A stretch of 35,646 nt of DNA from a virus, in IMG/VR virus record IMGVR_UViG_3300028925_003154, positions 1 to 35,646 of that record. One strand, written 5' to 3'. A program made the position numbers and the translations under genes. The number at the start of each line of letters is the position of its first letter. Position 1 is the stretch's first letter. Below the pieces are notes generated by a model, which saw nothing but the letters and a program-made list of their open reading frames with translations, ran no database searches and was not told the origin of the DNA. Of this stretch, positions 1 through 35,646 are shown one piece after another.

Positions 1-54
1 ACATTTAACGATTTGCTTAAATCAGCTAAAAGAAGCAAACCAAGATATGATTGA
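1..54 (+). CDS. Duplicate 3' end of large terminase gene
   Basis: These 54 bases encode the last 17 residues of the large terminase and its TGA stop, a copy created by the circular overlap. The frame is open to the left edge of the window. It is not a separate gene; the full copy is at 34222-35601. Confidence 0.85.
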   Translation, partial: TFNDLLKSAKRSKPRYD

Positions 55-99
55 GACTATTGCAGTTTTGGCTTGTTTCAAGTAACGTATCAAGAAATG
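1..99. repeat. Terminal direct repeat, left copy (circular assembly overlap)
   Basis: Bases 1-99 are identical to 35548-35646. The repeat covers the last 17 codons and stop of the large terminase gene (1-54 here) and the start of the spacer in front of the portal gene. Since it begins and ends at arbitrary points in a gene and a spacer, and 99 is a common assembler k-mer length, it is best read as the overlap of a circular contig, not as a biological terminal repeat. It means the window is a complete genome with headful-type (circularly permuted) or circular topology. Confidence 0.93.
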
Positions 100-103
100 A
101 TAC
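87..103 (+). other. Small hairpin upstream of portal gene
   Basis: GTATCA (87-92) and TGATAC (98-103) form a perfect 6-bp stem with a 5-base AGAAA loop, in the 73-base spacer between terminase and portal. There is no T-run after it, so it does not look like an intrinsic terminator; a processing or spacing role is possible. Low information on its own. Confidence 0.35.
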
Positions 104-127
104 CCACAGCATGACGGATAAAAACAT

Positions 128-2647
128 ATGAGTGATGCAGCACTGGCGCAAACAGGATCATTAGAAGAACCAATTGACGCTGGAGAAGGCCCGCAAGGTG
201 TTGTTAAACGCTGGCAAATGGAACTTGATCTTGCATCTAAAGATGAGAAGTTCTGGCGTGAACGGGCGCATGATGTTAATGCTCGTTATCGCGACGAAAA
301 GAACGACCTAAAAAGCAACACTAGTACAGTTGGTCGTTATCAGTCAGGCGACCGATTCAATGTCCTGTATTCAAACATTCAGACAATCTGCCCTGCCCTG
401 TACAATCAAACACCAAAGCCTGATGTTCGTCGTCGCTACCGTGATGCGGACGAAACAGGTAAAGTCATTGCTGACGTTTTAGAACGTGCTTTGTCGTTCA
501 CGTTAGATGAAGAAGATTTTGACCGCTACATGAGAATGGCAGTTAAAGATTGCCAAATATCAGGCCGTGGTGTCACCCGTGTTAAATACGAAGCTGCGTT
601 TGGCAAAGACGAACAGATACAAGGCATCGATGGTGAAGGCGAATATGAAGTTTTAGAGCGTGAAGAAGTAGAGTTTGAGCATGTTAATTGGTCAGACTTT
701 AGGCGCGGCCCAGGCAGAACTTGGGAAGAAGTTATGTGGGTTGGATTCAAACACACGTTTGATAAAGACGAGCTTGAAGAAAACTTCCCAGATACCGCTA
801 AAGACATTCCGCTAGATTATTCTCCTGAAGGTATGGACGGTGAAGATTACGAAGATATAAACGATACATTCAAACGGGCAATAGTTTGGGAAATATGGGA
901 TAAAAAGAAACGCGAAGTTGTGTTTATGTGTCCTGGTTTAAGTGAACGACCCTGCAAAACTGTCAAAGATCCATTAAACTTAAAATACTTCTGGCCGATC
1001 CCGCGCCCAATGTACGCGGTTGACTACACTGATTCGTTAGTGCCTGTTGAGCCGTTCAGATACTACGAAGACCAAGCTGATGAGCTAGATACGATCACAA
1101 GGCGCATTACTGGCGTTATTGAAGCTTGCAAAGTTCGTGGCATTTACGACAGTACAATATCAGAAATGTCTAATATCATGGATAGCTCAGAGACAATGCT
1201 TGTCCCAGCTACAGACGTTTTGCCGTTAATGCAAGCTGGCGGTTTAGATCGGGCTGTATGGATTTGGCCGATTGAAAAGATTGCGGGCGTTCTGATTCAT
1301 TTGTATCAACAGCGCGAAGCCGTAAAAACTATCATTTATGAAATTACAGGCATTGCAGACATTATGCGCGGTTCTAGTTCTGCATCTGAAACATTAGGTG
1401 CACAGCAATTAAAGGCGCAATTTGGAACGATGCGGTTGGACGATACAAGGCGCGAAGTTCAAAGATATGCGCGTGACTTAGTACGCATGGCGGCTGAGAT
1501 TATTGCAGAGCAATTTAGCCCAGAAACGATGCAAATCATGACTGACGTAAAGTTGCCAACGCCAGAAGAGAAAATGCAAGCGCAAATGATGGCGCAACAG
1601 ATGCAACAGCAAAAACAACCAATTCCTGCAAAATTACAAGAGATATTGGATAAGCCAACTTGGGATGAATGTTTGCAGATATTGCGCGATGACCAGCAAC
1701 GGGCTTATCGGATCGACATTGAGACAGATAGCACTATTGCGGGCGATCAAGCGCAAGAGAAAAAGAACGTAACAGAATTGCTAACTGGCATTGCTTCATT
1801 TATTCAAAGCGCTGGCCCTGCGGTAGCGGCTGGTTATTTGCCAATAGAAGCGGCTAAGTCTCTGTTGATGACTTCTGTTCGTAAGTTTAAAATGGGCCGT
1901 GAAGTGGAAGACGCGCTTGATATGATTGGCGAAGATGAAAACGAAGAGGAACAGCCAGATCCAGCAATGATGCAGATGCAACAGCAAATGCAAGAAATGC
2001 AACCAATCATGCAACAGCTACAGCAAGAAAACGAACAGTTAAAAGCTGACAAGAGCGCAGAAGCCCAACGCACGCAAATGGATGGCGAGAAAGCTGCGGC
2101 TGAGATTGAGCTAAAACGTGGCGATCAATCATTGAAGGCGCAAGAGTTTGAGCTTAAAGCTTCGCAGCCTGTTGTTACCCCGCAAGAGCAATGGGACTAT
2201 GACATGCAAATGGAGCGCGAAAAGATGGCGTTTGATGCTGAACAGAAGGCACTTGACCGCCAGGCTGAAGCTGAACAGAAAGCTTTAGACCGTGAAGCAA
2301 ACATTGCAAAAGCGATTATTGCTAAGTCAGAGAATGAGAACAGCGTTGATGATGCGCTGTCAGATTTACACGCAAACAAGTCTCTGACATACAATGATGA
2401 CGGCAGTATTAGCGGTTATGAGACAACGGATATTGAATCAACAATAACACGAATTAAAGACGTTATTTCAAACCAATCTAATGCAGATCGTGGCGGCATG
2501 GAACAAGCTTTAGTGAACATTGCGGATATGCAAGCGCAAACAAGTCAGCTAATTGTTGAATCTAACGAACGCTTAGCCAGCGCAATAACTGCACCAAAGA
2601 GAGCAATTTATGAGAATGGCAGACCTGTTGGGATTGAAACGGTTTAA
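128..2647 (+). CDS. Portal protein (podovirus type)
   Basis: The portal forms the dodecameric ring at the head vertex through which DNA enters and leaves. Identification rests on size (839 residues), its place directly after the terminase across the circular junction and directly before the scaffold and coat genes, and typical P22/podovirus portal features: an acidic, aromatic-rich N-terminal wing region (about 30-330) and a helical stem/clip region with GxADIMRGSSSASETLGAQQ-like sequence near 415-440. The C-terminal third (about 490-800) is a glutamine-, methionine- and lysine-rich coiled coil with Q-rich stretches near 495-510 and 615-640, comparable in position to the barrel of P22 portal. 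The ATG at 128 is taken because it is the first in-frame start; the Shine-Dalgarno (SD) sequence is weak. The stop overlaps the next ATG by one base. Confidence 0.85.
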   Translation: MSDAALAQTGSLEEPIDAGEGPQGVVKRWQMELDLASKDEKFWRERAHDVNARYRDEKNDLKSNTSTVGRYQSGDRFNVLYSNIQTICPALYNQTPKPDVRRRYRDADETGKVIADVLERALSFTLDEEDFDRYMRMAVKDCQISGRGVTRVKYEAAFGKDEQIQGIDGEGEYEVLEREEVEFEHVNWSDFRRGPGRTWEEVMWVGFKHTFDKDELEENFPDTAKDIPLDYSPEGMDGEDYEDINDTFKRAIVWEIWDKKKREVVFMCPGLSERPCKTVKDPLNLKYFWPIPRPMYAVDYTDSLVPVEPFRYYEDQADELDTITRRITGVIEACKVRGIYDSTISEMSNIMDSSETMLVPATDVLPLMQAGGLDRAVWIWPIEKIAGVLIHLYQQREAVKTIIYEITGIADIMRGSSSASETLGAQQLKAQFGTMRLDDTRREVQRYARDLVRMAAEIIAEQFSPETMQIMTDVKLPTPEEKMQAQMMAQQMQQQKQPIPAKLQEILDKPTWDECLQILRDDQQRAYRIDIETDSTIAGDQAQEKKNVTELLTGIASFIQSAGPAVAAGYLPIEAAKSLLMTSVRKFKMGREVEDALDMIGEDENEEEQPDPAMMQMQQQMQEMQPIMQQLQQENEQLKADKSAEAQRTQMDGEKAAAEIELKRGDQSLKAQEFELKASQPVVTPQEQWDYDMQMEREKMAFDAEQKALDRQAEAEQKALDREANIAKAIIAKSENENSVDDALSDLHANKSLTYNDDGSISGYETTDIESTITRIKDVISNQSNADRGGMEQALVNIADMQAQTSQLIVESNERLASAITAPKRAIYENGRPVGIETV

Positions 2648-3051
2648 TGGCAACTTGGGACGTTAGCAAATGGGACGAAGGCGTTTGGGACGCTGACCCA
2701 TCATATGCAAAGGCGGCTGGCGGTGGCGCTAAACGTAGAAGGCCCAACGAAAAGATAATCTGGTATGACGATTGGTTAAAGTCACAACAAAAAAACGATG
2801 TACCAGAAGAAGAACAGATTGAAGTTATTGAAGAAGCAATACAAGTTGTTAAGGCGTACAAAGATAAAACGGTTTCTACTGTTGATGCAAAAGCGGCCAT
2901 ATTGAAGGCTAAAAACGCTGAAGATATGTTAAGTCAAATTCGTGAATTAAAAGTTCTGATGAAAGCTTATTTTGCAATACAGCAAGAGAAATCACGGGTT
3001 AAGAAACAAGATGATGATTTTGTAAGTTTGTTTATGTTGGGAGTATTATAA
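2647..3051 (+). CDS. Conserved-looking small head-region protein, unknown
   Basis: A 134-residue protein coupled to the portal gene by a TAATG overlap and to the following gene by another. I do not recognise a family. The N-terminus carries a tryptophan motif, WDVSKWDEGVW at residues 4-14, that recurs as WDTSKWDQANW in the tail protein at 9327-10871. The remainder is a charged helix-rich region (EEEQIEVIEEAIQVVKAY near 74-91) that is likely coiled coil. Position between portal and scaffold suggests a minor head or neck component, but this is inference. Confidence 0.7.
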   Translation: MATWDVSKWDEGVWDADPSYAKAAGGGAKRRRPNEKIIWYDDWLKSQQKNDVPEEEQIEVIEEAIQVVKAYKDKTVSTVDAKAAILKAKNAEDMLSQIRELKVLMKAYFAIQQEKSRVKKQDDDFVSLFMLGVL

Positions 3052-3485
3052 TGGAAACAATGACACAGGCACTCTTAAGAAAGCCCAGGTTCCCTTTGCT
3101 TGATCATCAACGTAGCGAAGGTTCGCCAGTGCAAGACCAAGGCCGTCCAGATGGTCAAGGCGGTTTACGAGGATGGGAGCGGGCATCTAATTTTAATAAC
3201 TTTATGAACAACTCTATCCCAGGTTATGCCATTCAAGGATTAATGCCTGGGGGAATTGGCCTTGGGTTAGCAGCAAGAGCAAATAATTTTGTTGCGAACA
3301 ATGCCTATTCTAACGCAATGAACAGTCGTACAGATGGCCCTATTTTGCGAACACCTCAACAAAAAATAGCAACTAGGTCAAATAATTTCCAACAAGGTGG
3401 TGGTGGAGAATATGGCGGTGGTTATGGATCTGGTGGCATGGGCGATCAAAGCACAGGCAGCATGGGTGGCATGAGCGGCTGGTAA
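3051..3485 (+). CDS. Glycine-rich protein of head cluster, unknown
   Basis: A 144-residue protein starting at an ATG that overlaps the previous stop by one base. The middle has a short small-residue segment (GLMPGGIGLGLAARANNF near 64-81) and the last 40 residues are a low-complexity Gly/Ser/Met tail. No catalytic motif is visible. It lies in the portal-scaffold operon, so a minor virion protein or assembly factor is likely. The N-terminal 40 residues are Arg/Gly/Gln-rich and unstructured in appearance. Confidence 0.65.
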   Translation: METMTQALLRKPRFPLLDHQRSEGSPVQDQGRPDGQGGLRGWERASNFNNFMNNSIPGYAIQGLMPGGIGLGLAARANNFVANNAYSNAMNSRTDGPILRTPQQKIATRSNNFQQGGGGEYGGGYGSGGMGDQSTGSMGGMSGW

Positions 3486-3487
3486 TT

Positions 3488-3502
3488 AGGAGTTAACCTT
3501 TG
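3488..3502 (+). promoter_or_regulatory. Strong SD selecting a TTG start
   Basis: AGGAG at 3488-3492 lies 7 bases before TTG at 3500-3502. There is no nearby in-frame ATG, so the SD decides for a TTG start codon for the 120-residue protein that follows. Confidence 0.6.
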
Positions 3503-3862
3503 AACGATCACAGCAAAAATTTAAAAGAATATAAAACCAATTACGCTAATATCGATTGGTCGGCTAAAATTGACAAACCAAAAAAAGTAATTGAGTATAT
3601 GCCATCCGCACGGTCGCATTTGTCTGCGCCAAGGATTTTAAGCGATTATGAGGCATATGAATGCCCTGTGTCGGGCAAATCAATAGAAGGGCGTAGAGCG
3701 CACGAAGAAAACTTAAAGGCCACTGGTTGCAGAGTTTTGGAGCGTGGTGAGAAAGAGGACAACACAAGAAACGCTCAGATAGCAGCGCAAGCAGAAGACA
3801 AAATACGCGATAAGGCAATTGATGGAATAGTTGATTCAGTTGCAAACGAATATTTTAAATAA
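3500..3862 (+). CDS. Small head-cluster protein with CPVSGK motif, TTG start
   Basis: A 120-residue protein whose TTG start is supported by AGGAG 7 bases upstream. Its recognisable core is YECPVSGKSIEGRRAHEEN (about 51-69) followed by GCRVLERGE, a pattern that I associate with small proteins beside podovirus portal and scaffold genes. One Cys sits in CPVSGK and one in GCRVLE, too few for a classical zinc finger within one chain. The C-terminal half is charged and helical. Function unknown; likely head assembly or a virion component, with the scaffold gene 18 bases downstream. Confidence 0.7.
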   Translation: MNDHSKNLKEYKTNYANIDWSAKIDKPKKVIEYMPSARSHLSAPRILSDYEAYECPVSGKSIEGRRAHEENLKATGCRVLERGEKEDNTRNAQIAAQAEDKIRDKAIDGIVDSVANEYFK

Positions 3863-3880
3863 TCCAAACGGAGACTTTTA

Positions 3881-4933
3881 ATGGATTTAGAAACAACAGC
3901 TATTGAAGATTCAACGCCCGCAGATATTGATAACTTCATGGAATCTGCATTTGATGAGTTGGAAGAAACTGGAGAAATAATTGATGACTCCGACATTAGC
4001 GAAGAACAAATTGCTGATGTTGTTGAGGCTAAAACAGATTCGGATGTTGAAGAAAACACCGATAGCGATACCGTAGCCAAGGCAGAGGCAAGCGACGAAC
4101 CTGATGAAAATCAGACCATCACCGCGCCTCAATCTATGTCTGCGAAAGACCGTGAAGCTTTTACTACACTTCCACCCGAACAACAGAAATGGATTTCGGA
4201 TCGTGCGAAGGAACAGGAATCAGCTTTCACACAAAAGACTATGGAACTTGCAGATCAGAGGAAGGGTTACGACAAGCTAGATCAAGTATTAGCACCAAGA
4301 CGGCAACAGTTAGCACTAGATGGCATGGATGATAGCACCGCAGTTGGTCAGCTATTTGCTTTATCAGACTATGCAAACAATGATCCGATTGGTTTTGTTA
4401 AATATATGATGAATGCGCGTCAGATTCCAATGTCTGCTTTAACTGAATCCGCTGGGCCTCAACAGCCCGCTGATCCTCAATTAGCTGCCATGCAACAGAA
4501 AATGCAAGGCTTTGAAAATTTCTTAACACAACAACAAATGCAATCGCAACAACAAGCGGAAACTGCTATTAATGGTGATGTACAAAAGTTCGCTCAAGAC
4601 AACGAATTTTATGCAGAACTTGAAAATGAAATGATTCCAGTTGTCGCGGCATTACGACAAAACGATCCAAATCTTTCTAACCATGATGCGTTGTCAAAAG
4701 CCTATAAAATGGCGATTGCGGCAAATGATGGTGTATCTGCTAAAGTTGAAGCTTCAAAATCAACTAAGGCAGAAACAGATAAAGTTGCAATGGCGAAGGC
4801 CCGCGCAGCTAAGTCAAAGAAGGCAGCGGCATCTAATGTTGTTCGTAGCGGTGCCAGACCCGCTGGCAAAGCTGGTGTTGAAAATGTTGAGGACTTTATC
4901 GGGGGCTTGGTTGACGAACGCATGACGGCTTAA
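3881..4933 (+). CDS. Putative capsid scaffolding protein
   Basis: A 350-residue protein directly upstream of the major capsid gene, where podoviruses place the scaffold. It is very acidic over residues 1-80, has a conserved-looking block MSAKDREAFTTLPPEQQKW near 87-105, then a Q/M-rich coiled coil (about 195-225) and a basic Ala/Lys C-terminus (about 285-325). Acidic front, central coiled coil and basic helical end are typical of scaffolds, which bind coat protein through a basic helix-turn-helix tail. ATG 3881 has GGAGA upstream. No protease gene was found, so the scaffold is probably released intact rather than digested. Confidence 0.7.
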   Translation: MDLETTAIEDSTPADIDNFMESAFDELEETGEIIDDSDISEEQIADVVEAKTDSDVEENTDSDTVAKAEASDEPDENQTITAPQSMSAKDREAFTTLPPEQQKWISDRAKEQESAFTQKTMELADQRKGYDKLDQVLAPRRQQLALDGMDDSTAVGQLFALSDYANNDPIGFVKYMMNARQIPMSALTESAGPQQPADPQLAAMQQKMQGFENFLTQQQMQSQQQAETAINGDVQKFAQDNEFYAELENEMIPVVAALRQNDPNLSNHDALSKAYKMAIAANDGVSAKVEASKSTKAETDKVAMAKARAAKSKKAAASNVVRSGARPAGKAGVENVEDFIGGLVDERMTA

Positions 4934-4950
4934 AATGAAAGGAAAGTCTT

Positions 4951-5928
4951 ATGGCTTCTCCAAATAGCTCGTTTACCGAAATATCGGCAATTACTTATCG
5001 ACATTTTAAAGATAAGTACCTTGCTGATAACGTCACGAACCACACTGCGTTACACCAGCGCCTAACCGAAAAAGGCCAAGTTGGTCTTGTTGGTGGCGGT
5101 TGGGAAATCCAAATTCCGCTTGATTATACCGAAAACGGTACATATCAGCGTTATTCTGGCTATGACACTTTGGACGTTTCTCAAAGTGAAGTCTTCACTG
5201 CGGCTAACTTCCCTTGGAAGCAAATCGCAATTAATGTTGTTGCATCTGGCTTAGAAATTCGTCAAAACAGCGGCAAAGAAGGCGTTATCAAGCTTGTTAA
5301 GAACAAGTTGAAGAATGCAATGCGTACCGCAGGGAACAATTTCTCTGTTGATATGTATTCTGACGGCACATCAGCTAACCAGATCAATGGCTTGCAAGCT
5401 CTTGTCTCTGACGCTGGTACTGGTACTGTTGGCGGCATTAATTCATCAACTTATACCTTCTGGAAAAACGCACTTCAGTCTGCTGGCGCACCTTTGCAGG
5501 GCGGTGGCGGTATTACACCAAGCGCAACAACAATCGAAAGTTTGATGCTTCCGTTGTGGTTAAACTTGACACGTAATAACGATATGCCTGATTTGATTAT
5601 TATGGATGACACGTATTTTACGTTTTTTGATAATAGTCAAACTAGCTTGAAGCGTTACACTAACACAACAGATGTGTCGGCTGGTTCAACTTCTTTAAAG
5701 TACAAAGGCGCTGATGTAGTCTATGATTCTGTTGCTTCTGGTATGCCAGATCAACATGCTTATTTCTTGAATACGGATTATATTGGGCTTTGCGCTCATA
5801 AAGATGCGAACTGGACGGAAGTGCATGAAAAATGGTCAGTTAACCAAGACAGTCAGGTTCTTCCAATCATTTGGCAGGGCAATATGACAGTCTCAAACCG
5901 TTCACTTCAGGGCGTTATGAAAGCTTAG
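4951..5928 (+). CDS. Major capsid protein
   Basis: 325-residue coat protein, preceded by a good SD (AAAGGAA) and placed between scaffold and decoration-like genes. Residues 10-110 hold the N-arm and extended region, with a Gly-rich GLVGGGWEIQIPLDY segment near 45-59; the C-terminal half has the pattern DLIIMDDTYFTFFDNS near 218-233 and DVVYDS near 258-263 seen in HK97-fold coats of podoviruses. The fold assignment is from sequence pattern and context only. No cleavage site or protease is apparent. The gene should be highly expressed; the terminator at 6480-6508 after the next gene fits this. Confidence 0.85.
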   Translation: MASPNSSFTEISAITYRHFKDKYLADNVTNHTALHQRLTEKGQVGLVGGGWEIQIPLDYTENGTYQRYSGYDTLDVSQSEVFTAANFPWKQIAINVVASGLEIRQNSGKEGVIKLVKNKLKNAMRTAGNNFSVDMYSDGTSANQINGLQALVSDAGTGTVGGINSSTYTFWKNALQSAGAPLQGGGGITPSATTIESLMLPLWLNLTRNNDMPDLIIMDDTYFTFFDNSQTSLKRYTNTTDVSAGSTSLKYKGADVVYDSVASGMPDQHAYFLNTDYIGLCAHKDANWTEVHEKWSVNQDSQVLPIIWQGNMTVSNRSLQGVMKA

Positions 5929-5968
5929 ACGCTTTTGTGCAAACTTTATTTCCTGAAAGGAAAATCAA

Positions 5969-6472
5969 ATGTCTAGTTATGATATAGTGACCCCAATTGT
6001 AGGAGCGCAGCCAATCGCTGACACTTCTGCAACACAACTCAACCCGCTTGGCTTAATTGTTCAAGCGGTTGACAATGCATCCACCGCTTATGGCGCTGGT
6101 GAATTTGTTTACTTGAAAGGATTAGCGGCAACGGTTGTTGGTTCTTTTGTTACTTACAACGCGGATGACAACTCAACTACGCTATTGGCAGCTAATGCCA
6201 TTGGACCTGTTGCGGTTGCCATGTCCATTAATCTTGCTGGCTATTATGGTTGGTATCAGATTAGTGGTAAAGTTGTTGGTAAGGCTTTGGCTGGTTACGC
6301 TGACAATGGCCTGGTTTACGCGACTGCTACTGCTGGCAGCATTGATGATGCTGTTGTCGCTGGTGACCGTGTAAAGTTGGCTAAAGGCGCATCTGCCGTT
6401 AATACACCATCTACTGGCCTCGCTGAATTTGAAATGCAGCGTTCATTTATGGATGATGCAACAGCGGCTTAA
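5969..6472 (+). CDS. Capsid decoration or head-stabilising protein (putative)
   Basis: 167 residues, rich in Ala, Val and Gly and predicted mostly beta. Motifs GAGEFVYLKG (about 42-51) and YYGWYQISGKVVGKA (about 90-104) match a family of small proteins that sit beside coat genes in many podoviruses. The gene follows the coat gene by 40 bases with its own SD (GAAAGGAAA), and a terminator follows 8 bases after its stop. A role as an outer-surface decoration protein is inferred from position and the small beta-rich sequence. Confidence 0.6.
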   Translation: MSSYDIVTPIVGAQPIADTSATQLNPLGLIVQAVDNASTAYGAGEFVYLKGLAATVVGSFVTYNADDNSTTLLAANAIGPVAVAMSINLAGYYGWYQISGKVVGKALAGYADNGLVYATATAGSIDDAVVAGDRVKLAKGASAVNTPSTGLAEFEMQRSFMDDATAA

Positions 6473-6479
6473 TTAAATT

Positions 6480-6508
6480 GGGGCTGGCTTAACGGTTGGC
6501 CCCTTTTT
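6480..6508 (+). terminator. Intrinsic terminator after coat/decoration genes
   Basis: GGGGC (6480-6484) pairs with GCCCC (6499-6503), extended inward by U-G pairs and a C-G pair, and is followed by TTTTT (6504-6508). It probably trims the transcript so that coat and decoration mRNAs end here at high level while part of the polymerase reads on to the adaptor and tail genes. Confidence 0.75.
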
Positions 6509-6526
6509 ACTACAAAAGGAAAAACA

Positions 6527-7138
6527 ATGGTTGATATGCTTCCAGAAGAAAAACACGGTTTTTATGTCGAGTTTGAATTGAGAGCAGAAGAAGACAGAGA
6601 CGAAACAATGAAAGTGGGCCATCCAGTTTTTTACGACACAGAAATTGCAATCATTACAATGCCAGGCGGCAATCTTGTTGTTGATAAATTAATATCTGAT
6701 GACTTACTAAATGAATGGCGTAGAGGCATACCTGGACGAAAACAAGCTTCACCATTTGCTATTGCTGCTTATGAAGCGTGGAAAGATGGGCGAGAAGCTC
6801 CAGTTAATGGAATTGATTTAAAGAATTGGCCTGGAGTTACCCCAGCGCAATTAAAAATGTGCCAAGGTTGCAATATTCGCACTGTAGAAGATTTGGCAAC
6901 GGCAAACGCGGACGCAATACGCAAAATGGGCATGGGCGGTGTTGCTTTAAAAGATAAAGCTATATCTTATTTAAAATCTGCGGGCGTAAATAAAAATAGT
7001 GAAGAAGTAAGTGCATTAAAAGTTGAAATGGAATCTTTACGTGAAGCTGTTACAAAAAGAGATTTGCAAATTGAGAAGTTGATGGAACAGTTGACTGAGC
7101 CAGAAGATGAACCAAGACGCAAGAGAAAAGCAGCGTAA
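6527..7138 (+). CDS. Head-tail region protein with HhH-like segment, unknown
   Basis: A 203-residue protein with a strong SD (AAAAGGAAAAAC). The central segment, about 105-150, reads like a helix-hairpin-helix pair (GVTPAQLKMCQGCNI... then AIRKMGMGGVALKDKAISYL), a DNA- or protein-binding fold. It ends in a short coiled coil (about 160-190) and a basic tail RRKRKAA. It lies between the coat cluster and adaptor gene, where phages often carry small neck or completion proteins. Function is not established. The stop overlaps the next start (TAATG). Confidence 0.65.
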   Translation: MVDMLPEEKHGFYVEFELRAEEDRDETMKVGHPVFYDTEIAIITMPGGNLVVDKLISDDLLNEWRRGIPGRKQASPFAIAAYEAWKDGREAPVNGIDLKNWPGVTPAQLKMCQGCNIRTVEDLATANADAIRKMGMGGVALKDKAISYLKSAGVNKNSEEVSALKVEMESLREAVTKRDLQIEKLMEQLTEPEDEPRRKRKAA

Positions 7139-7386
7139 TGGAAACACATTTTTTTGAACGCGATGGCATTAATTATATATCTATTACAATAGATGCATCT
7201 ACTGCCATTGATTTAATTGCAACGGAAGAACATAAACTTAAATACAATAAGCAATGGATAGAGTACAATGCAGTTGTAAGGGCGCATAACTCTGACGGCA
7301 CATTTAAAGCAGACGATCCTACAACGCCAGAAAATGAAGCGTTTGTTAAAGTTAGAAAAAAACCCGCTAAGAAAAAGGCGAAATAG
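7138..7386 (+). CDS. Small basic-tailed protein, unknown
   Basis: 82 residues, overlapping the previous gene by one base. It is not recognised. The C-terminus is lysine-rich (KPAKKKAK), and the body has a beta-hairpin-like pattern (YISITIDAS). The adaptor gene follows after 2 bases, so it belongs to the head-tail joining operon. Confidence 0.6.
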   Translation: METHFFERDGINYISITIDASTAIDLIATEEHKLKYNKQWIEYNAVVRAHNSDGTFKADDPTTPENEAFVKVRKKPAKKKAK

Positions 7387-7388
7387 TT

Positions 7389-8087
7389 ATGACTTTGTTG
7401 ACAATGGTGAATGGCGCTCAAGACACAATTGGCCTAACGCGGTCAACGGTTGTTGTTGCATCATCAGACGGTAACACACGAACATTGTTGGCTCTGGCCC
7501 AAACGGAAGGGCGGGAGTTGCTTGAGCGTTTTTCTTGGCCTCAAACGCAAGCAGAAGCTACACACACAACATTGGCGGCTGAATTGCAAGGCGTGATGAC
7601 TACCATTGCATCTGGCTTTGGTTACATTATTAATCAGACGTTCTGGAATCGAACATTAACGCAACCTGTAACAGGCCCATTATCGCCACAAGAATGGCAG
7701 CTTCAGAAAGCCCGCGTGACGACAGGCCCATACTCTAGCTATAGGATACAAGCTGGAAAGCTTTTTGCGTACCCAGCACCACCTGTGGGCAATACATGGG
7801 TGTTTGAATACCAGACTATAAACTTCTGTGAATCTAGTGGTGGAACGGATCAATCTGCATGGGCGGCTGATACTGACGTTGGGTTGCTAGACGAAAACCT
7901 AATGCAAATGGGTTTGGTTTGGCGATTTAAGAAGAAGAACGGCTTGGATTACTCAGAAGATTTCCGCATTTATGAGCAGAAACTTGCTAATGAAACTGCA
8001 AGAGTTGGCGGCAAAAAAGTATTGGATATGGCTGGCGGCAATCAATCTAATACAGGAATTTATGTGCCTGAAGGTTCTTGGAGTTAA
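7389..8087 (+). CDS. Head-tail adaptor protein (podovirus gp4-like role)
   Basis: 232 residues. The sequence pattern KLFAYPAPPVGNTWVFEYQ (about 123-141) followed by LLDENLMQMGLVWRFKKKNG (about 165-184) and DYSEDFRIYE is the hallmark I associate with adaptor proteins that dock under the portal in T7/P22-type phages. An alternative start is the Met at codon 6, but the first ATG keeps the 2-base spacing from the upstream stop. The order adaptor then nozzle-like protein (9327-10871) supports the assignment. Confidence 0.65.
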   Translation: MTLLTMVNGAQDTIGLTRSTVVVASSDGNTRTLLALAQTEGRELLERFSWPQTQAEATHTTLAAELQGVMTTIASGFGYIINQTFWNRTLTQPVTGPLSPQEWQLQKARVTTGPYSSYRIQAGKLFAYPAPPVGNTWVFEYQTINFCESSGGTDQSAWAADTDVGLLDENLMQMGLVWRFKKKNGLDYSEDFRIYEQKLANETARVGGKKVLDMAGGNQSNTGIYVPEGSWS

Positions 8088-8091
8088 TTAA

Positions 8092-9327
8092 ATGGCTGAA
8101 CGCCCTCAAATGACAACAGCATTAAACGGAGGGTATGCAAATCAATTTGCAAATATGCTTAAACAACCTGTAAAGCAATCATGGTTGCCAACAAGGGCAA
8201 TTCACGGTGGTCTTGGTCTTTTAGACGCTTACAACCAATGGGAAGCTCCAGATCCTACCACGTTAGATGGTGCGCTTGAATACGGTTCTATGCCAGCTAA
8301 AGCTGTTGTTGGATTAGGCAAAGGGATGGCAGACGCATTAAAAGGAGCAATGGACAACCCGCAAGATACTGAAAAAGTATTCGACCTTGCTTCAATGGTT
8401 GCAGGGGGCGGTTTTGGTGCTTCTAAGATTCTTGGTGACGTTCCCGCTGGTTCTATTGGCATGTTTGCAGGGCGTATGGCTAAAACCGCAGATCAAAATA
8501 AATTGAAACAAGCTGAAAAAATGATTGCTGACGGGAAAAACCGTGATGAAGTCTGGAAAGAAACTGGTTGGTATAAAGATGTAGACGGGCAAATGAAATT
8601 TGAAATTGACGATAGTAAAGTTGATTTCGATAACGAATCTTACAAAAGATTTAGAAGAATGAGGGAAGGGTCTGAAGTGCCTCTTTCTACTACGTTCCCC
8701 CATAAAGAAATTGCTAAAGCATACCCAACTGGAGCGAGATTCCCAACTGGAGTAGGAGATCCGTGGGAAGGTATTGGGTTTGATGATGCTGTATTAATAA
8801 GAGGGGTAAGCCAAGAAGGTGGCGGCTCTGCTTCCCCAGGTGGATTTGATTATGTTAATTTAAACACAGGATACGAAGGGCCAAAATTAGACCGTCCAGG
8901 TATGAGAAGCACCATGCTTCACGAAATTCAACATTTAGTTCAAGGCAAAGAAGGGTTTGGGATTGGTGGAAATTTGGACAAACGATTCGTCCCTGCTATG
9001 CCTAAATCAGTTAAAAACAAATTAGCTAAATTAGAAAAAAAATATAAATCGTTAGAAGGTGGTTCCCCCGAACGCATTAAAGTAGTTAATGAACATAGAG
9101 CACTTAATGATCAATACACGTTATTTGGTAATTACCAAAGATTAGCTGGCGAAGCGGAAGCGCGAAACGTGCAAACCCGAAAAGATATGACACCTTCACA
9201 ACGAAAAAAAACAACGCCTTGGTCTACTTTAGACGTTCCAGAAGACGAATTAATTGTCAGGGGCGAAAATAAACGCTTTGGTAAATCAATGGTTAACGCT
9301 CTACAAGGCAAAGACAGGAACCCGTAA
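8092..9327 (+). CDS. Polyvalent protein with zincin metallopeptidase-like domain
   Basis: 411 residues; SD GGAG 8 bases before the ATG. Three parts can be seen. Residues 30-130 are an Ala/Gly-rich module shared with the protein at 11470-12996 (DAYNQW near 45, SMPAKAVVGLG at 66-76, DLASMVAGGG at 98-107). Residues 140-285 resemble the large-polyvalent-protein associated domains described by Iyer and co-workers: AEKMIADGKNRDEVWKETGW (141-160), FEIDDS (170-175), then HEIQH at 277-281, a zincin Zn2+-binding motif, and GEAEARNVQTR (353-363), which could supply the third ligand. The tail (397-411) again matches the other protein (SMVNAL). It lies among virion genes, so it is probably packaged and ejected to act on host proteins; the target is unknown. 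Confidence 0.72.
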   Translation: MAERPQMTTALNGGYANQFANMLKQPVKQSWLPTRAIHGGLGLLDAYNQWEAPDPTTLDGALEYGSMPAKAVVGLGKGMADALKGAMDNPQDTEKVFDLASMVAGGGFGASKILGDVPAGSIGMFAGRMAKTADQNKLKQAEKMIADGKNRDEVWKETGWYKDVDGQMKFEIDDSKVDFDNESYKRFRRMREGSEVPLSTTFPHKEIAKAYPTGARFPTGVGDPWEGIGFDDAVLIRGVSQEGGGSASPGGFDYVNLNTGYEGPKLDRPGMRSTMLHEIQHLVQGKEGFGIGGNLDKRFVPAMPKSVKNKLAKLEKKYKSLEGGSPERIKVVNEHRALNDQYTLFGNYQRLAGEAEARNVQTRKDMTPSQRKKTTPWSTLDVPEDELIVRGENKRFGKSMVNALQGKDRNP

Positions 9328-10871
9328 TGCTCCAGCCACTAGCAGATAACTCAAGAAAGTCACCAGTATCAAATTCGTCAAGCACCCCTGCTCCTGTCAG
9401 GGGATGGAACGCTAAAGATTCGCTTGCTGACATGGAAGAAGATTGGGCTATCACGCTGGAAAATATGTTTCCTAATTTGACAGATGTTGAGCTAAGAGGT
9501 GGCTATACCTCACATTCAACGGGCAACGGATCGGGTGCGGTTGAAACTTTAGTTGAATATTCTGGCCCATCAACGAAGAAGCTATTAGCTTGCGCTGGCG
9601 GTGTAATATATGACGCATCTGCAACTGGTGGATCAACGTCTATTGCTACGGGCAAATCAAATAACCGTTGGCAGACTGTTATGTTTGGGACGGCTGGCGG
9701 TAATTTTCTTTACATGGTCAACGGTGAAGATGCGCCTATTTATTACAACGGATCTGCATTTACTACACCAACATTAAGCGGTGTAACTGCGGCAAGTATA
9801 GTTGATGTAATTGCTCACCAACGTAGATTATTCTTTGCTTTTAACGATAGCTTAATTGTTGGTTATTTAGCTGTAAATGGTATTGCGGGTTCTGTTTCAA
9901 CTTTTGATCTTGGCGGGTTATGCAAGAAAGGCGGCAAGATCCAAGCCCTTGCAAGCTGGACAAGAGATGGTGGCTCTGGCCCTGATGACATATTTGTTGC
10001 CATTACTTCTGAAGGCGAAGTTATATTGTATTCGGGCAATGACCCTGGGACTGCGGCCTCTTGGCTTTTGGTTGGTGCATCGTTCAGCATTGGCAAGCCC
10101 ATCGGTCGCAGATGCGTCGAGGTTGTCGGTACTGAAGTTATGGTTACAACTCAGGACGGTGCGATTCCGTTATCGACTATGTTGCCTATCGATAGAGTTG
10201 GCGCGGCTGGTAAAGCGTTGTCTGACAACATACAAAACGCTTTTATTGCTTCAGCTAGAAGCTACGGAACCGTGTTTGGCTGGCAATCAATTCATTACCC
10301 ACAGGGATCTTACGCGTTGTTTAATGTGCCAATTAGTTCCGCTGTATCTCAACAATACGTTGTGAACACACAGACAGGATCATGGTGCAAGTTTACAGGG
10401 CAAGATGCGGCTTGCTGGTCGTTGTTTAACGGCAATCTATACTTTGGTGCTACAACAGGCGGTGTGGTCTACAAGGCCGACACAGGCACATCTGACAACG
10501 GTGCAAATATAGAATTTACCATTAAGCCAGCGTTTAATTATTTTGGTCGCAGAGGCGTGAATAAATTATATAATCTTTGCAGACCACATTTTACATCAAA
10601 TGGCGCACCAGGCGTTGCAATTGATTTGAACATTGATTTCTCTGACGTTACGCCAACAAGTATACCATCAGCAACGTCATTGAATGCTGCGTTGTGGGAT
10701 ACGTCTAAATGGGATCAAGCTAATTGGGCAAACGAGATAGATATTGCCGATTGGTTGACGGTTTACGGGATTGGTGATTGTGCAACACCAACAATTCGTG
10801 GTGCGGAAAATGCTTTATCTATTAAGTTTTCTGCATACGATATGATTTGGCAAGTTGGAAACGCATTATAA
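9327..10871 (+). CDS. Tail nozzle / stabilisation protein (P22 gp10- or T7 gp12-like role)
   Basis: 514 residues, almost all beta by appearance. The N-terminus has VRGWNAKDSLADMEEDWA (24-41) then LENMFPNLTDVELRGGY, and repeated propeller-like blades such as LLACAGGVIYDAS, FLYMVNGEDAPIYYNG, LFFAFNDSL and LYFGATTGGVVYKAD. This pattern belongs to a widespread podovirus tail protein that closes the tail tube below the adaptor. Near residues 454-468 lies WDTSKWDQANW, shared with the 134-residue protein at 2647-3051. It is coupled to both neighbours by one-base TAATG overlaps, so it is translated together with the flanking polyvalent genes. Confidence 0.65.
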   Translation: MLQPLADNSRKSPVSNSSSTPAPVRGWNAKDSLADMEEDWAITLENMFPNLTDVELRGGYTSHSTGNGSGAVETLVEYSGPSTKKLLACAGGVIYDASATGGSTSIATGKSNNRWQTVMFGTAGGNFLYMVNGEDAPIYYNGSAFTTPTLSGVTAASIVDVIAHQRRLFFAFNDSLIVGYLAVNGIAGSVSTFDLGGLCKKGGKIQALASWTRDGGSGPDDIFVAITSEGEVILYSGNDPGTAASWLLVGASFSIGKPIGRRCVEVVGTEVMVTTQDGAIPLSTMLPIDRVGAAGKALSDNIQNAFIASARSYGTVFGWQSIHYPQGSYALFNVPISSAVSQQYVVNTQTGSWCKFTGQDAACWSLFNGNLYFGATTGGVVYKADTGTSDNGANIEFTIKPAFNYFGRRGVNKLYNLCRPHFTSNGAPGVAIDLNIDFSDVTPTSIPSATSLNAALWDTSKWDQANWANEIDIADWLTVYGIGDCATPTIRGAENALSIKFSAYDMIWQVGNAL

Positions 10872-11470
10872 TGCCTACTATGCAAGAGACATTAAAAAAG
10901 AATATTGTGCCTATTAAAGAAACTATGCAGTCTAAAGCATATAAAAAATATCCAATATTACAAAAGTATGGAATAGAAATTGGACATGGTAAGCCGTCAA
11001 GTTTAACGGATCAGAGGAAAATAGAATTTTATCACCCTACTGAAGATAGAAATCCAAGACCTGGTAAGCCTTTTGTTGAGATAATAAGCGAAGATTTAAA
11101 AAATCCAATAGACACGGCATATACTGATGCTTTGCATTATTTGCATGAAGTTGACCCGAAAATGAAAGAACACAGGGAATGGTTAAGAAATAACAGGTCA
11201 CCACAACAGATAATAAATTCAAAAAATCGTTACGAATCCTATACAAATCCTGTTTCAGAACATTATAATTCTAATAACCCTGAAACACGATCTTATGAAG
11301 ATTGGTTTGAAATTAGTGATTTAGACCAATTATTAGGCGGCTACACCTCTGGCGCTTGGCCTAAAGAGGGTTATACACCAGAACAGATTGAACGACTTGA
11401 TAGCATGGTAAATTATTCTAAAAATAATGAAATGACAAAAACTTTAATGCCAAAAAGAAAGTTTTTTTAA
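10871..11470 (+). CDS. Phage protein of polyvalent cluster, unknown
   Basis: 199 residues from ATG 10871, which overlaps the previous stop in a TAATG junction; an upstream in-frame TTG at 10847 would give 8 more residues but lies inside the previous gene. Conserved-looking features are a HYLHEVDPKMKEHREWL stretch (about 84-100), RSYEDWFEISDLDQLLGGY (about 137-155) and EGYTPEQIERLD near the end. I recall similar DALHYLxEVDP...SFEQW...YTPEQ patterns beside polyvalent proteins of alphaproteobacterial phages, but no activity is known. Very polar, no membrane segment. Ends one base into the next gene. Confidence 0.65.
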   Translation: MPTMQETLKKNIVPIKETMQSKAYKKYPILQKYGIEIGHGKPSSLTDQRKIEFYHPTEDRNPRPGKPFVEIISEDLKNPIDTAYTDALHYLHEVDPKMKEHREWLRNNRSPQQIINSKNRYESYTNPVSEHYNSNNPETRSYEDWFEISDLDQLLGGYTSGAWPKEGYTPEQIERLDSMVNYSKNNEMTKTLMPKRKFF

Positions 11471-12996
11471 TGGTTAACATGCGGCAAGCGTTAGGCGTTG
11501 ATGATTTTAACCAAATGTCCAATTATACAGGGCAATTGCAGAATCAACGTCGAGCTGTTGGTCAGAAGCAATATGGATTAGGCGGCAAAGTATTAAACAT
11601 GGCAGCGGCACTTGGCGATGCATACAATCAATATCAACCGCCAGAAACTGCATTAGGCATGATGGCGTTGCCAGCTAAAGCTGTTTATGGTTTGGGCAAT
11701 ATGATCGTTCAAGATGTGGGCGATAAAACCAAAAGCATTATGGGAACTGATAGAAGCAACCCAGCCGCAATGGATCAAGCTGCAACGGATGCGCTTGGTT
11801 TGGCGGCTGATACAATGGCGGGCGGTGGTGTTGTTAGCAGAATGACAGATATGCCAAAGGGGGCTATATTGGGCGCAAACGTATTCCAAGGTGGCCCACA
11901 CAAATACGGGCCAGAGGGCGCGGCTGAAAGCCTCAAGCACATGAGCAAGGGCGAAGGCGTACAGGCTTATGGGTATGGGCGTTATGATGCTGAAAGCAAA
12001 GACGTAGCACAGGATTATAAAAACACTCTTGGGAATAAAGTAAAACAAGAAGTTGTAACGCCAGAAGGCCGAAAAGATGCTATAGATTTTGCAGTTGAAA
12101 CACTAACAAAAGGCATTTCAGGTGACAAATTAAAAAGCGCAGAACAAACAATCCGCGCTATTTATGGCAGTATGAATGTGACCCAAATAAAAGATGCTAT
12201 GACTAAAAGCGTTATTCCAACAGCGCGAGGGCAAAGAGGGCTTGAAAAAGACAAATGGGCCGATTTTTCTTTTGACGAAACGACAGAAGCATACCTCTAC
12301 AAACACGATCTACCCGACGACGACATAGCGCGGTATCTGGATTATGATGCGCCTTTGAGTGAGCAGCCTGAGAGTGTGCGGAAGGCTTTGGGGTACGGTA
12401 ACGGAAATATTAAAAAAACAGAAGTTGATGAAGTTATAACTTTTAGTGATGGTGTCAATTCTGTAACCGTACCAAAAAAACCTAGTGGGACAAATTTAAA
12501 TTATTTTCCCATGAAAGGAAGTGGGCCGTTGTCAAATATGCAACCATTGACTCGTTCCGCAATTAGCCATGAGCAAGCTGAAAAAGTAGCAAGACAGTGG
12601 TTAGAAGGAACAACAACTACAGGAGATCAGCTTTTACATAAAACAGGTAAAAATCAAGCCGCCTCAGAAGCCCTAGCCAAAGCTGGCATCCCAGGTCTGA
12701 AATACTTTGACGGGATGAGTCGCCCAGCTAGTTCTACAAAATCTCTGATAGAGGCGGCTGGTTCGCAAGAGGCGGCGTTAGCTAACGCTAGGAAGCGGTT
12801 CGACAGTGCGGATGCTGATTGGGGGCCAATGGCTGATGACCACAAAAAAAGGTGGGCCGATGCTATAAGAGAATTAGAAAAACCACAAACCCGTAACTTT
12901 GTCACATGGGATCAAGACGTATTAAACCGCATGAAGTTGTTAGAGCGGAATGGTGAATCAATGGTTGATGCTTTAAGTGGAGTAAATAACAAATGA
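11470..12996 (+). CDS. Polyvalent protein with ADP-ribosyltransferase-like domain
   Basis: 508 residues. Residues 45-140 repeat the N-terminal module of the protein at 8092-9327 (GDAYNQY at 49-55, LPAKAVYGLG at 67-76, AADTMAGGG at 112-120). The module runs into VFQGGPHKYG (138-147) and GEGVQAYGYGRYDAES (161-176), which match the pattern HGSPH...GEGxQAYGxGLYFAE of an ART-like domain common in phage polyvalent proteins. The C-terminal part has AGIPGLKYFDG near 407-417 and NFVTWDQDVLNRMKLLERNG (476-495), the usual end of that domain. The catalytic Glu cannot be assigned and Phe of YFA is Asp here, so activity is uncertain. It ends with SMVDAL (497-502), the tail shared with the other polyvalent protein. 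Likely a packaged effector. Confidence 0.68.
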   Translation: MVNMRQALGVDDFNQMSNYTGQLQNQRRAVGQKQYGLGGKVLNMAAALGDAYNQYQPPETALGMMALPAKAVYGLGNMIVQDVGDKTKSIMGTDRSNPAAMDQAATDALGLAADTMAGGGVVSRMTDMPKGAILGANVFQGGPHKYGPEGAAESLKHMSKGEGVQAYGYGRYDAESKDVAQDYKNTLGNKVKQEVVTPEGRKDAIDFAVETLTKGISGDKLKSAEQTIRAIYGSMNVTQIKDAMTKSVIPTARGQRGLEKDKWADFSFDETTEAYLYKHDLPDDDIARYLDYDAPLSEQPESVRKALGYGNGNIKKTEVDEVITFSDGVNSVTVPKKPSGTNLNYFPMKGSGPLSNMQPLTRSAISHEQAEKVARQWLEGTTTTGDQLLHKTGKNQAASEALAKAGIPGLKYFDGMSRPASSTKSLIEAAGSQEAALANARKRFDSADADWGPMADDHKKRWADAIRELEKPQTRNFVTWDQDVLNRMKLLERNGESMVDALSGVNNK

Positions 12997-13475
12997 TTGA
13001 AGCTATTATAATTGGAATAGCAACAGGCATATGGCGATATTACGATGGCTCAGACAAACGATGGAAAAGCAGCAATCTTTATGCGTTGGCCTTGGTTGTT
13101 GCGTCTTGCCTGGTTGCTTATGGGCCTTGGATACTTGACCCTGTGCGGTTGGGGGTTGTTTCAGTTGCTGGTTTGGTTGTGGCTCGATTGATGACGGCAG
13201 GGATGCCAGGCTTTACAAATTACTGGAAAAACCCACACGGGCGCGGCATGGTTTTAAGTTACGCAATGCCCACGGCTGTTTTTGCTTTAGCATATAGTTT
13301 CTTTGTTGCTGACCCTTTTTGGTTAATTCCGTTTGGTGTCTCTGGGACTATTTTAACTTTGACATACGTTGAATTATCTAAACTTGAAGAAAAGCGTAAA
13401 TTACCGTTTTTCCATGCTGAGAAATGGGGACGTTTGTCATATGGGTTTATTATGGCTGGCCTGTGTCTGATCTAG
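12993..13475 (+). CDS. Multi-pass membrane protein, unknown
   Basis: 160 residues; ATG overlaps the preceding stop as ATGA. Hydrophobic stretches at about 28-48, 53-72, 86-106, 107-126 and 148-160 suggest four or five transmembrane helices. No family recognised. It sits between the ART-like polyvalent gene and a GNAT gene, well away from the lysis genes, so it is not an obvious holin; superinfection exclusion or an inner-membrane partner for ejected proteins are possible but unproven. Confidence 0.65.
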   Translation: MIEAIIIGIATGIWRYYDGSDKRWKSSNLYALALVVASCLVAYGPWILDPVRLGVVSVAGLVVARLMTAGMPGFTNYWKNPHGRGMVLSYAMPTAVFALAYSFFVADPFWLIPFGVSGTILTLTYVELSKLEEKRKLPFFHAEKWGRLSYGFIMAGLCLI

Positions 13476-13898
13476 ATGACGCAACTTATCTTTGATCGTG
13501 ACGAAGAACTAGCAACTTGGGCCGAAACTCAATACCCAGATTGCGCTCCATTAGCGAGACCATTAACATCGATTGGCATTGCATCCAGTGAAGGTGAAAT
13601 TATAGGGGTTGCGATTTATCACAATTTTCGTCATAGTGACGTTGAAGTAACCTTTATTACTGCGACCCAGCGATGGGCCACGCTTGGCAATGTTAGAGCA
13701 TTATTGCACTATCCATTTATCCAACTGGGCGTAAAAAGAATGACAGCAATTACTAGCAAATCAAACAAGAAGGCAAGAAAGCTCCTTAGTGGGCTTGGTT
13801 TTTTGTTGGAAGGCACACACCCATACGCTGCAAAAGGTAAAACTGCTTGCACTTATGGGTTATATTCAGACAACGCAAAGAGGTGGCTAAATGGGTAA
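13476..13898 (+). CDS. GNAT-family N-acetyltransferase
   Basis: 140 residues beginning immediately after the preceding stop. The fold shows as the beta strand IGVAIYHNF near 43-51, VTFITATQRW (57-66), and the C-terminal KKARKLLSGLGFLLEGTHPY (98-117), which is the acetyl-CoA/acceptor end of GCN5-type transferases (the GFxLEG pattern). These enzymes move an acetyl group from acetyl-CoA to an amine. Phages commonly carry such a gene near structural genes; the substrate could be a virion or host protein. The C-terminus overlaps the next gene by 8 bases. Confidence 0.75.
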   Translation: MTQLIFDRDEELATWAETQYPDCAPLARPLTSIGIASSEGEIIGVAIYHNFRHSDVEVTFITATQRWATLGNVRALLHYPFIQLGVKRMTAITSKSNKKARKLLSGLGFLLEGTHPYAAKGKTACTYGLYSDNAKRWLNG

Positions 13899-14781
13899 AT
13901 CTTCCCCCCGCGCACCAGCGGCTCCTGATCCATACGCAACAGCGGCAGCGCAAGGTGCTATGAACAAAGAAACAGCGGAAACACAGGCCCGTTTAAACCG
14001 TGTTGACGAATATACGCCTTATGGTTCTTCTGTGTACACCAAAACAGACGGTGGAGACGGTTCATCTGATTACACGAGAACCACAACTTTAGACCCTGCC
14101 CAGCAAGCTATTGTTGATCAACAAACTGGAATATCGGGTCAACTTAACGAATTAGCTGGAGATCAAATTACAAGAGTTGAAGGCAGCTTGTCAGATCCAT
14201 ATTCGTATGAAGGTATGCCTGACGCACCTGTTGCTGATGCAGCGGCTAGACAACAAACTATTGACGCGATGTATAACCAATATGAATCACGCCTTAACCC
14301 ACAATTCTCAGATGCTCAAACGGCTTTAGAAACACAACTTGCAAATCAAGGCATTGGCGTTGGTTCAGACGCATATACAAAGGCAATGGAGAGCCAAGGC
14401 CGCACAAGAAATGATGCGTTTCAGTCAGCAATGAATAATGCTGTTACAGGCGGTGGTGCAGAACAATCTAGGCTATTTGGTCTGCAAGGCAACGCAAGAG
14501 AACGTGCGATACAAGAATATGAGCGTATCAGAAACGCACCATTAAACGAAGTTTCTGCATTAATGTCAGGCACACAAATTAACAACCCAACATTCTCAGC
14601 TATCCCTCAAACTGGTGTTGCAAACACAGACTTCATTGGCGCACAAAATTCGTCTAATGCAATGCTAAACAACCAATATGCTCAACAGATGGGCGCAAAT
14701 AATGCTATGACAGGCGGGTTGTTTGGTTTGGCTGGCGCTGGTGCAGGGGCATATGGAACATACGCTGGATTAAAAAGGTAG
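13891..14781 (+). CDS. Internal virion / DNA ejection protein (putative, first of three)
   Basis: 296 residues, Ala/Gln/Asn-rich. Visible patterns are TTLDPAQQAIVDQQ (84-97), YNQYESRLNPQFSDAQTALE (128-147), QLANQGIGVGSDAYTKAME (149-167) and RNDAFQSAMNNAV, matching a widespread podovirus protein encoded just upstream of ejection proteins. The C-terminus ends in a Gly/Ala-rich hydrophobic segment (GGLFGLAGAGAGAYGTYAG), which could insert in a membrane. Overlaps the GNAT gene by 8 bases; SD AGAGG. Specific function unknown. Confidence 0.65.
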   Translation: MGKSSPRAPAAPDPYATAAAQGAMNKETAETQARLNRVDEYTPYGSSVYTKTDGGDGSSDYTRTTTLDPAQQAIVDQQTGISGQLNELAGDQITRVEGSLSDPYSYEGMPDAPVADAAARQQTIDAMYNQYESRLNPQFSDAQTALETQLANQGIGVGSDAYTKAMESQGRTRNDAFQSAMNNAVTGGGAEQSRLFGLQGNARERAIQEYERIRNAPLNEVSALMSGTQINNPTFSAIPQTGVANTDFIGAQNSSNAMLNNQYAQQMGANNAMTGGLFGLAGAGAGAYGTYAGLKR

Positions 14782-14788
14782 GAAGATA

Positions 14789-16120
14789 ATGGCAACAAAG
14801 AACGTACCATTTTATCCAACATCTCAACCGCTTCTTGGCGGGAAAATACAGCGTGAATACGCACCAGCTAGAGATATGGCTCAAAGCCTTATGCAAACGG
14901 GTGGCAGCATGGCTCCTGTGCAATCTTGGCAAGAAGGAATGGCAAGGGCATTGCAAGGCGGCATTGGCGGCTATTTAAATTATGCCACGATGAAAGCTCA
15001 AGGGGAACGTGAACAAGCAAAAGGCGATGCAATGGCACAGGCGCTTGCTGGCGGTGTTCAGCAAGTATTGCCATCTAATGAAGATGTTACTTTTGGCAGC
15101 GAACAATCAAATATGCTGAATGACCAAACCGCTGGAATGTTTAATGAATCAGACATGGCATCTCCTGACCAACAAGCATTTGACCTTGAACGTGTAGGCG
15201 GTGGTATCCAAGGCGTGATTGATGCTGGTTTAGCAACAGGCAATAAAGATATTCAACCGTTCTTGCAAAATGCTCAATTAATGCAAATGAATCAAACCGC
15301 AGCGGCAGAGCAAGCGGCATTGGCTAGAACGCAAAAAATGGAAGATTTTAGAAAACAATTAGAAATTAAAAAAGAATTGGGAATAACAGACGGCTCAGAA
15401 CCTTCAAGTATGCGTGAATGGAATAGATTCCAAAAAATGACTCCAATAGAACAAAGTCAATATTTGGCTATGAAACGAGCTAGTCCTTGGTTAAACACTG
15501 GAGAATCGTTTGTAAAACCTGACCCACTAGACAGAAATGCACCTTCACAAGTTATTTCAATTAAACCAAAAGAATCAGAAACACCTGTATTTAAAGCAGC
15601 AGTAAAAAAGGCAGAGGGCCAAGAAGCAAGAGCTTTAAAATTGCAAACAATGTTTCCAAAAGCAAGAGGCGCACTTCAAACTCTGGAAAGCAAATCAGGT
15701 CTTGTTGCTGATACGATTGATAAGGCTTTGGGCTATATTGAGGCTGGTTTTGCAACAGGGATTGCTTCTAATTTGTCTTATCTTCCTTGGGAAACGGATG
15801 CTGCTAAATTAAAAAATGATCTTCTGACAATTAAAGCTAATATTGGTTTTGATAGATTGCAAGAAATGCGAGACAATTCTCTATCTGGTGGCGCACTTGG
15901 TGCAATAAACAAATCAGAAATGGATTTATTACAAGCAGTAAATGGTGCGTTAGACCCAACGCAAGGATCACAACTTGTAGAAAATTTAAAGAAAATTAAA
16001 CGCATATATCCAGCATTGCTTGCAAAAACTAGGTTGGCATATGAAACTGATTTTAATTCAATCCTTAACCCTGCATCTGCACAAAGTGCTACTCCACCAC
16101 CCCCACAAGGGTTTAATTAA
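14789..16120 (+). CDS. Internal virion / DNA ejection protein (putative, second)
   Basis: 443 residues with SD AGGAAG. N-terminal Ala/Gln-rich helical region with GGSMAPVQSWQEGMARALQG near 38-57, then a charged coiled coil around 170-195, and a conserved C-terminal helical domain where LLTIKANIGFDRLQEMRDNS (348-367) and GALGAINKSEMDLLQAVNG (370-388) are diagnostic in my experience for podovirus ejection-type proteins. Ends in a Pro-rich tail. Stands between two other internal proteins; likely packaged in the head and delivered with DNA. Confidence 0.65.
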   Translation: MATKNVPFYPTSQPLLGGKIQREYAPARDMAQSLMQTGGSMAPVQSWQEGMARALQGGIGGYLNYATMKAQGEREQAKGDAMAQALAGGVQQVLPSNEDVTFGSEQSNMLNDQTAGMFNESDMASPDQQAFDLERVGGGIQGVIDAGLATGNKDIQPFLQNAQLMQMNQTAAAEQAALARTQKMEDFRKQLEIKKELGITDGSEPSSMREWNRFQKMTPIEQSQYLAMKRASPWLNTGESFVKPDPLDRNAPSQVISIKPKESETPVFKAAVKKAEGQEARALKLQTMFPKARGALQTLESKSGLVADTIDKALGYIEAGFATGIASNLSYLPWETDAAKLKNDLLTIKANIGFDRLQEMRDNSLSGGALGAINKSEMDLLQAVNGALDPTQGSQLVENLKKIKRIYPALLAKTRLAYETDFNSILNPASAQSATPPPPQGFN

Positions 16121-18382
16121 ATGGCAGATGTAAAATATAATAAAGATACAAACAAAGCTGTACGCTTAGAAAATAATCAATGGGTTGATACTCCTGTTAA
16201 AACAAATAAAGAAACAGGCGAATCTGTTGCATTTGATGGCGTAGGTTGGTCTTCTGTTGGTGGTGTTGATTTCCAATCACAAATATCTGGCATGGACGAA
16301 ACAAGTATTAGTGTTGCACGTTCTAAAAACAATCCTTTAGGCGATTATTTGCGGCAACAAGCTTCACAACCTGTTGCTGGCGAAACAGAACAAGAAACCT
16401 TTAAACGCCAATATGGTGGGTTGCCTATGCCAGAACGCCCAGGCATGACTGAAGGAATGGCACGGTCATATTTGCAAGGTGGAACTTTTGGGTTTGGTGA
16501 TGAATTGGTAGCCGCTGGCAAAGCTGGTTTAGATTCAACAATTCGTGGAGATAATTTTAGCGATGCGTATGATGTTAGGCGAACACAAGAAAGAAGCAAA
16601 TTAAAACAATTTAGAGAAGACAACCCTGTAGCTGCATATGGAACTGAAATTTTAGGCGCATTACCTACAGCATTACTACCTCAAGCAAATCTAATGAGAG
16701 TGCAACAAGGTTCTAAATACGGAGTTCAAGGCGCTATAAGAACCCCAATGTTTAAGAATAAATATTTACAAGCTCCAGGCATTGGCACGTTACAAGGTGG
16801 CGTTTACGGTTTTGGTCAAGGTGAAGGCGGTGCGCTAGATCAAGCAAAAAGTACTGGAATGGGGGCTGCTCTTGGCGGCACTTTTGGTCTTGCTGGTGTG
16901 CCTGTTTCAAAAGGTATTGCAGATTTAACAGAACGGTACGCAACTCGACAGGCCGCAAAAAAAGCTAATTTATCAGGGCCAGCTTATCAAATATTAGATC
17001 GTGCGTTGCAAGCTGATGATGCTTTATATGGCGCAGGGGCAAAACGTATAGAAGATGCTGGCGAAGGCGCTATGCTTGCAGACGCTGGTTCTGGAGCGCA
17101 ACGCTTGCTTGATACTGCAATAGTTGAAAGCCCACCAGCGGCACGTTTAGTAACAGAAGCTGTTGAAGGCCGCGCTACAGACGCAGGGCGTAAACTTAAC
17201 ACTGTATTAGATGACACTTTAGGAGCGCCTGTTGGTACTAACCTAGCAGCTAGAAATATAGCAGAAGGAACTAGGCAAGCTAGGGCTGATGCCTATGAAT
17301 TGGCTTATTCAAAACCTATAAATTATGCAAGTGATGCAGGTCGTAATATTGAGGCAACATTAGCTAGAGTGCCTAATCGGATGATGGATGCTGCTATCGC
17401 TAAAGCAAATGAACAAATGGTAGCAAAAGGATTACAAAACCAACAAATTTTGGCAAATGTAGCTAAAGATGGAAAAGTAACATTTATAGAAATGCCAAAT
17501 GTTGAGCAATTAGATCAGATTAAACGTGCGTTAGGTAAATTAGGCGCGGAAGCTATAGATTCTTTTGGAAGAAAAACTTCTGACGGCACAATGTATTCAA
17601 ACCTAGCGAGAGAAATAAAAAATGCTACTTCTAACGCAGTAAGAGAATATGGTGTGGCTGTTCGACTTGGTGGTGATAAAATAGAACGCGACACAGCTTT
17701 GCGACTTGGTACAGAAATTTTAAAATCTAATGTAACACGCGAAAATGTTGCAGATGCGGTTAAAGATATGTCTGTTCATGCAAGGCAAGAAGCAGCAACA
17801 GGATTGCGATCAAATATTGATGATATTCTAGCTAATGTAAAAATAGCTATGTCTGATATTAATGTAGATGCTAGAGAAGCTTTTAAGTTTATAAAAGATA
17901 TGTCTAGTCGCGCTAACAGAGAAAAAGTTAAATTGTTATTAGGCGAAGATGCTTCACAAGCTATTTTTAAACAATTAGACGAATCTATGAAAGCGTTTGA
18001 ATTAAGGGCATCTGTTGCCTCAAATTCAGCAACGGCTGTTAGGCAAAGCACTTCTCAAGGTGTTAAAAATATTGTTGAAGGCGGGGCAATAAATCAATTA
18101 AGAAGTGGTCAAGTAATTGACGCACCAAAATCTATGATTGCTGCTATATTTGGTCGATCAAATAAAGCTAAACAAAAAGTATCTGATGCTGTATATATAG
18201 AAATGGTAAAAGCACTTACAGGCCCAAGAGGTGCAGAAGCTAGGCAAGCATTAGAGCATTTGCAAACGGTGCAACCTTTAATAGACCAAAGCACAGGCAA
18301 AATAATGGACATAACCCAAACGATGTTTGCTAGGAATGCCCCAGTAACATCAACAATGCAAGACGCTTTAGGAGCAAGATAA
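16121..18382 (+). CDS. Large internal virion / DNA ejection protein (third)
   Basis: 753 residues, starting directly after the previous stop. The N-terminus (about 1-55) has the small beta motif ending AFDGVGWSSVGG. Next is GTFGFGDELVAAGKAGLD (about 114-131) and several Gly/Ala-rich segments (about 220-265) able to associate with membranes, followed by a long helical body. Such large proteins form the ejection channel across the periplasm in P22- and T7-type phages. The last residues, STMQDALGAR, resemble the tails of the two polyvalent proteins. No lytic transglycosylase motif was seen, so wall cutting may depend on another protein. Confidence 0.65.
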   Translation: MADVKYNKDTNKAVRLENNQWVDTPVKTNKETGESVAFDGVGWSSVGGVDFQSQISGMDETSISVARSKNNPLGDYLRQQASQPVAGETEQETFKRQYGGLPMPERPGMTEGMARSYLQGGTFGFGDELVAAGKAGLDSTIRGDNFSDAYDVRRTQERSKLKQFREDNPVAAYGTEILGALPTALLPQANLMRVQQGSKYGVQGAIRTPMFKNKYLQAPGIGTLQGGVYGFGQGEGGALDQAKSTGMGAALGGTFGLAGVPVSKGIADLTERYATRQAAKKANLSGPAYQILDRALQADDALYGAGAKRIEDAGEGAMLADAGSGAQRLLDTAIVESPPAARLVTEAVEGRATDAGRKLNTVLDDTLGAPVGTNLAARNIAEGTRQARADAYELAYSKPINYASDAGRNIEATLARVPNRMMDAAIAKANEQMVAKGLQNQQILANVAKDGKVTFIEMPNVEQLDQIKRALGKLGAEAIDSFGRKTSDGTMYSNLAREIKNATSNAVREYGVAVRLGGDKIERDTALRLGTEILKSNVTRENVADAVKDMSVHARQEAATGLRSNIDDILANVKIAMSDINVDAREAFKFIKDMSSRANREKVKLLLGEDASQAIFKQLDESMKAFELRASVASNSATAVRQSTSQGVKNIVEGGAINQLRSGQVIDAPKSMIAAIFGRSNKAKQKVSDAVYIEMVKALTGPRGAEARQALEHLQTVQPLIDQSTGKIMDITQTMFARNAPVTSTMQDALGAR

Positions 18383-18383
18383 A

Positions 18384-19349
18384 ATGGCCCGTAACGGATC
18401 AGGAAGCTATGTTAACCCTTACCCCAATTTCGTTGCTGGCACAGTAATTTCCAGCGATCAAGTTGACGCAAACAACAGCGACATTGCAACAGCCCTTACC
18501 CAATCGATTGCGGTTGATGGTCAAAGCGTTGTCACGGCAAATATCCCTATGGCGAATAAAAAGTTTACAGGATTAGCTGTTGGAAACGCATCTACGGACA
18601 GCGCAACTTTAGGACAAGTTCAAGCCAGTGCCTATGTTTTTTGCGGTACAATGGGCGCTGGTGCGGATGCTGGAACTTTAGCGCCTACACCCGCCATAAC
18701 AGCATATGCTGTTGGACAGCGGTTTTTCTGGAAGGCATCTTCAAACTCAAACACAGGTGCAATGACAGTTGCTATAAGCGGATTGTCAACTATTGCAGTG
18801 CAAAAAGACAGAGCGGCATTGGCGGCTGGTGACCATGTAGCATCAGATATCTACATGGGTATTTTAGATACTACCTCAACAATGCAGATTATGAAGATTG
18901 CAGACGCACCAGCGGCATCAACAACCGTTGCTGGTTTAGTTGAGCAATCAACCAGCGCTGAAAATGTGACACGAACAGCGGACGATAAATTTCCATCTGT
19001 TTTAGGCGTAAATGAAATTGTATCCGTAATACCTCAAAACAGTAAATCAGCGGCTTATGCGTTAGTTTTAGCTGACGCTGGTAAGCATCTTTACCATCCA
19101 GGCGGTGACACTACCGCCCGAATATGGACAATCCCAGCCAACGCTTCTGTTGCATACACTATTGGCACTGCCATAACATTTGTAAACGATACAAGTGGGG
19201 GTGTTATAACAATCGCTATAACTTCTGACGTTATGGTTTTATCTCCAGATGGAACAACAGGGTCACGTTCGTTAGCGGCTAACGGGGTAGCAACTTGCAT
19301 AAAGATGACGGCAACAAGATGGATGATTAGTGGATCGGGATTGACCTAA
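18384..19349 (+). CDS. Tail fibre / spike protein with virion-attachment N-terminus
   Basis: 321 residues; SD AGGAG 9 bases before ATG. The N-terminus MARNGSGSYVNPYPNFVAGT followed by ISSDQVDANNSDIATALTQS is a common podovirus fibre head that fixes the fibre to the tail; PMANKKFTGLAVGNA is the typical follow-on. The rest (about 85-320) is small-residue, beta-rich sequence, as in fibre shafts or knobs. Only one base overlaps the next, larger fibre gene, so the two probably form one receptor-binding apparatus. Confidence 0.75.
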   Translation: MARNGSGSYVNPYPNFVAGTVISSDQVDANNSDIATALTQSIAVDGQSVVTANIPMANKKFTGLAVGNASTDSATLGQVQASAYVFCGTMGAGADAGTLAPTPAITAYAVGQRFFWKASSNSNTGAMTVAISGLSTIAVQKDRAALAAGDHVASDIYMGILDTTSTMQIMKIADAPAASTTVAGLVEQSTSAENVTRTADDKFPSVLGVNEIVSVIPQNSKSAAYALVLADAGKHLYHPGGDTTARIWTIPANASVAYTIGTAITFVNDTSGGVITIAITSDVMVLSPDGTTGSRSLAANGVATCIKMTATRWMISGSGLT

Positions 19350-22132
19350 TGAGTATCCAACAGATGTTCTTTGCCAGTTTATCTAGTGCCAGCGGCCACG
19401 TTATTGCTGGAAGTGGGCTGTTCCAAGGGAGTTCGGATTTTCTAGACTTCACCCCGTCAAGTGGAAGTGCCGAAACAGATTTCACTTTAGAGATGTTGGT
19501 GAAACTGGCAAAGATTAATTCTGGTGATTGGTTGTTTTCTGTTGACGTTAGTTCAAATTCTTTTTTCTTTATTTATTTAAACACTGACGGCACAATTATT
19601 ATAAAGAATCAAACCAGCGGGTCTACTAATTGGGAGTACACCACAGTACCTGTTTTCCGTGACCCTGAAGCTTGGGTACAATTAATATTGTCTGTCGGAA
19701 CAGGATCTAATGATGTCACTTTATATGCAAATGGAACTTCTGTGCCGCTAACTGCTAATACAACCAAAGGATCATCAGCTACTTGCCACATTAACTCAGC
19801 ATTTTCGCATGAGATCGGAGATCGATCTAATAACTCTAACTCTTTTGACGGATATTATGCTAGATGTTCGGGTATTATGGGGACCAAGTATACTGCTGCA
19901 AGTTTTGGTGAACTTACAGATTCTGGATTTTGGCAGATCAAGGATATTTCTGACCTTACGTTTGGTGCGAACGGTTGGTTATTAGAAGGTAGCAATGGCT
20001 TATCCAATTACCCTATTGCTACAGCAGATATGACAGGAGCCTCTGCTCCAAGTGGGGATGTAACTTCATCCGCTGCAAATGGCGACGAACCTAATTGGCA
20101 CGCATTTGATCGAAATGCTGCTACATACTGGGGAGCCTCTGGTGTTGGGGGAGTTGCTACTCTAACTTATCAATTTGATACGTCAAAAACCATTGCGTCA
20201 TATAGTATTCAAAACCGTTCTGGTGGAACTGATGGTCACCCCGAAAACTGGAAAATTCAAGGGTCGAATAACGGAAGCAGTTTTACCGATCTCCACACTG
20301 TAACTGGGCAAGATTTTGGTACAAGTGCGATTAATTATTATACTTTTAATAATACAACGGCTTACACTTATTATCGTTTAAACATCTCAGAGTCTCAGGC
20401 TGATGCAGGGCCAATCGTTGCTGAGTGGGCAATGTATGAAACGCAAGATACTTCTGGGAATGGTGCAGGGTTTATCAAGACAGGCACAATAAGTAGTATA
20501 AAAGATTCTCCAACAAATAGTTCAGATGACGGCTATGGAAATTATTCAATAATTGATCCTTTGCAGAAACTGAATGCAATCCATACGATCAGCGATGGAA
20601 ATCTAAAAGTGGTGTCGGGGTCCGCTGGATCAGGGTACGGATACACATCTAACATTAGCCTACCGAGCAGCGGTGTTTGGGAAGCTGAAGTTACACTTAC
20701 TGTGCAAGGCGGCACAGGTGCGTTCGGTATTATTACACCTAATTTTGATCAAAGTGCTGTCGGCGATGTCTGGGGAACTACAACAGGAAATGTCGTCTCA
20801 CTTACTAACGGTGGCACGATGGGTGTAGATGGCAGCAATGTTCAAACAGGGTTAACTAGTTGGTCGGCAGGAGACAAAGTAATATGCCAAGCAGACGTTG
20901 ATAACGGCACTATTAAATTCTTTTTGAATACAGGTAGCGGATATTCTCAGCTTGGGTCTACAGTCACAGGACGGTCGTCTGCAACAATGACGGGTCAAGT
21001 GTTTTGGAGCGCGTCTAGAAGTTCAACACACACGCACGACTTTGGGCAAAACGGATTTACCTTGCAGGGTAGTAGTTCAAAGTATCTATCAACAGCTAAT
21101 TTACCCACACCAGCCGTACCAAACTATGAAGATGAATACTTTATAAAAGCAAATATTTCTCATTCCAACGGATCAACAACGGCTGTGACGCTTCCTAAGA
21201 ATGTTTCTGGTGGAGCAATGGTTCGGATTAAACGTACTAATACAACAGGTGATTGGATATGTTTCGATACCGCTAGAGGCGTTAATAAAGCAATCTTTTG
21301 GAACGCGACAGCGGCTGAAGATAGCTCAACATACGACGATCAAAATCTTACAGGAACAACATTTACCATGCCGTCAGATTTGCCCAGTGGATCGTATCTT
21401 TTAGAGTGCTTTTTCGTCGGCAGCTACTTTGCTATACTTGAAGATGAGGGTGACGGTCAGGCTAGTCGTTCAATAAATCACGGTGGTGGATTTTTACCAG
21501 CATTTATCTGGCGTAAAAATCTAGAACAAGCCTCATACAACTCTGTAGTTTTCCATAAGTCAGTAGGTACAAGTGCTTATTTATATGGAAGTTCTAATGC
21601 GGCACAAGTTACAGGCGAAGGTACGGCTGGTGCGTGGGCTGGGGGTACTTTCACAACGTCTGTAATTATTGTCGGTTCTAACAACGATACTAACAAAGAC
21701 AATGAGGACTTTATTTCATATTTGTGGGCAGATAATGGGCCGTACAAGTTTGGGTCTTATGTTGGTGCTGGGCGTACTGGTTCGGACGGAGACGTACAAG
21801 ATGGTGCATTTATAAATGTAGGGGGTGGCCCACAATCATTTTTTGCTAAGAAATTAGCTTCTTCAACAATCGGCTGGGTACACCACGCCAGACAATATAA
21901 TGATCCAGTAAACGCCAACGAGGCAGATGGGTTTTGTGCATTGAATGACACACGCGCTGTCGATTCATCTACTGGAACGTACGGTGGAGTGGGGGGAGAC
22001 TTTGTGTCTACAGGCTGGAAGAACTACGGCGGCTTTACTGATATGAATGAGAGCGGAGCTACAATTATCTACGGAGCATTTGGCATACAGCCACTAACAG
22101 ACGGAGCTGTTAACCAAGGTCGGGCAAGATGA
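19349..22132 (+). CDS. Large modular receptor-binding tail protein
   Basis: 927 residues. Four modules can be made out: a LamG/concanavalin-like region (about 30-190; FTLEMLVKL, WVQLILSVGTGSNDVTLYANG), a discoidin (F5/8 type C)-like region (about 235-365; HAFDRNAATYWGASG at about 250-264, then NWKIQGSNNGSSFTDLHTV), a SPRY-like region (about 410-570; VWEAEVTLTV, GDKVICQADVDNGTIKFFLN) and a C-terminal domain (about 690-920; FLPAFIWRKN, DFISYLWADNGPYKFGSYVG) of the kind found at the ends of marine phage fibres. These are carbohydrate- or surface-binding folds, so the protein probably recognises host glycans. ATG 19349 overlaps the previous stop by one base. Confidence 0.75.
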   Translation: MSIQQMFFASLSSASGHVIAGSGLFQGSSDFLDFTPSSGSAETDFTLEMLVKLAKINSGDWLFSVDVSSNSFFFIYLNTDGTIIIKNQTSGSTNWEYTTVPVFRDPEAWVQLILSVGTGSNDVTLYANGTSVPLTANTTKGSSATCHINSAFSHEIGDRSNNSNSFDGYYARCSGIMGTKYTAASFGELTDSGFWQIKDISDLTFGANGWLLEGSNGLSNYPIATADMTGASAPSGDVTSSAANGDEPNWHAFDRNAATYWGASGVGGVATLTYQFDTSKTIASYSIQNRSGGTDGHPENWKIQGSNNGSSFTDLHTVTGQDFGTSAINYYTFNNTTAYTYYRLNISESQADAGPIVAEWAMYETQDTSGNGAGFIKTGTISSIKDSPTNSSDDGYGNYSIIDPLQKLNAIHTISDGNLKVVSGSAGSGYGYTSNISLPSSGVWEAEVTLTVQGGTGAFGIITPNFDQSAVGDVWGTTTGNVVSLTNGGTMGVDGSNVQTGLTSWSAGDKVICQADVDNGTIKFFLNTGSGYSQLGSTVTGRSSATMTGQVFWSASRSSTHTHDFGQNGFTLQGSSSKYLSTANLPTPAVPNYEDEYFIKANISHSNGSTTAVTLPKNVSGGAMVRIKRTNTTGDWICFDTARGVNKAIFWNATAAEDSSTYDDQNLTGTTFTMPSDLPSGSYLLECFFVGSYFAILEDEGDGQASRSINHGGGFLPAFIWRKNLEQASYNSVVFHKSVGTSAYLYGSSNAAQVTGEGTAGAWAGGTFTTSVIIVGSNNDTNKDNEDFISYLWADNGPYKFGSYVGAGRTGSDGDVQDGAFINVGGGPQSFFAKKLASSTIGWVHHARQYNDPVNANEADGFCALNDTRAVDSSTGTYGGVGGDFVSTGWKNYGGFTDMNESGATIIYGAFGIQPLTDGAVNQGRAR

Positions 22133-22133
22133 T

Positions 22134-22673
22134 ATGGTCGACCCAATTTCAATCGGTATTGCTATCAGCGCGACAAAGGCACTTTTAGATAAAGCTGTTG
22201 AAATTAAAGATATAGCTGGTGGGTTGGATAAGTTATTTCATGCATCTGAGGCTAAACCTAAGAAGGTAAAGCATAAGAAACCTAAGACACGTATGCAGCA
22301 GTTACTCCGCATGAAGGCTGGCGATGCAGACTACGACGATGACACGAGTATAAGTGCAGTAGCAAATGACATTCTTGAAGCTAAGAAAAACGAGCGAGCA
22401 TTGGCAAACTTGGCAACGGAGATAGATGTACGTTTTGGGCGTGGAACTTTTGAGTTAATTAAAGCTGAACGTGCCAAACGAATAGAAGCCAAAAAAATAC
22501 AGGTTGCAAAGAATAAAGAGAAAGCTGCTGCACAAAAAGAAATAGACGATAAATACTGGGATAACGTCTTTGCAATAATTAAAAACATAGCGATACTTAT
22601 TGTCGTTTCCATTATCTGTGTAGTTATAGGATGGCTGATGGTTAATTTCGGATGCAAAGAAGCGGTTTGCTAA
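22134..22673 (+). CDS. Membrane-anchored basic protein ahead of lysis genes, unknown
   Basis: 179 residues. N-terminal amphipathic small-residue segment (MVDPISIGIAISATKALLDK), very basic centre (KPKKVKHKKPKTR near 41-53), long charged coiled coil (about 85-145) and one C-terminal transmembrane helix (about 151-171, IAILIVVSIICVVIGWLMV). Similar gene organisation occurs between fibres and lysis genes in marine podoviruses, but I know no function. Its TAA overlaps the ATG of the next small gene. Confidence 0.65.
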   Translation: MVDPISIGIAISATKALLDKAVEIKDIAGGLDKLFHASEAKPKKVKHKKPKTRMQQLLRMKAGDADYDDDTSISAVANDILEAKKNERALANLATEIDVRFGRGTFELIKAERAKRIEAKKIQVAKNKEKAAAQKEIDDKYWDNVFAIIKNIAILIVVSIICVVIGWLMVNFGCKEAVC

Positions 22674-22909
22674 TGAAAGTATTTGAAATTGGAGTTTACA
22701 ATTCAGTCATCAGAGACATAATCAGATCAGGGCGGGACATCCCAAAGAATAATACGATAAGTTCTGAGTTTGAAAACGTATTATATTTTGAGCGTGTCGC
22801 TGATAGTGAAGCTCACGCCCGCATTAGAATTGGCTACGAGTACCCAGCTAAACTGGGTTATGTCACGGAATATGTTCAAAAGGTAAGAGATAATGAGCAA
22901 AAACGTTGA
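22673..22909 (+). CDS. Small conserved-looking phage protein
   Basis: 78 residues from ATG 22673, chosen because it overlaps the upstream stop as TAATG; an in-frame ATG 7 codons upstream lies within the preceding gene. Sequence begins MKVFEIGVYNSVIRDIIRSG and contains ARIRIGYEYPAKLGYVTEYV, a compact alpha/beta pattern. No active-site motif. Overlaps the next gene by 17 bases, so it is part of the tightly packed lysis-side operon. Confidence 0.6.
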   Translation: MKVFEIGVYNSVIRDIIRSGRDIPKNNTISSEFENVLYFERVADSEAHARIRIGYEYPAKLGYVTEYVQKVRDNEQKR

Positions 22910-23084
22910 TCAATTAGCCGCTAATCTTGCAGCCCACGATTTGGTTTGTGAAGAACGTAGCAAGAATATTGCTCTTCAATTTTCTGCTGTTAATGCCAGG
23001 CTAAAACGGCTTGAAGTTATTATGATGTCTTCAACGGGCGCAATTATTTTACTACTTATCGGCCTCGTTTTTAAAGGTATGTAA
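22893..23084 (+). CDS. Small XhlA-like membrane protein of lysis cassette
   Basis: 63 residues: a charged helical N-terminus (about 1-40, with NARLKRLEVIMM) and one C-terminal transmembrane helix (about 44-62, SSTGAIILLLIGLVFKG). This layout and length match haemolysin XhlA-type holin accessory proteins, which associate with the cytoplasmic membrane. The similarity is by architecture, not by a specific motif. Start ATG 22893 lies inside the previous gene with GTAAGAG upstream. Confidence 0.6.
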   Translation: MSKNVDQLAANLAAHDLVCEERSKNIALQFSAVNARLKRLEVIMMSSTGAIILLLIGLVFKGM

Positions 23085-23085
23085 T

Positions 23086-23421
23086 ATGGACGGTTCTGTT
23101 GATATCAGACTTATTATTACGCTGGGCGGCATTTTATTTAGTATCGCTGGCACTGCTGCTGTTGCTCGTAGTCAAATATCTCGGTTAACTGAATTGCTTA
23201 AAGATATTGAATCTAGAACGAGAGCGGCAGACAATCGTGTTGATAAATTAGAGACAACCGTTTTAAGCCACATCCAGACGCAAACACAGCGAGTTGACAT
23301 ATTAGCTGGAATGATGTCTCCAGCTAACCAGGAGCGCCATCACAGGGAAGCAGCAACTGTTTTAGCTAGGATTGAAGTTCTGGAACGTGTCCAGCAAAAA
23401 CTAGAATCTAAGGTGGCTTAA
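23086..23421 (+). CDS. N-terminally anchored coiled-coil protein (possible i-spanin)
   Basis: 111 residues with one N-terminal transmembrane helix (about 8-26, LIITLGGILFSIAGTAAVA) and a long periplasmic or cytoplasmic coiled coil (about 30-108). An inner-membrane anchored coiled coil followed at once by a gene for a small lipoprotein is the arrangement of Rz/Rz1-type spanins, which fuse inner and outer membranes at lysis. The assignment is by topology and order; length fits. Confidence 0.6.
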   Translation: MDGSVDIRLIITLGGILFSIAGTAAVARSQISRLTELLKDIESRTRAADNRVDKLETTVLSHIQTQTQRVDILAGMMSPANQERHHREAATVLARIEVLERVQQKLESKVA

Positions 23422-23430
23422 AAGAGTAAG

Positions 23431-23619
23431 ATGTTAAAATATGCAATTTTAGTATTATTAGTTTTTGTGGTAAGCTGTAAGACGTTGCCAAACTTCCCAA
23501 TTGTCTGGTTTTATAGTAGTAATGATTTGTTGAAGCAGGAAGATGAAATAACTAGGAGCCTACAAATGAATAAATTAAATCCAGTGAAAAAACCTGTAAA
23601 AAAATTAACTATTAGATAA
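23431..23619 (+). CDS. Small lipoprotein (possible o-spanin)
   Basis: 62 residues. Signal peptide MLKYAILVLLVFVVSC with a lipobox ending VVSC; signal peptidase II would cut before Cys16, leaving a 47-residue mature lipoprotein. Small Pro/Lys-containing lipoproteins next to a membrane-anchored coiled-coil gene are typical outer-membrane spanin subunits. The SD is weak (AAGAG). Stop overlaps the endolysin start by one base. Confidence 0.6.
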   Translation: MLKYAILVLLVFVVSCKTLPNFPIVWFYSSNDLLKQEDEITRSLQMNKLNPVKKPVKKLTIR

Positions 23620-23990
23620 TGCTATACGAACACTTTAATCAGATACCAAAATCCCTCTGGGATTTAAAATACTTTGTACCCGCTGAGATTGCTTGCAGCA
23701 CTGGGAAGATACTTGTTAATCTTCATGCATTGCGTTGTCTGGATAACTTTCGCTCCATGCTTGGCAATCCTATCAAACTATCTTCCGCATATCGTTCCCC
23801 GTACCATAACGCCAAAGTGGGGGGCGCTCCCAGATCGTCGCATTTGCAAGGACACGCATTTGATGTAGTGTTGAATGGTATGGATAAAGACGTTTTAAAA
23901 AAAACAGCAGAAAAATGCGGATTTAAAGGGTTTGGTATGCGCTACCAAACTTTTGTGCATATAGACATTGGCAGAAGGAGATCGTGGTAA
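23619..23990 (+). CDS. Endolysin, peptidase M15 family
   Basis: 123 residues, the usual size of a single-domain M15_3 peptidase that cuts peptide bonds of peptidoglycan with a zinc ion. The core is LSSAYRSPYHNAKVGGAP (54-71) followed by SSHLQGHAFDV (73-83), giving His75 and Asp82 as metal ligands, and VHID (113-116) giving His114 as third ligand. No signal peptide, so it needs the holin encoded next. Tightly coupled to the lipoprotein upstream and holin downstream by one-base overlaps. Confidence 0.87.
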   Translation: MLYEHFNQIPKSLWDLKYFVPAEIACSTGKILVNLHALRCLDNFRSMLGNPIKLSSAYRSPYHNAKVGGAPRSSHLQGHAFDVVLNGMDKDVLKKTAEKCGFKGFGMRYQTFVHIDIGRRRSW

Positions 23991-24445
23991 TGGAATTTAT
24001 TTTATCGGTACTAACTGGCGGTGCGACAGGAATTATTGGATCAGTTATTGGAAAAATCTTTGGTTTTGTTGATGGGTATTTAGAAGAAAAAAAGAAAGAT
24101 AAAGAACATACCAGAACGATTGAGATGACCAGATTGCAGTCAGAGTTAAGATCGCAAGAGCTAGAAAGCGAACGTGAAATTGTACAAACTCAACAAGACG
24201 GACAGATTAAAACTGCCGCATACGATATGTTTGTCAACGTGCCTGTTCCATATCCTTGGGTAGCAGCTATATTGCGGTTAATCAGGCCAATTTTAACATT
24301 AATGCTAGTTGGAATCGTAGGATATATATATGCAACTTCAGAAGATTTTGGGCAACAAGAAACAATAATTCAATCTGTTATTTACATGGCATCAACTGCC
24401 GTATTGTTTTGGTTTGGTGAACGCTCAATGAATAATAAAAAATAA
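23990..24445 (+). CDS. Holin, GTA-type three-TM family (putative)
   Basis: 151 residues from ATG 23990, chosen because AAGGAG (23975-23980) lies 9 bases upstream; an in-frame GTG at 23984 would be only 3 bases from it. The protein has an N-terminal hydrophobic segment (about 2-25), a charged coiled coil (about 28-70) and two hydrophobic helices near 88-112 and 120-143. This layout, with RLIRPILTLMLVGIVGYIY, resembles holins of the gene-transfer-agent 3TM type. It follows the endolysin, which supports a role in release of the enzyme through the inner membrane. Confidence 0.7.
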   Translation: MEFILSVLTGGATGIIGSVIGKIFGFVDGYLEEKKKDKEHTRTIEMTRLQSELRSQELESEREIVQTQQDGQIKTAAYDMFVNVPVPYPWVAAILRLIRPILTLMLVGIVGYIYATSEDFGQQETIIQSVIYMASTAVLFWFGERSMNNKK

Positions 24446-24492
24446 TTTGTTTTTATGTGTAAGTTTTTTTGTTCTGTTGCGTCTAACTTAGT

Positions 24493-24663
24493 ATGAACAA
24501 TAAAACAGCAACTAACACAGCGGATATGGCGATTGCGTATCTTAGTGACGAAGCAAAAAACACTGTAGCAAAATTAATGGCATCTGGCGATAAAGATTTG
24601 CAAATTATTGCAAGATTAATTGTTACTGAAAAAGATTATAAAAAATTAAAATCTTTAGTATAA
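24493..24663 (+). CDS. Short ORF at end of late operon, unknown
   Basis: 56 residues: MNNKTATNTADMAIAYLSDE and a lysine-rich helical remainder ending KDYKKLKSLV. It lies 47 bases after the holin stop and just before the hairpin that ends the opposing operon. There is no clear SD, but the amino-acid pattern (amphipathic helices, no rare-residue excess) looks coding. Moderate doubt remains. Confidence 0.45.
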   Translation: MNNKTATNTADMAIAYLSDEAKNTVAKLMASGDKDLQIIARLIVTEKDYKKLKSLV

Positions 24664-24667
24664 ATGT

Positions 24668-24699
24668 AAAAACCCCCTGTCTAAATAAAGGCAGGGGGT
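24668..24699 (-). terminator. Intrinsic terminator of leftward early operon
   Basis: ACCCCCTG (24672-24679) pairs with CAGGGGGT (24692-24699), extended by two or three inner pairs. Read on the - strand, the stem is followed by TTTTT (24672-24668), so it ends the leftward early transcript 8 bases after the last early stop. Read on the + strand the downstream DNA is A/T mixed, so termination of the late transcript here would be weaker. Confidence 0.75.
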
Positions 24700-24706
24700 A
24701 AATATA

Positions 24707-24850
24707 TTAATCTTCTTTTTTCTTAAACCATCTAATAATTGAACTTAACCAATTAAAATTTATAACACTAGTGGTTGAAAGATCAGTTATGTATTCGCTA
24801 GTGTGATCGTCGTAGCGGTACATAATACCGATAATTTTCTTTTCACTCAT
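24707..24850 (-). CDS. Early small protein, 47 aa, unknown
   Basis: Starts MSEKKIIGIMYRYDD and ends SSIIRWFKKKED. The ATG (24848-24850) lies in an 8-base overlap with the end of the upstream early gene, indicating translational coupling. No known family. It is the last gene before the terminator of the - strand operon. The amphipathic C-terminus with Trp and Lys residues might bind membrane or nucleic acid, which is speculation. Confidence 0.55.
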   Translation of the reverse strand: MSEKKIIGIMYRYDDHTSEYITDLSTTSVINFNWLSSIIRWFKKKED

Positions 24851-25046
24851 CTGGCTTATCCATTAAACTGCCATCTGCAATAATGTTACGGCTGGCGGCA
24901 ATGCGCCTATCCAACGCTGGCATCGATGTTCGTCTAGGTATTTCAGGAGTAGTCTTTCCCCCGCTGAGATACTTAGTCTTTGTCCCGCATTTAAAAACTT
25001 TTTCCAATAGGTTTAAAATTGTAATTTTTAGCTGGTTTTGATACAT
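24843..25046 (-). CDS. Early small protein, 67 aa, unknown
   Basis: Start ATG 25044-25046 is preferred over an upstream TTG (25074-25076) because AAAGGAG (25057-25063) lies 10 bases ahead of it. The protein is basic with an N-terminal hydrophobic helix (LKITILNLLEKVF) and an Arg-rich middle (EIPRRTSMPALDRRIAASRN). No family recognised. It overlaps the previous gene by 56 bases and the next by 8, typical of packed early phage operons. Confidence 0.55.
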   Translation of the reverse strand: MYQNQLKITILNLLEKVFKCGTKTKYLSGGKTTPEIPRRTSMPALDRRIAASRNIIADGSLMDKPDE

Positions 25047-25257
25047 AATTTTCAAACTCCTTTCCAGATTCTTCAATTAACCTTGCCCACATAACTTCAG
25101 GCCGTTGCCTTCGCTCCGATTTCATTTGCTGAAGCTCTTTTTCAGCTTTTAATTTAGCTGTTTCTTCTGGGCCTCTAGCTGCATCTCGTTTTCTTTGCAG
25201 TGTTTCTCGATCTTTTTTTCTTTTTTTTTCTTTCTGATATTCTGATATTTTCCTCAT
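24991..25257 (-). CDS. Early highly basic protein, 88 aa, unknown
   Basis: Start ATG 25255-25257 overlaps the stop of the 30-residue ORF upstream as ATGA and has GAGGGG nearby; a TTG at 25281 is a weaker choice. The first 60 residues are almost only Lys, Arg, Glu and Gln (KEKKRKKDRETLQRKRDAAR), a single charged helix that could bind nucleic acid. The Lys codons create long A-runs in the mRNA, a possible slippage site. Not recognised. Confidence 0.55.
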   Translation of the reverse strand: MRKISEYQKEKKRKKDRETLQRKRDAARGPEETAKLKAEKELQQMKSERRQRPEVMWARLIEESGKEFENYVSKPAKNYNFKPIGKSF

Positions 25258-25346
25258 CGTAGCCCCTCTGAGTAATCCCAACTATGGATGGCCGCTACAA
25301 CGGCCAAAATAGCCCCTGCAAGCAGCAATGCTTTAATGTCGGCCAT
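25254..25346 (-). CDS. 30-residue membrane microprotein
   Basis: Encodes 30 residues, MADIKALLLAGAILAVVAAI then a short polar tail HSWDYSEGLR. Residues 6-20 make one hydrophobic helix. GGGAAG lies about 5 bases before the ATG; the start overlaps the upstream gene by 13 bases and its stop overlaps the next ATG as ATGA, so it fits exactly into the chain of coupled early genes. Such tiny one-helix proteins are often missed; function unknown. Confidence 0.55.
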   Translation of the reverse strand: MADIKALLLAGAILAVVAAIHSWDYSEGLR

Positions 25347-25530
25347 AATGCTTCCCGTGATCCGCAATGACCTTTGCAGCAAGCCCAACAAGGCTTGATG
25401 AAAATAGCTCGTAATTGTTAACTACGTTCCTGCTGTCACGCAAACCTTGAATTATCATCCTGTGATAATCCATTTTGTTAGCGGAAACCACAATTGGTCG
25501 TGGTAATGTCTTGTTAATTTTATTAATCAT
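25333..25530 (-). CDS. Early small protein, 65 aa, unknown
   Basis: Start ATG 25528-25530 overlaps the upstream stop (ATGA). The protein is basic, with PRPIVVSANKMDYHRMIIQG and a C-terminal ADHGKHYGRH rich in His. No family recognised. Part of the coupled - strand early operon. Confidence 0.55.
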   Translation of the reverse strand: MINKINKTLPRPIVVSANKMDYHRMIIQGLRDSRNVVNNYELFSSSLVGLAAKVIADHGKHYGRH

Positions 25531-25829
25531 AAACTGGCCCCCGCTTCATAATCTCGTTCCCACTGAGCGTTGTCCAATTCGTTTTCCTGATCTTGAAGCT
25601 CTTCTTGCATTTTTATATTGATGAGCCGCTTTCGTGCCGCTGTTAATAAAGTGATAGCACTTGAATATGGCATATCAGCTAAATTTTGTAACTCAATTCC
25701 TGCACTCATTTCTGTGCGCTCTTCATTGATCCATTCAGTTGCTAATTGGTCAATAATTGTTTCTGTTTCGACGGTGGTTCCGTCTGCGTTAAAAGTCCAC
25801 CCCAATGCTTCTGCTTTTTCTTGTGTCAT
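25527..25829 (-). CDS. Early acidic protein, 100 aa, unknown
   Basis: Start ATG 25827-25829 is chosen because a GGGAGA-type SD lies 8 bases upstream, right after the UNCG hairpin; further upstream in-frame starts would translate through that hairpin. The protein is acidic and helical: EKAEALGWTFNADGTTVE near 4-21 and a coiled-coil end QEELQDQENELDNAQWERDY. The EALGW...ADGT pattern hints at a small beta-hairpin domain. Function unknown. Confidence 0.6.
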   Translation of the reverse strand: MTQEKAEALGWTFNADGTTVETETIIDQLATEWINEERTEMSAGIELQNLADMPYSSAITLLTAARKRLINIKMQEELQDQENELDNAQWERDYEAGASL

Positions 25830-25847
25830 TTTACTCTCCCAGTTGAT

Positions 25848-25861
25848 GGGGCCGCAGCCCC
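25848..25861 (-). other. Intercistronic UNCG hairpin 1
   Basis: On the - strand GGGGC-TGCG-GCCCC, a 5-bp GC stem closed by the exceptionally stable c(UGCG)g tetraloop, between the 61-residue and 100-residue early genes and just before the SD of the latter. No T-run follows, so it is not a classical terminator; an mRNA-stability or processing role fits. Confidence 0.7.
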
Positions 25862-25869
25862 GTTGGTTG

Positions 25870-26055
25870 TTAATCTTTTGTCTGATCGCCATCAAGAAAA
25901 ACAGCGACAGGTTTTGGTGCGTTTGTTACGTTTGCAATGAAGTTATAAACTTCAAATGCTTTGTTGCAGTAGTACACTGCACAAACACCGCCAAATTTAG
26001 CTGATTCAAATTGCGCTCGTTTCATGGCAGATTCAACATTAGTTGTTTTAAACAT
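25870..26055 (-). CDS. Early small protein, 61 aa, unknown
   Basis: ATG 26053-26055 with a GGGAGA SD 8 bases upstream. Sequence MFKTTNVESAMKRAQFESAK then FGGVCAVYYCNKAFEVYNFI has two Cys four residues apart and a beta-rich centre. No family recognised. Its leader (hairpin plus AACTGGGAGA box) is nearly the same as that of the following gene, suggesting a duplicated expression cassette. Confidence 0.6.
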   Translation of the reverse strand: MFKTTNVESAMKRAQFESAKFGGVCAVYYCNKAFEVYNFIANVTNAPKPVAVFLDGDQTKD

Positions 26056-26074
26056 TTTATTTCTCCCAGTTGTT

Positions 26075-26090
26075 GGGGGCCGCAGCCCCC
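26075..26090 (-). other. Intercistronic UNCG hairpin 2
   Basis: On the - strand GGGGGC-TGCG-GCCCCC, a 6-bp stem with the c(UGCG)g tetraloop between the 115-residue and 61-residue early genes. Followed by CAACAACTGGGAGA and the next ATG, nearly the same layout as hairpin 1. Confidence 0.7.
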
Positions 26091-26097
26091 GTTGTTG

Positions 26098-26445
26098 TTA
26101 AGCGTCATATTCGCGTGATGCCCATTCGTCGGCTTTATTTTCTTCGTAGCGCATACGGGCTAATTCCCCGTCTTCATCTTCAATAAACTCTTCGTTCTGC
26201 TCCCGATCATATTTTAAATCTTCGTAAGCTGCACGAGCCAACCATAAAGTCTTATGCAGCGTAGGAGCTTTGACTGTAATACCTTCGTCACCACGAGTTA
26301 AACGAACAGTTGACATTGGGCCTTCGCCTGGGAAGTCGGTCATATAACCAACTAAATATAATGGAGCTGAAGGATTTGGTAACACTTCAAACAAGTCCCA
26401 TGCTGGGACGTTTGGATTTGTGCGCTTTGCAATAAAATTTTTCAT
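26098..26445 (-). CDS. Early protein, 115 aa, unknown
   Basis: Start ATG 26443-26445 has AAGGA 9-10 bases upstream; an in-frame TTG at 26517 lies in the promoter and is rejected. The protein has a beta-rich front (DLFEVLPNPSAPLYLVGYMT near 17-36) and a strongly acidic helical end (REQNEEFIEDEDGELARMRY near 80-99). Acidic tails of this kind occur in DNA-mimic inhibitors, but there is no specific evidence. It has its own promoter with an overlapping operator-like dyad at 26512-26523. Confidence 0.6.
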   Translation of the reverse strand: MKNFIAKRTNPNVPAWDLFEVLPNPSAPLYLVGYMTDFPGEGPMSTVRLTRGDEGITVKAPTLHKTLWLARAAYEDLKYDREQNEEFIEDEDGELARMRYEENKADEWASREYDA

Positions 26446-26485
26446 TTTGTTTGTTTCCTTGTTGTGTTGTTGTCTTCTGATTAAA

Positions 26486-26514
26486 AGTATTTCACAGGCT
26501 AATCTATATGTCAA
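26486..26514 (-). promoter_or_regulatory. Promoter for 115-aa early gene
   Basis: On the - strand a perfect TTGACA (26514-26509), 17-base spacer, and AATACT (26491-26486), a four-of-six match to TATAAT. The predicted start would leave a leader of about 35 bases. The dyad at 26512-26523 overlaps the -35 box, so repression by a bound protein is expected. Confidence 0.6.
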
Positions 26515-26524
26515 CAACTTGTTG
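26512..26524. promoter_or_regulatory. Operator-like dyad site 1
   Basis: CAACAACTTGTTG, a 5-bp inverted repeat around ACT containing AACA-N3-TGTT. Overlaps the -35 box of the promoter of the 115-residue gene. Shares its 15-base surrounding sequence with site 2. Confidence 0.6.
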
Positions 26525-26535
26525 TAATAATAAAT

Positions 26536-26553
26536 GGGGAGCCGAAGCCCCCC
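26536..26553 (-). other. Intercistronic UUCG hairpin 3
   Basis: On the - strand a 7-bp stem (one G-U pair) closed by c(UUCG)g, 12 bases after the stop of the 58-residue gene and upstream of the promoter of the next gene. It may end or stabilise the first early message; the following bases are only moderately T-rich (ATTTATTATT). Confidence 0.7.
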
Positions 26554-26565
26554 TTTGTTACACGG

Positions 26566-26742
26566 TTAAATTTGGTTAATAGCTGCTCCTAAAGAATCAC
26601 GATCCGCGTGATAATTACCGTCAGGATAAATGTCTGTTCCATCTTTGTTGAGCAGCCAATAGCCCCAACCATCATTAAATCTTTGTGTTGCAACCTTTGC
26701 ATTTTTTACGTCTGCCAATTTTCGCAATTGCTTTAAAGTCAT
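26566..26742 (-). CDS. First gene of leftward early operon, 58 aa, unknown
   Basis: ATG 26740-26742 with AAAGGA 7 bases upstream. The protein reads MTLKQLRKLADVKNAKVATQ, then RFNDGWGYWLLNKDGTDIYP and ends ADRDSLGAAINQI: a short helix followed by a beta-hairpin rich in Trp and Tyr. No family recognised. It is preceded by a hairpin and a promoter controlled by the divergent operator region. Confidence 0.6.
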   Translation of the reverse strand: MTLKQLRKLADVKNAKVATQRFNDGWGYWLLNKDGTDIYPDGNYHADRDSLGAAINQI

Positions 26743-26763
26743 TTCAATTCCTTTCTAAATGGT

Positions 26764-26777
26764 GGGGCCGCAGCCCC
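26764..26777 (-). other. UNCG hairpin 4 in leader of first early gene
   Basis: On the - strand GGGGC-TGCG-GCCCC in the 5' leader between promoter and the 58-residue gene, 22 bases before its ATG. Same stem and tetraloop as hairpin 1, but here at the very start of the message instead of between genes. Confidence 0.7.
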
Positions 26778-26789
26778 GTTTAAATTATT

Positions 26790-26818
26790 AAGTTAAAGAC
26801 CCACATCATCATTGTCAA
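26790..26818 (-). promoter_or_regulatory. Promoter for leftward early operon
   Basis: On the - strand a perfect TTGACA (26818-26813), 17-base spacer and a weak TAACTT (26795-26790). The dyad CAACAACTTGTTA begins inside the -35 box. The weak -10 suggests help from another factor or tight control. Confidence 0.5.
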
Positions 26819-26828
26819 CAACTTGTTA
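26816..26828. promoter_or_regulatory. Operator-like dyad site 2
   Basis: CAACAACTTGTTA in the divergent region, with the AACA-N3-TGTT core. It runs directly into a second dyad, TTGTTAACAA (26823-26832), a perfect 10-base palindrome, giving possible cooperative binding next to the leftward -35 box. Confidence 0.55.
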
Positions 26829-26867
26829 ACAATATTATTAAATAAATAACATATTGTTTACATCTTA

Positions 26868-26892
26868 TATAAATTATGTAACAACATGTTTT
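26868..26892 (+). promoter_or_regulatory. Operator-like dyad site 3 and possible -10 box before the regulator gene
   Basis: TATAAA (26868-26873) could be a -10 box; TAACAACATGTT (26879-26890) is the third AACA-N3-TGTT dyad and ends 2 bases before the regulator ATG. There is no SD in this leader, so the message may be nearly leaderless. Binding here would block the gene's own expression, consistent with autoregulation. Confidence 0.5.
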
Positions 26893-27078
26893 ATGAACAT
26901 AAAAAAATACATTAAATCTAAGGGTTTCCCGCTGGCGACCGCAGCGGCTGAACTTGACGTTACAAGGCAAGCTTTGAATCTTTGGATAAATGGCAAGCGG
27001 ATTCCGCGCCCAGCTCAGATGAAAAAAATTCAAAACTGGTCAGAGGGTGAAGTGACTGCACTGGATTTTTACAAATGA
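26893..27078 (+). CDS. Cro-like HTH transcriptional regulator
   Basis: 61 residues from ATG 26893; an upstream in-frame start at 26854 lies within the promoter. The helix-turn-helix is PLATAAAELDVTRQALNLWI (12-31), with VTRQAL as recognition helix start, then NGKRIPRPAQMKKIQ and ALDFY, a pattern common in phage Cro/XRE-type regulators that act without a C-terminal multimerisation domain. It begins the rightward early block and lies opposite the leftward operon. The AACA-N3-TGTT dyads around it are its likely targets. The stop overlaps the resolvase start. Confidence 0.75.
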   Translation: MNIKKYIKSKGFPLATAAAELDVTRQALNLWINGKRIPRPAQMKKIQNWSEGEVTALDFYK

Positions 27079-27509
27079 TTGCCGGCATTGACCCTGGCGC
27101 AAAGGGTGCGATTGCATTGCTGGACTATGACCACGTTGAAATCTTTGACATGCCCATGATTGGAAAAGAAGTAAACGGCATAGAAATCGCATCTATCTTT
27201 GGAGAATTTAGGCCATCCCACATATTTCTAGAGCAAGTGAATAGCTTTGGAATGGGCCGCACAAGTGCCTACAATTTTGGTCAAGGTGTCGGAGTTTTAA
27301 AAGGTGTGTTCCAAGCACTTATGATTCCTTACACGTTGGTTACACCACAAAAATGGAAAAAATCTTACGGTTTATCTAAAGAGAAAGACCACAGCCGTTT
27401 GTTGGCAACGCGCCTATACCCAAATTTAGCGGATAAATTTGTGCGCGTAAAAGATGACGGCAGGGCAGAGGCATTATTAATTGCAAGATATGGAAGTGAG
27501 CAAAAATGA
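27075..27509 (+). CDS. RuvC-like Holliday junction resolvase
   Basis: 144 residues of the RNase H fold. Motifs: GIDPGAKGAIALL with catalytic Asp6; IFLEQV with Glu53; the C-terminal KDDGRAEALLIARYG with acidic residues at 127-132. The Lys/Arg-rich centre (TPQKWKKSYG) is the usual DNA-contact region. It would cut four-way junctions and branches before packaging. Coupled at both ends by ATGA overlaps to the regulator and exonuclease genes. Confidence 0.82.
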   Translation: MIAGIDPGAKGAIALLDYDHVEIFDMPMIGKEVNGIEIASIFGEFRPSHIFLEQVNSFGMGRTSAYNFGQGVGVLKGVFQALMIPYTLVTPQKWKKSYGLSKEKDHSRLLATRLYPNLADKFVRVKDDGRAEALLIARYGSEQK

Positions 27510-28264
27510 ACGGTTTTGAAATGCATGGCATTAAACACTCAAGCATAAGCCAAATTAACAAATGGATTGGTTGCCCCAGTGCTTGGGTATCTCATTATTT
27601 GTTCAACAACAAAGGCGGTGCATCACCAGCCATGTGGCGTGGCATCTTTACGGAGCAAGCGGTAGCCGACACGATCACAGGCAAAATGCCAATTGATAAC
27701 GCAATTGCGAAAGCGGTTAACGACTTTGACAATAAGACAATGATGGAATTTGACGATGGATCCTCAATTAAAGAACGGTCAAACATTCAGCCCATGACTG
27801 AATTAGCGGTTGAGGCTCTAGAACCGTATGGCGTTCCAGACTTTCCAGAAGACGGTGACCAACATCGTGTAAGCATGCAAGCTAAAGGCAAAGGTTGGGC
27901 GATTCTGTTTATAGGATATATAGATTTCAAGTTTCCAAAACATGGTCTGATTGTTGATTTAAAAACAACGATGCGGATGCCGTCCACAATGTCAATTGAG
28001 CATCAACGCCAACGTGCTTTTTACCAAAAATCTAGCGGCAACACCGCTGTTAAGTTTTTGTACGTTACTCCCAAAAAGTGCGAGATGAAAGAGGACGGTG
28101 ATGCGGATGAACTAATGACTGAGATTAAAGCACATCTAACTAGGCAAGAGGCGTTCTTGAGGCTTGGAGACAAAGAGCTATTGCGGTCAATCGTCCCTGT
28201 TGATCCTAGCTCATTTTATTGGCGCGGAGATGAAAATACTCGCCTTGAATTGTTTGGAGTTTAA
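27506..28264 (+). CDS. RecB/Cas4-family PD-(D/E)XK exonuclease
   Basis: 252 residues. SSISQINKWIGCPSAW (12-27) is the opening motif of this family; FTEQAV gives Glu50; GYIDF gives Asp140; LIVDLKTT gives Asp151 and Lys153; and HQRQRAFYQ (167-175) is the Q-motif that follows the catalytic core. Only one extra Cys is visible, so the iron-sulfur cluster of Cas4 proteins is not expected. It probably degrades or resects DNA ends in recombination-linked replication. Directly follows the resolvase. Confidence 0.75.
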   Translation: MNGFEMHGIKHSSISQINKWIGCPSAWVSHYLFNNKGGASPAMWRGIFTEQAVADTITGKMPIDNAIAKAVNDFDNKTMMEFDDGSSIKERSNIQPMTELAVEALEPYGVPDFPEDGDQHRVSMQAKGKGWAILFIGYIDFKFPKHGLIVDLKTTMRMPSTMSIEHQRQRAFYQKSSGNTAVKFLYVTPKKCEMKEDGDADELMTEIKAHLTRQEAFLRLGDKELLRSIVPVDPSSFYWRGDENTRLELFGV

Positions 28265-28266
28265 TC

Positions 28267-28755
28267 ATGCAAATAGAAGCAATCGAAACAAAATATAAAG
28301 GTTATCGGTTTAGGTCTAGATTAGAAGCAAAATGGGCTGTTTTTTTTGACGCTTTTAATTGGAAATGGCAATATGAACCAGAAGGCTACAAGATGGAATA
28401 TAAAGGAAAAATTATTTATTACTTACCAGATTTTTGGTTACCTGACCTGAAACAATTCGTTGAAATTAAAGGCGGTAAGATTAGTGCAAATGATAATATT
28501 AAAATTAAAGCGTTAGCCTTTACGTCTAATTATCCTGTAATTTTATTAGGAAATATTCCTGAAAAAAATGAATTACATGATGGATTTTATGGGTTTTATA
28601 AAAATGAAGATACAATTAAAGAACAAAAACTTTCGGGTGAAGATGCTGTTCAATATTGTTGGTACGACCCAGCATATAATTGCCAAGATAAATATAAAGC
28701 TGCAATAGAAAAAGCACGACAAGCACAATTTGAACATGGAGCAAATGGTAAATAA
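28267..28755 (+). CDS. PD-(D/E)XK-type phage endonuclease (putative)
   Basis: 162 residues. The pattern YKGYRFRSRLEAKWAVFFDA (10-29) followed by YLPDFWLPD (52-60) and FVEIKG (64-69) gives Glu20, Asp55, Glu66 and Lys68 in the order of a PD-(D/E)XK nuclease. This small family is common in phages; its substrate is unclear. It is separated by only 2 bases from the exonuclease gene and has lower GC than its neighbours (many AAA and ATT codons), which may point to a later arrival. Confidence 0.68.
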   Translation: MQIEAIETKYKGYRFRSRLEAKWAVFFDAFNWKWQYEPEGYKMEYKGKIIYYLPDFWLPDLKQFVEIKGGKISANDNIKIKALAFTSNYPVILLGNIPEKNELHDGFYGFYKNEDTIKEQKLSGEDAVQYCWYDPAYNCQDKYKAAIEKARQAQFEHGANGK

Positions 28756-28772
28756 AAAGAATTATTTAATAT

Positions 28773-28801
28773 TTGACTATAGGTAACAATCTGTTTACAA
28801 C
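28773..28801 (+). promoter_or_regulatory. Promoter with operator-like dyad site 4
   Basis: TTGACT (28773-28778), 17-base spacer, TACAAC (28796-28801). Within the spacer lies TAACAATCTGTT (28784-28795), the fourth AACA-N3-TGTT dyad. It would drive the ssDNA-binding protein and primase-helicase genes and place them under the same regulator as the early operon. Confidence 0.45.
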
Positions 28802-28847
28802 AACTAAGCCACTAATGGCAAAACAACAAAACAAGGATAACAACACA

Positions 28848-29435
28848 ATGTACGATTTTGATGAAGGAAACAACTCTGGTGGAAATTCAGAAGGGCCGTG
28901 GTTAAATTTTCACGCCCGTGAAAAGTTAGACGGCTCTATGCCATCGCGTTCATTTAGTCTCAGAACAGAAGATGGACTTGAGAATGTTACAGAGAAGATG
29001 AAAAAAGGTGTGGCTTGGGATTTAGACACATTAAGAACTGGGTGGTGCTTTAGTAACGGAACCCCTGGAGTTGCCCCCGAATGGGTTTGGAATACAACCC
29101 CAGCTCGATTTGACCAAGCGCAGCCAGAAGACAGAGGCGAAGACCGTTGGAAAAAAGGTTTTAGCATTAGACTTGCTTTAGGCAAAGACAACGCAGCAAC
29201 TTGGACACAAAGCGGAGCAGGTTCTTGGGCTGGATTGGTCAGCTTAATGAAAGCCGTTAAAGCTGACGGTGGATCAGGCGAGACAGTAATTGCTGTTTTG
29301 TCGGGCATAGAAGACATTAAATTTGCCAAAGGCGGTACTTCTGCCCCACAGTTCACGGTCAAGAAATGGGCTGATCGTCCAGATTGTCTAAAAGAGCAAG
29401 CTGCAACTATTGTTGAAGGTGACGAAGAGTTTTAG
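28848..29435 (+). CDS. Putative single-stranded DNA-binding protein
   Basis: 195 residues from ATG 28848, supported by AAGGA 10 bases upstream; ATG 28815 gives 11 more residues. The N-terminal phrase GPWLNFHAREKLDGSMPSRS (16-35) and the core GFSIRLALG, TVIAVLSGIEDIKF, PQFTVKKWADRP (about 175-186) resemble a protein found before replicative helicases in podoviruses. The end is acidic and finishes with Phe (EGDEEF), like SSB tips that recruit replication proteins. An OB fold cannot be proved by eye. Sits directly ahead of the primase-helicase. Confidence 0.5.
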   Translation: MYDFDEGNNSGGNSEGPWLNFHAREKLDGSMPSRSFSLRTEDGLENVTEKMKKGVAWDLDTLRTGWCFSNGTPGVAPEWVWNTTPARFDQAQPEDRGEDRWKKGFSIRLALGKDNAATWTQSGAGSWAGLVSLMKAVKADGGSGETVIAVLSGIEDIKFAKGGTSAPQFTVKKWADRPDCLKEQAATIVEGDEEF

Positions 29436-29442
29436 ATCTTTT

Positions 29443-29542
29443 GGTGGGTTGATTCGTACCCGCCCCGCTGAAAGGGATATTCGGGGTTGCTGTCATGGTA
29501 GCCCCGAAAAACCCTAAACATTAATTTAAAGGGTACGACCTT
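29443..29542 (+). promoter_or_regulatory. Structured 5' leader of primase-helicase gene (candidate RNA switch)
   Basis: Three stems can form: GGTGGGT (29443-29449) with ACCCGCC (29458-29464); TTCGGGG (29480-29486) with CCCCGAA (29502-29508) plus inner pairs; and ACCCT (29511-29515) with AGGGT (29530-29534). In addition CGTACCC (29455-29461) is exactly complementary to GGGTACG (29531-29537). The SD AAAGGG (29528-29533) can therefore be hidden by either the near partner or the far one, and the far pairing destroys the first stem. No T-run follows, so control would act on translation. Confidence 0.5.
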
Positions 29543-31537
29543 ATGAGATATGAAAAATATGCGGAAGAATTGGCGACACTAGGTTACGATGTAACTCCGC
29601 TGAATGGTAAAGTGCCTATTTTAAAAGCATGGCAGACTAGGCCAGACACCGCCAAAGATTACGCCAAGCATGGCAACAGCAACATTGGGTTACTATGCGG
29701 TGGAATCCACAACATTGTTGCCGTTGACATTGATGTTAAAGACCCCGCAACGGCTGAAACAATTCGTAACATTGCGATTGATCAGCTAGGTTTTGCTCCA
29801 GAACGAATCGGCAATGCTCCAAAGACGTTGTTTGTTTTCAAATGTTCTGAGCCGTTCTATAAAACTAAAACAGCTATTTATTCGATTAAAGGACAAGATG
29901 CCTGTATTGAAGTCTTAGCTGAAGGCCAGCAATTTGTAGCCAGTGGAAAACACCCAGATACAAAGAAGAACTATAGCTGGCCAGACGATAGTCTTTTAGA
30001 TGTTCCACCATTAGCATTAACAACGATTAGCCCATCTGACATTACATCTTTCATTGCCGTCTGCAACAACACCTTGGCAGAACGTGGAGAGATTAAAGCA
30101 AAGTCATTATCAAACGGATCGAAGCCGCCAGAGAACACAAACTTTGATTTTGCTGAAGATACAAAGATGGCAGATTTAGAAAAGATAGATAATGCGATAT
30201 GCCATGTTCCTAACAACGACTTACATTATGACGACTGGGTTTATACGGCTCATGCAATAAAGGGTAGTGTTGGGCCAGAAGGTCTGGAGCTATTCCACAA
30301 ATGGTCAAAGCGATCGTCCAAGTATGATCCAACAGAAACGGACAGATTGTGGAACTCAATCGGTGAAGTTAAAACGATTGGCGCTGGATCAATCTTTCAT
30401 ATGGCGCAGCAGAATGGCTTTGATCTTACTTGCTTAACACCAAAGAACTTTGGCCCTGATGATCTAGAAGACCAAATAAGCGTTACTGATGACGATATTG
30501 AAGGCGATGGTAGTTTTGTGGCATCAAGCGTTGTTGGGCCTCTGCCTGACAGAGAATGGTTATTAGACCAATGGTTCCCTTATAAGACAACGGGGTTGTT
30601 CTTTGGGGCTGGTGGCGTTGGCAAATCTTTATTAATTCACCAGTTTGCTAATTGTGTTGCAATGGGGAAAGATTTCTTTGGTATAGCAACTAAGCAGATG
30701 CCAGTTATTTGCGTTATGTGTGAAGATGATTCATTGGAGTTAAAACGTAGGCAACTAGACATTAATAATTGGCTAGGCGTTGCAGAATTTGACGCTGGCC
30801 CCGACGATCTGACGCTGTGGCCTAGAGTTGGAAGCGACAATATTATTGTTACTTTTCCAAGCCAAGGTGAAGCAAAGGCAGGTGAATTTTACAAGATACT
30901 ATGCGATAAGATTAAAGAAATTAAAAAAGATAGAGATGACGTTTTAGTTATTCTTGACACAGCGGCTGATATGTTTGGCGGCAATGAGAATGTCCGTAGA
31001 GAAGTAAATACATTCTGTAAGACCTATTTAGGGTCTTTAACGAAGCAGTTTAATGCTACGGTTATACTTCTAGCGCATCCATCGTTGTCGGGCCTTGCAA
31101 GCGGCTCTGGGTTGTCAGGATCAACCGCCTGGGAGAACAGTGTCAGAAGCCGCGCATACTTAGAGAGAGTGAAGGACAGCGACGAATTAAGGGTGTTATC
31201 TAGAAAGAAATCTAACTACTCTGATATTGGTGGCGACAGCGATATTACTCTTATTTGGGATAAAGGCGTAATGGTGATGCCATCGTCACCAGATCAATTG
31301 GATAGGATCAATAACACGAAGTTAAAAGAAGATATATTAACTGAAATTGAATCAGCTTGGTGCGATAATACGCCATACAAATCTAATAAATCGCAGGGCA
31401 GAATTGTTAAGACGGCACTGCCAAAAGCCTTTCCAAATGAGAAGAAAGGGCCACTATTAAAAGCCTTCAATGACCTAGTAGATGAAGGCAAAATAATCAA
31501 CATTGACCGCAAGGGGTTTAGGGTGCAAAAACGATGA
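29543..31537 (+). CDS. Primase-polymerase / RepA-like helicase fusion
   Basis: 664 residues. N-terminal Prim-Pol domain (about 5-170): NIVAVDIDVKD with Asp62 and Asp64 as metal ligands, then GQQFVASGKHPDT with a conserved His. A primase C-terminal domain follows (about 210-300; HYDDWVYTAHAIKG, WNSIGEVKTIGAGSIFHMA). The helicase part (about 335-560) has Walker A GAGGVGKS at 355-362, Walker B VLVILDTAAD and a sensor-like TVILLAHPS. A small winged-helix-like end follows (about 590-664). Together it primes and unwinds DNA. No DNA polymerase of family A or B is present, so elongation must use the host enzyme or the Prim-Pol itself. Confidence 0.85.
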   Translation: MRYEKYAEELATLGYDVTPLNGKVPILKAWQTRPDTAKDYAKHGNSNIGLLCGGIHNIVAVDIDVKDPATAETIRNIAIDQLGFAPERIGNAPKTLFVFKCSEPFYKTKTAIYSIKGQDACIEVLAEGQQFVASGKHPDTKKNYSWPDDSLLDVPPLALTTISPSDITSFIAVCNNTLAERGEIKAKSLSNGSKPPENTNFDFAEDTKMADLEKIDNAICHVPNNDLHYDDWVYTAHAIKGSVGPEGLELFHKWSKRSSKYDPTETDRLWNSIGEVKTIGAGSIFHMAQQNGFDLTCLTPKNFGPDDLEDQISVTDDDIEGDGSFVASSVVGPLPDREWLLDQWFPYKTTGLFFGAGGVGKSLLIHQFANCVAMGKDFFGIATKQMPVICVMCEDDSLELKRRQLDINNWLGVAEFDAGPDDLTLWPRVGSDNIIVTFPSQGEAKAGEFYKILCDKIKEIKKDRDDVLVILDTAADMFGGNENVRREVNTFCKTYLGSLTKQFNATVILLAHPSLSGLASGSGLSGSTAWENSVRSRAYLERVKDSDELRVLSRKKSNYSDIGGDSDITLIWDKGVMVMPSSPDQLDRINNTKLKEDILTEIESAWCDNTPYKSNKSQGRIVKTALPKAFPNEKKGPLLKAFNDLVDEGKIINIDRKGFRVQKR

Positions 31538-31731
31538 AAAACAGGGTTAAGTTATTGATAAATATAAACAATGTTGCTTGCTGTGTAAGGTTTATTGAAT
31601 ATTTGCTTAAAATGCCATGTAACCTATTGAAATATAACGATAATAGCTTGTCGGGTGTAAGGGCTACACAGGAAGGTATATTATTAAGCAATATCAATTA
31701 CTTAACCTATACACACAGCAAGGGTATATAA
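31534..31731 (+). CDS. Doubtful small ORF over possible origin
   Basis: Starts at an ATG overlapping the previous stop (ATGA) and would give 65 residues, MKNRVKLLININNVACCVRF onward. It runs through a repeat-rich region and lacks a clear domain. The overlap favours translation, the repeats and composition favour noncoding function. Listed for completeness. Confidence 0.28.
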   Translation: MKNRVKLLININNVACCVRFIEYLLKMPCNLLKYNDNSLSGVRATQEGILLSNINYLTYTHSKGI

Positions 31732-31765
31732 ATATACCCCCCCGTGTGGGGCGGTGGGGATATTT
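31575..31765. other. Repeat-rich spacer, candidate replication origin or control region
   Basis: The 264-base stretch between the primase-helicase and the next secure gene. CTTGCTGTGT-AAGGTTTA (31577-31594) recurs inverted at 31702-31722, about 110 bases away. Shorter copies of GTAACCTATT/AGGTTTATT and TGTAAGG lie between. GGGTATA/TATACCC (31722-31739) forms a hairpin with a four-base TAAA loop, followed by CCCC-GTGT-GGGG (31740-31751). Inverted repeats and A/T-rich DNA next to a RepA-like helicase gene fit an origin, but no experiment or match supports it here. Confidence 0.4.
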
Positions 31766-31801
31766 CTACCTTATGTCGAAAATAAATAAAGGATTAAAAC
31801 A

Positions 31802-32368
31802 ATGGCTAAAACAAAAAGACAAAGACCAGATCATTTTACTAATCATGCTGAATATGGAAATACAATTTCTGATAGCATACACCATTCACTAAAACCATTG
31901 GATCGAATTGCAAACCGATACGAATTGAAGTGGGGTTGTGATCGACTGATGAGTTTAGTTAGCTCACAAATTGCATCTAAGTTTGGATCAGCTAAAGCAA
32001 AACTAGACCAGGCGATTATTGATAACGATCCTAATGAAGTCGCAAAAAGATCAACGGTGTTAATTAAAGGCTGGGAGAAGATGGATTTGGATGCCACATC
32101 ATCTGGCTTCACTCCGCTCAAGCCTAACATCTGGAGCCACACGACAGGCGATGGTTTTAAGTTTGCCGTAGCACAGGGCAACGCAGACGCAATCAAAGCT
32201 ATACGAACAGATCCCGCTATGGAAGGTGTCGCAGTTTATTCGCTAGATGAAATTGGCAACATACTTGAAAGTGATAGCATGAAGCTGGTAAACCAAATCA
32301 AAGAGGTGTTCCCTGATTCTAAAGTCAAAGCAGTCAACGACGATCTAAACGACGAACTTCCGTTTTAG
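31802..32368 (+). CDS. Early protein with SSB-like acidic tip, unknown
   Basis: 188 residues with AAAGGA 8 bases before the ATG. Recognisable segments are YELKWGCDRLMSLVSSQIAS (38-57), a helical pair, and STVLIKGWEKMDLDA (82-96). The C-terminus is NDDLNDELPF, close to the DDDIPF tip by which SSB binds partner proteins. I have seen similar proteins in podoviruses without known function. It follows the possible origin and precedes a radical SAM gene, so a replication or DNA-metabolism role is likely. Confidence 0.65.
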   Translation: MAKTKRQRPDHFTNHAEYGNTISDSIHHSLKPLDRIANRYELKWGCDRLMSLVSSQIASKFGSAKAKLDQAIIDNDPNEVAKRSTVLIKGWEKMDLDATSSGFTPLKPNIWSHTTGDGFKFAVAQGNADAIKAIRTDPAMEGVAVYSLDEIGNILESDSMKLVNQIKEVFPDSKVKAVNDDLNDELPF

Positions 32369-32374
32369 GATAAA

Positions 32375-33316
32375 ATGATGAGTAGTATAGCTTTGTATGA
32401 TGTAGATAGCACAATCCCAAATCTGGCACTTATGAAAGTTTCAAGCTACCATAAAAGTCTTGGTGATAGTGTGGTGTTGTATGACCCTTTATTCCAATCG
32501 TCATATGATAAGGTATATGCGTCAAAGATTTTTAAGTTTTCTGACGGGTCTTTGCTGGACGATTCCCGCATGGAAATAGGCGGCACTGGTTGGGATTTAC
32601 GATCTAAACTTGCGCCAGAGATAGAAGATTGTAAGCCAGATTATTCACTGTATGGATACCCACATAATATAGGCTTTACTATGCGGGGCTGTCGGTTCCG
32701 TTGTAAGTTCTGTGTAGTCCCAGAAAAAGAAGGAAAACCATACGAGGAAAACACGATTAACGAATTATGGCAGCAACGCAATAGCAATTTTGTTATGCTT
32801 TTGGACAACGATTTTTTTGGAAACCCATCGTGGTCTGACAGGATTGACGAAATAAAAAAGTTTAAGTTAAAAGTTTGCTTTAGCCAAGGGCTAAATATAC
32901 GCATCATCACGGAAGAACAAGCGGCTGCTTTAGCGTCAGTAAACTTTACAAATGTTAAAAACACAAGGAAGCAAGTGTTCTTTGCTTGGGATCAATGGGG
33001 CAAAGGCACAGAAAAAGTTATAATGAGCGGTATAGAAAGAGTTGTTGACGCTGGTATTAAACCATATCAGATGGCGTTTTTTGTTCTTATTGGGTTTAAC
33101 ACAACACCAGATCAGGATTTGTACAGAGTTGAGAAGTTGCGGGGTATTGGTTGTGACCCGTATGTTATGCCCTATGACAAAAAAGATTCCTATCAGAAAG
33201 CATTTACCCGTTGGGCAAACCATAAAGCGATATTTAAATCTGTGCCGTGGAATGATTATAAATCAGGTGGCTGGAACCCAGAGCAATCAAAAAAATATTT
33301 GGAGTTAATTAAATGA
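32375..33316 (+). CDS. Radical SAM enzyme of phage family
   Basis: 313 residues. GCRFRCKFC (105-113) is the CX3CX2C motif whose Cys106, Cys110 and Cys113 hold a 4Fe-4S cluster that splits S-adenosylmethionine. An N-terminal Rossmann-like part (1-95; ALYDVDSTIPNLALMK) resembles cobalamin-type or MiaB-like front domains but lacks a clear B12 His motif. CVVPEKEG, MLLDNDFFGNPSW and FVLIGFNTTPDQD are family signatures that I associate with phage radical SAM proteins of unknown substrate. ATG 32378 is an alternative start with better SD spacing. The next gene acts on dNTPs, so nucleotide or DNA modification is a reasonable guess. Confidence 0.78.
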   Translation: MMSSIALYDVDSTIPNLALMKVSSYHKSLGDSVVLYDPLFQSSYDKVYASKIFKFSDGSLLDDSRMEIGGTGWDLRSKLAPEIEDCKPDYSLYGYPHNIGFTMRGCRFRCKFCVVPEKEGKPYEENTINELWQQRNSNFVMLLDNDFFGNPSWSDRIDEIKKFKLKVCFSQGLNIRIITEEQAAALASVNFTNVKNTRKQVFFAWDQWGKGTEKVIMSGIERVVDAGIKPYQMAFFVLIGFNTTPDQDLYRVEKLRGIGCDPYVMPYDKKDSYQKAFTRWANHKAIFKSVPWNDYKSGGWNPEQSKKYLELIK

Positions 33317-33678
33317 GGTCAATCGGAATGCACAAAAAGGCACAGAAAGAAACTGATCCAACTGGAAAAACGATTGGCGAAGACGGTGCAAAAATGGACA
33401 ATGGTAAAATAGATTTGTTAACTGTTTTGCAACAATTTCCAAACGCATTAAATGCAGTAAGTCAAATCTGTAATTATGGAGCAGTTGAAAAGGGCTACGG
33501 TTGGGAAGCTTGGAAAAGCGTTCAGAATGGATTTCTTAGATATAAACGCGCTTTATTAAGGCACACAATTAAAGATGGGGTGGATAGTGAATCGAAACTT
33601 TTGCACTCCAGCCATGCCGCTTGGAATGCTTTAGCTGTTCTTGAATTTGAATTGAGAAAGCTAGACAGAAATATTTAA
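33313..33678 (+). CDS. dATP/dGTP diphosphohydrolase-like protein
   Basis: 121 residues, ATG overlapping the preceding stop as ATGA with GGAG 8 bases upstream. DNGKIDLLTVLQQFPNAL (29-46), NYGAVEKGY (54-62), GFLRYKRALLRHTIKDG (72-88) and HAAWNALAVLEFEL (101-114) match the N-terminal dATP/dGTP diphosphohydrolase domain family, an all-alpha MazG-like fold. Such enzymes hydrolyse purine dNTPs and can shift the nucleotide pool toward modified bases. The metal-binding acidic residues are only partly visible (DSES). Last gene before the early-block terminator. Confidence 0.65.
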   Translation: MRSIGMHKKAQKETDPTGKTIGEDGAKMDNGKIDLLTVLQQFPNALNAVSQICNYGAVEKGYGWEAWKSVQNGFLRYKRALLRHTIKDGVDSESKLLHSSHAAWNALAVLEFELRKLDRNI

Positions 33679-33714
33679 TGGGGTTAAGGTATAGACAGAT
33701 TACTTCCCCGACTA

Positions 33715-33753
33715 CCCAGCGACATGCCCCCAAGTTTGTCGCTGGGGCTTTTT
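33715..33753 (+). terminator. Strong intrinsic terminator between early and packaging genes
   Basis: CCCAGCGAC (33715-33723) pairs perfectly with GTCGCTGGG (33738-33746), a 9-bp GC-rich stem, followed by GCTTTTT. It separates the rightward early block from the terminase genes and the whole late block that continues through the circle junction. Confidence 0.88.
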
Positions 33754-33773
33754 AGTAATTAGGAATGAATTGC

Positions 33774-34232
33774 ATGGCTGCACCAAAAGGAAATAAATTC
33801 TGGGAAGCCAGAACAAAACACGGGCCGCCAATGAAATACAGCGATCCAGATGTTCTATGGAATGCCTGTGTTGAGTATTTTGAATGGACTGAAAACAATC
33901 CGTTGTACGAAAGCAAGGCAATGAATGTTGGCGGTCAAGTAGAGATAGTTAAAATACCAAAAGTGCGAGCTATGACGATTACAAGCCTTTGTCGGTTTCT
34001 TGATGTGACGTTAAAAACATGGGTAAGCTATCGAGAAACAAAAGATTTACTCCATATCGCTACACGAGCAGATAACGTAATTCGCGATCAAAAGTTCACA
34101 GGAGCAGCGGCTGACTTGCTTAACGCTAACATCATTGCAAGAGATTTAGGCTTATCAGAGAAGACTGATAATCAGCATACAGGTGATATTAGTTTCAATA
34201 CATATTTTGAGCCAAAGCCAGATGGACGTTGA
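33774..34232 (+). CDS. Terminase small subunit (P22 gp3-like)
   Basis: 152 residues from ATG 33774, supported by AGGAA 8 bases upstream; ATG 33765 would overlap the SD and add only three residues. It begins [19 protein letters not shown], typical of small terminases. The segment [20 protein letters not shown] (65-84) is a helix-turn-helix-like DNA-recognition region; [20 protein letters not shown] (about 114-133) is the oligomerisation end. It recognises the packaging site and regulates the large subunit encoded next, with which it overlaps by 11 bases. Confidence 0.8.
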
Positions 34233-35601
34233 TTTTACGGTAAGATGGTATCAACAAGATTTTTACAGAGCGCTGGTAGAACAAAAACAAAAACGATTAA
34301 TTGCCATTGCACACAGACGTTGGGGAAAAGACGAAATTGTTTTAAACGGCTTTCGTGATTTATCCAGGCGCAGAATTGGTACATACTGGCATTGCTTTCC
34401 AGAATACTCACAAGCAAGAAAAGCAATATGGAACGGTGTTAATGGTCACACAGGCAAACGCAGAATTGACGAAGCTTTCCCGCCAGAGATACGCAAAAGA
34501 ATTAACGACAATGATATGTTTATTGAAACTGTCTGGGGATCAACCTGGCAGCTTTTAGGATCTGACCGCTATGACGCAACGGTTGGCTCTGGCCCTGTTG
34601 GTATAGCTTACTCAGAGTGGGCGTTATGCAATCCAGCAGCTTGGGCTTATCACAAGCCAATGATTGAAGAATCAGACGGCACAGCGGCATTTATTACAAC
34701 GCCCCGTGGATCCAACCACGCAAAACGCATGTTTGATCGTGCGGTTAAATCCGATTATTGGTTTGCAGAACTGTCTAGTATTCAAGATACTGGTGCTTTG
34801 ACACAATTCCAATTAGACGAAAGTTTGGCTGAATATATTGATTTGTATGACGAAGAACTTGGCAGATCACTATTTGAGCAAGAATATTTTTGCAGTTTTG
34901 AAGCGGCAATTATTGGATCGTTTTACGGTAGCCATTTGACTAGGGCTAGAAAAGAAGGGCGTATTCTTCCAATTAAATGGGACGAAAGTCTGCCAGTAAT
35001 GACCGTCTGGGATATTGGTTATTCTGACGATACGGTTATATTGTTTGTCCAGGTATTGGCTGGAGAAGTTAGAATTATTGATACATATGATGCAAACGGA
35101 CGCGACTTGGAGCATTACGCCAAAGTTATTAATGACAAGCCTTGGGCGCTCAATTACGGCAAGCATTGGCTACCGCACGATGCTCAAGCCAAGACGTTAG
35201 CGGCTGCGGGCAGATCAGTTTACGAACAATTTACTAAAGACCACGGTTTAAAAAATGTGTCGATATTAAAAAACACCAACACTGAACAACAAGGAATTAT
35301 GGCAGCGCGGCAACTTTTTCCACGTTTATGGATTGATGAAAGCCAAGAGAAATTCTTGGATGCGTTAACAAATTTTAGGCGTGAATGGGATGACGACAAG
35401 AAATGTTTTAGAGAAAGGCCCGTCCACGATTGGACAAATCATTACGCTGATGCACTAAGATATTTGTCTTGGGTTTGGAAAGAGCCAGTAGTTAAAGTTG
35501 AAAAAAAGCCTGGTAGAATTATAAACGCTGGCGGCAAATCAACTGTTACATTTAACGATTTGCTTAAATCAGCTAAAAGAAGCAAACCAAGATATGATTG
35601 A
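34222..35601 (+). CDS. terL: Terminase large subunit
   Basis: 459 residues from ATG 34222; a GTG at 34183 would add 13 residues encoded out of frame inside the small-subunit gene and is less likely. The ATPase has [10 protein letters not shown] (28-37, Walker A-like, Lys36), GIAYSEW (127-133, Walker B with Glu132) and the coupling motif ITTPRG (158-163). The nuclease has [10 protein letters not shown] (261-270, Asp264) and a late [12 protein letters not shown] motif with acidic residues. It pumps DNA into the head through the portal and cuts it. The gene runs into the terminal repeat, and its 3' end recurs at 1-54. Confidence 0.93.
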
Positions 35602-35646
35602 GACTATTGCAGTTTTGGCTTGTTTCAAGTAACGTATCAAGAAATG
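35548..35646. repeat. Terminal direct repeat, right copy
   Basis: Exact second copy of bases 1-99. The reading frame of the large terminase gene runs into it and stops at 35601; the same stop appears at 52-54 in the left copy. Joining the copies places the terminase stop 73 bases ahead of the portal start. Confidence 0.93.

Follow-up and report, generated by a model that had tools for sequence, protein, structure and literature searches.

The leftward operon of the window (the whole analysed stretch of viral DNA, 35,646 nt) contains four hairpins with UNCG tetraloops, which are real, conserved, and well-placed RNA elements of an already known kind. With a probability of roughly 0.55, we interpret them as intercistronic RNA punctuation in the promoter-proximal, variable part of the operon, isolating and protecting the messages and residing on exchangeable gene junctions. 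The rule of their occurrence is one hairpin per gap between genes, not per gene.

The leftward operon comprises nine small genes on the minus strand, from 26742 to 24707; genes are named below by the coordinate of the start codon. The three upstream accessory genes (26566–26742, 58 aa; 26098–26445, 115 aa; 25870–26055, 61 aa) belong to no family and, among the fetched loci, have homologs only in L004, which represents this very phage and has all four hairpins. They are followed by the first conserved gene of the operon (25527–25829, 100 aa), with homologs in L349, L350, and L351, and by five more small genes (24707–25530), each overlapping its predecessor, with no UNCG hairpin between them; most of these downstream genes also recur in L349, L350, and L351. 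In place of the single ORF 25527–25829, L349, L350, and L351 have two ORFs that adjoin or overlap, pointing to a gene fusion or split. The eight operon proteins other than the 30-aa ORF 25346–25254 were scanned and gave no PHROG or Pfam match.

Two minus-strand promoters are predicted from the sequence: P1 (26790–26818; TTGACA, 17 nt, TAACTT) and P2 (26486–26514; TTGACA, 17 nt, AATACT). P2 with its leader has a homolog in the first promoter of L350, and the homology extends to the T-rich stretch preceding the promoter. The palindrome AACAA-C-TTGTT has only two copies in the window, at 26513–26523 and 26817–26827, each overlapping a leftward −35 box. A Cro/HTH-like gene (26896–27078, plus strand) adjoins the leftward operon and diverges from it; AACAA-N-TTGTT is a likely, putative operator for its product. 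At the other end, the operon has an intrinsic terminator (24672–24699, minus strand) with a CCCCCUG stem followed by UUUUU and a loop other than UNCG; it is conserved in L350, matched in L351, and situated where the rightward and leftward gene blocks converge. The rightward block includes a radical SAM domain protein (32375–33316, phrog_9298), an unusual cargo. The gene at 29543–31537 encodes a primase-helicase-like protein; its N-terminal half gives matches to phage primases, and its C-terminal half is similar to RepA/ATPase proteins of Wolbachia phage WO (~40% identity).

All four hairpins are located on the minus strand where the preliminary description had placed them. Hairpin 1 (26764–26777), GGGGC(UGCG)GCCCC, sits in the P1 leader, 21 nt before ATG 26742, and originates from a gene junction (see below). 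Hairpin 2 (26536–26553), GGGGGGC(UUCG)GCUCCCC, with one G–U pair, begins 12 nt after the stop codon of gene 26742 (26742–26566) and has P2 directly downstream. Hairpin 3 (26075–26090), GGGGGC(UGCG)GCCCCC, lies within a 42-nt gap, 19 nt before ATG 26055, and hairpin 4 (25848–25861), GGGGC(UGCG)GCCCC, within a 40-nt gap, 18 nt before ATG 25829. Hence, the loop is UGCG in three of the four (hairpins 1, 3, and 4) and UUCG in hairpin 2 only. With a UNCG loop closed by a C–G pair, a stable stem, and location on the transcribed strand, all four belong to the cUNCGg class; zero matches to Rfam covariance models at the gathering score were obtained in the window. The loops read as UNCG in the sense of the leftward RNA only, and the G–U pair of hairpin 2 would become an A–C mismatch on the other strand; this G–U wobble is retained in the L350 counterpart of the 26536 hairpin and in two L037 copies. 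Both observations agree with the earlier claim that the pattern fits only the leftward transcript. In RNA folding, each hairpin forms alone as a local structure, and the Shine–Dalgarno sequence and start codon downstream of hairpins 1, 3, and 4 are open in the centroid fold.

No other UNCG hairpin with a stem of 5 bp or more and three or more G–C pairs occurs on either strand of the 35.6-kb window. For comparison with shuffled sequences, a strong hairpin was defined by cUNCGg closure and at least five G–C pairs. Against the four observed, dinucleotide shuffling yields on average 0.01 strong hairpins for the whole window (maximum 1, n = 300) and 0.0003 for the 2.5-kb region (maximum 1, n = 3000).

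The hairpins in the window are found in the 40-nt gap before gene 25829, in the 42-nt gap before gene 26055, and in the 120-nt gap containing P2, while the five junctions further downstream, overlapping by 4–56 nt, have no UNCG hairpin. The same is observed in L350 (same contig as L035): a hairpin is present in 5/5 gaps of 40–43 nt and in 0/7 overlapping junctions. Pooled for the window and L350, this gives a hairpin in 8/8 gapped vs. 0/12 overlapping junctions (Fisher p ~8e-6). The distance from the 3' end of the hairpin to the ATG is 18–21 nt in the window and 18 or 21 nt in L350. The pattern is, hence, systematic, as proposed in the preliminary description, and is kept in relatives, although it consists in the marking of gapped junctions; the proposed one hairpin per gene does not hold, given the five overlapping downstream genes without any.

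Many unrelated contigs of viruses share the arrangement of stop codon, hairpin, Shine–Dalgarno sequence, and ATG; the stems differ between them, yet are complementary. When IMG/VR was scanned for GGGGC-UNCG-GCCCC with GGAG and ATG downstream, at least 121 matches were obtained; among the matches listed, an ORF of at least 40 codons follows in 114 of 121, and in 31 of 119 with the opposite loop orientation. Many matches of the latter type (CGNA) are reversed UNCG cassettes; the properties of the matches were used, not their numbers. The 117 distinct cassettes among the matches listed have the hairpin 20.7 ± 3.6 nt (mean, sd) before the ATG, mostly with a stop codon 2–12 nt before the stem; their loops are UUCG (96), UACG (12), UCCG (7), and UGCG (2). 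In a second scan, CTTCGG, AGGAG, and ATG were fixed and the stem was left free, which makes it an unbiased test of pairing. Here, a stem of at least 5 bp is formed at 33/74 CTTCGG sites upstream of a Shine–Dalgarno sequence and ATG vs. 30/625 of the remaining CTTCGG sites of these loci (p ~4e-19); every inner stem position uses five or six types of standard pair. As these loci are unrelated, the result indicates recurrent selection for the stem rather than covariation within one family. The window is dense in such elements: four or five copies per ~1.2 kb vs. a maximum of three in 3 kb among 120 contigs selected for having the hairpin.

Comparison with annotated phages (megablast, 15.6 kb) revealed no close relative, and the sole genome match is the portal protein, with 31% in a Pelagimonas contig; L009 was left out of the comparison, the region to the left of ruvC being differently arranged. 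All four records with a homolog of gene 25829 (L004, L349, L350, and L351) retain the hairpin before this gene (GGGGCTGCGGCCCC) and its ribosome-binding site, while the upstream gene at this junction in each of L349, L350, and L351 differs from that in the window (the L351 junction was read directly from the sequence). Loss of hairpins while the genes persist, suggested earlier as evidence against the pattern, is thus not seen for gene 25829, to which this test applies, the three accessory genes having no homologs outside L004. In L037, an ortholog of a hairpin-preceded L350 gene is present without the hairpin, and leftward genes of L030 and L038 also have none; hence, expression of such genes does not require the element. 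As for the stem covariation expected in relatives, the core GGGGC/GCCCC hardly varies and covariation is weak, the main signals being the stem length and the kept G–U pair.

Positions 26794–26763 of the window coincide with positions 974–1005 of L350 in 32/32 bases, and in L350 this segment comprises the end of gene 837–980, its stop codon, and the hairpin; hairpin 1 with 17 nt upstream is, therefore, the same as an intercistronic junction of L350. Past hairpin 1, the window reads CACCATTTAGAAAGGAA; in L350, this sequence comes after another hairpin (1686–1703), with a UUCG loop, which is the counterpart of hairpin 2 and is situated at a gene junction, followed by a ribosome-binding site. Hence, the window joins halves of two L350 junctions, re-assorted with the breakpoint at the hairpin. 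The 32-base identity with a gene junction shows that hairpin 1 entered the P1 leader by fusion of a promoter with a junction, probably through a deletion in the ancestor of the window; at the −10 position of P1, relatives have TATATT vs. TAACTT in the window, a change that seems to have been caused by the fusion. No hairpin was found in the leaders of L349, L350, L351, and L030, so that the earlier inclusion of the leader hairpin in the general pattern is not supported, hairpin 1 being a relic of a junction; for the same reason, we rejected hairpin 1 as a designed leader element. Taken as a whole, the sequence comparison provides clear evidence for gene exchange at hairpin junctions. Two different genes of L350, at 1397 and 2160, have identical junctions from the hairpin to the ribosome-binding site, and the encoded proteins share the initial residues MTKNEAE, which looks like copying of the translation start region together with the hairpin.

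Several other explanations of the hairpins may be considered. They might be kept mainly as homology for gene exchange, i.e., as recombination linkers with no selected role in RNA. The sharing of the accessory block between the window and L350 is almost limited to hairpin junctions and promoter regions, with breakpoints on either side of the hairpin, in favor of this explanation; however, a DNA linker needs neither the sense orientation of UNCG, nor varied complementary stems, nor a fixed distance to the ATG across unrelated phages, and we consider it unlikely. A role as intrinsic terminators or attenuators, cutting read-through along the operon, is rather improbable. The GC stems are stable, hairpin 2 is followed by AUUUAUUAUU ahead of a new promoter, and a title cited in PMC5931544 terms T4 stem-loop cassettes promoter–terminator motifs. 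On the other hand, three of the four hairpins lead directly into ATCAAC, AACAAC, or ACCATTTAG, with no U-run, and what looks like a T-rich tail of hairpin 2 belongs to the upstream portion of P2, the same sequence being found before the L350 promoter without a hairpin; this is in line with the preliminary description, where no strong T-run had been noted. Moreover, the L350 counterpart of hairpin 2 precedes a ribosome-binding site, at least five T within 8 nt after the stem are observed in just 31/117 IMG/VR cassettes among the matches listed, and the GC stem with an immediate U-run that is lacking in the hairpins is seen in the canonical terminator at 24672–24699, which ends the operon. The candidate role of hairpin 2 as a terminator was dropped after its tail had been aligned with the L350 promoter.

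The presence of the same hairpin before several start codons, at a distance suitable for operator hairpins, would also be expected of binding sites for a phage or host translational regulator controlling several accessory genes jointly. This explanation is very improbable, since the hairpins lie upstream of the Shine–Dalgarno sequence and do not sequester it, neither loops nor stems are constant among phages, the UNCG loop has a closed structure, and no candidate regulator was identified. DNA operators, i.e., stoperator-like palindromes recognized by a phage repressor, could account for the several nearly perfect palindromes of the early region next to the Cro/HTH-like gene 26896–27078 (plus strand). 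However, the fixed loop orientation, the paired stems of varying length and sequence, and the kept G–U pair are not required by a DNA palindrome, and AACAANTTGTT would be a better candidate target of the HTH protein than the hairpin DNA, the two AACAA-N-TTGTT copies of the window overlapping the −35 boxes of both leftward promoters; hence, we regard the hairpins as extremely unlikely operators. Equally doubtful, and largely refuted, is the explanation by which the hairpin protects only the 5' end of the primary leftward transcript, with the internal copies as by-products. Indeed, hairpin 1 would start ~10 nt or less from the predicted P1 transcript start; the hairpin-free leaders of L349, L350, L351, and L030, however, argue against a main role in protecting the primary 5' end, as does the identity of hairpin 1 and the 17 nt upstream with an intercistronic junction of L350. 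Promoter hairpins for an N4-type virion RNA polymerase were considered and dropped, the hairpins following sigma-70-like promoters and lying between stop codons and Shine–Dalgarno sequences.

Intercistronic punctuation agrees with the position between the stop codon and the Shine–Dalgarno sequence, the open Shine–Dalgarno sequence, the absence of U-runs, and the occurrence in gaps only. The leftward operon would be transcribed from host-type (sigma-70-like) promoters, and in the transcript, the stop codon would be followed by a short unstructured linker (often CAAC) and then by a GC stem with a UNCG tetraloop that folds once transcribed, with the next ATG, preceded by a strong Shine–Dalgarno sequence, 18–21 nt past the stem. 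The stem most likely blocks 3'-to-5' exonucleases, yielding protected message ends, and protected ends after processing, as proposed in the preliminary description, are a plausible candidate mechanism. The stem also most likely shields the ribosome-binding site that follows from RNA structure and ribosomes upstream, allowing independent translation of the accessory genes; the overlapping core genes are probably translationally coupled and would not need a hairpin. The junction (linker, hairpin, and ribosome-binding site) would then be the unit into which new genes are exchanged, with breakpoints at the hairpin. While placement, strand, stem pairing, the gap rule, junction exchange, and the absence of terminator T-runs are read from the compared sequences, message stability and insulation are what we infer to be the selected function; mRNA protection, insulation of the ribosome-binding site, and mere spacing in compact genomes are not separable by sequence. 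Tentatively, the junction of stop codon, hairpin, and ribosome-binding site might serve tailed phages generally, in many groups beyond the T4 type, as an exchange module without a promoter, supplying each incoming gene with an insulated ribosome-binding site and with homology for swapping. If the punctuation role is correct, UNCG hairpins mark gaps into which phages insert small accessory genes, often without an assigned function; the motif (stop, ~7 nt, UNCG hairpin, ~20 nt, ATG) could aid annotation of short genes and start codons in metagenomes, and could locate exchange points in early regions.

CUUCGG intercistronic hairpins of T4 and other phages were reportedly described by Tuerk et al. 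in 1988, as cited in PMC8948821. Hairpins of this kind occur frequently in the intervals between genes of phages, and reverse transcriptase stops at them; a 5' CUUCGG hairpin stabilises the T4 gene 32 mRNA (PMC8948821). The hairpins of the window share with them the UNCG-capped GC stem, the sense strand, and the location mostly between a stop codon and the next start, and the resemblance to T4 suggested in the preliminary description is borne out by the similar placement in T4 1–45 kb: CUUCGG hairpins there are mostly in gene gaps, with intergenic copies 22–70 nt before the next start and three of them 2–6 nt past a stop codon. Hairpins 3 and 4, and also five in L350, lie as in T4 in a gap between co-directional genes before a start codon, while the gap with hairpin 2 also holds a promoter, and hairpin 1 is in a leader and derived from a junction. 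The spacing in the window (18–21 nt) is tighter than in T4, and a loop of exactly UUCG is seen in hairpin 2 only, the other three having UGCG, which is rare (2/117 IMG/VR cassettes among the matches listed). In phage 7-11, a TTCG-loop hairpin precedes a sigma-factor gene, and an RNA 5' end was mapped in that gap; processing and reverse-transcriptase stalling were not distinguishable according to the authors (PMC8948821). This hairpin is similar in having a UUCG loop and in lying in a gap before a start codon; unlike those in the window, it is a single copy and precedes a different gene.

PeSL stem-loop cassettes are said to have been described by Arbiol in 2010 and Comeau in 2014. Known from T4-type phages and mentioned in PMC3950731, they are stem-loop cassettes that mediate gene shuffling. 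Common to both systems are stem-loops at junctions in a variable early region, with genes swapped between them; exchange between related phages is seen here as well, the same junctions being followed or preceded by different genes. Hairpin 2 with P2 resembles PeSL as a stem-loop beside an early-type promoter, and is the only one of the four beside a promoter, so that an early promoter and a stem-loop do not form one unit in the window. Unlike PeSL, hairpins 3 and 4 lie in gaps of 40–42 nt without a promoter, and the conserved unit of the window is the hairpin with the ribosome-binding site. Generally, the layout known from T4 is found here in many other phages, and the window is a new example of it rather than a new mechanism.
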